41,913 nt of DNA from Hydrogenophaga sp. GTDB taxonomy: Bacteria > Pseudomonadota > Gammaproteobacteria > Burkholderiales > Burkholderiaceae_C. Position numbers and translations under genes: made by a program. Below, piece by piece: positions 1 to 41,913 of the stretch (the first letter of the stretch is position 1; every line of letters begins with the position of its first letter). The notes under the pieces are model-generated. The model did not search any database and was not told where the DNA came from. It saw nothing but the letters and a program-made list of their open reading frames with translations. The stretch is taken from contig NZ_JALHLX010000020.1 of assembly GCF_022844385.1 (NCBI RefSeq), forward strand, positions 1 to 41,913, given 5' to 3'.

Positions 1-1215
1 TTCAACGGCAGCGACTACACCATCCCCGGCTTCATGGTGTGGATGGCGGTGCTCTACTGCGCGTTCGGCAGCGTGATCACCCACTACATCGGCCGCCCGC
101 AGATCGCGCTCAACTTCAAGCAGCAGCGCTATGAAGCCGACTTCCGCCACCACCTGGTGAGGGTGCGCGAGTACAGCGAATCGATCGCGCTCGACAAAGG
201 AGAGCCGGTGGAACGCCAGCAGCTCGGCCTTCGTTTTGCCGACGTGCTGGCCAACTACTTCAAGCTCATCAACGCCCAGAAACGCCTGACCTGGTTCACC
301 GTGGGCTTCGGCCAGGCCGCCGTGGTGTTCCCCTTTGTCGTGGCCGCGCCGCGTTTTTTCAGTGGCGCCATCCAGCTCGGCGAACTGATCCAGATCTCGT
401 CGGCCTTCGGCCGTGTTCAGGACTCCCTGTCCTGGTTCGTCGACAACTACAGCAGCCTGGCCGCCTGGCGCGCCACCACCGACCGCATCACCAGCTTTGA
501 GGAAAGCTTTCAGGCCCTGCAAGCCCCCGAAGCCGCCACCGCCGCCCAGACCAACACACAGGACGCGCTGGCCATCGACGACCTGCAGCTCGCGCTGCCC
601 GGTGGCGTTGCCTTGCTCGCAGTGCACGGTCTGCAGGTGTCGCCGGGCGACACGGTGCTGGTCAAAGGCCCGTCGGGCAGTGGCAAGTCCACCCTATTCC
701 GTGGTCTGGCGGGCATCTGGCCTTGGGCAGAGCGCAGCCTGCGCACGCCGGCGGGTTTTGCCGACAAGGTCATGTTCCTGCCGCAGCGGCCCTACTTCCC
801 GCAAGGCTCGCTGCGCGACGCCCTGGCCTACCCCGAACCGGCCGACCGCTACAGCGACGCCGACCTGCAACAGGCTTTGCGACAAGCGTTGCTGCCCGCG
901 CTGGCTGAGCGGCTCGATGAGCTCGACACCTGGGGCCAGAAGCTCTCGGGCGGCGAACAACAACGCCTGGCCATTGCCCGCGCCCTGCTCAAGAAACCGC
1001 GCTGGCTGTTCGTGGACGAAGCCACCAGCGCACTGGACGAAGCGGCAGAGGCCACGCTGTATGCACGGCTGCAGGAACTGGTGAAAGAGAGCAATGGCGC
1101 GCTGGTGTCCATCGCGCACCGGCCGGGGGTGGCTGCGTTTCACGAAACGCTTTGGACGTTCACGCCCGATGCGACGGGGCAGGCGCGCTACAGGTTGGCG
1201 GTTTCGCCCACGTAA
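1..1215 (+). CDS. ABC transporter permease/ATP-binding protein, SbmA/YddA-like, 3' part
   Basis: The frame is open from base 1, so the N-terminus lies outside the window; about 404 residues are visible. The first half carries the end of a membrane domain of the SbmA/BacA/YddA type ([21 protein letters not shown] resembles the family's cytoplasmic loop). The second half is a nucleotide-binding domain. Counting from the Met at base 34, Walker [10 protein letters not shown] is near residues 212-220, the signature LSGGEQQR near 304-311, Walker [14 protein letters not shown] near 324-336, and the switch His in SIAHRP near 359-364. Family members are inner-membrane exporters or importers of peptides, cobalamin or lipids; the substrate cannot be told from sequence. 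Its 3' end overlaps the convergent queC by 28 bases. The family call is firm; the substrate is unknown. Confidence 0.88.
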
Positions 1216-1925
1216 CCCACCCATCCCCGCGCCCGCAACTCACAAGCCGGGCAGCTTCCACACCCATAGCCCCACGCATGCCGGTGCTCGCGGTCGCCGA
1301 GGTAGCAGGTGTGGGTGTGTTCCACGATCAGGTCCACCAGCGTTTGGCCGCCCAGACTTTCGGCCAGGCGCCAGGTGGCGGCTTTGTCGATCCACATGAG
1401 CGGGGTGTCGATCAGGAAGCGGTGGTCCATGCCGAGGGAGAGCGCCACCTGCAGCGCTTTCATGGTGTCGTCGCGGCAGTCGGGGTAGCCTGAAAAATCG
1501 GTTTCGCAGACGCCGGTGACGATGACCTGGATGCCGCGGCGGTAGGCCAGCGCGGCGGCGAGCGTGAGGAACAGCAGGTTGCGACCAGGCACGAAGGTGT
1601 TGGGCACGCCGTTTTCTTCCATGCGAAAGGCCATGTCGCGCGTCAAGGAGGTTTCGCTCACCTTGCCGAGCACCGCGAGGTCGAGCACGTGGTCTTCGCC
1701 CAGGCGATCGGCCCAGACCGGAAAACGTTCGCGCAGTTCGCGCAGCACCACGGGGCGGGCCACCATTTCCACGCTGTGGCGCTGGCCGTAGTCGAAGCCC
1801 AGGGTTTCGACGCGCGGGAAGCGTTCGAGTGCGTGGGCGAGGCAGGTGGTGGAGTCTTGCCCGCCGGAGAACAGCACCAAGGCGCTGGTGTGGTGGGGGG
1901 TGTTGTGAGCGGTGGCGGTGGTCAT
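1188..1925 (-). CDS. queC: 7-cyano-7-deazaguanine synthase QueC
   Basis: Makes preQ0 from 7-carboxy-7-deazaguanine, ammonia and ATP in the cytosol, a step toward queuosine in tRNA. The PP-loop SGGQDS is at about residues 20-25 and the C-terminal zinc site is the characteristic Cys cluster CYLGD...[17 protein letters not shown]. The ATG at 1925 (MTTATAHN) was chosen; an in-frame ATG at 1934 is equally possible because neither has a strong ribosome site. The open frame continues upstream only through a palindromic intergenic repeat, which argues against a longer start. At 245 residues it is slightly long for the family: a tail of about ten residues ([10 protein letters not shown]) follows the usual ARGW end and is read from DNA shared with the convergent ABC gene. 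Confidence 0.93.
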
Positions 1926-1959
1926 GGCCGGCATCGTAGCGCGCGGGCCCTCACCCCTG

Positions 1960-1980
1960 CCCTCTCCCAGAGGGAGAGGG
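1960..1980. repeat. Short intergenic palindrome (REP-like)
   Basis: Perfect 9-base arms CCCTCTCCC and GGGAGAGGG with a 3-base loop, between queC and the HDOD gene. This pyrimidine/purine palindrome looks like the short dispersed intergenic repeats common in GC-rich proteobacteria (general knowledge; not checked here). It could fold as a hairpin in transcripts leaving the HDOD gene, but no T-run follows on the minus strand, so it is not called a standard terminator. Confidence 0.6.
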
Positions 1981-1994
1981 AGCAAACCCACGCC

Positions 1995-3236
1995 TCAGAT
2001 CATGCGTTCCGAACGCACGCCCGCGTGATCGCGGCTGGTGGCCAGCATGCGGATGAGCGCGCGGTTGGCCTGCTCCAGGCTCACGTCGTTGCGGTCGCAC
2101 ACCGCGCTCAGGCGGTGCAGCTGGTTGGGTTCGCCCTGGGCGCGTGCCACGTCGAGCAGCGGGTGGTAGGGCCCGTCGTGGCGCAGCACCGCGTCGTACA
2201 AACGGCCCGAGAGCGGCAGCTTGTGCAGCAGTTCGGCCAGCGGTGCGTGCAGCAGTTTGTCGAGCTGGGCGAACAGCGCGGTGGTGTAGACCTCCAGCCG
2301 CAGGTTGTCTTCAGAGCCGGTGGCCAGCAGGTGCTGCGCCAGGCGCGCGCGCATGACCATGGCGGCTCGCACGGGCTGCAGGTCGTTGTCGGTTTCGCTG
2401 CCGGGCGCTTGTTCGAACAGCCAGCGACCGAGTTCGCGAAAGCCCAGCATCATGAGGGCGTGGCGCAGCGATCCGATTTCGTGGCGGCCACCATAAGCGG
2501 CCGAGTTCACCAGCAGCAGGATGCGGTAGACCAGCACCGGGTCTTGCCGCACGAGACGTTCCAGGCGTTCGAGCGAGCAGTCGTCGTTGATGGCCTGCAG
2601 GATCTGGCGGATCACGCGCGGGTCGCACGAGACGGGATGGTGGCGGTGAGCGAGCAACACGTCGGCGTCGGGCCAGCCGAGCAGGCCCCAGGCGCCGGCG
2701 TCGTCCAGCAGGTGGCGGGCCAGGGTCTGGGTCTGCACGCCCTGGTAAAGCTGCGCGGGCGGCAAGCCCTGGCTGCGCTGGTGCAGGCCGGGGGTGGATT
2801 GGGCCTGCAGGAGCTCGGTGGCCTCTTGCGGGCTGAGCTGCAGCAGGTTGCGCACATCGAACCCGACAGAGGGACCTTGCCGCAGCGTTTGCAGGTCGGT
2901 GCGACGGACCAGCCGGTGCCCGAGCCGGTTGGCCACCGACAGGGCGGCCAGGGTTTCGGGGGCTTCAAACGGCGCGGCGGGCACTTCCAGCCAGGTGTTG
3001 TGCACCGGGGCGCAAGACAGCGCCTGTTGCAGCAGCCGCGGGGAATCGATGGCGATGACGAGCACCGGCGCGCTTTCGGGCCAGTCGTCGCCCAGCGCCT
3101 GCATGAGGTGGGCGGCGTCGACTGCGGCGGCGTGGATGGGGTGCACACACAGGCGCACGGCGGCCAGCTGGCGCTCGCGGTTCCACACCGGCTCGTAGCC
3201 GAGGGCCAGGCTGTCCAGAACGGTATGGCTCAACAT
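1995..3236 (-). CDS. HDOD-domain signalling protein with degenerate EAL-like N-terminus
   Basis: A 413-residue protein. The N-terminal half (YEPVWNRERQLAAVRLCVHP...) resembles a degraded EAL-type fold as in YuxH-like EAL-HDOD proteins, without the EAL catalytic motif. The middle is an HDOD domain (about residues 205-290: ILQAINDDCSLERLERLVRQ followed by DPVLVYRILLLVNSAAYG and SLRHALMMLGFRELGRW), a non-catalytic HD-like output module. No signal peptide or membrane segment is seen. It starts 10 bases after the flgL stop on the same strand, so it is very likely the last gene of the flg operon. HDOD proteins elsewhere act in motility, chemotaxis and regulatory signalling; a link to the flagellum here is inferred from position. 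Its precise role is unknown. Confidence 0.82.
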   Translation of the reverse strand: MLSHTVLDSLALGYEPVWNRERQLAAVRLCVHPIHAAAVDAAHLMQALGDDWPESAPVLVIAIDSPRLLQQALSCAPVHNTWLEVPAAPFEAPETLAALSVANRLGHRLVRRTDLQTLRQGPSVGFDVRNLLQLSPQEATELLQAQSTPGLHQRSQGLPPAQLYQGVQTQTLARHLLDDAGAWGLLGWPDADVLLAHRHHPVSCDPRVIRQILQAINDDCSLERLERLVRQDPVLVYRILLLVNSAAYGGRHEIGSLRHALMMLGFRELGRWLFEQAPGSETDNDLQPVRAAMVMRARLAQHLLATGSEDNLRLEVYTTALFAQLDKLLHAPLAELLHKLPLSGRLYDAVLRHDGPYHPLLDVARAQGEPNQLHRLSAVCDRNDVSLEQANRALIRMLATSRDHAGVRSERMI

Positions 3237-3246
3237 GGGGTTGCGT

Positions 3247-4467
3247 TCAATTGATCACCTGGAACAGGGACAGACGCTGCACCTGCGCGTACGACTTGAG
3301 CGCAGCCTCCAGGCCGAGCTGCTGGGCCTGGAAGTCCGAAATTCCCTTGACCATGTCGAGGTCCTCCAGGCGGGATTTTTCGGTCTTGAGGTCGACACTG
3401 CGGTCTTCCATCAAGGTGTCCAGCGAGTCGCCGCGGTTGAGCCATTCGCCCGCGCGACCACGGGCCAGCAACACGCGGTCGTGCCCGGCGTCGATTTCGG
3501 TGATGGTGCGCGCGAGCTCCTGGGTGCGGTGGGCGCCGTTGTTCGCGCCGGTGTAGCGCAGGGCCGCTATGGCGTCCTGCACCACGCTGAAGATGTCGGT
3601 GTTGGTGCTGGGCACCAGGTCGATCTGGTCGCCCGCGGCGGGTTGGCCATTCATCTGCAGCGACTGGCCGTCGAATTCGATGGTCATGCCGTTGGTGTAC
3701 GGCACGCCGGTCTGGCCGGGCATGGGGTTGGCGGCGGGCGTGGTGACGTTGGTCACGGTGTATTGCATGGCCCCGGCCACCTGGGCAAAGTCGATGCGGT
3801 ATTCGTCGCCGGTGAGCACGGTCGGGTTGGTGACTTCGCCCACGCTGGTGCTCACGCTGCCGGTGTTGCCGCCGTCCAGGCTGAGCGTGAAGTTGCCGTT
3901 GCCCTGGGGCACACGCATCCAGATGGCGTTGCCATCAAGCGCCTGCGGCAGCGAGGTGTTGCCGGCGGCGGCCTGGCCGCGCTGGCCGTTGAACTGAACG
4001 CCGTTGCCGCTGGGGTCGTAGAGGTCCACAAACGGGGTGGCCGAACCGCCCAGGCCACCAAAGAGCGTGCGCCCGGAGTTGTCCTTGAGGTTGGCCACGC
4101 CAATCATCTGTTCGCGCAAACCTTCGAGCTGGCGCGCAATGTCTTCGCGTTCGCTCGGCCCGTAGGTGGCGTTGCCCGCACCCACCAGCAGGTCGCGCAC
4201 CTTCTGGATGAGTTCGCCCGATTCGGCCAGGCCGCTTTCGGCCTGCTGCAGGCTGCTGCGGGCAGTGTCGAGCGAACGCAGGTCGGCCTGCGTGCGCGAG
4301 AGGCGGTTCTGCGCGGTTTCGGCCAGCGTGGCAGCCACCGGGTCGTCGCTGGCCTTCTGCACGCGCTTGCCGGTGGCGATTTTTTCCTGCTGGGACGCCA
4401 GTTCGGCCTGGCGGCGCGCGAGCAGGCTCACGGTGTTGTCGTAGCTGTTGGCGGTGGCAATGCGCAT
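3247..4467 (-). CDS. flgL: Flagellar hook-filament junction protein FlgL (HAP3)
   Basis: Forms the second junction ring between hook and filament outside the cell; exported by the flagellar type III apparatus. The 406 residues begin with the typical MRIATANSYDNTVSLLARRQAELASQQEKI-type heptad helix and end with a flagellin-like helix (KSRLEDLDMVKGISDFQAQQLGLEAALKSYAQVQRLSLFQ), the paired coiled coils of the D0/D1 domains. The middle is a variable D2-type region rich in Gly, Thr and Asn. It follows flgK by 34 bases and precedes the HDOD gene by 10 bases in the flg operon. The length fits betaproteobacterial FlgL. No signal peptide, as expected. Confidence 0.95.
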   Translation of the reverse strand: MRIATANSYDNTVSLLARRQAELASQQEKIATGKRVQKASDDPVAATLAETAQNRLSRTQADLRSLDTARSSLQQAESGLAESGELIQKVRDLLVGAGNATYGPSEREDIARQLEGLREQMIGVANLKDNSGRTLFGGLGGSATPFVDLYDPSGNGVQFNGQRGQAAAGNTSLPQALDGNAIWMRVPQGNGNFTLSLDGGNTGSVSTSVGEVTNPTVLTGDEYRIDFAQVAGAMQYTVTNVTTPAANPMPGQTGVPYTNGMTIEFDGQSLQMNGQPAAGDQIDLVPSTNTDIFSVVQDAIAALRYTGANNGAHRTQELARTITEIDAGHDRVLLARGRAGEWLNRGDSLDTLMEDRSVDLKTEKSRLEDLDMVKGISDFQAQQLGLEAALKSYAQVQRLSLFQVIN

Positions 4468-4501
4468 GGGGAGCTCCAGTCAGGTCGGGTCGGCGCAGGG
4501 C

Positions 4502-6421
4502 TCAGCGGCCGACCGTGGCCAGCAGGCTGTCGAAGGTGCTTTGGGCAATCTGGAGAAACTTGGCCGAGGCCTGGTAGGCCTGCTGGTACTGCAGCAGGCG
4601 CGCGGCCTCTTCGTCCAGGTTCACGCCCGACACGTTGGTGCGCGCGGTCTCGGCCGAGGTGGCGATCTGCGCAGAGAACTCGGTGGCGAACTTCGCGCCC
4701 TGCACACGGGTGCCGACGTCGGAGAACAGGCTCACATAACCGTCGGCCAGGGCCACCCCTTCAAAGGTCGGGCGGTCGCGCAGGGCCAGCACGGCGGCGG
4801 CGTTGCCCGCGTTCTGCGCGATGGAGCCCGGAGGTGCCGGGTCGATGTTGAAGCTGTCGCCTGCGCCGGGGCTGCCGCGCAAGGTGAGGCTCCAGCCGTT
4901 GAGCACGATGGCCTCACCGGGTTTGAAGTTGTAGCTCGCGGGCGGGCCCACGTTGTCGGGCGGCGGGTTGCCCGGGCCCAGGCCGGTGGCGACATAGGTG
5001 CCGTCGGCCTGGAAGGTGATGCTCACCGGGTCGGTGAGGTTGGCCGAGTTGGACACGGCATACAGGCTCTCCACGCTCAGGCCACCGCCGTTGCTCACAC
5101 CCGGTGTCACCATCACCGGGCTGGCCGCGGCCAGGCGGTCGGGCGAGCCGATGGCCACCTGCAGGTTGCGCGCGGCAGCCTCGAACGGCCGGATCAGGAT
5201 GCGGTCGCCCACGGCGGCAGCGCCGGCGTCGATGTTGAACGTGAGACCGTCCTTGTTGAATGCGGTGGGCGGTACGGCAAACGAGGTGCTGTCGCCGTCG
5301 GACAAACGCACCACGCTCACGCTGCCAGCGGAGAAACGCATCTCGTAGTCCGACGCCATCAGGGCGGTGGGGTCGTTCACGCTGGCGCTCACCTGCGCGG
5401 TGCCGGTGTTGGCCGGGTTCGTCTTGCCCAGTGCCGCCGCCGGTGGAATGAAAAAGTCCTGGCCCGGGTTGCCTTGCAGGTCCACACCGAGCGCGTGCTG
5501 GTTGTTGACCGTGGTGGCCGAGGCCAGCGCCAGGCGGCCCAGCTGGTTCTGCACCGCGACGAGGTCCTTGGTCAGGAAGGTCATCAGACCCGACAGCTCA
5601 CCGCCGCCCAGCGTGGCTTCCGACAACGGTGTGGCCACACCGCCCTGCACGAAAGACAAGGCGATGCGCGAGTTGTCGATGGGGTCGGGATTCACCGCGA
5701 GCCGGTTGGCGCTCTGACCCAGCACCAGCGGCTGGCTGCCGGCCACGAACACGCTCACCGAGCCGTCCTTGTTGGTCACCGGACTGGTCTGGATGTGTTT
5801 GCTGAGTTCGCCCAGCAACTGGTCGCGCTGGTCGAACAGGTCGTTGGGCGTGTGCGTGCTGCCGCTCGATTCGATGATCTTCTGGTTCACCTTGGCCAGG
5901 TCTTGCGCGAGACCGTTGACCACGTCGACCGAACCCTTCACCTGCTGCTGCGTGCTGAGCGCCAGTGCGTCGAGCTGGCTGGCGGTGTTGCGCAGGCGGC
6001 TGGCAAATTCTTCGCCCTTGGCGATCACCACCACGCGGGCGGTGAGGTTGCTGGGCGACGAAGAAACGTCGGCCCAGGCGTTGAGGGTGTCGTTGAGCGC
6101 GGCGCCGAGGCCGGTGGTGCCGAGCGGAAACGCGCCTTCCAGCGCTTGCAGGCGCGAGTAACGCAGGGCGTCGGCCGCCGCCACGGAGCCCGCCATCTGC
6201 GCCTCGCGCGTGAGATAGGCGTTGTGCGAGCGTTCGACGGTGGCGATCTCCATGCCCTTGCCGAAGAAGCCATTGCCCATCTGCTGGTAGCCCGAGGTCT
6301 GCTGCAGCACGTTCTGGCGCGAATAGCCGGGCGTGTTGACGTTGGCAATGTTGTTGCCGATGACCTGCAGGGCCGCCAGGTTGGCGTTGAGGGCGCGGGC
6401 GCCGATGTTGAGTGCAGACAT
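4502..6421 (-). CDS. flgK: Flagellar hook-associated protein FlgK (HAP1)
   Basis: First hook-filament junction protein. The N-terminus MSALNIGARALNANLAALQVIGNNIANVNTPGYSRQN carries the rod/hook family signature (ANxNTPGYSRQ), and the C-terminus GVNLDEEAARLLQYQQAYQASAKFLQIAQSTFDSLLATVGR is the classic FlgK end. The 639 residues include a long variable surface region between. It lies 10 bases after flgJ. FlgK, FlgL and FliD are export cargo with dedicated chaperones; FlgN, encoded at 14.9 kb, is the FlgK/FlgL chaperone in well-studied systems. Confidence 0.97.
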   Translation of the reverse strand: MSALNIGARALNANLAALQVIGNNIANVNTPGYSRQNVLQQTSGYQQMGNGFFGKGMEIATVERSHNAYLTREAQMAGSVAAADALRYSRLQALEGAFPLGTTGLGAALNDTLNAWADVSSSPSNLTARVVVIAKGEEFASRLRNTASQLDALALSTQQQVKGSVDVVNGLAQDLAKVNQKIIESSGSTHTPNDLFDQRDQLLGELSKHIQTSPVTNKDGSVSVFVAGSQPLVLGQSANRLAVNPDPIDNSRIALSFVQGGVATPLSEATLGGGELSGLMTFLTKDLVAVQNQLGRLALASATTVNNQHALGVDLQGNPGQDFFIPPAAALGKTNPANTGTAQVSASVNDPTALMASDYEMRFSAGSVSVVRLSDGDSTSFAVPPTAFNKDGLTFNIDAGAAAVGDRILIRPFEAAARNLQVAIGSPDRLAAASPVMVTPGVSNGGGLSVESLYAVSNSANLTDPVSITFQADGTYVATGLGPGNPPPDNVGPPASYNFKPGEAIVLNGWSLTLRGSPGAGDSFNIDPAPPGSIAQNAGNAAAVLALRDRPTFEGVALADGYVSLFSDVGTRVQGAKFATEFSAQIATSAETARTNVSGVNLDEEAARLLQYQQAYQASAKFLQIAQSTFDSLLATVGR

Positions 6422-6431
6422 GGGTGGGTCC

Positions 6432-7301
6432 TCAGCCCTGAGCGCGTTGCAGGCTCAGCGTGGTGTTGATGGCGCGGCTGAGTTTGGCGGCGTACTGGGG
6501 GTCGGTGGCGTAGCCGGCTTTCTGCAGGCCGGCGGCAAAGCCCTGCACCGAACCGAGCTGGTCCATGACCTTGTCGTAGCGCGGGCTGTTGCCGATGAGG
6601 CTGGCGTAGTCGCGGAACGAATCGGCGTAAGAGTCGTAGGCGCGGAACTTCGCGGTGACCTTGCGCGGCTCGCCGTTGATGTATTCGGTGGTGGTGATCT
6701 CGGCGACCTTGCCCTTCCAGCCGCCGGTGGCCTTGATGCCGAAGAGGTTGTGCGACGGCGTGCCGTCGGCGTGGCGGATCTCGCTCCTGCCCCAGCCGGT
6801 CTCGTGGCCGGCCTGGCCGATCATGTAGCTGGCCGGAATGCCGGACTCGCGCGCCACGGCGGCGGCGGCCTGGCTGTGCTGCTCCACAAAGCCCGCCTGG
6901 CGCGGGCCGGCGCTGGCGCGGCCCACCGTGCTGACGTCGCTGGTGCCTGGCAGTGCATCGGTTGCACCCGCCTTCTCGGCTGCGTTGTTCTGCATCTGTT
7001 TGCCGAGCTGGCGCTCGATGGCTTCGGACAAACCTCCGGGCAGGCCCGAGAGCTGCACCGCAAACTGCTGGTCCAGCAGATCGGTGCCGAGGTCGCTGCC
7101 CTCGCCGTCCATGAGACCCGACTTCTGCGTGGCCTCGCGCATGCTCTTGATGAGCTCGCGCATGAACAGCGATTCAAACTGCTTGGCCGCCTCCTTGAGC
7201 GCGGCCTTGTCGTTGCCCTTGCCCGCGCCGTACCGAAGCGCGTTGAGCGCTGTGGGGTCGGCCGCGAGGCCGTTGCTGGACAGGGCGCTGGTCGGGTTCA
7301 C
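6432..7301 (-). CDS. flgJ: Flagellar rod-capping muramidase FlgJ
   Basis: A 289-residue two-domain protein. The N-terminal rod-binding domain (about residues 30-100: AAKQFESLFMRELIKSMREA, DLLDQQFAVQL) caps the growing rod. The C-terminal glucosaminidase-type domain (about 135-285) cuts peptidoglycan so the rod can pass; the likely catalytic Glu is E167 in GQAGHETGWG, with the LFGIKA motif shortly after. Start is a GTG with GAGGTG before it, placed 1 base after the flgI stop, so translation is probably coupled. This dual-domain form is typical of beta- and gammaproteobacteria; single-domain versions occur elsewhere. Confidence 0.96.
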   Translation of the reverse strand: MNPTSALSSNGLAADPTALNALRYGAGKGNDKAALKEAAKQFESLFMRELIKSMREATQKSGLMDGEGSDLGTDLLDQQFAVQLSGLPGGLSEAIERQLGKQMQNNAAEKAGATDALPGTSDVSTVGRASAGPRQAGFVEQHSQAAAAVARESGIPASYMIGQAGHETGWGRSEIRHADGTPSHNLFGIKATGGWKGKVAEITTTEYINGEPRKVTAKFRAYDSYADSFRDYASLIGNSPRYDKVMDQLGSVQGFAAGLQKAGYATDPQYAAKLSRAINTTLSLQRAQG

Positions 7302-7302
7302 G

Positions 7303-8427
7303 TCAGATCACCTCGAGCTCGGCGTTCATGGCACCGGAAGCCTTGATGGCCTGCAGGATGGCCAGCAGGTCTTGCGGCGTGGCGCCGAGCGAATTGAGTG
7401 CGCGCACCACGTCGGCGAGCTGCGGCGCGGTGTCGAGCTTGATCAGCGATCCCTTGTCCTGGCTGATCTGGATGTTGGCCTGCTCGGTCACCACGGTCTG
7501 GCCGCCGGTGGACAAGGCATTGGGCTGGCTGATCACCGGCGTGGAGCTGATGCTCACCGAGAGGTTGCCGTGCGACACGGCACAAGCGCCCAGGCTCACG
7601 GCCTGGTTCATCACGATGGAGCCGGTGCGCGAATTGATGATCACGCGGGCCATGGGGATGGCGGCGTCCAGGCGGATCTCTTCCACCTTGGCGAGAAAAC
7701 CCACGCGGGCACCTGGATCTGCCGGCGCGCGCAGGCGCACCACCCGGCCGTCGACCGCGCTGGCCACACCGGCGCCCATGGTGCGGTTGATCGCGTCGGT
7801 CACACGGCTGGCGGTCTGGAAGTCGCTCGAATTCAAGCCCAGGTCGATGGTCTCGCCCAGCGCAAACGGCGTGGCCACGGCACGCTCCACCTGCGCGCCA
7901 CCGGGCACTCGGCCGGCGCTCAGGTGGTTGATCTGCACCTTGCTGCCGCCGGCGGAAGCACCCGCGCCACCCACCAGCAGGTTGCCCTGGGCGAGTGCGT
8001 AGATTTCACCGTCGGCACCCTTGAGCGGCGTGGTGATCAGCGTGCCGCCGCGCAGCGATTTGGAATTGCCGATGGAGGACACCGTGACGTCGATGGTCTG
8101 ACCGGGCTGGGCAAAGGCGGGCAGCTGTGCTGTGACCAGCACGGCTGCCACGTTCTTCAGCTGCATGTTGGAGCCCGGCGGCAGCGAAAGACCGAGCTGC
8201 TGCAGGTAGTTGTTCATGCTCTGCGCGGTGTAGGGCATCTGCGTGGTCTGGTCGCCCGTGCCGTCCAGGCCCACCACAAGGCCGTAGCCGGTGAGCTGGT
8301 TGCTGCGCACGCCCTGCACCGCCGCGATCTCCTTGATGCGGATCGACTGGGCGGCGGCGGGCCAGGCCATGGTGAGTGAAACCAGGGCCAGGGCCAACAA
8401 ACGCAAGGGGGAGAGAGATGACTTCAC
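7303..8427 (-). CDS. flgI: Flagellar P-ring protein FlgI
   Basis: Periplasmic subunit of the P ring around the rod in peptidoglycan. The GTG at 8427 was chosen because GAGGA stands 8 bases upstream and it gives a clean Sec signal peptide (KSSLSPLRLLALALVSLTMAWPAAA, cut before Gln); an ATG at 8460 would add 11 residues that spoil it. The mature part has the family blocks RIKEIAAVQGVRSNQLTGYGLVVGL, GTGDQT, and SISSTPVISQPN. 374 residues, as usual. P-ring assembly depends on FlgA, encoded at 13.7 kb. Confidence 0.96.
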   Translation of the reverse strand: MKSSLSPLRLLALALVSLTMAWPAAAQSIRIKEIAAVQGVRSNQLTGYGLVVGLDGTGDQTTQMPYTAQSMNNYLQQLGLSLPPGSNMQLKNVAAVLVTAQLPAFAQPGQTIDVTVSSIGNSKSLRGGTLITTPLKGADGEIYALAQGNLLVGGAGASAGGSKVQINHLSAGRVPGGAQVERAVATPFALGETIDLGLNSSDFQTASRVTDAINRTMGAGVASAVDGRVVRLRAPADPGARVGFLAKVEEIRLDAAIPMARVIINSRTGSIVMNQAVSLGACAVSHGNLSVSISSTPVISQPNALSTGGQTVVTEQANIQISQDKGSLIKLDTAPQLADVVRALNSLGATPQDLLAILQAIKASGAMNAELEVI

Positions 8428-8472
8428 CGCAAATTCCTCAGTGGGCAGAACGAGACCCATTGTGGTCAGAGG

Positions 8473-9162
8473 TCAGAAAGGGATAACGCTCAAAAAGAAC
8501 CGTGCCAACCAGCCAATTGCCATCGCTTCACCCTGCGCGCCGCGTCCACGCGACTCCACGCGCACGTTGGCCATCTGGGTCGAGGCCACGGTGTTGCCCG
8601 ATCGGATGTGACGCGGATCGACCGTGCCCGAGAAACGCAACACGTCCACGTTCTGGTTCACGCCGATCTGCTTCTCGCCCACGACCACCAGGTGGCCGTT
8701 GGGCAGGACTTCCTGCACCGTGGTGGTGATGGAGCCCGAGAAGTTGTTGTTGTTCTGGTTCTTGCCGTCGCCGGAGAAGCTGTTGTCCGACTGCGCGCCG
8801 ATGTTGAGCTTGTCGAGCAGCGGGGTCTTGAGGAACGGGAAGGCCGAGACGCCGCCCGAGATCTCGCCGCTGCGGTCGATCGAGGCCGACGAGGTCTGGC
8901 TGGCGTTGAGCCGCTCGGTGATCTGCACCGTGAGCGTGTCGCCGGGCAGGCGCGCGCGTGGGTCTTCGAACGCAGGCCGGTAGTTGGCGGCGCGGAACAG
9001 GCTGCCGCTGGGTGCGGTGCTCGCCGTGTTCACCGGGTTGGCCGTGGGCGCCACCTGGGTGTAGGTCACGGGTTTGGCCGGCTCGAGGTCGACCCTGGTG
9101 CTCATGGTTTCGCAACCGGTGGCGAGCACGGCCAGGGTCAGCACACAGGCAAGACGGAACAT
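8473..9162 (-). CDS. flgH: Flagellar L-ring lipoprotein FlgH
   Basis: Outer-membrane lipoprotein forming the L ring. The lipobox LATGC puts the lipidated Cys at residue 17 after a short hydrophobic signal. Family motifs include SLFRAANYRPAFEDPRARLPGDTLTVQI and a C-terminal VASTQMANVRVESRGRG block, with the protein ending in a hydrophobic stretch. 229 residues, normal for the family. It sits 20 bases after flgG and 45 before flgI. Confidence 0.96.
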   Translation of the reverse strand: MFRLACVLTLAVLATGCETMSTRVDLEPAKPVTYTQVAPTANPVNTASTAPSGSLFRAANYRPAFEDPRARLPGDTLTVQITERLNASQTSSASIDRSGEISGGVSAFPFLKTPLLDKLNIGAQSDNSFSGDGKNQNNNNFSGSITTTVQEVLPNGHLVVVGEKQIGVNQNVDVLRFSGTVDPRHIRSGNTVASTQMANVRVESRGRGAQGEAMAIGWLARFFLSVIPF

Positions 9163-9182
9163 GGTGGTTTCTCCGTTCAGGA

Positions 9183-9965
9183 TCAGAGCTGGCTCAGGCG
9201 CTGCAGCATCTGGTCGGATGTCTGGATGGCCTTGGAATTCATCTCGTAGGCGCGCTGGGTCTGGATCATGGTCACCAGCTCCTGCACCACGTTGACGTTG
9301 GAGGTTTCCACAAAGCCCTGCATCACGGTGCCGGTGCCGGCGGTGCCGGGTGCGGCTGCGATCGGCGCGCCCGAGGCCAGGCTCTCGGTGTAGAGGTTCT
9401 GCCCCATGGGCTCCAGGCCGGCCGGGTTGATGAAGGTGGCCAGTTCGATGTTGCCCACCTGCTGCGGCGCAGGGTTGCCCGGCAGCTTGACGGTGACCAC
9501 ACCGTCGCTGGAAATGGTGATGCTCTGCGCTTCGGCGGGCACGGTGATGCCGGCGGTCAGCGGGTAACCGCTGGAGGTGACGATGCGGCCCTGCGCGTCG
9601 GGCTTGAAGCTGCCGTCGCGCGTGTAGCCGGTGGTGCCGTCGGGCAGCTCCACCTGGAAGAAGCCGTTGCCGTTGACCGCGATGTCCAGCGGGTTGTCCG
9701 ACTGCTGCATGCTGCCCTGCGAGAAGTTGCGCGAGGTGGCCACGGTGCGCACACCCAGGCCCACTTGCAGGCCGGTGGGTAGCTCGGCCTGCTCGGCCGT
9801 ATTGGCACCCACCTGGCGCAGGTTCTGGTACATCAGGTCTTCGAACACCGCCGTGGCGCGCTTGAAGCCGTTGGTGGACACGTTGGCCAGGTTGTTCGAA
9901 ATCACGTCCAGCTGCATCTGCTGTGCCTGCATGCCGGTCTTGGAAATCATCAGCGAATTGATCAT
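9183..9965 (-). CDS. flgG: Flagellar distal rod protein FlgG
   Basis: Distal rod subunit. The N-terminus [36 protein letters not shown] carries the rod/hook signature, and the C-terminus [35 protein letters not shown] is the canonical FlgG end. 260 residues, exactly the size of enterobacterial FlgG, with no insertion. It follows flgF by 24 bases in the operon. Confidence 0.97.
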
Positions 9966-9989
9966 GGTGTGCTCCGCGAGGAAAAGGGG

Positions 9990-10727
9990 TTATCCATTCA
10001 TGCTCAGCAACTGGCTGGCGGTCTTGTCGTTGGTTTCGCCGTTCTGCAGCATGCGCATCTGCACCTCGAACTGGCGGGCCACGGCGATCATTCCGACCAT
10101 GGCCTCCATGGGATTCACGTTGGAGCCTTCGAGCGCACCGTCCTGCAGACGGGCCACGTCGCTGGCCGGCAGCGGGTCGCCCTGCGGGCCGCGGAACAGG
10201 CCGTCCTCGCTGCGGCGCAGCGGGTTGTCCGCGTCGGGCAGCACCATCTTGAGCTTGCCCACGTTCTGCGAGGGCTGGTTGCCCACACGCGTGCTCACCG
10301 TGCCGTCGCCGGCGATGTCCACGCGCGCGCCTTCGGGGATCACGATCGGGCCACCGTCGCCCAGCATGGGCAGGCCCTGGGCGTTGACCAGCGTGCCGTC
10401 CTGGTTGACTTCGAGCGCGCCGGCGCGGGTGTAGGCCTCGGTGCCGTCCAGCCCCTGCACCGCAAAGTAGGCGTTGTCGCGCGCGGCCACGTCGAGGTTG
10501 CGGCCGGTGGAGGTGATGGCGCCCGGCATGTCGGAATGGCCGGCCGTGGCTTCGAGGGCAAACACGCGGGTGCTGGCGCCGTCGCCACGCACGGGGACCG
10601 CGCGGAAGGTGGAGAGCTCGGCGCGAAAGCCCGGCGTGGACACATTGGCCAGGTTGTTGGCCAGCACCGATTGGCGATGCTGCGCGGCGTTGGCGCCGGT
10701 CATCGCGGTGTAGATCATGCGGTCCAT
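9990..10727 (-). CDS. flgF: Flagellar proximal rod protein FlgF
   Basis: Proximal rod subunit. It starts [38 protein letters not shown], the FlgF version of the rod signature, and ends with GSNVNPMEAMVGMIAVARQFEVQMRMLQNGETND. The 245 residues match the family. FlgF and FlgG are paralogues; the N-terminal MDRMIYTAMTGA separates FlgF from FlgG here. It follows flgE by 32 bases. Confidence 0.96.
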   Translation of the reverse strand: MDRMIYTAMTGANAAQHRQSVLANNLANVSTPGFRAELSTFRAVPVRGDGASTRVFALEATAGHSDMPGAITSTGRNLDVAARDNAYFAVQGLDGTEAYTRAGALEVNQDGTLVNAQGLPMLGDGGPIVIPEGARVDIAGDGTVSTRVGNQPSQNVGKLKMVLPDADNPLRRSEDGLFRGPQGDPLPASDVARLQDGALEGSNVNPMEAMVGMIAVARQFEVQMRMLQNGETNDKTASQLLSMNG

Positions 10728-10759
10728 GCGGGGCTCCTTCGTTCAGTTCAGGCGCCTGA

Positions 10760-11983
10760 TCAGCGCATGTTGAGCAGCGTGCTCAACACCTGGTCTTGCG
10801 TCTTGATGGTCTGGGCGTTGGCCTGGTAGGCGCGCTGTGCGGTCATCATGTTCACCAGCTCGGCGGTTAGGTCGACGTTGGAGTCTTCCAGCGCACCCGA
10901 ACGGATGCCGCCAAAGTTGCCGGAACCTGGTTCACCGCGCACCGGCTCGCCCGAGGCGAAAGTGGCCGACCAGTTGCCGCCGCTCGATGGCGACAGGCCT
11001 TGCGAGTTGCGGAAGTTCACCAGCGCCACCTGACCGGCTGCGCGCGTTTCGCCGTTGGAATAGCGGCCGGTGACGATGCCGGCTTCGTCGATGCTCAGGC
11101 CCACGAACTCGCCGGGGAAATAACCGTCCTGGTCGAGGTCGAACACCGCAAAGTCGGTGCCGAACTGGCTGGCTGCGCTGAGGTCGAGCGTCACCGGGAA
11201 GGTCACCGCGGGGTCGTTCGGCGAGGCCAGCGTGATGGTGGGTGGGGGCGTGATCGAAGCCGGGTTGATGGTGCCGTCCGCGTTGAAGTTCAGGTTCACG
11301 GGCGGGGCCAGCGGCGCGGGCGTGCCGCCGTTCACGCTGGCATACACCTCCCAGGTGTTGTTGGCCGTCTTGGTGAAGGCCAGCGCCACCGGCACTTCCA
11401 TGCCTTGCGGGTCGTAGGCCACCACCGACGTGCCGTAGGTGGTGATCGGCGTGGGCGGCGTGACGCTGGCGGCCACGGGCGCGCGGGCGTCCAGGTTGAA
11501 CTGGGCCACGATGGAGCTGGTCTGGCGCGCGGGGATCGGTGCGCTGGTGGGCAGCGACAGCGGCTGGCTGTCGAAGCTCAGGCGGTTGCCGTCATCGTCG
11601 GTGGGGTAGCCCATGAGCTGGCCGCCCTGCTGGTTGACGATGTTGCCGTCGCGGTCGAGCTTGAACATGCCGGCGCGGGTGTAGGCCTGGGTGCCGTTGG
11701 GCTGGGTGACTTCAAAGAAGCCGTTGCCGTTGATGGCCAGGTCCAGGTCGTTGCCCGTGACCGTGATGTTGCCTTGCGTGAACATCTGCGACACCGTGGC
11801 CACGGTCACGCCGATGCCCTTGTTGGCGCCGCCGGCGGCATTGACCGAGCTGGCGTAGAGCTCGGCGAACTCGGCGCGCGAGCTCTTCATGCCGACCGTG
11901 TTGGCGTTGGCGATGTTGTGGCCGATCACGTCGAGGTTGCGGCTGGCGCTGTTCAGACCGGAGAGTCCTTGCTGGAATGCCAT
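10760..11983 (-). CDS. flgE: Flagellar hook protein FlgE
   Basis: Main hook subunit, 407 residues. The ATG at 11983 (MAFQQGLSGLNSASRNLDVIGHNIANANTVG) was chosen: AAGGAC lies 7 bases upstream and the protein then starts exactly at the family N-terminus. A longer open frame would run into the flgD coding end without homology. The C-terminus (LEDSNVDLTAELVNMMTAQRAYQANAQTIKTQDQVLSTLLN) is canonical. The centre has the Pro/Gly/Thr-rich D1-D2 hook surface, including a short run of prolines (SVTPPTPITT). Confidence 0.96.
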   Translation of the reverse strand: MAFQQGLSGLNSASRNLDVIGHNIANANTVGMKSSRAEFAELYASSVNAAGGANKGIGVTVATVSQMFTQGNITVTGNDLDLAINGNGFFEVTQPNGTQAYTRAGMFKLDRDGNIVNQQGGQLMGYPTDDDGNRLSFDSQPLSLPTSAPIPARQTSSIVAQFNLDARAPVAASVTPPTPITTYGTSVVAYDPQGMEVPVALAFTKTANNTWEVYASVNGGTPAPLAPPVNLNFNADGTINPASITPPPTITLASPNDPAVTFPVTLDLSAASQFGTDFAVFDLDQDGYFPGEFVGLSIDEAGIVTGRYSNGETRAAGQVALVNFRNSQGLSPSSGGNWSATFASGEPVRGEPGSGNFGGIRSGALEDSNVDLTAELVNMMTAQRAYQANAQTIKTQDQVLSTLLNMR

Positions 11984-12038
11984 GGTGATGTCCTTGGGGT
12001 GGGGAGTGAAGTTCAGGAAGAAGTGGTGCGCCGTCGGT

Positions 12039-12701
12039 TCACATGAACGCGAGCACGTCGTTGTAGGCGCGGGTGCTGCCGTCCTGCAGCAGCATGTAGA
12101 TGGAGCCACCGGAGAAGCTCACCGAGTCGACCGACAGACGCTGCAGCGACACGGTGTCCACGCGTTCGTTGCCGCTGTAGGCGCGCACCTGGAAGCCCTT
12201 GACCGAGGCCGGGTCCACGCCCTCGGCGTCCCAGCTGAATCCGTGCAGACCACCATTGAGGGCGCCCATTTCGATGGTGTCGATGACCTCGCCATTGGTG
12301 CCCATGACATCCACCTTCACGTCGGTGGCCTTGCCGTCGAGCGAAAACGCCGCCTTGCCCTGGCCGTTCTTGAAAGCCAGCGACTCGCCGGGCAACAAAG
12401 CCTCGCGACCGATCAGCGAGGTGCCTTGCAGCGCCGTGGTGGACGAGAACTGCGCCGCCATGCCCTTGAGCGTGGCGTTGAGTTCCTGGATGCCGCTGAC
12501 CGTGTTGATCTGCGCCATCTGGGTCGTCATCTGCGCGTTGTCCATCGGGTTCAGCGGGTCCTGGTTGTTGAGCTGCGCGACCAGGAGTTTGAGAAACCGG
12601 TCCTGCGAAGCCGCCGGGTCCATGTTGTTCTGGGCTGCGGTGCCGGTGGTGCTGCCCACGGTGTTGCCGAGGCTGGTGGTGTCGATGGGCTGGATGAACA
12701 T
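12039..12701 (-). CDS. flgD: Flagellar hook scaffolding protein FlgD
   Basis: Hook cap needed to polymerise FlgE. The N-terminal half carries the family motif DRFLKLLVAQLNNQDPLNPMDNAQMTTQMAQINTVSGIQELN, the part that guides export and cap formation. The C-terminal half (about residues 110-215) is the tudor/FnIII-like hook-cap region (GFSWDAEGVDP, AYNDVLAFM). 220 residues, normal. It starts 26 bases after flgC and ends 55 bases before flgE. Confidence 0.95.
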   Translation of the reverse strand: MFIQPIDTTSLGNTVGSTTGTAAQNNMDPAASQDRFLKLLVAQLNNQDPLNPMDNAQMTTQMAQINTVSGIQELNATLKGMAAQFSSTTALQGTSLIGREALLPGESLAFKNGQGKAAFSLDGKATDVKVDVMGTNGEVIDTIEMGALNGGLHGFSWDAEGVDPASVKGFQVRAYSGNERVDTVSLQRLSVDSVSFSGGSIYMLLQDGSTRAYNDVLAFM

Positions 12702-12727
12702 GGGTCAGGTCCTGAAGTTCGACGGGC

Positions 12728-13132
12728 TCACTGGCCCATCTGGAGGGTCTTGAGCAGCAACGACTTGGCCGTGTTCATCACCTCGACGTTGTTCTGGTAC
12801 GAGCGCGAGGCCGAGATCATGTTGACCATCTCTTCCACCGGGTTCACGTTGGAGTGGTTCACATAGCCTTCGGCGTCTGCGCTGGGGTGCGTGGGGTTGT
12901 GCACGCGCCGGCCCGGGTCCTGGCTTTCGACGATGTCCTTGACCTTCACACCCGCGTTGCCCGAACCACCCATGGGCACGGTCTGGAACTGGATGTGGCG
13001 CGCCTTGTAGGTCTGGCCGTCCGGCCCGGCCACTGCGTCCGCGTTGGCCAGGTTGCTGGCCACCACGTTGAGGCGCTGGGACTGCGCGCTGACCGCACTG
13101 CCCGACACGTTGAAGATGGAAAACATCGACAT
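12728..13132 (-). CDS. flgC: Flagellar proximal rod protein FlgC
   Basis: Proximal rod subunit, 134 residues. It starts MSMFSIFNVSGSAVSAQSQRLNVVASNLANADAV, and its C-terminal NVNPVEEMVNMISASRSYQNNVEVMNTAKSLLLKTLQMGQ is typical of FlgC. It lies 17 bases after flgB and forms the rod base with FlgB and FlgF on FliE. Confidence 0.96.
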   Translation of the reverse strand: MSMFSIFNVSGSAVSAQSQRLNVVASNLANADAVAGPDGQTYKARHIQFQTVPMGGSGNAGVKVKDIVESQDPGRRVHNPTHPSADAEGYVNHSNVNPVEEMVNMISASRSYQNNVEVMNTAKSLLLKTLQMGQ

Positions 13133-13149
13133 GATCGATTCCTTTCAGC

Positions 13150-13551
13150 TCATTGGCCTTGAATGGCGCTGAGCATGGTCTTGACGTGGGAATTGATGAA
13201 ACGCAGCGTCGATTCGTAGCGCACGCTGTTGTCCACGAAGCTGGCGCGTTCGCGGTCGAGGTCGACCGAGTTGCCATCCTGGCTGGGCTGGGTCTGCACC
13301 GTGTAGGCCAGCCGGGGGTCTTGCGCGCTGGTGGTGCCGAGCACCATGTGGCCGGCGCTGGTCAGGCTCACATCGGCGCGGGCGGTGCCGCCCGAGACGT
13401 TCTTGAGCGCGGCGGCAAAGTCGAAATCGCGCGCCACGTAGCCAGGGGTGTCGGCATTGGCGATGTTGCTGGCAATGACCTGCTGGCGCTGTGAGCGCAG
13501 CAGCAGGGCGTTGGCATGGAAGTCCAGCCGGGCGGTCATCTGTTCAAGCAT
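13150..13551 (-). CDS. flgB: Flagellar proximal rod protein FlgB
   Basis: First gene of the flg operon, 133 residues. The ATG at 13551 (MLEQMTARLDFHANALLLRSQRQQVIASNIANADTPGYVAR) was chosen for its GAGGTGAAC ribosome site and because FlgB homologues start here. The rod signature IASNIANADTPGY is intact and the C-terminal helix (FVDNSVRYESTLRFINSHVKTMLSAIQGQ) is normal. It is divergent from flgA, with about 175 bases between them that should hold both early promoters. Confidence 0.96.
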   Translation of the reverse strand: MLEQMTARLDFHANALLLRSQRQQVIASNIANADTPGYVARDFDFAAALKNVSGGTARADVSLTSAGHMVLGTTSAQDPRLAYTVQTQPSQDGNSVDLDRERASFVDNSVRYESTLRFINSHVKTMLSAIQGQ

Positions 13552-13727
13552 GTTCACCTCAGGGCACAGGTTGCGGGGCGGGTGAGCGGCCTTCCTCAGA
13601 GGGCGCGGACACCGGGGCGTTGGACGAATTATGGAAATCTTGAGGGTCTTCAATGGCCGGAACAAAGACCCCTTAGGCGGCCTTTTCCCGGCTTTCCCGC
13701 CAGCATCCGCGGCCTACAGTGCAGGCC
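13552..13727. promoter_or_regulatory. flgB/flgA divergent intergenic region
   Basis: These 176 bases separate the divergent flgB operon and flgA and must carry their class-2 (FlhDC-dependent) promoters. On the minus strand a CATAAT hexamer (13628-13633) would make a good -10 for flgB, but the only -35-like TTGAAG (13648-13653) is 14 bases away, too close for ordinary sigma-70. FlhDC-dependent promoters often have a poor -35. No sigma-28 or sigma-54 pattern was seen. The exact promoters are unproven. Confidence 0.4.
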
Positions 13728-14465
13728 ATGCCCAAGCCCCTGTCCTCCTTGTTGTCACTCCTGAACGCCCGTCTGCTCGCCTGGGCAGCACTGGTCCTGT
13801 GCAGCGGGCAGACGCTGGCGAGCGACGCCGCCGCGCTGGAGAAGATGGCGCACGACTTCCTGACACCCGCCCTGGCCGAAGCACTCCCGAAAGACGGTGC
13901 CTCACCGCTGCGCGCCGAGGTGGTGATGGGCTCGCTGGACGCGCGCCTCAAGCTCGCGCCCTGCAACCGGGTCGAAGCCCACCTGCCCAAAGGCTCACGC
14001 CTGTGGGGCCGCAGCCGCATCGGTCTGCGCTGTGTCGACGGCCCCAGCCGCTGGAATGTGTTTGTGCCGGTCACGGTGAAAGCCTGGGGACCGGCCTGGG
14101 TGCTCAAGCGCGCGGTGTCCGCAGGCGACACCCTGGCTCAAGAAGACGCCGAAATCGCCGAAATCGATTGGGCTGAACAACGCTCCGGCGTGCTGGCCGT
14201 GCCCGAGCGCTGGGTGGGCCAACTCGCTGCGTTCCCCCTCACACCGGGCCTCGCGCTGCGCGAGAACATGGTGCGTGCGCCCCAGGCGTTCGCGCCGGGC
14301 GCCCAGGTTCGGGTGATTGGTGAAGGCGGCGGTTTCAGCATTTCCGCCACCGGCCGGTCACTCACAGCCGGCCTGGTGGGTGAAACCGCCCGCGTCAAAC
14401 TGCCTGGTGGACGCGTGGTCACCGGCGTGGTGCGGGACGCGCAGACGGTTGAAATGGCGCTGTGA
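13728..14465 (+). CDS. flgA: Flagellar P-ring assembly chaperone FlgA
   Basis: Periplasmic chaperone for FlgI ring assembly. A Sec signal peptide is clear (PKPLSSLLSLLNARLLAWAALVLCSGQTLAS). The mature part has the SAF-type domain of FlgA in the C-terminal two thirds: WVLKRAVSAGDTLAQEDAE, LTPGLALRENMVRAPQ and the terminal GRVVTGVVRDAQTVEMAL. The ATG at 13728 is preferred over a GTG at 13719, which would add only three residues. 245 residues. It is divergent from the flgB operon and followed by flgM after 126 bases. Confidence 0.93.
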   Translation: MPKPLSSLLSLLNARLLAWAALVLCSGQTLASDAAALEKMAHDFLTPALAEALPKDGASPLRAEVVMGSLDARLKLAPCNRVEAHLPKGSRLWGRSRIGLRCVDGPSRWNVFVPVTVKAWGPAWVLKRAVSAGDTLAQEDAEIAEIDWAEQRSGVLAVPERWVGQLAAFPLTPGLALRENMVRAPQAFAPGAQVRVIGEGGGFSISATGRSLTAGLVGETARVKLPGGRVVTGVVRDAQTVEMAL

Positions 14466-14524
14466 AAACCCCGTTGGGGGACCAGACGGTGGCAAATTCG
14501 TGACGAACGCCGCACCAGAATCAC

Positions 14525-14551
14525 TAAAGTTCGTGAAACAGCAGCCGATAC
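14525..14551 (+). promoter_or_regulatory. Sigma-28 (FliA) promoter for flgMN
   Basis: TAAAGTTC (14525-14532), 11-base spacer, GCCGATAC (14544-14551). This differs from the enterobacterial sigma-28 consensus TAAAGTTT-N11-GCCGATAA only at the last base of each box. Predicted start is near 14558, about 34 bases before the flgM ATG. This is the strongest FliA promoter in the window. It makes flgM expression FliA-dependent, the usual negative feedback. Confidence 0.9.
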
Positions 14552-14591
14552 AGTCAGGACAAGGCCCTGACTTCGGGGTTTGGAGCGTGAC

Positions 14592-14915
14592 ATGAAAGTC
14601 GATTCATCACCGGATTCGTACATTGGTTCTGTGGCCGGCGGCCCCCAGAAGGCCACGGCGCCTGCGGCTGCCGAAGCCGGCGCTGCCGCCTCGGCGGCCA
14701 GCGCGGCCAACAAACCCCAGGCCGGCGTGACCGTGACCCTCTCGGCGTCGACCACCGAGGCCCGCGCGGTCTCCGGCGGCAGCGAGGTGTTCAACGCCGA
14801 CAAGGTGGCCGCGATGAAGGAAGCGATTGCCAATGGCAGCTTCCAGGTCAACGCTGGCGCCATTGCCGACAAGATGCTGGCCAACGCCGCCGAAATGCTC
14901 GGCCCGCGCACCTGA
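14592..14915 (+). CDS. flgM: Anti-sigma-28 factor FlgM
   Basis: Binds FliA in the cytosol and is exported through the finished hook, releasing late gene expression. 107 residues, at the long end for FlgM because the N-terminal half is a low-complexity Ala-rich stretch (ATAPAAAEAGAAASAASAAN), consistent with an unfolded export substrate. The C-terminal FliA-binding half is recognisable: FNADKVAAMKEAIANGSFQV, then NAGAIADKMLANAAEML. The ATG at 14592 fits the family start MKVDSS; a TTG at 14580 is less likely. It lies behind a sigma-28 promoter and 26 bases before flgN. Confidence 0.93.
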   Translation: MKVDSSPDSYIGSVAGGPQKATAPAAAEAGAAASAASAANKPQAGVTVTLSASTTEARAVSGGSEVFNADKVAAMKEAIANGSFQVNAGAIADKMLANAAEMLGPRT

Positions 14916-14941
14916 TTCCCAACCCACCACCCGGGCCCACC

Positions 14942-15310
14942 ATGAGCAATCTCTCGACCAACTACCACCCCTGGATCGGCTCGTTGCAAGTGGAGCTTGA
15001 CGCCCTGGAAGCCGCCCTGCTGCGCGGCGATGCGCCGGCTGTGGAGCTGGCCAGTGCGGCCATGCAGAAGGTGTTGATGCAAGCCCCGCCCGTCATTGCG
15101 CTGGGCGAGCCGGGCAGCGATCAACAGCAAGCCCTGCTGTCGGCGGCCGAGCGTTTCGCGCGGCTTCGCCAGGCCGTGCTGCGCGCCAATGCGCAGAGCC
15201 AGCGCGCCGTGACCAGCCTGCTGCCCCAGCATGCGATGCAACCCACCTACGGCCGCCAGGTTGGCGCGTCGTCCATGGGCGGCGCCGGCCGGGGTTACCT
15301 CTCGGCCTGA
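14942..15310 (+). CDS. flgN: Flagellar export chaperone FlgN-like protein
   Basis: A small, mostly helical 122-residue protein directly after flgM, matching the position and size of FlgN, the cytosolic chaperone of FlgK and FlgL. The helical part (WIGSLQVELDALEAALLRGDAPAVELASAAMQKVLMQ... FARLRQAVLRANAQSQRAVTSLLP) fits the family; the Gly/Ser-rich tail (GRQVGASSMGGAGRGYLSA) is variable. Sequence conservation of FlgN is low, so the call rests on context plus helix pattern. Followed at once by a strong terminator. Confidence 0.85.
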   Translation: MSNLSTNYHPWIGSLQVELDALEAALLRGDAPAVELASAAMQKVLMQAPPVIALGEPGSDQQQALLSAAERFARLRQAVLRANAQSQRAVTSLLPQHAMQPTYGRQVGASSMGGAGRGYLSA

Positions 15311-15327
15311 TCCCTGTTCGCTCCAGC

Positions 15328-15353
15328 AAAAACCGGCCCTGGCCGGTTTTTTT
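15328..15353 (+). terminator. Rho-independent terminator after flgN
   Basis: Arms AAAAACCGGCC and GGCCGGTTTTT with a 2-base loop, followed by further T to 15353. It ends the flgMN transcript 17 bases past the flgN stop. The flanking A- and T-tracts make it potentially active both ways. Confidence 0.9.
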
Positions 15354-15419
15354 GCGTCTGCGGCCTCATCACCGCCCGACGGAACAGCGGTTCATCCGCT
15401 GAGCGGCATTGCGGATCTG

Positions 15420-15441
15420 AATGCGATTCATTATTATTCGC
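15420..15441 (+). promoter_or_regulatory. Candidate Fur box upstream of bfd
   Basis: An AT-rich island in GC-rich surroundings starting AATGCGATTCATTATTATTC, ending 24 bases before the bfd ATG. It resembles the A/T hexamer pattern of Fur sites (AATGATAATCATT-like) with several mismatches. Iron control of bfd is common in proteobacteria. Site assignment is by eye only. Confidence 0.42.
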
Positions 15442-15465
15442 CCAGATTCACGGAGCCGCCACACC

Positions 15466-15684
15466 ATGATTGTTTGCATCTGCCGCCGCATCAGCGACAA
15501 GACGATTGCCCAATGCGCCCGCTCGGGCATGGGCTTTGACGACATCCAGCTCGAACTGGGTGTGGCCACGCAATGCGGCCAATGCGAAGGTTGCGCCCGG
15601 GCGCTGTGGTCGGAATGTTCGCCCCAGCAGTCGGTGGCGCACATCTCGCGCGACGTGACGACCCAACAGGCCATGAGCGCCTGA
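15466..15684 (+). CDS. bfd: Bacterioferritin-associated ferredoxin (BFD-like [2Fe-2S] protein)
   Basis: A 72-residue protein with the BFD-like [2Fe-2S] pattern: Cys4 and Cys6 (MIVCICRRIS), Cys37 and Cys40 (TQCGQCEGC). Bfd reduces the haem iron of bacterioferritin to release stored Fe(II). The start at 15466 was chosen because the Cys-x-Cys must lie at the N-terminus; an upstream ATG at 15421 would fall inside the candidate Fur site. No bacterioferritin gene is adjacent. It is a single-gene unit bounded by two strong terminators. Confidence 0.92.
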   Translation: MIVCICRRISDKTIAQCARSGMGFDDIQLELGVATQCGQCEGCARALWSECSPQQSVAHISRDVTTQQAMSA

Positions 15685-15700
15685 GGTCTTTCCTCTGCCC

Positions 15701-15732
15701 AACAAAAAACCGGCCTGGGCCGGTTTTTTGTT
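15701..15732. terminator. Bidirectional terminator between bfd and livM
   Basis: Arms AACAAAAAACCGGCC and GGCCGGTTTTTTGTT with a 2-base loop: a 15-base perfect stem flanked by A- and T-tracts. It ends bfd on the plus strand and the liv operon on the minus strand, since the two converge here. It shares its core with the terminator after flgN. Confidence 0.92.
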
Positions 15733-15747
15733 GTGGCTTGCAAGGCC

Positions 15748-16674
15748 TCAGCCTTTCTTCGCCCCGAAACGGTGTTCGATCTCGCCCACAATGCCGCGGC
15801 GGAACATGAGCACACACACCACAAAGGTGAAGCCCATGATGATGGACACCATGGAGCCCAGACCGGAGAGGTAGTTCTGCATGGTCACGATGATGGCCGC
15901 GCCCACGGAGGGGCCAAGGATGGTGCCCATGCCGCCGAGCAGCGTCATCAACACCACCTCACCCGACATCTGCCAGCCCACGTCGGTGAGTGTGGCGATG
16001 CCGAAGGCGATCGACTTGGTGGCTCCAGCGAGGCCGGCGATGGTGCCGGAGAGCACAAAGGCGACCAGCTTGTAGCGGTCGACGTTGTAGCCCAGCGAAA
16101 GCGCGCGGGGTTCGTTCTCACGCACCGACTTGAGCACCTGGCCGAACGGCGAATGGATGATGCGGTAGATGAGCGCAAACGCGGCGACGAAGATGGCCGC
16201 CACGAAGTAGTACATCACCGTGTCGTTGCCCAGATCGATCAGGCCGAACAGCTTGCCGCGCGGAATGCTCTGGATGCCGTCTTCAGCAAAGGTGAACGGC
16301 GCCTGCACACAGATGAAATAGATCATCTGCGCCAGCGCCAGCGTGACCATGGCGAAGTAGATGCCCTGGCGGCGCACCGCCAGCCAGCCGGTGACCAGAC
16401 CGATGAAGGCCGCGCTCAGCGTGCCCGCCAGAATTGCCAGTTCGGGCGTGAGGCCCCAGACCTTGGCCGCGTGGCCGGCCACGTAGGCCGCGAAACCGAA
16501 GAACATGGCGTGGCCGAACGAAAGCAGGCCGGTGAACCCGATCAGCAGGTTGAACGCGGAGGCGAACAGCGCGAAGCACAGCACCTTCATCAGGAAGATG
16601 GGGTAGCCCACGAAGGGGGCGACCAGCAGTGCCAGGAACAGCACCAGATAAACGTTGCGGGTGGCTTTGGACAT
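15748..16674 (-). CDS. livM: Branched-chain amino acid-type ABC transporter permease LivM
   Basis: Second inner-membrane permease of a LIV-I type (HAAT family) importer, 308 residues. The ATG at 16674 (MSKATRNVYLVLFLALLVAPFVGYP) overlaps the livH stop by one base (TAATG), so the two are translationally coupled. Several hydrophobic helices are visible, plus the LivM hallmarks NLLIGFTGLLSFGHAMFFGFAAY, a FGQVLKSVRENEPRALSLGY loop that contacts the ATPase (EAA-like), and GEVVLMTLLGGMGTILGPSVGA. A longer open frame continues upstream across livH but is out of the livH frame and not real. Last gene of the operon. Confidence 0.94.
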   Translation of the reverse strand: MSKATRNVYLVLFLALLVAPFVGYPIFLMKVLCFALFASAFNLLIGFTGLLSFGHAMFFGFAAYVAGHAAKVWGLTPELAILAGTLSAAFIGLVTGWLAVRRQGIYFAMVTLALAQMIYFICVQAPFTFAEDGIQSIPRGKLFGLIDLGNDTVMYYFVAAIFVAAFALIYRIIHSPFGQVLKSVRENEPRALSLGYNVDRYKLVAFVLSGTIAGLAGATKSIAFGIATLTDVGWQMSGEVVLMTLLGGMGTILGPSVGAAIIVTMQNYLSGLGSMVSIIMGFTFVVCVLMFRRGIVGEIEHRFGAKKG

Positions 16675-17561
16675 TATTTCTCCCGGCCGAACAGACCTGC
16701 CGGACGGATCATCAGAACGATGACCATGATGATGAAGACCACGGTCGAGGAGAGCTCTGCGTAGAACACCTTGGTGAGGCCTTCGATGAGACCGAGCGCC
16801 AGACCGGTGAGGATGGAGCCCAGGATGGAGCCCATGCCGCCGATCACGACCACGGCGAACACCACGATGATGATGTTGGAGCCCATCAGCGGGCTCACCT
16901 GGTAGATGGGCGCGGCCATCACCCCGGCCAGACCGGCCAGGCCGACACCGAACGCGTAGGTGAGTGTCACCATCAGCGGCACGTTGATGCCGAAGGCGCG
17001 CACCATGTTGGGGTTCTCGGTGCCGGCGCGCAAATAGGCGCCGAGCTTGGTCTTCTCGATCACGTACCAGGTGAACAGACACAGGAAGATGGAGACGAAC
17101 ACCACCCAGGCGCGGTACTTGGGCAGATACATGAAGCCCAGGTCGAACACGCCACGGAAGATCTCGGGCAGCTCGTAGGGCTGGCCGGACGAACCGTAGA
17201 ACTCGCGGAAGGCACCTTCGAACACCAGCGCCAGACCGAAGGTGAGCAGCAGGCCGTAGAGGTGGTCGAGTTGCTGCAGGCGGCGCAGCATGGTCATCTC
17301 GATCAGCGCGCCGATGGCGCCCACCCCGATGGGTGCGAGCAACAGGGCGAACCAGTAGTTCACACCCGCGTAATTGAGCAGCATCCACGCAAAGAAGGCG
17401 CCCACCATGTAGAGGGCACCGTGCGCGAAGTTGACGATGTTGAGCATGCCGAAGATCACGGCCAGGCCCAGCGAGAGAATCGCGTAAAACGAGCCGTTGA
17501 CCAGCCCCAGCATGAGTTGCCCCATGAAGGCTGCGGTCGGCACACCAAATATTTCAGTCAT
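16674..17561 (-). CDS. livH: Branched-chain amino acid-type ABC transporter permease LivH
   Basis: First permease of the importer, 295 residues. Hallmarks: GQLMLGLVNGSFYAILSLGLAVIFGMLNIVNFAHGALYMVGAF at the N-terminus, an ATPase-contact loop TKLGAYLRAGTENPNMVRAFGIN, and a C-terminal VVIGGMGSILGSILTGLALGLIEG. Typical LivH start and length. It is separated from the binding-protein gene by 72 bases that contain a strong hairpin, which would lower permease expression relative to the binding protein. Confidence 0.95.
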   Translation of the reverse strand: MTEIFGVPTAAFMGQLMLGLVNGSFYAILSLGLAVIFGMLNIVNFAHGALYMVGAFFAWMLLNYAGVNYWFALLLAPIGVGAIGALIEMTMLRRLQQLDHLYGLLLTFGLALVFEGAFREFYGSSGQPYELPEIFRGVFDLGFMYLPKYRAWVVFVSIFLCLFTWYVIEKTKLGAYLRAGTENPNMVRAFGINVPLMVTLTYAFGVGLAGLAGVMAAPIYQVSPLMGSNIIIVVFAVVVIGGMGSILGSILTGLALGLIEGLTKVFYAELSSTVVFIIMVIVLMIRPAGLFGREK

Positions 17562-17578
17562 TGCAGTCCGGGGAAAAG

Positions 17579-17605
17579 GGGCGGGCCGTGAATCACGGCC
17601 CGCCC
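17579..17605 (-). terminator. Hairpin between livK-like gene and livH (probable attenuator)
   Basis: Perfect 12-base arms GGGCGGGCCGTG / CACGGCCCGCCC with a 3-base loop, followed on the minus strand by CTTTTCC. The U-tract is short, so partial rather than full termination is likely, or 3'-end protection of the binding-protein mRNA. Such hairpins after solute-binding-protein genes are common in ABC importer operons. Confidence 0.65.
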
Positions 17606-17633
17606 GGTCGGCTCAGTTCAACTCAGTCCAGAT

Positions 17634-18869
17634 TCACTTCTTCACGCCGGGGCACTGGCTCTGGGCGATCGGCAGGAAGGCGTCCGTGCCTTTGACGGTG
17701 CCCTTGAGGTTGTAGTAGTCCCATGCGCCCTTCGACTCCGACGGCTTCTTCACCTGGAACAGGTACATGTCGTGCACCATGCGGCCGTCTTCGCGGATCA
17801 CGCCGCCCTTGGCGAACATGTCGTTGATCGGCGTGGCCTTCATCTTGGCCATCACCGCCGCGGTGTCATCGGTGCCGGCGGCTTTCACAGCATTGAGGTA
17901 GTGCATGGTCGAGGAATAGACCGACGCATGGTTGGAGTTCGGCTTGCGGCCGTTCATGACCTTGCTGTACTTGTCGGCCCAGGCGCGGGTCTCGGGGTTC
18001 AGATCCCAGTACCAGGCTTCGGTGAGGTACAGGCCTTGCGCCGTGGGCAGGCCGATGGCGTGCACGTCGGTGATCAGCATCAGCAGCGCGGCCAGGCTCT
18101 GCTTCTTGGTCAGACCGAACTCGGCCGCGGCCTTGATGCTGCTCACGGTGTCGCCACCGGCGTTGGCCAGGCCCACCACCTTGGCGCCGGAGGTCTGCGC
18201 CTGCAGCAGGAAGGACGAGAAATCACCGGTGGACAGCGGGTGGCGCACGGCGCCCATCACCTTGCCGCCGGCGGCCTTCACCACGTCGCTGGTGTCTTTC
18301 TCCAGCGAGTGGCCGAACGCGTAGTCGGCGGTCAGGAAATACCAGCTGTCACCACCGTCCTTCACGATGGCCTTGCCCACCACGTTGGACAGGGCGATGG
18401 TGTCCATCAGGTAGTGAATGCCGGTGGCGGGCGCGCAGTCGGCGTTGGTCAGGCGGGCCGAAGCGGCGCCGGTGGTGATGGTGATCTTGTTCTTTTCCTT
18501 GCCGAGCGCCTGCACGGCCAGGGCCACGGCGGAGTTCAGGTTTTCCACCGAGATGTCCACGCCGTCGCGGTCGAACCAGCCCTGGGCCACGTTCTTGGCG
18601 ATGTCGGGCTTGTTCTGGTGGTCGGCGCTGATCACCTCGATCGGCTTGCCGAACATGGTGCCGCCAAAGTCGGCCACGGCCATGCGGGCTGCGGCCACGG
18701 CGCCGGGGCCACCGTAGTCGGCGTAGAGGCCCGACATGTCGGTGAGCACGCCGATCTTCACCGCATCACCGGTGAGCTTGCCCTGCTGGGCCATGGCGAG
18801 CGATGCACCGCCGGCCAGCACGGTGGCAATGGCGGTGGTCACGGCGGTCGAAATCAGTTTGTGTTTCAT
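17634..18869 (-). CDS. ABC transporter periplasmic substrate-binding protein, LivK-like
   Basis: A 411-residue periplasmic protein of the Peripla_BP_6 (leucine-binding-like) family. The Sec signal peptide runs to about residue 27 (...GGASLAMA, then QQGKLTG). The mature start DAVKIGVLTDMSGLYADYGGPGAVAAARMAV and the AADFGG/ISADHQNKPD blocks are typical. It lies third in livG-livF-SBP-livH-livM order, so it supplies this transporter. Sequence is closer to the ABC binding proteins often annotated for amides, aromatic acids or amino acids in Comamonadaceae than to E. coli LivK; the ligand cannot be assigned. Confidence 0.92.
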   Translation of the reverse strand: MKHKLISTAVTTAIATVLAGGASLAMAQQGKLTGDAVKIGVLTDMSGLYADYGGPGAVAAARMAVADFGGTMFGKPIEVISADHQNKPDIAKNVAQGWFDRDGVDISVENLNSAVALAVQALGKEKNKITITTGAASARLTNADCAPATGIHYLMDTIALSNVVGKAIVKDGGDSWYFLTADYAFGHSLEKDTSDVVKAAGGKVMGAVRHPLSTGDFSSFLLQAQTSGAKVVGLANAGGDTVSSIKAAAEFGLTKKQSLAALLMLITDVHAIGLPTAQGLYLTEAWYWDLNPETRAWADKYSKVMNGRKPNSNHASVYSSTMHYLNAVKAAGTDDTAAVMAKMKATPINDMFAKGGVIREDGRMVHDMYLFQVKKPSESKGAWDYYNLKGTVKGTDAFLPIAQSQCPGVKK

Positions 18870-18898
18870 GGTGGAAGTCTCCTCTTGGTGGAAGGGCG

Positions 18899-19603
18899 TC
18901 AGACGCCCAGATACTCATTGAGCATGTCGGACTTGCTCTCGAGCTCGTTCTTGTTGACCGTGGCCACGATCTGGCCGTGCTCGATCACGTAGTGGCGGTC
19001 GGCCAGCGGCGCGGCAAACCGGAAGTTCTGTTCAACCATGACGATGGTCAGCCCCTTGGCCTTGAGCGCACGGATCACGCGCCCCAGCGTCTGCACGATC
19101 ACCGGCGCGAGGCCTTCGGTGATTTCGTCGAGCAACAGGATGCGTGCGCCCGAGCGCAGGATGCGCGCCATCGCCAGCATCTGCTGCTCACCGCCCGAGA
19201 GCCGCGTGCCCTGGCTGTGGCGGCGTTCCTTGAGGTTGGGAAACATCTCGTAGATGGCTTCCACGCTCATGCCGCCCTCGCCCACCTTGGGCGGCAGCAT
19301 GAGGTTTTCCTCGCAGCTCAAGGTCGAAAAAATTCCGCGCTCTTCGGGGCAGTAGCCCAGGCCGAGACGGGCGATTTTGTTGGTCGGCATCTGGATGGTT
19401 TCCACGCCGTCGATCTGGATCGAGCCGGTGCGTTTGCCCACCAGGCCGAGGATGGACTTGACGGTGGTGGTGCGGCCCGCGCCGTTGCGCCCCAGCAGCG
19501 TGACCAGTTCACCTTCGCGGATCTCGAAGTTGATGCCGTGCAGCACATGCGATTCGCCGTACCAGGTGTGCAGGTCGGCGACCTTCAGCAGGACTTTGCT
19601 CAT
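18899..19603 (-). CDS. livF: Branched-chain amino acid-type ABC transporter ATPase LivF
   Basis: One of two ATPase subunits, 234 residues. The ATG at 19603 (MSKVLLKVADLHTWYGESHVLHGINFEI) has GGAGG upstream; further upstream codons belong to the end of livG. The signature LSGGEQQ is near residues 135-141, Walker B ILLLDE at 155-160, and the LivF-typical ITEGLAPVIV follows. Oddity: the Walker A loop reads GRNGAGRT (residues 38-45), with Arg44 in place of the conserved Lys; the DNA codon (19472-19474) is an unambiguous Arg. The partner LivG keeps its Lys. Confidence 0.93.
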   Translation of the reverse strand: MSKVLLKVADLHTWYGESHVLHGINFEIREGELVTLLGRNGAGRTTTVKSILGLVGKRTGSIQIDGVETIQMPTNKIARLGLGYCPEERGIFSTLSCEENLMLPPKVGEGGMSVEAIYEMFPNLKERRHSQGTRLSGGEQQMLAMARILRSGARILLLDEITEGLAPVIVQTLGRVIRALKAKGLTIVMVEQNFRFAAPLADRHYVIEHGQIVATVNKNELESKSDMLNEYLGV

Positions 19604-19664
19604 TTGGAAACCTCCGTGCTGCGCACTGCGGTGCGAGCTGGCTTGGGGCGGCCCGGCGCGGCGC

Positions 19665-20426
19665 TCATTCGATCTCCTCGACGGTGCCCACATAGGCTTC
19701 GAGCACGCGCGGATCTTTCGAGACCGTCTCGTACGGTCCTTCGGCCAGCACCGAGCCGCGCGCCAGCACCGTGATGGTGTCGGAGAGGTTGGCGATCACG
19801 TTCATGTTGTGCTCCACCATGAGCACGGTGCGGTTGGCCGCCACCTTGCGGATGAGTTCCACCACACGGCCCACGTCCTCGTGGCCCATACCCTGTGTGG
19901 GTTCGTCCAGCAGCATCAGTTCGGGGTCGAGCGCCAGCGTGGTGGCAATCTCCAGCGCGCGCTTGCGGCCGTAGGGCAGTTCAACGGTTTGTGTCTGCGC
20001 AAAGCTGCCCAGATCGACCTGCTCCAGCAGCGCCATGGCTTCGTCGTTGAGCGCGAACAGGCTGGACTCGGGCTTCCAGAAATGGTAGCTGGTGCCCAGC
20101 TTGCGCTGCAGACCGATGCGCACGTTTTCCAGCACGGTGAGGTGGGGAAACACCGCCGAGATCTGGAACGAGCGCACCATGCCCCTGCGCGCCACCTCGG
20201 CCGCCTTGCGGCTGGTGATGTCTTCACCCTTGTAGAAGATCTGGCCCGAGCTCGCAGGCAGGAACTTGGTCAGCAGGTTGAACATCGTCGTCTTGCCGGC
20301 GCCGTTGGGGCCGATCAGCGCGTGGATGGAGCCGCGCCTGACCTTGAGGTTGACCTTGTCAACCGCGACGAAACCCTTGAACTCGCGGGTCAGGTCCCGC
20401 GTTTCGAGAATGTATTCGGTGCTCAT
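19665..20426 (-). CDS. livG: Branched-chain amino acid-type ABC transporter ATPase LivG
   Basis: First gene of the importer operon, 253 residues. Walker A GPNGAGKT is at residues 39-46. The segment AQTQTVELPYGRKRALEIATTLALDPELMLLDEPTQGM holds a LivG-type signature (LPYGRKRALEIA instead of LSGGQ) and Walker B. The C-terminus (GPYETVSKDPRVLEAYVGT) is typical. With LivF it forms the ATPase heterodimer under LivH/LivM. The livG stop lies 61 bases before the livF start. A candidate promoter with an embedded palindrome lies about 125 bases upstream. Confidence 0.94.
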   Translation of the reverse strand: MSTEYILETRDLTREFKGFVAVDKVNLKVRRGSIHALIGPNGAGKTTMFNLLTKFLPASSGQIFYKGEDITSRKAAEVARRGMVRSFQISAVFPHLTVLENVRIGLQRKLGTSYHFWKPESSLFALNDEAMALLEQVDLGSFAQTQTVELPYGRKRALEIATTLALDPELMLLDEPTQGMGHEDVGRVVELIRKVAANRTVLMVEHNMNVIANLSDTITVLARGSVLAEGPYETVSKDPRVLEAYVGTVEEIE

Positions 20427-20550
20427 GAATGTCGATCTCCATCAAAAAACCCGCGGGCTGGGGGCTGGCGGGCCTGCTGGAAATCCGTGCTCCTGTGTCT
20501 TGCGTCGAAGGTGCCCTGCAGCACCCTTCCGCGTCTGTTTGCGTTGGCTC

Positions 20551-20578
20551 ATTGTTAGCGAACTAACGAATTTCGCAA
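20551..20578 (-). promoter_or_regulatory. Candidate livG operon promoter with palindromic operator
   Basis: On the minus strand, TTGCGA (20573-20578) and AACAAT (20551-20556) are 16 bases apart, each 4/6 to sigma-70 hexamers. Between and overlapping the -10 lies the perfect palindrome GTTAG-CGAA-CTAAC (20554-20567 on the plus strand), placed as a repressor site would be. The rest of the 226-base gap between livG and the Bug-protein gene shows nothing else clear. No regulator gene is adjacent to this operon apart from the GntR gene at 22.7 kb. Confidence 0.45.
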
Positions 20579-20652
20579 CCTAGGGAATCCACCCCCTGTT
20601 GAGTCGCTTTCACGACAGCACACCCACACACCGGCGTGGGTGCGCATGGCCA

Positions 20653-21627
20653 TCAGTTCACGCGTCCGATCTGTTTCACCACCTTGAGCATGGTGCTGGC
20701 GTCGTCCTTCACGAAACGGTCAAACTCGGGCGCGTCCTGGAACTGGAACGAGGTGCCGGCGGTGGTCATGACCTGGATGGTGCGTTCATCACGCGTGGCA
20801 GCGCGGGCGGCTTCGCGCAGCTTGGTCACCACGTCGGGCGGTGTGCCGGCCGGCACGAAGATGCCCGACCACTGCGAATAGCTGATCGGCACACCGAGTT
20901 CCTTGAAACTCGGCACGTCGGGCAGCAAGGCCAGGCGGCCTTCTCCCCAATGCGCCAGCGCCCGCATCTTGCCGGCCTTGATCTGGCCGGCCACGCTGGC
21001 CGGGCCGCTGGCCACGGCATCGATCTGCCCGCTGAGCAGACCCAGCAAGGCCGGGCCGGCGCCGGTGTAGGGCACGTGCAGCATGAAGGTGGACGTGGCC
21101 GACTTGAGCTGCTCCATCGGCACGTGCATGGTGCCGTAGTTGCCCGACGAACCGAAGGTGATGCGGCTGGGGTTGGCCCTGGCGTGGGCAATGAAATCGG
21201 CGTAGGTTTTCCAGGGGCTGTCGGCCCGCACCACCAGCACGGTCGGGTCGGCCGTGATGCGGGCGATCGGCAGCAGCTGGTTCAGCTCGAACATGGGCGC
21301 GCGGTTCAGGATCTTGTCGGCCTCGGGCAGCACCACCACCGACGACAACGCCATCAACATGGTGTAGCCGTCGGGCGCGGCCTTGGCCACTTGCGCCATG
21401 CCGATGCCACCACCCGCGCCACCCCGGTTCACCACCACCACGGTCTGGTTGAGGTGCTTGCCCATGGCCTCGGCCACCGGCCGGCCCACGGTGTCGGCCA
21501 CGCCTCCGGGCGGGAACGGCACCACCATGGTGATGGGCTTGCTGGGATAGGCGTCTTGCGCCAGCGCAGCCACGGCGGCGGTAGCGGCCACGGCGGCCAG
21601 GCACAGGCTTCTGAGTTGTCGGTTCAT
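20653..21627 (-). CDS. Bug/TctC-family tripartite tricarboxylate transporter substrate-binding protein
   Basis: A 324-residue periplasmic binding protein. Signal peptide MNRQLRSLCLAAVAATAAVAALA is followed by the Bug-family start QDAYPSKPITMVVPFPPGGVADTVGRPVAE. Other family blocks: NRGGAGGGIGMAQVAKAAPDGYT and VPYTGAGPALLGLLSGQIDAV. Bug proteins bind carboxylated ligands and are hugely expanded in Burkholderiales, mostly as orphans without TctA/TctB genes, as here. It lies 29 bases after the FAH-family gene, so the pair is likely one transcript under the GntR regulator, suggesting that the ligand feeds the FAH pathway. Confidence 0.92.
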   Translation of the reverse strand: MNRQLRSLCLAAVAATAAVAALAQDAYPSKPITMVVPFPPGGVADTVGRPVAEAMGKHLNQTVVVVNRGGAGGGIGMAQVAKAAPDGYTMLMALSSVVVLPEADKILNRAPMFELNQLLPIARITADPTVLVVRADSPWKTYADFIAHARANPSRITFGSSGNYGTMHVPMEQLKSATSTFMLHVPYTGAGPALLGLLSGQIDAVASGPASVAGQIKAGKMRALAHWGEGRLALLPDVPSFKELGVPISYSQWSGIFVPAGTPPDVVTKLREAARAATRDERTIQVMTTAGTSFQFQDAPEFDRFVKDDASTMLKVVKQIGRVN

Positions 21628-21656
21628 GCGGTGGGTCTCCAGTTGTTTTGAGGGAT

Positions 21657-22526
21657 TCAGACGAAGGCGTTCTGCAGGGTGCCGATGCCGTCGATCTCGA
21701 TGCGCACCACGTCCCCCTTTTTCAGGAACACCGGTGGCTTCAGGCCCAGGCCCACACCGGCGGGTGTGCCGGTGGCGATCACGTCGCCGGGGTAAAGCGT
21801 GATGCCGCGCGAGATGGTTTCGATCAGCGTGGGGATGTCGAAGATCAGGTCTTCGGTGCGGCCATCCTGGCGCAGGCTGTCGTTGACCCAGCAGCGCACG
21901 CGCGTGTGCTGGCCGTCCAGCTCGTCGGCGGTGACGATCCACGGACCCATGGGACAGAAGGTGTCGAAGCTCTTGCCCATGTCCCACTGCTGGTGGCGCA
22001 TCTGCACGTCGCGCGCGGTCACGTCGTTGACGATGGTGTAGCCGAACACGTGCTTCATCGCGTCTTCGCGCGTGATGTTCTTGCCACCCGTGCCGATGAT
22101 CACAGCCAGCTCGGCTTCGTAGTCGATCTGTTCCGACACCGCCGCACCGGGCAACACCACATCGTCGCCGTTGGCGATCACACACTCGGGCACCTTGGTG
22201 AACACGATGGGCCAGGTGGCCGGGTTGGCGTTGTTGTCCTTGAACACCGAGGTCTGCAGCTCTTTAGCGTGTTCGTGGTAATTGCGACCCACGCACCACA
22301 GGTTGCGCCGGGGCAAGGGGAGCGGCGCCTCCAGGCGCACGGCGCTGAGGGGAATGGCCGCACCCGCCAGCGGCGGCAATGCCTCCCCCCGGGCGGCGGC
22401 CTCGATCAATGGGAGCGCTCCCTGGGCCGCCGCGCCGCTGATGCCGAACACGGTCACGCTCAGACCGTCGGCCGACACCTGGCCAACCCGCCGCTGACCT
22501 TCATGAACAAACGTAGCGATGCGCAC
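21657..22526 (-). CDS. Fumarylacetoacetate hydrolase (FAH) family protein
   Basis: A 289-residue enzyme of the FAH superfamily, which cleaves or isomerises C-C bonds in acylpyruvate-like intermediates of aromatic and sugar-acid catabolism. The GTG at 22526 was chosen for AAGGAG 7 bases upstream; it gives the family start VRIATFVHEGQRRVGQV. Metal-site motifs: DYEAELAVIIG (E-x-E), GYTIVNDVTARDVQ, and the C-terminal GDVIATGTPAGVGLGLKPPVFLKKGD. The GPWIVTADEL segment is also typical. The specific reaction (for example fumarylpyruvate, 2-oxo-hept-ene-dioate or ureidoglycolate-type) cannot be fixed by sequence. Confidence 0.9.
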   Translation of the reverse strand: MRIATFVHEGQRRVGQVSADGLSVTVFGISGAAAQGALPLIEAAARGEALPPLAGAAIPLSAVRLEAPLPLPRRNLWCVGRNYHEHAKELQTSVFKDNNANPATWPIVFTKVPECVIANGDDVVLPGAAVSEQIDYEAELAVIIGTGGKNITREDAMKHVFGYTIVNDVTARDVQMRHQQWDMGKSFDTFCPMGPWIVTADELDGQHTRVRCWVNDSLRQDGRTEDLIFDIPTLIETISRGITLYPGDVIATGTPAGVGLGLKPPVFLKKGDVVRIEIDGIGTLQNAFV

Positions 22527-22544
22527 ACAGACTCCTTGAATAAA

Positions 22545-22570
22545 TACCAATAAGTACCAATACATACCAG
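22545..22570. promoter_or_regulatory. Three TACCA(A/G) direct repeats, 10-base phased: candidate GntR operator
   Basis: TACCAA at 22545-22550, TACCAA at 22555-22560 and TACCAG at 22565-22570 recur exactly every 10 bases, just upstream of the FAH-gene ribosome site. The reverse-complement half site occurs again as TTGGTC (22655-22660) and TTTGGTA (22664-22670), right before the GntR ATG. The 158-base divergent region thus carries half sites at both ends, as expected for one regulator controlling both directions. Confidence 0.55.
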
Positions 22571-22684
22571 AATGGACCGATGTTAGACCAGACTCAGGCA
22601 TGGCCACAGCGGGTTTTTACCGATGCGCATGGGCTCACTGCCCGATGGCGAAAATTGGTCTGCTTTGGTATATTTGGCGCCACC

Positions 22685-23356
22685 ATGACCATCTCCACCT
22701 CGCTGCGCGAAACCATCCTGACCCAGCTGCGGGAAGGGCACTGGAAAAGCGGTGACCGCCTGCCCACCGAGCGCGAGCTGGCAGAGGGCTACCGCGTGAG
22801 CCGCACCACCGTGCGCCGGGCGCTCGCCGATTTGAAGCAGCAAGGCCTGATCGAGCAGACCGTGGGCAGCGGCACCTTTGTGGCGCAGCAGGCCAGCTCC
22901 AGCCTGGACCGCCAGATCCGTCAGGACTCCGCGCAGCACACCAGCCCGGCCGAGCTGATGGAAGCGCGCCTGGCGCTGGAGCCGGCCATCATCGACCTGG
23001 TGGTGCGCAACGCCACCGCCGCCGATTTCGCCCGCATGCTCGCCTGCTGCAGCAACGCCGAGAAAGCCGCCAGTCTGGAAGAGTTCGAGCACTGGGACGG
23101 CGAACTGCACGAAGCCATTGCCGACGCTGCGCACAACAGCTTTGTCTCCAGCGTGTTCAAGCTCATGAAACAGGTGCGCGCCCAGGGCGACTGGGGCCAG
23201 TTGAAAAAGAAGAGCGTCACGCCCGAGCGCCGTCTGGCCTACCAGCGCGAACACCGCCAGTTGGTGGACGCCCTGCGTGACCGGGACGCGGCACGCGCCA
23301 AGGCCGGCACGCTGGACCACCTGCTGCACGTGCGACACAACCTGCTCGGGCACTGA
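22685..23356 (+). CDS. GntR-family transcriptional regulator, FadR/FCD subfamily
   Basis: A 223-residue regulator. Residues about 5-66 form the GntR winged helix (LRETILTQLREGHWKSGDRLPTERELAEGYRVSRTTVRRAL, wing GLIEQTVGSGTFV). The C-terminal part is a helical FCD ligand domain (ELMEARLALEPAIIDLVVRNA; the D/H pairs in HWDGELHEAIADAAHN and REHRQLVDAL suggest a metal site). The ATG at 22685 was chosen over an in-frame upstream start at 22580 that would run through the operator-like repeats. It is divergent from the FAH-Bug pair and probably represses it, with a carboxylic acid as inducer. Confidence 0.93.
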   Translation: MTISTSLRETILTQLREGHWKSGDRLPTERELAEGYRVSRTTVRRALADLKQQGLIEQTVGSGTFVAQQASSSLDRQIRQDSAQHTSPAELMEARLALEPAIIDLVVRNATAADFARMLACCSNAEKAASLEEFEHWDGELHEAIADAAHNSFVSSVFKLMKQVRAQGDWGQLKKKSVTPERRLAYQREHRQLVDALRDRDAARAKAGTLDHLLHVRHNLLGH

Positions 23357-23389
23357 ACGCCCGGGCTGGCGCAGGTGTAACGTCGCACC

Positions 23390-24142
23390 ATGCCAGCCAA
23401 CTACGCCCGCTACCTCATCGGCACCCAGCGCACCGCCGAGTCCAACCGCGAACTCGGCTTTGTGCTGGCCTTTGTGGCGGGTGCCATCAACGCCGGTGGT
23501 TTCCTCGCGGTGCAGCAGTACACCTCGCACGTCACCGGCATGGTGTCCTCGCTGGCCGACAACCTGGCGCTGGGCCAGCTCGGTCTGGTGGTCGACGCGG
23601 CCGTGGGCGTGCTCTCGTTCCTGCTCGGGGCCATGTGCTGCGCCATCATGGTGAACTTCGCGCGGCGCCGGCAACTCTCCAGCGAATACGCCCTGCCCCT
23701 GCTGCTGGAGGCCGCGCTCATCCTGTGCTTCGGCCTGCTGGGTGCGCAGCTGTCCACGTTCGAAGGTCTGTTGATCCCCTTCACCGTGGTGCTGTTGTGT
23801 TTCATCATGGGCCTGCAGAACGCCATCGCCACCAAGCTGTCCAGCGCGGTGATCCGCACCACCCACATGACGGGCATCGTGACCGACCTGGGCATCGAGC
23901 TGGGCAAGCTCGTGTACTGGAACGGCAAGGGCGACCACCCGCTGAAGGTGCGCGCCGACCGCAAACGCATGGCAGTGCTGGGCGGGCTGCTGGCGGCCTT
24001 CACCGTCGGCGGCGTGGCCGGTGCCTACGGTTTCAAGCAGGTGGGCTACGGCTTCACCGTGCCGCTGGCGCTGCTGCTGGCCGTGCTGGCGCTGGTGCCT
24101 GCGGTGGACGATCTGCTGCGCCCCCGAAAAGCCGGCGACTGA
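23390..24142 (+). CDS. DUF1275 (YoaK-like) membrane protein
   Basis: A 250-residue integral membrane protein with about six hydrophobic helices. The DUF1275 pattern is visible: LGFVLAFVAGAINAGGFLAVQQYTSHVTGMVSSLADNLALGQ at the N-terminus and MGLQNAIATKLSSAVIRTTHMTGIVTDLGIELGK in the middle, two related halves with the T(S/T)H(V/M)TG motif. The function of the family is not established. It lies 33 bases after the GntR gene on the same strand and may be read from it. Confidence 0.9.
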   Translation: MPANYARYLIGTQRTAESNRELGFVLAFVAGAINAGGFLAVQQYTSHVTGMVSSLADNLALGQLGLVVDAAVGVLSFLLGAMCCAIMVNFARRRQLSSEYALPLLLEAALILCFGLLGAQLSTFEGLLIPFTVVLLCFIMGLQNAIATKLSSAVIRTTHMTGIVTDLGIELGKLVYWNGKGDHPLKVRADRKRMAVLGGLLAAFTVGGVAGAYGFKQVGYGFTVPLALLLAVLALVPAVDDLLRPRKAGD

Positions 24143-24174
24143 CAAGGTTTTGCAACACGGGTCCAATCGGCGTC

Positions 24175-24594
24175 ATGAAATACCTGCACACCATGGTCCG
24201 CGTGACCGACCTCGAAGCTTCCCTGAAGTTTTACCGCGACGCCCTCGGCCTGGAGGTCGTTCGCATCCGCGAGGTGCCCCAAGGCCGCTTCACGCTGGCC
24301 TTTCTGGCCGCCCCCGGCGACCACAGCGCGCAGATCGAACTCACGCACAACTGGGACCCCGAGAGCTACACCGGCGGACGCAACTTCGGCCACCTGGCCT
24401 ATCTGGTGGACGACATCTACGCCACTTGCGAACGCCTGCAGGCCCACGGCGTGGCCATCCTGCGCCCACCGCGCGACGGCCACATGGCTTTTGTGCGTTC
24501 GCCCGACAACATCTCCATCGAGCTGCTGCAAAAAGGTGATGCCCTGCCCCCGGCCCAGCCCTGGGTGGACATGGCGAACAGCGGGAGTTGGTGA
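24175..24594 (+). CDS. gloA: Glyoxalase I / VOC-family lactoylglutathione lyase
   Basis: A 139-residue vicinal-oxygen-chelate protein. The start MKYLHTMVRVTDLEASLKFYRDALGL is that of glyoxalase I, and the four expected metal ligands are in place: His5, Glu55 (QIELTHN), His73 (GHLAYLVDD) and Glu116 (ISIELLQ). Glyoxalase I converts the methylglyoxal-glutathione hemithioacetal to S-lactoylglutathione. It converges with the next gene. The gap to DUF1275 is 32 bases. A broader VOC enzyme is possible, but length and ligands favour GloA. Confidence 0.87.
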   Translation: MKYLHTMVRVTDLEASLKFYRDALGLEVVRIREVPQGRFTLAFLAAPGDHSAQIELTHNWDPESYTGGRNFGHLAYLVDDIYATCERLQAHGVAILRPPRDGHMAFVRSPDNISIELLQKGDALPPAQPWVDMANSGSW

Positions 24595-24639
24595 GGGCCG
24601 GCGCCAGTCCCACACTGGCCCAGCACAAGCCCTGCGCAC

Positions 24640-25269
24640 TCAGCCCGGCGTGCGCCGCTGCCAGCTCAATTGGGGCAAGGCGATGCGGCACCTGGACGAA
24701 CCGTTCCAGGCGACTTCAAGGCCCTCTTGCCGCAGCGCCTCGCAGACCAACTGCCCCGCGGCGACATGCTCCGTCTCCTTCGCTTCGCTGCGGCCAAGGT
24801 GGCCGAAGGCCAGCAACAGGCCCTCGTCGTCCAGGGCGTGGTCAATGTCCTGGCTCACGTAGAAGCAATAGCCGTGGTACCGGTCTTCCGGCACACCATC
24901 GGCACTCAGCGCTTCGATGACGGCTTCAAAGCCGTCATCCTGGGTATCACCCGTGCAATGCAGGGCGCAGATGCCCTGCTCGTGCAGGCGGGCAAAGGCG
25001 CGGTCGAGCTTGTCGCAATCGGTGGTCTCTGACCACGTGGCTTCGGTGCTTCGCTTTTTCGCAATGGTCGATGCAGCGAAGGCCTTGACCGCTGGGACGT
25101 CGAAGCCGTCGCCAGCGGCAACACCTTCGTCGATCAGCGCATCGATCTCGTCGGCCGGGTGGAAGCCATACCAGATCCAGTTTTCAACCTGCGCCGCCAT
25201 GTCGTCGGTGGCCTCATCGGCTGCGCGGTGGGGGTTTTCGTCGATCGGGTGGTGTTGGGCGTCGGTCAT
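24640..25269 (-). CDS. DUF6891-type protein of unknown function
   Basis: A 209-residue acidic soluble protein with no signal peptide or membrane helix. The central segment (about residues 75-160) has a pattern I associate with the DUF6891 family: TTDCDKLDRAFARLHEQGICALHCTGDTQDDGFEAV, followed by YHGYCFYVSQDIDHAL and GLLLAFGHL. Function unknown. The ATG at 25269 was chosen as the first Met giving a family-like start; its ribosome site is weak. It lies upstream of, and on the same strand as, no other metabolic gene; fliA ends 109 bases away on the other side. The family name is from memory and should be confirmed. Confidence 0.72.
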   Translation of the reverse strand: MTDAQHHPIDENPHRAADEATDDMAAQVENWIWYGFHPADEIDALIDEGVAAGDGFDVPAVKAFAASTIAKKRSTEATWSETTDCDKLDRAFARLHEQGICALHCTGDTQDDGFEAVIEALSADGVPEDRYHGYCFYVSQDIDHALDDEGLLLAFGHLGRSEAKETEHVAAGQLVCEALRQEGLEVAWNGSSRCRIALPQLSWQRRTPG

Positions 25270-25328
25270 GGTGCGGCGGTGTCGGGTTGGGCTGTCGATG
25301 CTAGCCACGCCCCTCCTATCGCACCAGC

Positions 25329-25352
25329 AGCCGTTGCCGTTCGCCAACGGCT
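25329..25352. other. Inverted repeat downstream of fliA
   Basis: Arms AGCCGTTG (25329-25336) and CAACGGCT (25345-25352) with an 8-base loop, 27 bases past the fliA stop on the minus strand. It could be a 3' hairpin for the flh-fliA transcript. No T-run follows, so termination is uncertain. Confidence 0.35.
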
Positions 25353-25378
25353 ACTGCCCCTGCGGTATTGCGTCCGCT

Positions 25379-26095
25379 TCAGTGCTCGCGCAGCTTCGAA
25401 CGCAACCGCGCAATCGACTGGCTGTGCAGCTGGCAGATGCGCGATTCGGTCACGCCCAGCACCGCGGCAATTTCCTTCAGGTTCATGTCGTGCTCGTAGT
25501 ACATCGACATGATCTGCTGCTCGCGCTCGGGCAGCACGTTGATGGCGGCCACCAGCGCGGTGCGCATGCGGTGGTCCTGCAGTTTGGCTGACGGGTCGGC
25601 TTCGCTGTCGCCCATGTGGCGGTCCAGAAAACCGTCGTCGTCGTCGTTGCCGCCGCTGATGTCTTCCAGGTACACCAGCTGGGTGCCGCGCACCTTGGCC
25701 AGCAGGTGCTGGTAGTCGGCCAGTTCCATGCCCAGCTCGGCGGCAATTTCGGACTCCTTGGGCACGCGTTGCAGCTTCTGCTGCAAGCGGCTCACGGCCT
25801 GTTCAATGTCTTTCTGGCTTTTGCGCGAACCGCGCGACATCCAGTCGCCTTCGCGCAGCTCGTCGATCATCGCGCCGCGGATGCGCTGGCTGGCGAAGGT
25901 CTCGAACTGCACGCCCTGCGTGGGCTCGAAGCGCGCGATGGCTTCGGTCAACCCGATCATGCCGACCTGGATCAGGTCGTCGAGTTCCACGCTGGGGGGC
26001 AGCTTGGCGATCATGTGGTGGGCCAGCCGGCGCACCAGCGGGCTGTATTTGCGCAGCTGGTCGTCGCGGTTGAGCGTGCCTTTGGCGGTGTACAT
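25379..26095 (-). CDS. fliA: RNA polymerase sigma-28 factor FliA
   Basis: Late flagellar sigma factor, 238 residues. Region 2 is explicit (SVELDDLIQVGMIGLTEAIARFEPTQGVQFETFASQRIRGAMIDELREGDW), region 3 follows (RLQQKLQRVPKESEIAAELGM), and region 4 carries the helix-turn-helix NLKEIAAVLGVTESRICQLHSQSIARLRSKL. The ATG at 26095 lies 2 bases past the flhG-like stop, so translation is coupled. FliA is held by FlgM and reads the promoters before flgM, motA, both fliC genes and fliS in this window. Confidence 0.97.
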   Translation of the reverse strand: MYTAKGTLNRDDQLRKYSPLVRRLAHHMIAKLPPSVELDDLIQVGMIGLTEAIARFEPTQGVQFETFASQRIRGAMIDELREGDWMSRGSRKSQKDIEQAVSRLQQKLQRVPKESEIAAELGMELADYQHLLAKVRGTQLVYLEDISGGNDDDDGFLDRHMGDSEADPSAKLQDHRMRTALVAAINVLPEREQQIMSMYYEHDMNLKEIAAVLGVTESRICQLHSQSIARLRSKLREH

Positions 26096-26097
26096 CT

Positions 26098-26871
26098 TCA
26101 GCTCCAGAGGGGTTTCGTCGGGGCCACGCGGGCCAGGCCCTGATACCCATGCAGGCCGGCGTCGGCCATGGGGGTGATGGCGCTGACCTGGGCACGCTGG
26201 CCCCAGGTGTGGGCGGGCCAGCTCTCCAGCTTCAGGCCCAGGTGTTTGGCCGCGCAGTCGGTGACCGAGGCCACGAGCGGCTGCAGCGCTTGTGCACCGC
26301 CCGAGGCCAGCGGTGCCAGCACGGGCGCAAGGCCCGCGGCGTGCAGCAGCTTGACGGCGCCGTAGGCATCGATGCTGGCCTGCGGCTGGTCGATCACCGG
26401 CACCATGGCACGGGCGTTCAGACCAGGCAGCAGACTGGCCAGCCCGAAGGCGGGCGCGAACAGCAACACGATCACGCCCGGGGCGAACGGTGCCAGCAAG
26501 CGCGAAAGCGCCACCGATGCGCCCGCCACCTGCGCGGTTTCCTGCAAGGCCTGCAGGCCACGCGCGCCGGGCATCACCAGCCAGTCGGCCATGTCGTTGG
26601 GGTGTTCGAGGTGCCCGATGGAGGGGTCTTGCAGCGCGCGCAACAAGCCCAGGTGGCTGCCGCTCTCGCGCTGGAAGCTGGTGGACTCGTTGGCCGTGCC
26701 GTCCACGATGACGACCGAGCGCCCCTGGTTGGCCAGGCAGCCGGCCAGCATGTAGAGCCACTCGTGGCCGCGTGCGGGCTGGGCCGGGCTCGCCACCGGC
26801 AGCAGCGCAGGCCCGCCGCTGCGGCTCTCGCCGCGCAGACCGGCGGCCTGGTCAAAGCCGTGTTCAAACAT
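26098..26871 (-). CDS. flhG: FlhG-like (MinD-related) flagellar number regulator lacking Walker A
   Basis: A 257-residue protein between flhF and fliA, the place of flhG/fleN. The N-terminus has FDQAAGLRG, an exact DQAxxLR motif (residues 7-13) as used by FlhG to activate the FlhF GTPase. What follows aligns with the MinD start in spacing (ALLPVAS...MLAGCLANQGRSVVIVDGTANE; Asp57 is the second Walker-type Asp), but where KGGVGKT should be, residues 30-36 read AQPARGH. No Lys or Gly-rich loop is left, so ATP binding by the usual route looks lost. The rest is Ala/Leu/Pro-rich and divergent. Overlaps flhF by 8 bases. Homology beyond the N-terminal part is weak. Confidence 0.75.
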   Translation of the reverse strand: MFEHGFDQAAGLRGESRSGGPALLPVASPAQPARGHEWLYMLAGCLANQGRSVVIVDGTANESTSFQRESGSHLGLLRALQDPSIGHLEHPNDMADWLVMPGARGLQALQETAQVAGASVALSRLLAPFAPGVIVLLFAPAFGLASLLPGLNARAMVPVIDQPQASIDAYGAVKLLHAAGLAPVLAPLASGGAQALQPLVASVTDCAAKHLGLKLESWPAHTWGQRAQVSAITPMADAGLHGYQGLARVAPTKPLWS

Positions 26872-28402
26872 GCGAAGCCCCCAGATTCACGCCGCGTGCG
26901 TTGGTCGGTGCGAAGTAGAAGCCCATGTCGGTGGCGACCGGGTCGTAGGCCGATTTGCCGGCGGTACCCATGGACATGCGCACCAGGGTCGAGGCGTCGG
27001 GGTTCTGCCAGTCCTCGGGCACGCGCTGGCCGTTGGCCACGCCGCGCAGCGTCACCTGGTGGCGGATCAGTGCGTCCAGCGCCGGGCCGAGCTTCACGGC
27101 CTCGTCCACCTTGGAAAGCACCACGCCGTGCAGCGTGCTGGCCTTGAACGAGGTCAGGGTCTCGTCCAGCGTGTCGCCGTGCGAGCCGGCGTTGAGCACC
27201 AGGGTCTTCTTGACCTTGGGCATGTCCAGCACGTCGAGCATGTCCTGGATGCGCTGGTCGCGCTGGCCGAGGCCGGCGGTGTCGATGATCACCAGGCGCT
27301 TGCCCGAAAGCAGGTTGAGCAGGTCTTTCAGCGCAGCGCGGTCGTGCGCCAGGTGGGCCACCACACCGAGCATGCGGCCGTAGGCGCGCAGCTGTTCGTA
27401 GCCCGAGACGCGGTAGGTGTCGAGCGTGATCATCCCCACGCTCGCAGCGCCGTACTGTTTGACGCACTGCGCGGCGAGCTTGGCGGCGGTGGTGGTCTTG
27501 CCCACACCGGTGGCGCCGATCAGCGAGACCACGCCGCCTTCGTCGCACAGGCCGGCGGTGGGCGAGCTCACCTTGAGGTTGCGGGTGATCACGTCCATGA
27601 GCCAGCGGAAGGCCTCGGGTGCACCAGCGTCCACCGGCACGCGGTCCAGCACGGCGCGGGCCATGGCGGGCGAGTAGCCGGCGCGGATCATTTTGAGCAT
27701 GAGGTTGGACTGGATCGGGTTCTGCTTGGACGAACCGAGCCAGGCCAAGGTGTTGAAGCGCTCTTCGATCATGTCCTTGAGGGCGGAGAGTTCCACCGCC
27801 ATGCGGGTGTCTTCGTTGCTCGCAAAGCGCACCGACGGCTGCGAGTCTTCCCAGGTGGGCTCTCCTTCGCGGGTGCGGATGGCGGGCTGACCCAGGCGGC
27901 TGCCGAAGGTGGCCTGCGCGGGCTGGTTGAAACGCTGTACCGGCACCACGATGGGCTCGGCAGCGGGCACCGGGGTGGGCGCAACCTGGACCGGCGCGGC
28001 GCGGCGAGGGGGCGGCGCCACGGCTTCTTCGGGCGCGGCGTCCTGCAGCGACTCGCGGCGCTTGCGCAGCATGCGTTCGCGCACGTATTCCTGGAACGAC
28101 AGCGTGCTCATGGCCAGGGCTTCGGTGTCGCCTTCCACCGACTCGGGCTGGGCCTGCGTGGCCGTGGCCTTGGCGCGGGCAGCGAATGTGGTGGACGCTG
28201 CGGCAGGGCGGGTGGCGATCGGCGCCGGTGCGGCGTTGCTGTTGTTGGACAGGGGCGCCAGGCTTTCCTCGGCCGCGGCCATCACCTCAAAACCTTCGCT
28301 GGTGGAGCGGGTCGAAAGGATGACGGCGCTGTCACCAAAGGCCATGCGGGCCTTGGCCATGGCTTCGCGGGAGGTGGGGGCGGTAAAGCGCTGGATGTTC
28401 AT
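26864..28402 (-). CDS. flhF: Flagellar biosynthesis GTPase FlhF
   Basis: SRP-type GTPase that sets flagellar position. 512 residues: a short conserved N-terminus (MNIQRFTAPTSREAMAKARMAFGDSAVILSTRSTSEGFEVMA), a long Ala/Pro-rich linker to about residue 165, and the NG domain. GTPase motifs are intact: G1 GATGVGKT (296-303), TLDTYRVSGYEQLRAYGRML, G3 DTAG (374-377), and VLSKVDEA, a variant of the usual TKLDEA G4. The start overlaps the flhA stop by 4 bases (ATGA). Polar flagellation is suggested, since FlhF marks the pole in studied species. Confidence 0.95.
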   Translation of the reverse strand: MNIQRFTAPTSREAMAKARMAFGDSAVILSTRSTSEGFEVMAAAEESLAPLSNNSNAAPAPIATRPAAASTTFAARAKATATQAQPESVEGDTEALAMSTLSFQEYVRERMLRKRRESLQDAAPEEAVAPPPRRAAPVQVAPTPVPAAEPIVVPVQRFNQPAQATFGSRLGQPAIRTREGEPTWEDSQPSVRFASNEDTRMAVELSALKDMIEERFNTLAWLGSSKQNPIQSNLMLKMIRAGYSPAMARAVLDRVPVDAGAPEAFRWLMDVITRNLKVSSPTAGLCDEGGVVSLIGATGVGKTTTAAKLAAQCVKQYGAASVGMITLDTYRVSGYEQLRAYGRMLGVVAHLAHDRAALKDLLNLLSGKRLVIIDTAGLGQRDQRIQDMLDVLDMPKVKKTLVLNAGSHGDTLDETLTSFKASTLHGVVLSKVDEAVKLGPALDALIRHQVTLRGVANGQRVPEDWQNPDASTLVRMSMGTAGKSAYDPVATDMGFYFAPTNARGVNLGASHV

Positions 28403-30474
28403 GCGAGTTCTCCAAGAATCGGGCCGATGCGGATCAGGTGGGTTTCAGGAATTTCGCTGTGCGCCAGCACTTGCAGGCGCGGCGCGGCGCGGCGCAACAG
28501 GCGCGCCATGGCATTGCGGATGGCGTCGGGCACCAGCAGGCAGGCGGGCACGCCCTTCTCTTCCTGCTTGTTGGCGATGTCGGTGGCCGATTTGCTCAGC
28601 ATGTCGGCCACGCCGGGGTCGAGTGCGCCGTTGGCCGAACCGCTGAGGGCCTGCATCAGCAGACGCTCGAGGCCGGGCTCGATGGCGATCACTTCGAGCT
28701 CTTTCACCGGGCCGTAGATCTGCTGCACGATGGCCGGGGCGAGCGCCATGCGCACACGGCGGGCCAGCTCTTGCGGGTCGGTGGTGGCGGTGGCGTGTTC
28801 GGCGATCGCTTCGATGATGGTGCGGATGTCGCGCACGTGCACCGACTCTTCCAGCAGCAGCTGCAGCACTTTCTGGAACGAAGCGACAGAGATCATCTTG
28901 GGCACGACTTCTTCGATCAATTTGGGGGCCAGCTTGGTGACGTGTTCAACCAGGTCCTGGGTCTCCGTCCGGCTCAGCAACTTGGCTGCCTGGACTTGCA
29001 TCAAGTGTGAAAGATGCGTGGCCAGCACAGTCTCGGAATCAACCACGGTAAAACCGGCCATCTGCGCGTTTTCACGTTGCTTTTCTTCGATCCAGTGCGC
29101 GGGCAGGCCAAACGCCGGGTCGGTGGTCGGGGTGCCGATCAACGGGGTGCCCAGGCCACCGGGGTCGATGGCGAGGAACATGCCGGGGAACACCTCGCCC
29201 TCGCCCACCACCACACCACGCAGGGTGATGCGGTAGGCGCTGGGGCGCAGCTCCAGGTTGTCGCGCACGTGCACCGCGGGCGGCAGGAAACCCACCTCTT
29301 GTGCAAACTTCTTGCGCACACCCTTGATGCGGGTGAGCAGATCGCCCTGGCGGGTCTTGTCGACCATGGCGATCAGGCGGTAGCCCAGTTCGAGGCCGAG
29401 CAGGTCCACCGGCTGCAGGTCGTCCCATGTGGCTTCGCCGTCGCTCGGCGCGGCTGGCGCTTCGGGCTCGGCCACGGGGCGCGCGTCCACCCGGGTGCGC
29501 CACCAGGCGAGCGCGCCGAAGATCGCTGCAAAGCTCAGGAACACCGTGTGCGGCATGCCAGGCACGATGCCCAACAGGAACATGACCGCGGCCACGATGC
29601 CCATGACCTTGGCGGAGATGAACATCTGCTGCATCACCTGGCCACCGAGGTCTTCGTCCTTGCCCACGCGGGAGACCACCATGGCTGCGGCCACCGAGAT
29701 CAGCAGCGACGGAATCTGCGCCACCAGCGCATCACCCACCGCCAGCAGCACATAGGTATCAGCCGCTTCACCCGCAGACAGTCCATGCTGCATCACCCCG
29801 ATGGCGAAGCCACCCACGATGTTGATGATCAGGATCAGGATGCCGGCGATGGCGTCGCCCCGCACGAACTTGGACGCACCGTCCATGGAGCCGAAGAACT
29901 CGGCCTCGTCGCCCACTTCCTGGCGCCTCTTCTTGGCCTGTTTCTCGTCGATCAGGCCGGCGTTCAGGTCGGCGTCGATCGCCATCTGTTTGCCGGGCAT
30001 GGCGTCCAGCGTGAAGCGGGCCGACACCTCGGCAATGCGCTCCGAGCCCTTGGTGATCACGATGAAGTTGATCACCACCAGGATCACGAACACGATGAAA
30101 CCGACCACGAAGTTGCCACCGATCAAGAAGTGGCCAAAGGCCTCGATCACCGCGCCGGCCGCACCCGGGCCCGTGTGACCTTCGAGCAGCACCACACGGG
30201 TGGAGGCCACGTTGAGCGACAAACGCAGCAGCGTGGTGAGCAGCAGCACGGTGGGGAACACCGAGAAGTCCAGTGGGCGCCGCATGTAAGACGCCACCAT
30301 CATCACCACCAGCGCGAGTGCGATGTTGAGCGTGAAGAAGGTGTCGAGCAACCAGGGCGGCAGCGGCAGCACCATCATCGACAGGATGGTGATCACCAGC
30401 ATGGGCGCGGCCAGGCCACCGGCCCAGGCCGCGTTGCGGTTCATCCATTGCTGCAAGGGCGCGAGGGCGTTCAT
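28399..30474 (-). CDS. flhA: Flagellar type III export gate protein FlhA
   Basis: Main export-gate protein, 691 residues. The N-terminal half has about eight membrane helices (from ITILSMMVLPLPPWLLDTFFTLNIALALVVMMVASYM) and the FHIPEP-family signature RFTLDAMPGKQMAIDADLNAGLIDE. The C-terminal cytosolic half, which docks chaperone-cargo complexes, ends LLRRAAPRLQVLAHSEIPETHLIRIGPIL. Length and motifs are canonical. It overlaps both flhB and flhF by 4 bases, a tightly coupled flhB-flhA-flhF run. Confidence 0.97.
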   Translation of the reverse strand: MNALAPLQQWMNRNAAWAGGLAAPMLVITILSMMVLPLPPWLLDTFFTLNIALALVVMMVASYMRRPLDFSVFPTVLLLTTLLRLSLNVASTRVVLLEGHTGPGAAGAVIEAFGHFLIGGNFVVGFIVFVILVVINFIVITKGSERIAEVSARFTLDAMPGKQMAIDADLNAGLIDEKQAKKRRQEVGDEAEFFGSMDGASKFVRGDAIAGILILIINIVGGFAIGVMQHGLSAGEAADTYVLLAVGDALVAQIPSLLISVAAAMVVSRVGKDEDLGGQVMQQMFISAKVMGIVAAVMFLLGIVPGMPHTVFLSFAAIFGALAWWRTRVDARPVAEPEAPAAPSDGEATWDDLQPVDLLGLELGYRLIAMVDKTRQGDLLTRIKGVRKKFAQEVGFLPPAVHVRDNLELRPSAYRITLRGVVVGEGEVFPGMFLAIDPGGLGTPLIGTPTTDPAFGLPAHWIEEKQRENAQMAGFTVVDSETVLATHLSHLMQVQAAKLLSRTETQDLVEHVTKLAPKLIEEVVPKMISVASFQKVLQLLLEESVHVRDIRTIIEAIAEHATATTDPQELARRVRMALAPAIVQQIYGPVKELEVIAIEPGLERLLMQALSGSANGALDPGVADMLSKSATDIANKQEEKGVPACLLVPDAIRNAMARLLRRAAPRLQVLAHSEIPETHLIRIGPILGELA

Positions 30475-31628
30475 TCAGAGTCCTTGGTGGCGGATTTCTT
30501 GAAGTGCGGATCGAGTTCGGGCGGCACCACGGGGGTGGGCATCTCGCCGGGCATGACGCCCTGCCCCTTGAGCGCGGCCTTGAGCTGGTAAACGTAGGCG
30601 AGCACCTGGGCCACGGCGGTGTAGAGGGCCGAGGGCACTTCGCCGTCGAGCTCGGCATGGGCGTAAAGCGCACGCGCCAACATGGGCGACTGCAGCACCG
30701 GCACCTTGTGCGCCTTGGCCACGTCGCGGATCTTCATGGCGATGAGATCGGCGCCCTTGGCCACCACGCGCGGCGCGTTCATCGAGGTTTCGTCGTAGCG
30801 AATGGCCACGGCGTAGTGGGTGGGGTTCATCACCACCAGGTCGGCCTTGGGCACGGCACCCACGCTGTTGCGCTGCGCCATCTCGCGCTGGCGCGCCCGG
30901 CGCTGGGCCTTCACATGCGGGTCGCCTTCGGCTTCCTTGTGCTCCTGCTTCACCTCCTGGTGCGACATCTTGAGCCGCTCGCCGTGCAGGAACTTCTGCA
31001 TCGGCACATCGATGAGTGCGAAGAAGCCCACCACCAGCAGCAGCAGGCCCACGCCGGTGACGGTCCAGGTGGCGAGTTGCCCGATGCCGGATTCCAGCGG
31101 CTGCATGACCAGGGTGGCGAACAGTTCGGCGTGTGCACTGATGAACTGCCAGGCCACCACGAACACCACCACGGTGACACCGAAGAGCTTGGCGGTGTCG
31201 ACCAGCTGTTGTTTGGAGAACAGCCGACCAATGCCCTTGAGCGGGTTCAGCCGGCCGAGGTCGGGCACGAGGGGTTTGCTGCTGAGCGCGTATCCACCAG
31301 CGGCCACGGTGGCGGCAATGGCTGCGGCGAGCACGAGCACGCCCAGCGGCAGATACATCAGGAGACCTTGCGAGAAGCCGTCCACCAGACGTTGCAGCAT
31401 CTGGCCGGGCTGCTGCAGCGATGCGTTGTCAAAGCGCAGCTGGCTTTGCAGTGCGGTGCGCAGTTTTTCGAAGCCGGTGGGTGCGAGCGCGAGCAAGATC
31501 AACGAACCGCCACCCAGCACCATGAGGTTGGACAGGTCCTTGGAATGCGGCACCTGACCGTCCGTGCGCGCCTTTTTCAGGCGTTGCGCGGTGGCGGGCA
31601 GGGTCTTGTCTTGGCTGGAGGAATCCAT
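30471..31628 (-). CDS. flhB: Flagellar type III export switch protein FlhB
   Basis: Export gate and substrate-specificity switch, 385 residues. The ATG at 31628 (MDSSSQDKTLPATAQRLKKARTDGQVPHSKDL) matches the family N-terminus; longer upstream codons have no homology. Four membrane helices are followed by the cytosolic domain with the autocleavage site NPTH (residues 268-271, in VVMNPTHYAVAIRYD). The tail after about residue 355 is Pro-rich. Cleavage at NPTH changes export from rod/hook to filament substrates. Confidence 0.96.
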   Translation of the reverse strand: MDSSSQDKTLPATAQRLKKARTDGQVPHSKDLSNLMVLGGGSLILLALAPTGFEKLRTALQSQLRFDNASLQQPGQMLQRLVDGFSQGLLMYLPLGVLVLAAAIAATVAAGGYALSSKPLVPDLGRLNPLKGIGRLFSKQQLVDTAKLFGVTVVVFVVAWQFISAHAELFATLVMQPLESGIGQLATWTVTGVGLLLLVVGFFALIDVPMQKFLHGERLKMSHQEVKQEHKEAEGDPHVKAQRRARQREMAQRNSVGAVPKADLVVMNPTHYAVAIRYDETSMNAPRVVAKGADLIAMKIRDVAKAHKVPVLQSPMLARALYAHAELDGEVPSALYTAVAQVLAYVYQLKAALKGQGVMPGEMPTPVVPPELDPHFKKSATKDSE

Positions 31629-31693
31629 CGCAATGAGCTCATCGAAGTGATGAACCCATTCTGCGAGGCGGGCCGCAAAACTAAAGGCCAATA

Positions 31694-31714
31694 AAGCGGG
31701 GAGGAACCCCGCTT
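31694..31714 (-). terminator. Terminator-like hairpin between cheZ and flhB
   Basis: Arms AAGCGGGG and CCCCGCTT with a 5-base loop. On the minus strand the stem is followed by TTTATT, a short U-rich tract. It would separate the motAB-cheYZ transcript from the flhBA unit, which then needs its own promoter in the 96 bases before flhB. Confidence 0.65.
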
Positions 31715-31724
31715 ATCGAAACAG

Positions 31725-32336
31725 TTAAAAGCCCAGAGAGGCCAGCAGGTCGTCCACCTGCTGCTGGTCATTCACCACATCGGTGCGGCCTTCGCCGTCC
31801 ACCACCGGACCGGCCAGTTCGTAGGCCTGGTCCTGGCCGGGCTGTCCCGACGGGGCCGACTGCAACAGCAGGCTGAGCAACTGCTCTTCGATCGTGCCGG
31901 CGAGCTGCACCACGCGGGCAATCACCTGGCCGGTGAGGTCGTGGAAATCCTGCGCCATCATGATGTCGGTCAGGCGCGCATCGGTCTGTTCGCTGGTCTT
32001 GATGATGTCGTTCGTCCACTCCATCAGCTCGGGCATGGCCTTGGCCAAGGCCGGCACGCGGGAAATGGTGTCGGCCAGCTGGCGGCCGCGCTCGGCGATC
32101 AGGCCTTGCTCGGTCTTGCCGAGTTCAACGTGGTTGAGCACCTTGTCGGCCGCTTCGCCGGTGAGGCGGGCGATGTAGGACAGGCGGCTTTGTGCGTCGG
32201 GCAACTGGTCGACCGTGCCCTTGAGCTTGTCGGTGTAGCCGAGCTCTTTCAGGGCGTCGTGCAACTGCCGCGTGATCGAGCCCAGCTTCTGGAACATCTG
32301 CGGAGCACCGGGGTTCGCTGCTTCATCGTGGTTCAT
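31725..32336 (-). CDS. cheZ: Chemotaxis phosphatase CheZ
   Basis: CheY-P phosphatase, 203 residues, mostly helical. The catalytic segment reads LTDIMMAQDFHDLTGQVIARVVQLAGTIEEQLLSLLL, with the conserved Asp/Gln pair in DFHDLTGQ. The C-terminal peptide (DVVNDQQQVDDLLASLGF) is the CheY-binding tail. It follows cheY by 12 bases. CheZ is typical of beta- and gammaproteobacterial chemotaxis. Confidence 0.95.
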   Translation of the reverse strand: MNHDEAANPGAPQMFQKLGSITRQLHDALKELGYTDKLKGTVDQLPDAQSRLSYIARLTGEAADKVLNHVELGKTEQGLIAERGRQLADTISRVPALAKAMPELMEWTNDIIKTSEQTDARLTDIMMAQDFHDLTGQVIARVVQLAGTIEEQLLSLLLQSAPSGQPGQDQAYELAGPVVDGEGRTDVVNDQQQVDDLLASLGF

Positions 32337-32348
32337 GGCAGCGGTCCT

Positions 32349-32735
32349 TTAAATGCCGAGCTTCTTGAAGATGTTGGCCAGCTTGTCTTCCAGCGTCGCC
32401 TTGGTGAAAGGCTTGACGATGTAGCCGGCCGCGCCGCTCTGGGCTGCCAGCACGATGTCTTCCTTGCGGGCTTCGGCCGTGACCATGAGCACCGGCAGGT
32501 GCTTGAGCTTCTCGTCCTTCTTGATCTCGGCGAGCAGCTCGAATCCGTTCATGTTGGGCATGTTGATGTCGGACACCACGAAGTTGAACACCCCGTTGCG
32601 CAGCTTGGCCAGCGCGATGGCGCCGTCTTCGGCCTCGTCCGCGTCGGCGTGACCGATCTCCTTGAGCAGGTTGCGCACGATGCGGCGCATGGTGGAGAAG
32701 TCGTCAACGATCAGGAATTTCATCGGGGTGGACAT
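32349..32735 (-). CDS. cheY: Chemotaxis response regulator CheY
   Basis: Single-domain receiver of 128 residues. Key residues are present: the acidic pair Asp11/Asp12, phospho-acceptor Asp56 ([12 protein letters not shown]), Thr86 (LMVTAEA), Tyr105 and Lys108 (GYIVKPFT). CheY-P binds FliM to change rotation. It lies 48 bases after motB, with cheZ directly behind it. The usual cheA, cheW, cheR, cheB genes are not between motB and cheY. Confidence 0.97.
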
Positions 32736-32783
32736 GCGAGCCTCCGAGGGCAGATGGGAAGGTGGGGTGGAGACAGCGGCTTC

Positions 32784-33761
32784 TCAGCCACCGTTCCCTG
32801 TGGTTGTTTTCGTCACTTCGGCGGGAATCTGAAGTGCGGGCACGATCGATGTTTCAACATCCGTCGTGGCTGCGTCGGGCGTTGGTACGGGCAGCGACGT
32901 GGGCGCCATGCGGTCTTCGGCGGCCTGCGTCATCACCACGATGCTGATGCGCCGGTTGATCGGGTCGGTAGGGGCTTCGGGGCGCAGCAAACGGCTGGAG
33001 GCCAGGCCTTCCACGCGGCGCAACTTGTCATCGGGCAGACCGCCCGAGATCAGCTCGCGGCGCGAGGCGTTGGCCCGGTCGGCGGAGAGTTCCCAGTTGC
33101 TGTAGCCGCGCTCGCCGCTGCCGTAGGGCGTGGCGTCGGTGTGTCCAGCCAGGGCAATGCGGTTCTCCACATCACCCAACGCCTTGCCGATCTCGCGCAG
33201 GATGTCGCGCATGTAGGGCTTCACCAGCGAGCTGCCGGTGTCGAACATCGGGCGGTTTTGCTGATCCATGATCTGGATGTGCAGACCGTCGGTGGTTTTC
33301 TCCAGCTGGATCTGCGAGCCGTACTCGGACAACAGGGGATTGCTCTTGATGATCTCGGCGATTTTTTGTTCCAGCGCGTCCAGCCGTGCGGCCTCCTGGC
33401 GGGCCTTGGCTTCCTGCGCCATCTGTGCGCCCATGACCTTGGCGGCGCGCTCCTTGTCGCCGCTGTCCATCTGACCAAACGACTTGCTCAGGTCGCGCCC
33501 GCCGCCGGGCAGGATGCTGCTGCTGTTGCCGGTGCCCGGCCCACCCATGAGCGAGACCTTGACCGGCGACGCAAAGTAGCTCGCAATGCCGTCGAGCTCA
33601 CCCTTGGCGGTGGAGCCCAGCAGCCACATGAGCAGAAAGAAAGCCATCATGGCCGTCACAAAGTCGGCATAGGCGATCTTCCACGCACCACCGTGAGCGG
33701 CGTGGCCGCTCTTCTTGATGCGCTTGATGATGATCGGTTGCAGTTTTTTGCCGTCAGCCAT
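32784..33761 (-). CDS. motB: Flagellar motor stator protein MotB
   Basis: Peptidoglycan-anchored stator subunit, 325 residues. The single N-terminal helix contains the proton-carrying Asp33 (GAWKIAYADFVTAMMAFFLLMWLLG). The plug/linker region holds LLMWLLGSTAKGELDGIASYF and the C-terminal OmpA-like domain has IALAGHTDATPYGSGERGYSNWELSADRANASRREL, with the VVMTQAAED tail. The remaining tail is Thr/Pro-rich. Proton rather than sodium coupling is inferred from the MotAB-type sequence. It follows motA by 18 bases. Confidence 0.96.
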   Translation of the reverse strand: MADGKKLQPIIIKRIKKSGHAAHGGAWKIAYADFVTAMMAFFLLMWLLGSTAKGELDGIASYFASPVKVSLMGGPGTGNSSSILPGGGRDLSKSFGQMDSGDKERAAKVMGAQMAQEAKARQEAARLDALEQKIAEIIKSNPLLSEYGSQIQLEKTTDGLHIQIMDQQNRPMFDTGSSLVKPYMRDILREIGKALGDVENRIALAGHTDATPYGSGERGYSNWELSADRANASRRELISGGLPDDKLRRVEGLASSRLLRPEAPTDPINRRISIVVMTQAAEDRMAPTSLPVPTPDAATTDVETSIVPALQIPAEVTKTTTGNGG

Positions 33762-33779
33762 GCTGTGCTTTCCGCTGGG

Positions 33780-34640
33780 TTACTTCTTGCCTTTGACGTG
33801 GGCTTCGAGTTCGTTGAACGTCGGACGCACATCAGACAGCAGCACCTTGCGACCGAACTCGATGGCCGTGGCGGGTGCGTAGCCCTGCATGCTGGCCAGC
33901 AGCGTGGTCTTGATGCACTGGAATTCCTTGCTGCTCTCTTCCATCTTCTGGTCCATCAGGCCACCCAGCGGCTCGAACACGCCGTAGGCCAGCAAGATGC
34001 CCAGGAAAGTGCCCACCAGGGCGGTGGCGATCATGCCGCCAAGAATGGCGGGCGGCTGGCCCACCGAGCCCATGGTGTTGATCACACCCAGCACAGCAGC
34101 CACGATGCCGAAGGCCGGCAGGCCACCGGCCAGGCGGCCGATGGCGGCCACCGGTGCGTGGGCTTCCTGGTGGTGGGTTTCGATTTCGCTGTCCATCAGC
34201 GACTCGATCTCGTGCGCGTTGAGGTTGCCCGAGACCATCATGCGCAGGTAGTCGGTGATGAACTCGACCACGTGGTGGTCGGCGGCGATGGTGGGGTACT
34301 TCTTGAACACAGCCGATTCGTGCGGGTTCTCCACGTCCTGCTCGATGGCCATCAGGCCTTCCTTGCGCGCCTTCTGCAACAGGTCGTATTGCAGCGCCAT
34401 GAGCTCCATGTAGCGCGCCTTGGTGTAGCGGCTGCCCTTGAAACAACCCCCAATCCCCTTGAGAGAAGCCTTCACCACCTTCATCTGGTTGTTGATGAGG
34501 AATGCGCCGATGGCTGCGCCCAGGATGGCCGTCATCTCGTACGGCAATGCCTTGAGCAGGATGTTGATGTTTCCGCCGTGCAGAAGAAACACCCCGAAGA
34601 TGCAGAGCATCGAAAAAACAAAACCAACGATGACGAACAT
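33780..34640 (-). CDS. motA: Flagellar motor stator protein MotA
   Basis: Stator subunit with four membrane helices, 286 residues. Starts MFVIVGFVFSMLCIFGVFLLHGGNINILLKALPYEMTAILGAAIGAFLI; the conserved helix 3 (AFGIVAAVLGVINTMGSVG) and helix 4 (MIATALVGTFLGILLAYGVFEPLGGLMDQK) are clear. The cytosolic loop carries the charged residues that meet FliG. A sigma-28 promoter lies about 64 bases upstream. Confidence 0.96.
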   Translation of the reverse strand: MFVIVGFVFSMLCIFGVFLLHGGNINILLKALPYEMTAILGAAIGAFLINNQMKVVKASLKGIGGCFKGSRYTKARYMELMALQYDLLQKARKEGLMAIEQDVENPHESAVFKKYPTIAADHHVVEFITDYLRMMVSGNLNAHEIESLMDSEIETHHQEAHAPVAAIGRLAGGLPAFGIVAAVLGVINTMGSVGQPPAILGGMIATALVGTFLGILLAYGVFEPLGGLMDQKMEESSKEFQCIKTTLLASMQGYAPATAIEFGRKVLLSDVRPTFNELEAHVKGKK

Positions 34641-34703
34641 GTGTGTGGGCCTGAAAGAGGACGCAACACCGGGGTGGCGCGTGACTTTGGGGGGATGCCT
34701 TTT

Positions 34704-34730
34704 CTATCGACCAACTCTAGGTGCGATTGA
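34704..34730 (-). promoter_or_regulatory. Sigma-28 (FliA) promoter for motA
   Basis: On the minus strand TCAATCGC (34723-34730), 11-base spacer, GTCGATAG (34704-34711). It matches the sigma-28 spacing exactly and shares TCAA with the flagellin promoters. Predicted start is near 34697, about 57 bases before motA, making motAB-cheYZ late genes. Confidence 0.8.
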
Positions 34731-34747
34731 AGGGACCCATAAACGCG

Positions 34748-34773
34748 AAATGGACCCGCATCGGGGTCCATTT
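34748..34773. terminator. Hairpin between flhC and motA
   Basis: Arms AAATGGACCC and GGGTCCATTT with a 6-base loop, 21 bases past the flhC stop. It separates flhDC from the motA transcript. The following U-tract on the minus strand (CGCGTTTATG) is weak, so it is a probable rather than certain terminator. Confidence 0.6.
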
Positions 34774-34794
34774 CAAGTTTTGGGAAAGCTGTGA

Positions 34795-35331
34795 TCAGTG
34801 CAAGCGGAGTCCACCTGAAGCGGCGCCTTTGCCGGCACGCGCCGGTGGCTGGCACAGGCCGCACACAAAGTGGCGGTTTTCATAGGGCTCGGTCACGAAG
34901 TTGCCACCGCAGCAGGTGCACTTGGTCAGCGTCAACATGCCGTTGTCCACAAACTTCACCAGGCGCCAGGCGCGGGTGACGGAGAGGATGGGCTCGATCG
35001 CGCTGGCCGTCATCTGGTCGTTGTACAGACGGAATGCCTTGATCACCGTGTCGATCTCTTCGAGTTCGCTGGTCTTGCTCAGGTACTCGTGGATGTTGAG
35101 GAACAGCGACGCGTGAATGTTGGGCTGCCACGTGAGGAACCAGTCGGTGGAGAAAGGCAACTGGCCTTTCGACGGGCTCTTGCCCGCCACTTCCTTGTAC
35201 AGGCGCAGCAGACGCTCGTACGACAGGGAAGTTTCGTACTCCAGCACCTGCAGGCGCGCACCGAGCTGGATCAGGGCCACCGCACGTTCGATGTCGCGGG
35301 ACTCGTTGAGGATGCTTTTGCCGACGGCCAT
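34795..35331 (-). CDS. flhC: Flagellar master regulator FlhC
   Basis: Partner of FlhD in the FlhD4C2 activator of class-2 flagellar promoters, 178 residues. The ATG at 35331 (MAVGKSILNESRDIERAVALIQLGARLQVLEYETSLSYERLLRLYKEVAG) gives the family start; longer upstream frame lies over flhD. The C-terminal zinc site is visible in TKCTCCGGNF and HFVCGLCQPP. The family block GQLPFSTDWFLTW is intact. It begins 47 bases after flhD. Confidence 0.96.
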   Translation of the reverse strand: MAVGKSILNESRDIERAVALIQLGARLQVLEYETSLSYERLLRLYKEVAGKSPSKGQLPFSTDWFLTWQPNIHASLFLNIHEYLSKTSELEEIDTVIKAFRLYNDQMTASAIEPILSVTRAWRLVKFVDNGMLTLTKCTCCGGNFVTEPYENRHFVCGLCQPPARAGKGAASGGLRLH

Positions 35332-35378
35332 GGTGTGCTCCTGGAGCGAGAGAGAAGAGAGATCTGTAACCGTGAGGT

Positions 35379-35714
35379 TCAGTGAGCGGCCATGGACTCG
35401 GCGAACTTGCCGGCCATCAAGATGCTGGCGTGCAGCTGCGTGGTGGTGGCGTTGTCCACCTTCTTCACGTTGTGGCTGGTCAGCAGGTTCCACACCAGGT
35501 CGTCGTCCACACGGAAGCGGCACAGCAGCATGTTGCTCGATGCGATCTTCAGCAGCTGCGCGGTGGACAGCATGCCCAGCAGGTCGGCGGCTTCTTCGGT
35601 CAGGCCGAGGCGGAACAGCGCTTCTGCACGGTCCTTGCGGATCAGGTTCTGAGCCAGCATCAGGTAGGTCAGGTTGGCTTCGCGGATTTCTGCCAGGAGT
35701 TGTTCGCTGTCCAT
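35379..35714 (-). CDS. flhD: Flagellar master regulator FlhD
   Basis: Co-activator of the flagellar cascade, 111 residues. The ATG at 35714 has AAGGAA 8 bases upstream and gives MDSEQLLAEIREANLTYLMLAQNLIRKDRAEALFRLGL. Cys65 of the dimer-linking disulfide is present (NMLLCRFRVDDDLVWNLL). First gene of the flhDC unit, divergent from fliC1 across 477 bases. Confidence 0.96.
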   Translation of the reverse strand: MDSEQLLAEIREANLTYLMLAQNLIRKDRAEALFRLGLTEEAADLLGMLSTAQLLKIASSNMLLCRFRVDDDLVWNLLTSHNVKKVDNATTTQLHASILMAGKFAESMAAH

Positions 35715-35990
35715 GATGTGTTCCTTCGGTGTGGGGGTCTGGGTTGCTGGCGACTTGCTTACAACTCCTGACCCGATGTGTGTAATTGTGTCGAGCGGTA
35801 AACAAACTTGAATCGGTAAACGGCTGTACCGCGTGTCAGGTGTGCAGCACCTGCGTGTCATCCAAATTCCTACATCGTTGGTTCTCAAAACGGTCCTGCC
35901 TGTGCGGGCGCTGATCCGACCGTGAACAGCAAAGGAAGGAACAAGTGGCAAACGCTCCTTCTTTTCCGACGCTCGGTTTGCACCAAACCC

Positions 35991-36017
35991 TCAAGAATTC
36001 ACAGCTATCACCGAAAT
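35991..36017 (+). promoter_or_regulatory. Sigma-28 (FliA) promoter for fliC1
   Basis: TCAAGAAT (35991-35998), 11-base spacer, ACCGAAAT (36010-36017). It departs from the consensus -10 but is matched almost base for base by the fliC2 promoter at identical spacing (TCAAG, then CACCGAAAT), which argues that it is real. Predicted start is near 36024, giving an unusually long leader of about 168 bases. Confidence 0.7.
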
Positions 36018-36024
36018 CAACTCA

Positions 36025-36045
36025 ACGAACTGCAAATGGGTTCGT
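36025..36045 (+). promoter_or_regulatory. Dyad at the fliC1 transcript start
   Basis: ACGAAC (36025-36030), 9-base gap, GTTCGT (36040-36045). It starts at the predicted fliC1 transcript start. The same dyad with a 10-base gap sits at the same place in fliC2. Could be a 5'-end RNA hairpin or a DNA operator. Confidence 0.5.
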
Positions 36046-36191
36046 CGTCCGGCCAGTGAAGGCGGCGAGTTTTGACGGTGGAGACCCGAAGGGGTCGACC
36101 AGCCATCGGTATCCAGCACACCCCCTGCAGAGCAGGACGCTGGCACCGGTCACGCGGGATCACTTTCAAAGTCCATTTACAGGAGTTAGTT

Positions 36192-37379
36192 ATGACCACC
36201 ATCAACACGAACACGATGTCGATGAACGCTCAGCGCAATCTGAGCACCTCGGCCGCCTCGTTGGCCACGTCCATGCAGCGCCTGTCTTCGGGCCTGCGCG
36301 TGAACAGCGCCAAAGACGATGCCGCCGGCCTCGCCATTTCCGAACGCATGAACACCCAGGTGCGGGGCCTGAACGTGGCCGCGCGCAACGCCAACGACGG
36401 CATCTCGCTGGCGCAAACCGCTGAAGGCGCGCTGGGCAAGGTCGGCGACATGCTGCAGCGCATGCGTGAGCTGGCCGTGCAGTCGGCCAACGCCTCGAAC
36501 AACAGCAGCGACCGCAGCGCGCTGAACGCTGAAGTGCAGCAACTGCGCCAGGAAATCGACCGCGTGGCCAAGACCACCAGCTTCAACGGCACCAAGCTGC
36601 TCGACGGTTCGTTCGCCAACGCCACCTTCCAGGTCGGTGCCAACGCCGGTGAAGGCATCTCCATCGACAGCATCGTGAACTCGGACTCCGCATCGCTGGG
36701 TCAGACCGCGGTGCACGCCACACCCGCGATCATTCCGCCCGCCACGCCGGTGGCCCCTGCCGTGCTGCCCGCCATTCCTGCCGGCGGTGCCACGCCGCTG
36801 AGCATTGACGACGCTGGCGGCAACCCGATCAACCTCGGCCCTATCGGCGAAGCCACCACGCTCGCGCAACGCGCTGGCCAGGTGGTAGATGCGATCAACG
36901 CCAAGTCCACCGACACCGGCGTGTTTGCCCGACCCGTCTATACGGCAGGCGCAGTGACGGGCTATGAAGTTTTCTCCGACCGCGCCATCGTGGCCGCCGA
37001 TTTCGGCAACTTCGCCGCGGGTACCACAGGTGCCGGCGTCAACACCGCCGCCGCAGCCGACTCGTTCGTTGAAGACATCAACGTCACGTCGTTCGGCGAC
37101 TCCCAGCTCGCGCTGAAGGTGATCGACAACGCCATCAATGCCGTGAACAGCTCGCGCGCCGATCTCGGTGCACTGCAGAGCCGGTTCGAGAACGCCGTGG
37201 CCAACATCCAGATCACCGGCGAGAACATTTCTGCTGCGCGCGGCCGGATCATCGACGCCGATTTCGCCAAGGAAACCTCCAACCTCTCGCGCGCCCAGAT
37301 CCTGCAGCAGGCCGGCACCGCCATGGTGGCGCAGGCCAACCAGGTGCCACAGGGGGTGCTCTCACTGCTGCGCTCCTGA
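36192..37379 (+). CDS. fliC: Flagellin FliC, copy 1
   Basis: Filament subunit, 395 residues. The ATG at 36192 follows AGGAG by 6 bases. D0/D1 helices are canonical at both ends: [53 protein letters not shown] and the C-terminal [32 protein letters not shown]...[31 protein letters not shown]. The middle (about residues 170-300) is a variable surface domain with a Pro/Ala-rich stretch ([18 protein letters not shown]). Closely similar to the fliC2 product at the ends and recognisably related in the middle. Named fliC by content; the numbering is mine. Confidence 0.97.
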
Positions 37380-37544
37380 TCGAGCGCGCACATCCGCATG
37401 CGCCGTGTCTTCACACGCGGCCATTGCGGGATGCACAGACCGCATGCGGCTCGCGTGTGGTGCGTACATCCCGGACAGGAAAGACCATGACACATCGCTC
37501 GCCCATCCACACGCTGCCGCGCACCGACGGCGGAGAGATCTGAC

Positions 37545-38954
37545 ATGCCCATCACTTCCACGGGTCTCGCCAGCGGCGTCGACATCCAGAGCATCGTCTC
37601 GCAGTTGGTGGCGCTCGAACGCGCACCGCTGGCGCCCTTGCAGACGCAGGCCAACAAATTCCAGAGCAAGATTTCTGTCTTCGGCACCCTGAGCTCGATG
37701 ATGAATTCACTGGGCGAACTGGGTACCAAACTCGCCGATCCCAACGCCTTCAAAGCCGTCAAAGGCAGTTCGTCAGCCAGCGACGCAGTGGGCATTACCG
37801 TGGCCACCGGCACCGCGCCCACGGCGATGGCGGTCGAAGTTCAGCAGTTGGCCAAGGCACAGTCCACGGCCACGCTGGCGGTGCCGAAAGACACCGCCAT
37901 GGGCGAAGGCAGCCTCAAGATCACGCTGGGCGACTGGAGCACGGGCACGTTTGCCGCGGGCAGCGCACCTGCCGTGGACATCGGAATAGGCCCCGGCGAG
38001 GACACCCTCACCCAGATCGCAGCCAAGATCAATGCGGCCGACGCCGGCGTCACCGCCACCGTGCTGCGCGATGCCTCGGGCGAGCGTTTGCTCATGCGCT
38101 CCAAGGACACCGGCGAAGCCCTGGGCTTCGAGATGCAGGCCACCGACAGCGACGGCGTCGACAACACCGGTCTCTCGCGCCTGGCGGTGCAAGGCGGCGT
38201 CGCATCGGGCGTGCAGATCACGCACGGCGCCAACGCCATGGCCACCATCAACGGCATCGACATCGAGTCCGCCAGCAACACTTACAAAGACGGTCTGCCC
38301 GGCATCACGCTGCAGTTCTCCAAAGTCACCACCGGGCCGGTGGAGATTGCCGTGAGCAACGACAAGGACGCGATGACCAAAACCATCCAATCGTTTGTGG
38401 ATTCGTACAACGCCATCAACGACATGCTCACCAGCACCACTGGCTACAACCCCGACACCAAGGTGGCCGGATCGCTGCAGGGCGACAGCTCGGCCGTGGG
38501 CCTGCAAAACGCCCTGCGCGGCATGATGCGCTCGGCAACACCCGGCGGCGCATTCACCACGCTGGCCGACATCGGCATCGAAATCAAGTCGGGCGGCAAG
38601 ATGAGCATCAACAGCGCCAAGCTGAGCACGGCGCTGGACAACCCGGTTGGCGTACAAAATCTCTTCAATGCCGACCACACCGATCCCACGGCACAAGGTT
38701 TCGGCGAAAAACTCAAGACCTTCGCGGACGGTTTTTCAGGCGCCAGCGGCACACTGACCACCCGCACCGAATCGATGCGCGCGGCCATCACCCGCAACAC
38801 ACGAGAACAAGACAACGTCATCGCACGCGCGGCCCGGGCCGAGGCGCGCTACCTCAGGCAATACAACGCCATGGACGCGATGGTGGGCCAGTTCAACTCA
38901 CTCAACTCGTTCGTGACGCAGCAAATTGCCCAATGGAACAAGGCGTCTTCGTAA
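37545..38954 (+). CDS. fliD: Flagellar filament cap protein FliD (HAP2)
   Basis: Cap that folds flagellin at the filament tip, 469 residues. Starts MPITSTGLASGVDIQSIVSQLVALERAPLAPLQTQANKFQSKISVFGTL, the FliD N-terminal signature (GLASGLDxxxIV). The centre has the variable cap leg domains (VTATVLRDASGERLLMRSKDTGEALGF, ASNTYKDGLPGITLQF). The C-terminal coiled coil (ITRNTREQDNVIARAARAEARYLRQYNAMDAMVGQFNSLNSFVTQQIAQWNK) is typical. Located between the two flagellin genes, with its own terminator. No good promoter was recognised in the 165 bases upstream. Confidence 0.96.
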   Translation: MPITSTGLASGVDIQSIVSQLVALERAPLAPLQTQANKFQSKISVFGTLSSMMNSLGELGTKLADPNAFKAVKGSSSASDAVGITVATGTAPTAMAVEVQQLAKAQSTATLAVPKDTAMGEGSLKITLGDWSTGTFAAGSAPAVDIGIGPGEDTLTQIAAKINAADAGVTATVLRDASGERLLMRSKDTGEALGFEMQATDSDGVDNTGLSRLAVQGGVASGVQITHGANAMATINGIDIESASNTYKDGLPGITLQFSKVTTGPVEIAVSNDKDAMTKTIQSFVDSYNAINDMLTSTTGYNPDTKVAGSLQGDSSAVGLQNALRGMMRSATPGGAFTTLADIGIEIKSGGKMSINSAKLSTALDNPVGVQNLFNADHTDPTAQGFGEKLKTFADGFSGASGTLTTRTESMRAAITRNTREQDNVIARAARAEARYLRQYNAMDAMVGQFNSLNSFVTQQIAQWNKASS

Positions 38955-38977
38955 ACAGGACGACGCTGCATCCCATC

Positions 38978-39009
38978 AGCCCTGGCGCTCTGCGACCAGG
39001 GCTTTTTTT
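38978..39009 (+). terminator. Rho-independent terminator after fliD
   Basis: Arms AGCCCTGG (38978-38985) and CCAGGGCT (38996-39003), 10-base loop, then a run of seven T to 39009. It lies 24 bases past the fliD stop and isolates fliC2, which has its own promoter 42 bases on. Confidence 0.9.
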
Positions 39010-39050
39010 CGTGTATGGGCCATTGGCGTGGCCGGGTGGGGTTGAAGTCC

Positions 39051-39077
39051 TCAAGTAATCGGAGAAGGCACCGAAAT
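39051..39077 (+). promoter_or_regulatory. Sigma-28 (FliA) promoter for fliC2
   Basis: TCAAGTAA (39051-39058), 11-base spacer, ACCGAAAT (39070-39077). Same TCAAG and CACCGAAAT as fliC1 at the same spacing, while the spacers differ. Predicted start is near 39084, about 73 bases before the ATG. Confidence 0.7.
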
Positions 39078-39085
39078 AGAAGACA

Positions 39086-39107
39086 ACGAACTTCTCCATG
39101 GGTTCGT
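39086..39107 (+). promoter_or_regulatory. Dyad at the fliC2 transcript start
   Basis: ACGAAC (39086-39091), 10-base gap, GTTCGT (39102-39107), at the predicted transcript start. Part of a longer match with fliC1: CAACGAACT and ATGGGTTCGT are both shared, with unlike loop bases between. Confidence 0.5.
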
Positions 39108-39156
39108 GGCCCGGGCAACCGGGCAGTTAGCCCAACCACCTCAACAGGAGTTAGTT

Positions 39157-40338
39157 ATGACCACCATCAACACCAACGTCATGTCCATGACCGCCCAGCG
39201 CAACCTGGGCACCACCTCCAGCTCGCTGGCCACCTCCATGCAGCGCCTGTCTTCGGGCCTGCGCGTCAACAGCGCCAAAGACGACGCCGCTGGCCTCGCC
39301 ATCTCCGAGCGCATGAACGCCCAAGTGCGTGGCTTGAACGTGGCCGCCCGCAACGCCAACGACGGCATCTCGCTGGCGCAGACCGCTGAAGGCGCACTCG
39401 GCAAGGTCGGCGACATGCTGCAGCGCATGCGCGAACTGGCCGTGCAGTCGGCCAACGCCTCGAACAACACCAGCGACCGCACCGCCCTGCAGGCCGAAGT
39501 GACCCAGCTGCGTTCGGAAATCGACCGCGTTGCAAAAACGACCTCGTTCAACGGCACCAAGCTGCTCGACGGCTCGTTCGCCAACGCCACCTTCCAGGTC
39601 GGCGCCAACGCCGGTGAAGGCATCGCCATCGATTCGATCGTCAGCGCCAAATCCACCGCCCTGGGTCAACTGAGCGCCACCGAGCATTTTGTGGCGACGG
39701 TCGCAGCGCCCACGTTGGCGACCATGCCGGCCGATGGCGCCGCGATTCCTGCCGGCACGACCGGCTGGACCATTGCGGACGCGGCTGGCAACGCCGTTGC
39801 CCTGGGTGGCATCGGTGCCGCCACCACCGCCGCACAGCGCACCACGCAAGTGGTGGACGCGATCAACGCCAAATCCAGCGAGACCGGCGTCTTTGCCCGC
39901 GAAGCGTCTGGTGGTGGCTACGAAGTCTTTTCCAGTCGCGACCTGGTCGCCGCCAACTTCGGCGCCGCCTTCACCGCCACCACCACCGGTGATCCTGGCG
40001 ACACCGCGCCTCCCGGCACGCTGGCCACCCTCTCCGGCATCAACGTCAACAGCTTCGGCGATGCCCAGCTGTCGCTGCAGGTGATCGACAAGGCCATCAA
40101 CGCCATCAACAGCTCGCGCGCCGACCTCGGCGCCCTGCAGAGCCGTTTCGAGAACGCCGTGGCCAACATCCAGATCACCGGCGAGAACATCTCCGCAGCC
40201 CGGGGCCGAATCGTGGACGCCGACTTCGCCAAGGAAACCTCCAACCTGTCGCGCGCCCAGATCCTGCAGCAGGCCGGCACCGCCATGGTGGCCCAGGCCA
40301 ACCAGGCACAACAGGGCGTCTTGTCCCTGCTGCGCTGA
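39157..40338 (+). CDS. Flagellin FliC, copy 2
   Basis: Second filament subunit, 393 residues. The ATG at 39157 has the same AGGAGTTAGTT leader as copy 1. The first ~165 residues and the last ~85 differ from copy 1 at only a few positions (for example [16 protein letters not shown] against [16 protein letters not shown]); the middle is divergent but alignable ([37 protein letters not shown]). It ends [11 protein letters not shown], one residue shorter than copy 1. Probably a tandem duplicate split by fliD, with ends kept alike by selection or gene conversion. Confidence 0.96.
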
Positions 40339-40365
40339 TCGCGCACGCTCAAGGTATCGCCCCCG

Positions 40366-40402
40366 GGGCGGTTGCGCGGTAACCCCGTGCAACCGCCCTT
40401 TT
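40366..40402 (+). terminator. Rho-independent terminator after fliC2
   Basis: Arms GGGCGGTTGC (40366-40375) and GCAACCGCCC (40389-40398), 13-base loop, then TTTT. It lies 27 bases past the fliC2 stop and separates the flagellin from fliS. Confidence 0.85.
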
Positions 40403-40533
40403 CCATGATGAGCAGGCCAACACCCACCGTCTGCGCCAGGTGCGTTTCCCCCGCTGCCTTCAGTGCACACAAGCACAGTTCGTTAAAGGATGTAAAGCGT
40501 GCACTAACCCCTCCAAATGCTGCCGCTCATGCC

Positions 40534-40560
40534 TACAGTCCGCCCGCCCGCTGTCGATAC
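40534..40560 (+). promoter_or_regulatory. Sigma-28 (FliA) promoter for fliST
   Basis: TACAGTCC (40534-40541), 11-base spacer, GTCGATAC (40553-40560). The -10 box is close to GCCGATAA and to the motA box GTCGATAG. Predicted start is near 40567, about 25 bases before the fliS ATG. The 193 bases between the fliC2 terminator end and fliS show nothing else clear. Confidence 0.7.
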
Positions 40561-40591
40561 AGATAGGTATCAGCTTTCAGGAAACCAAGCC

Positions 40592-41002
40592 ATGTTCACC
40601 TCTGTCAACACCCGCGCAGCTTCCACCTACAAACGTGTGTCCGTCGACACCGGCGTGCAGACAGCCGACCCGCACCAGCTGGTCAGCCTGCTGTTTGACG
40701 CGTTGATCCAGAGCCTGAACCTGGCGCGCGGCGCCATGGAACGCAACGATGTGGCCAGCAAGGGCGCCGCCATCGGCAAGGCCATCCGGATCGTGGAAGA
40801 AGGCCTCAAGGCCGGCTTGAACCTGCAAGACGGCGGTGAACTCGCCGGCAACCTCAAGGGTCTGTACGAGTACAGCGTGCAGCGCCTCACCCTGGCCAAC
40901 CTGCGCAACGACGTGGCGCCGATCGAAGAGGTGCTGAACCTCATTGAACCGCTGGCGGATTCCTGGAAACAGATCCGACCTGGCGCCCTGCAGGGAGCCT
41001 GA
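40592..41002 (+). CDS. fliS: Flagellin export chaperone FliS
   Basis: Cytosolic chaperone that holds the flagellin C-terminus before export, 136 residues. The ATG at 40592 (MFTSVNTRAASTYKRVSVDTGVQTADPHQLVSLLFDALIQSLNLARGAME) matches the FliS start with the conserved Y...V.TA.P..L...LFD pattern. The rest is a helical bundle (GLYEYSVQRLTLANLRNDVAPIEEVLNLIEPLADSWKQI). fliT starts 1 base after its stop. Confidence 0.95.
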   Translation: MFTSVNTRAASTYKRVSVDTGVQTADPHQLVSLLFDALIQSLNLARGAMERNDVASKGAAIGKAIRIVEEGLKAGLNLQDGGELAGNLKGLYEYSVQRLTLANLRNDVAPIEEVLNLIEPLADSWKQIRPGALQGA

Positions 41003-41003
41003 C

Positions 41004-41306
41004 ATGGAGCACAGTTTGTTGGACTACTACAAAGCCATTGAACGCACGAGCAGCCAGATGCTCGATGCGGCAAAGACGGAGAACTGGGACCAGGTGGTGC
41101 GCCTTGAAGGCGCCTGCGCGGTGCTGATTGCGCAACTGCGCTACAAGGCCAAAACCGATGCACTGGCACCGGAAGAGCGCAAGGAAAAGACGAAGATCAT
41201 GCAGCGCATCCTGCGCACCGACGCAGAGATCCGCAACCTGGCCGAGCCCTGGTTGAACGATCTCTCACAACTCATCGACCGCAACCAACCGCAGCCGATG
41301 CACTGA
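41004..41306 (+). CDS. fliT: Flagellar protein FliT
   Basis: A 100-residue, mainly helical protein right behind fliS, fitting FliT, the FliD chaperone, which in enterobacteria also inhibits FlhDC. The N-terminus MEHSLLDYYKAIERTSSQMLDAAKTENWDQVVRLEGACAVLIAQLR is typical (DW-like pattern ENWDQVVRLE). FliT conservation is low, so context carries part of the call. Only one base separates it from fliS. Confidence 0.88.
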   Translation: MEHSLLDYYKAIERTSSQMLDAAKTENWDQVVRLEGACAVLIAQLRYKAKTDALAPEERKEKTKIMQRILRTDAEIRNLAEPWLNDLSQLIDRNQPQPMH

Positions 41307-41316
41307 ACACAGGGGC

Positions 41317-41631
41317 TCAGACCCCCATGTTCATGATGTCTGTGTAGGCCTGGACCATGCGGTTGCGCACATGAAGGGTTGCCTGAAAGCCGACCTGCGA
41401 CTTCTGCATCGCCAGCATGGTTTCTTCCAGGCTCACCTTGGGGTTGCCCAGTTGCACCTGGGTCTGCAGGCGCGACGCTTCGTTCTGCGCACTGCTCACA
41501 CTCTTGAGGGCGTCCTTGAAGCTGGCGGCCATGCCACCTTCGGCACCGCCCACGCCACCGGGGCGCTTGAGCTGGGTTTGACCGATGCCCGTGAGGGCCT
41601 GGCTGGTCAGGGGGGAGATGCGCATGTCCAT
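41317..41631 (-). CDS. fliE: Flagellar hook-basal body protein FliE
   Basis: Joins the MS ring to the rod and is the first export substrate, 104 residues. The C-terminal part is canonical (NEASRLQTQVQLGNPKVSLEETMLAMQKSQVGFQATLHVRNRMVQAYTDIMNMGV). The ATG at 41631 has AAGGAT nearby; an ATG two codons in is also possible. Convergent with fliT (10 bases apart) and divergent from fliF. Confidence 0.95.
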   Translation of the reverse strand: MDMRISPLTSQALTGIGQTQLKRPGGVGGAEGGMAASFKDALKSVSSAQNEASRLQTQVQLGNPKVSLEETMLAMQKSQVGFQATLHVRNRMVQAYTDIMNMGV

Positions 41632-41814
41632 GGCGGAATCCTTCGACAAAAGTTGACGCCTTGATGCTAGGCGGCGGGCACGACCGACGCGGCGGGAATA
41701 GGGGCACAAAGCACGGCCTTTTCATGGATATGGCGCCGGGGGTGGGGCCGAATAATCGGTTGCAACGGGATGTAGCTTGTCCCGAAACCGACCGTCTACC
41801 CGAGCCCTGCACCC
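41632..41814. promoter_or_regulatory. fliE/fliF divergent intergenic region
   Basis: These 183 bases must hold the fliE and fliF operon promoters. No sigma-28 pattern was found, as expected for FlhDC-class genes. An AT-richer patch (GAATAATCGGTT near 41750-41761) could contribute to a fliF promoter, but I cannot assign hexamers with confidence. Confidence 0.35.
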
Positions 41815-41913
41815 ATGAGCACCACCCTGGCACCGATAGAACTCCAGCCCGCGAGCCGCAGCGCTTTCGGCGAAGGCCTCTCGCGCATGGACCAGGCCCA
41901 GAAGATCAAGCTG
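41815..41913 (+). CDS. fliF: Flagellar MS-ring protein FliF, 5' end
   Basis: Only the first 33 codons are in the window (MSTTLAPIELQPASRSAFG...RMDQAQKIKL), cut by the window end. The call rests on position, divergent from fliE as in most Burkholderiales, and on the QKIKL segment that precedes the first membrane helix in FliF. Confidence 0.82.
   Translation, partial: MSTTLAPIELQPASRSAFGEGLSRMDQAQKIKL

Follow-up and report, generated by a model that had tools for sequence, protein, structure and literature searches.

An FlhG homologue of Hydrogenophaga and its order with a decayed ATP site and a conserved enhancer helix

The window analysed here is the whole 41,913-nt stretch of Hydrogenophaga sp. 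DNA, and the question it raises is what kind of FlhG can be encoded beside flhF without an ATP-binding loop. A December 2025 review treats FlhG as an ATPase that regulates the number and place of flagella through membrane cycling and dimerisation, both dependent on ATP (PMC12826062). The Gln of its N-terminal enhancer helix acts as a co-catalytic residue (PMC12826062, PMC12327844). The original prediction was that the window encodes a pseudo-ATPase that keeps the FlhF-activating element, as a feature of one species. The features of the locus were as follows.

26098..26871, minus strand: P-loop-less FlhG, 257 aa plus stop (ORF; FlhG homology by profile and structure comparison)
26833..26853, minus strand: enhancer-helix motif DQAAGLR, residues 7-13, with Gln8 as the co-catalytic Gln of FlhG (translation)
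26764..26787, minus strand: former P-loop PAQPARGH, residues 29-36, replacing GKGGVGKT (gapless profile alignment)
26350..26370, minus strand: DAYGAVK, residues 168-174, second conserved island with Tyr170 and Lys174 (conservation among 215 decayed FlhG)
26101..26109, minus strand: C-terminal Leu-Trp-Ser (alignment of orthologues)
26864..28402, minus strand: flhF, the partner GTPase, with intact G1 motif (TIGR03499, E 1.3e-69, over cut-off)
25379..26095, minus strand: fliA (sigma-28), next gene, presumed from product similarity (ORF; served as downstream marker)
34825..35319, minus strand: flhC, master regulator, in the same cluster (PF05280, E 5.7e-80)

The FlhG gene lies directly downstream of flhF, as is usual for FlhG, and overlaps it by 8 nt; a gap of 2 nt separates the FlhG stop codon from fliA. 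The same cluster holds what we take, from ORF positions, to be flhA, flhB, che and mot genes. The promoter scan returned 0 promoter-like sites, and terminator-like sites numbered 2 against 2.9 in shuffles. The GATGVGKT loop of FlhF is intact, as had been predicted, and DQAAGLR was found at residues 7-13 of the FlhG as described. The P-loop position of the FlhG reads SPAQPARGH; the replacement of KGGxGKT by AQPARGH is therefore real, although its span is 26764-26784 and the interval first given, 26764-26787, includes one codon too many. The ATP site has no Gly-rich loop, Lys or Thr/Ser, and the signature lysine is gone. The Walker B Asp column, a functional feature of MinD/ParA proteins, is occupied by Phe, and the first Asp of DxD is retained while the second is Thr. 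With these residues missing, ATP binding or an ATP-dependent dimer of the window protein is unlikely. FlhG carries a membrane-targeting sequence at its C-terminus. In the window protein, the C-terminal columns that 30 gammaproteobacterial FlhG conserve are gapped and have no counterpart, and the tail is disordered in the structure model (residues 237-253 and 255-257 with pLDDT <50). Trp-Ser (26101-26106) closes all 27 rows of the Hydrogenophaga alignment A1, although the residues that precede it vary. The N-terminal EIDALL stretch is retained in FliM of the window genome.

A second FlhG with a P-loop was searched for in the window genome, as the original prediction had proposed. Of the eight MinD/ParA-like matches obtained, none had a Gln motif ahead of the P-loop; the assembly is 94% complete, so a copy could have been missed. 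The Walker A-bearing proteins of this genome are presumably MinD-, ApbC/Mrp- and ParA-like.

Single-sequence searches of Pfam, NCBIfam and PDB with the window protein gave no match, and identity was assigned from profiles and structure. A profile of 27 Hydrogenophaga orthologues (A1) was compared with a profile of 30 gammaproteobacterial FlhG using hhalign, giving a probability of 95.5% and an E-value of 1.6e-8 over 206 columns with no gap across the P-loop; 20 column-shuffled controls reached a probability of at most 1.3%. The gapless alignment with the MinD/FlhG start that had been proposed by eye is thus borne out. The AlphaFold2 model of the window protein (36 sequences) had a pLDDT of 84.0 and a pTM of 0.81, with the helix in a low-confidence part (residues 1-17, pLDDT <50). 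The best Foldseek match was FlhG 4rz2_A (E 1.6e-6), the second FleN 5jvf (E 2.7e-6). VIA placed FlhG 4rz3_A at the top (Z 13.0, rmsd 3.8, 195 aligned), with FlhG 4rz2_B at Z 12.8, then FleN at 12.1 and 11.9, MinD 1hyq at 11.7 and the nitrogenase Fe protein at 11.3; these margins within the fold family are small, so the assignment to FlhG is based on the profile alignment, on the place in the operon and on the Gln. An unrelated fold is ruled out by the profile comparison, Foldseek and VIA, and the MinD-like fold anticipated earlier was recovered by the model. The window gene is a flhG homologue over its whole length, and its fold family is clear. The protein is an FlhG by homology and place; by its Walker A region it is not an FlhG ATPase.

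For the distribution, the gene after flhF (TIGR03499) was collected in genomes of the family and order of the window (genus Hydrogenophaga), yielding 220 distinct FlhG. Left out of the 220 were L060-L103 (named loci, largely of the same genomes and checked apart), L029, which shares its contig with L025, the truncated L103, and six loci without a recovered FlhG (L148, L151, L211, L212, L216, which have no gene, and L269). Motif-less FlhG were recovered using an HMM trained on motif-bearing ones, and 12 motif-less or odd members were added in this way. As a class control, the FlhG beside the best 30 FlhF loci of a class sample (54 genomes with FlhF, two of them of the window's own genus) were used. 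The phylum control took the best 30 of 77 rows, of which 26 lay outside the order; 24 of these gave an FlhG and two (L349, L351) gave none.

An orthologue was present in 28 of 36 own or same-genus genomes, with exact SPAQPAR in 13 of the 28 rows and variants of it in the rest. KGG and GK[ST] were each found 0 times in the first 70 residues of these rows, and with 28 rows in agreement a sequencing error, which would have undone the original prediction, is excluded, and a strain-specific loss is rejected with it. Neither motif occurs in any of 29 Hydrogenophaga sequences (29/29), of which 28 keep the Gln and 24 the full DQ[AGS]xxLR. The named Hydrogenophaga and Comamonadaceae loci (n=44, overlapping with those genomes) agree: 41 have a recognised Gln motif, KGGxGK or GK[ST] is found in 0/41, and L089, L100 and L103 were not scored.

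Across the order, the Walker A columns read KGGxGK[ST] in 5 of the 220 members, GK[ST] without KGG in 23 and neither in 192. Family f1 (n=131) has 126 members with neither motif and the 5 canonical ones, and the other families (n=89) have 66 with neither and the 23 with GK[ST] only. All 30 gammaproteobacterial FlhG of the class control carry canonical KGGxGK[ST] with a complete DxD, and KGGxGK[ST] is kept in 24/24 of those recovered in the phylum control outside the order, that is, in all 54. KGGxGK[ST] is absent from 215 of the 220 order FlhG; as the loss belongs to one clade, these counts cannot be treated as independent. The ATP-site loss or decay is therefore old and graded, and the one-species scope first proposed was too narrow. 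The enhancer-helix Gln is kept in 218/220, a count that may lean high because the HMM was trained on motif-bearing FlhG. DQAxxLR conservation, as predicted, holds for this Gln but not for the whole motif: DQ[AGS]xxLR is entire in 175/220, and its D and R vary. Among 5180 shuffled FlhG frames, 154 (3.0%) had a loose Gln motif at the correct position, compared with 259 of 282 real loci (duplicates included), so the motif is not there by chance. A 130-residue piece of a different member, searched against plasmids, had no match.

Conservation was then compared column by column. Among 73 columns conserved at ≥95% in the 30 gammaproteobacterial FlhG, 7 are still conserved at ≥80% in the 215 decayed FlhG. 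Three belong to the helix (Gln 99%, Gly 88%, Leu 99%), two to DAYxxIK (Tyr 98%, Lys 97%), and the others are the first Asp of DxD (92%) and one Leu (91%). The Walker B Asp, present in 30/30 gammaproteobacterial FlhG, is found in 77/220 order members; the second Asp of DxD, likewise in 30/30, is found in few, and both Asp of DxD occur together in 12/220. Over eight pairs of close Hydrogenophaga sequences, flhG had a dN/dS of 0.11-0.27 and flhF one of 0.09-0.20; dN of the helix was 0 in seven of the eight pairs. All 29 same-genus match rows have open frames that no internal stop interrupts. Judged from these substitution ratios, flhG is under purifying selection.

Some members depart further from canonical FlhG. 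Two species (L328:2648-3047 in G055 and L329:2757-3156 in G184; proteins 91% identical) have a mini-FlhG, a 133-codon frame between flhF and fliA in which GPGDQAEGLRRLL leads straight into the DAYxxIK half. Counted from the likely start region the protein has about 113 residues, with no room for the missing ATPase half. The ten PDB chains that best matched its model (pLDDT 71.9, pTM 0.56) were all FleN or FlhG, and eight of these aligned with rmsd 1.1-1.2 across 67-70 columns. Five genomes (G479, G403, G303, G489, G337; loci L148, L151, L211, L212, L216) have no flhG between flhF and fliA. The Gln is gone from the FlhG of L021 (G015, same genus) and L164, which keep the protein itself. With flhG missing beside flhF in the five genomes and the Gln lost in these two, the protein is dispensable in some lineages. 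A Hydrogenophaga FlhG (L025, G008) has a tandem repeat of about 21 residues (GVPSPSGLRCELAWERPGAAL) between enhancer helix and body.

The five fully canonical FlhG of the family (L215, L220, L221, L321, L322 in G395, G388, G257, G468, G472) were nearest to gammaproteobacterial FlhG in a FastTree tree (209 columns; L191, L244 and L274 left out). FlhF of canonical members scored 241, 236 and 250 bits against gammaproteobacteria versus 235, 224 and 228 bits against the order. Their FliA scored higher against the order, a comparison weakened by incomplete gammaproteobacterial FliA pieces. Transfer and retention are both candidate origins of these five. The reverse loss was seen outside the order, where 13 of 24 canonical FlhG begin just before the P-loop and lack DQAxxLR (P-loop-bearing FlhG/FleN of L337-L344, L346-L348, L350 and L353). 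The P-loop has been lost in the order and DQAxxLR in other lineages, and either half can therefore be lost without the other; the ATP switch and FlhF activation seem separable in nature.

Set against known systems, the window protein is like FlhG/YlxH of B. subtilis, Geobacillus, Shewanella and Vibrio in its flhF neighbour, its enhancer helix with Gln and its MinD-like fold, but lacks KGGxGKT, the second Asp of DxD, the Walker B Asp and the conserved C-terminal stretch. FleN of Pseudomonas is alike in fold and operon position and is otherwise the mirror image, with a P-loop and without DQAxxLR (PMC12713375). The deviant Walker A ATPases MinD and ParA share the fold; the window protein is without Walker A, whereas in the genome's own proteins of this type it is present and is not preceded by a Gln motif. 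SRP RNA and the FlhG enhancer helix are co-catalytic elements of SRP GTPases, and the Gln that survives in the window protein is the one reported to stand in for the catalytic base of the RNA (PMC12826062). Here it survives without the switch of the ATPase body, and in mini-FlhG without the N-terminal half.

The reading that we prefer, at a probability of about 0.7, is that the MinD-type ATPase of flhG has decayed while two islands stayed under selection, leaving most likely a nucleotide-independent, monomeric activator of the FlhF GTPase that is probably positioned at the C-ring. One island is the enhancer helix at the N-terminus, which bears the co-catalytic Gln, and the other is the DAYxxIK segment in the C-terminal half. 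The latter reportedly has a role in FliM binding. Lys177 and Phe215 of Shewanella FlhG, which we take to be the FliM/FlrA site, would fall on the conserved Lys and on the Phe/Tyr before the conserved Leu. The helix would complete the FlhF active site and switch FlhF off as in canonical FlhG, its delivery freed from ATP-driven dimerisation and membrane binding, and positioning would probably come from binding of the nascent C-ring (FliM) by the DAYxxIK half. In canonical systems, the Gln is the residue that makes the active site of FlhF complete and converts dimeric FlhF to a monomer (PMC12826062). According to published work, FlhG also relieves the block of FlhF on FliG, binds FliM and permits C-ring completion. 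The Gln8Ala variant of B. subtilis FlhG resembles a deletion, and its authors infer that FlhF stimulation is the central function (PMC12327844). Walker A mutants of canonical proteins lose dimerisation, polar localisation or partner binding (PMC10723142, PMC7226244, PMC12327844); those of V. alginolyticus FlhG are impaired (PMC7226244), as is FleN K19A, altered in the in-trans Walker A Lys, which dimerises inefficiently (PMC10723142). Since mutated canonical FlhG is impaired, a natural loss would need compensation. Instead of following the ATP-independent route first proposed, control of flagellar number might have passed to another system such as FlhDC.

Other explanations share part of this evidence. 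The absence of flhG from its site in five genomes, the mini versions, the loss of the Gln in 2/220 and the relaxation of 66 of the 73 strongly conserved columns would all fit a gene on its way out, with a remnant that drifts without a function that matters. We consider this unlikely, as the frames are open in all 29 same-genus match rows, dN/dS is 0.11-0.27, and the helix Gln and Leu persist in 99% and the Tyr and Lys in 97-98% of the 215 decayed FlhG. Lineage-specific conservation as strong as the C-terminal Trp-Ser could instead speak for a new, unrelated function on the FlhG scaffold, such as a part in flagellar gene transcription; the flhF-fliA position and the Gln are kept throughout, however, and such a change of function is very improbable. 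Nucleotide binding might also persist in altered form, with the GK[ST] members (e.g. SGRTGVGKT) still binding ATP and the others using a different site or partner. GK[ST] without KGG is indeed present in 23/220, all in other families, with the first Lys retained as well in three of them, but the window protein is without Gly-rich loop, Lys, Thr/Ser and Walker B Asp, and FleN K19A no longer dimerises efficiently (PMC10723142); this explanation has perhaps a slim chance.

A possible explanation, though one we rather doubt, is that the ATPase was lost with its client: canonical FlhG inhibits FleQ/FlrA, and a lineage that swapped FleQ for FlhDC would have kept the rest of FlhG for FlhF. FleQ (PF06490) was found in 19 of 20 gammaproteobacteria, compared with five weak hits (E 3e-7 to 1e-5) among 60 order members, and strong FlhC in 34 of the 60 versus 0 of the 20 (one weak match). 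A GK[ST] or canonical loop is kept in 13 of 26 members without FlhC versus 6 of 34 with it (Fisher p 0.012, which ignores relatedness). The contrast is confounded with ancestry, however, being essentially one clade against the rest; neither FlhC nor FleQ was found with the five canonical members, and 13 members have neither FlhC nor the loop. The link to FlhDC and FleQ is for these reasons a lead, not a result, and the simple form in which FlhDC replaced FleQ and the loss followed was set aside and is kept as a rival only. The original prediction of a pseudo-ATPase is partly supported, by the lost ATP site, the surviving Gln and the purifying selection, and needs correction in its scope of one species.

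The open-access literature searched, including sections of PMC12826062, gave no description of an FlhG without a P-loop. Enteric bacteria are described as having flagellar genes derived from betaproteobacteria and no flhF or flhG (PMC12826062). Returning to the nucleotide-independent activator, a broader picture can be drawn tentatively, at somewhat under even odds: the FlhF-FlhG switch may have been dismantled in this betaproteobacterial order, FlhG having become an ATP-independent, C-ring-bound helix carrier with mini-FlhG as its extreme and flagellar number being set without a MinD-type cycle. The order would then form a natural double dissociation with Pseudomonas FleN, and the donors of enteric flagella would represent a halfway stage towards having no FlhF and FlhG. 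For structural studies of FlhF, mini-FlhG would offer a minimal activator that is ready to use. A donor lineage with FlhG already dismantled would help to explain why enteric bacteria lack flhF and flhG. If a large flagellated order drops the ATP site and yet keeps the Gln, FlhF activation would be the selected core of FlhG and the MinD cycle an add-on.
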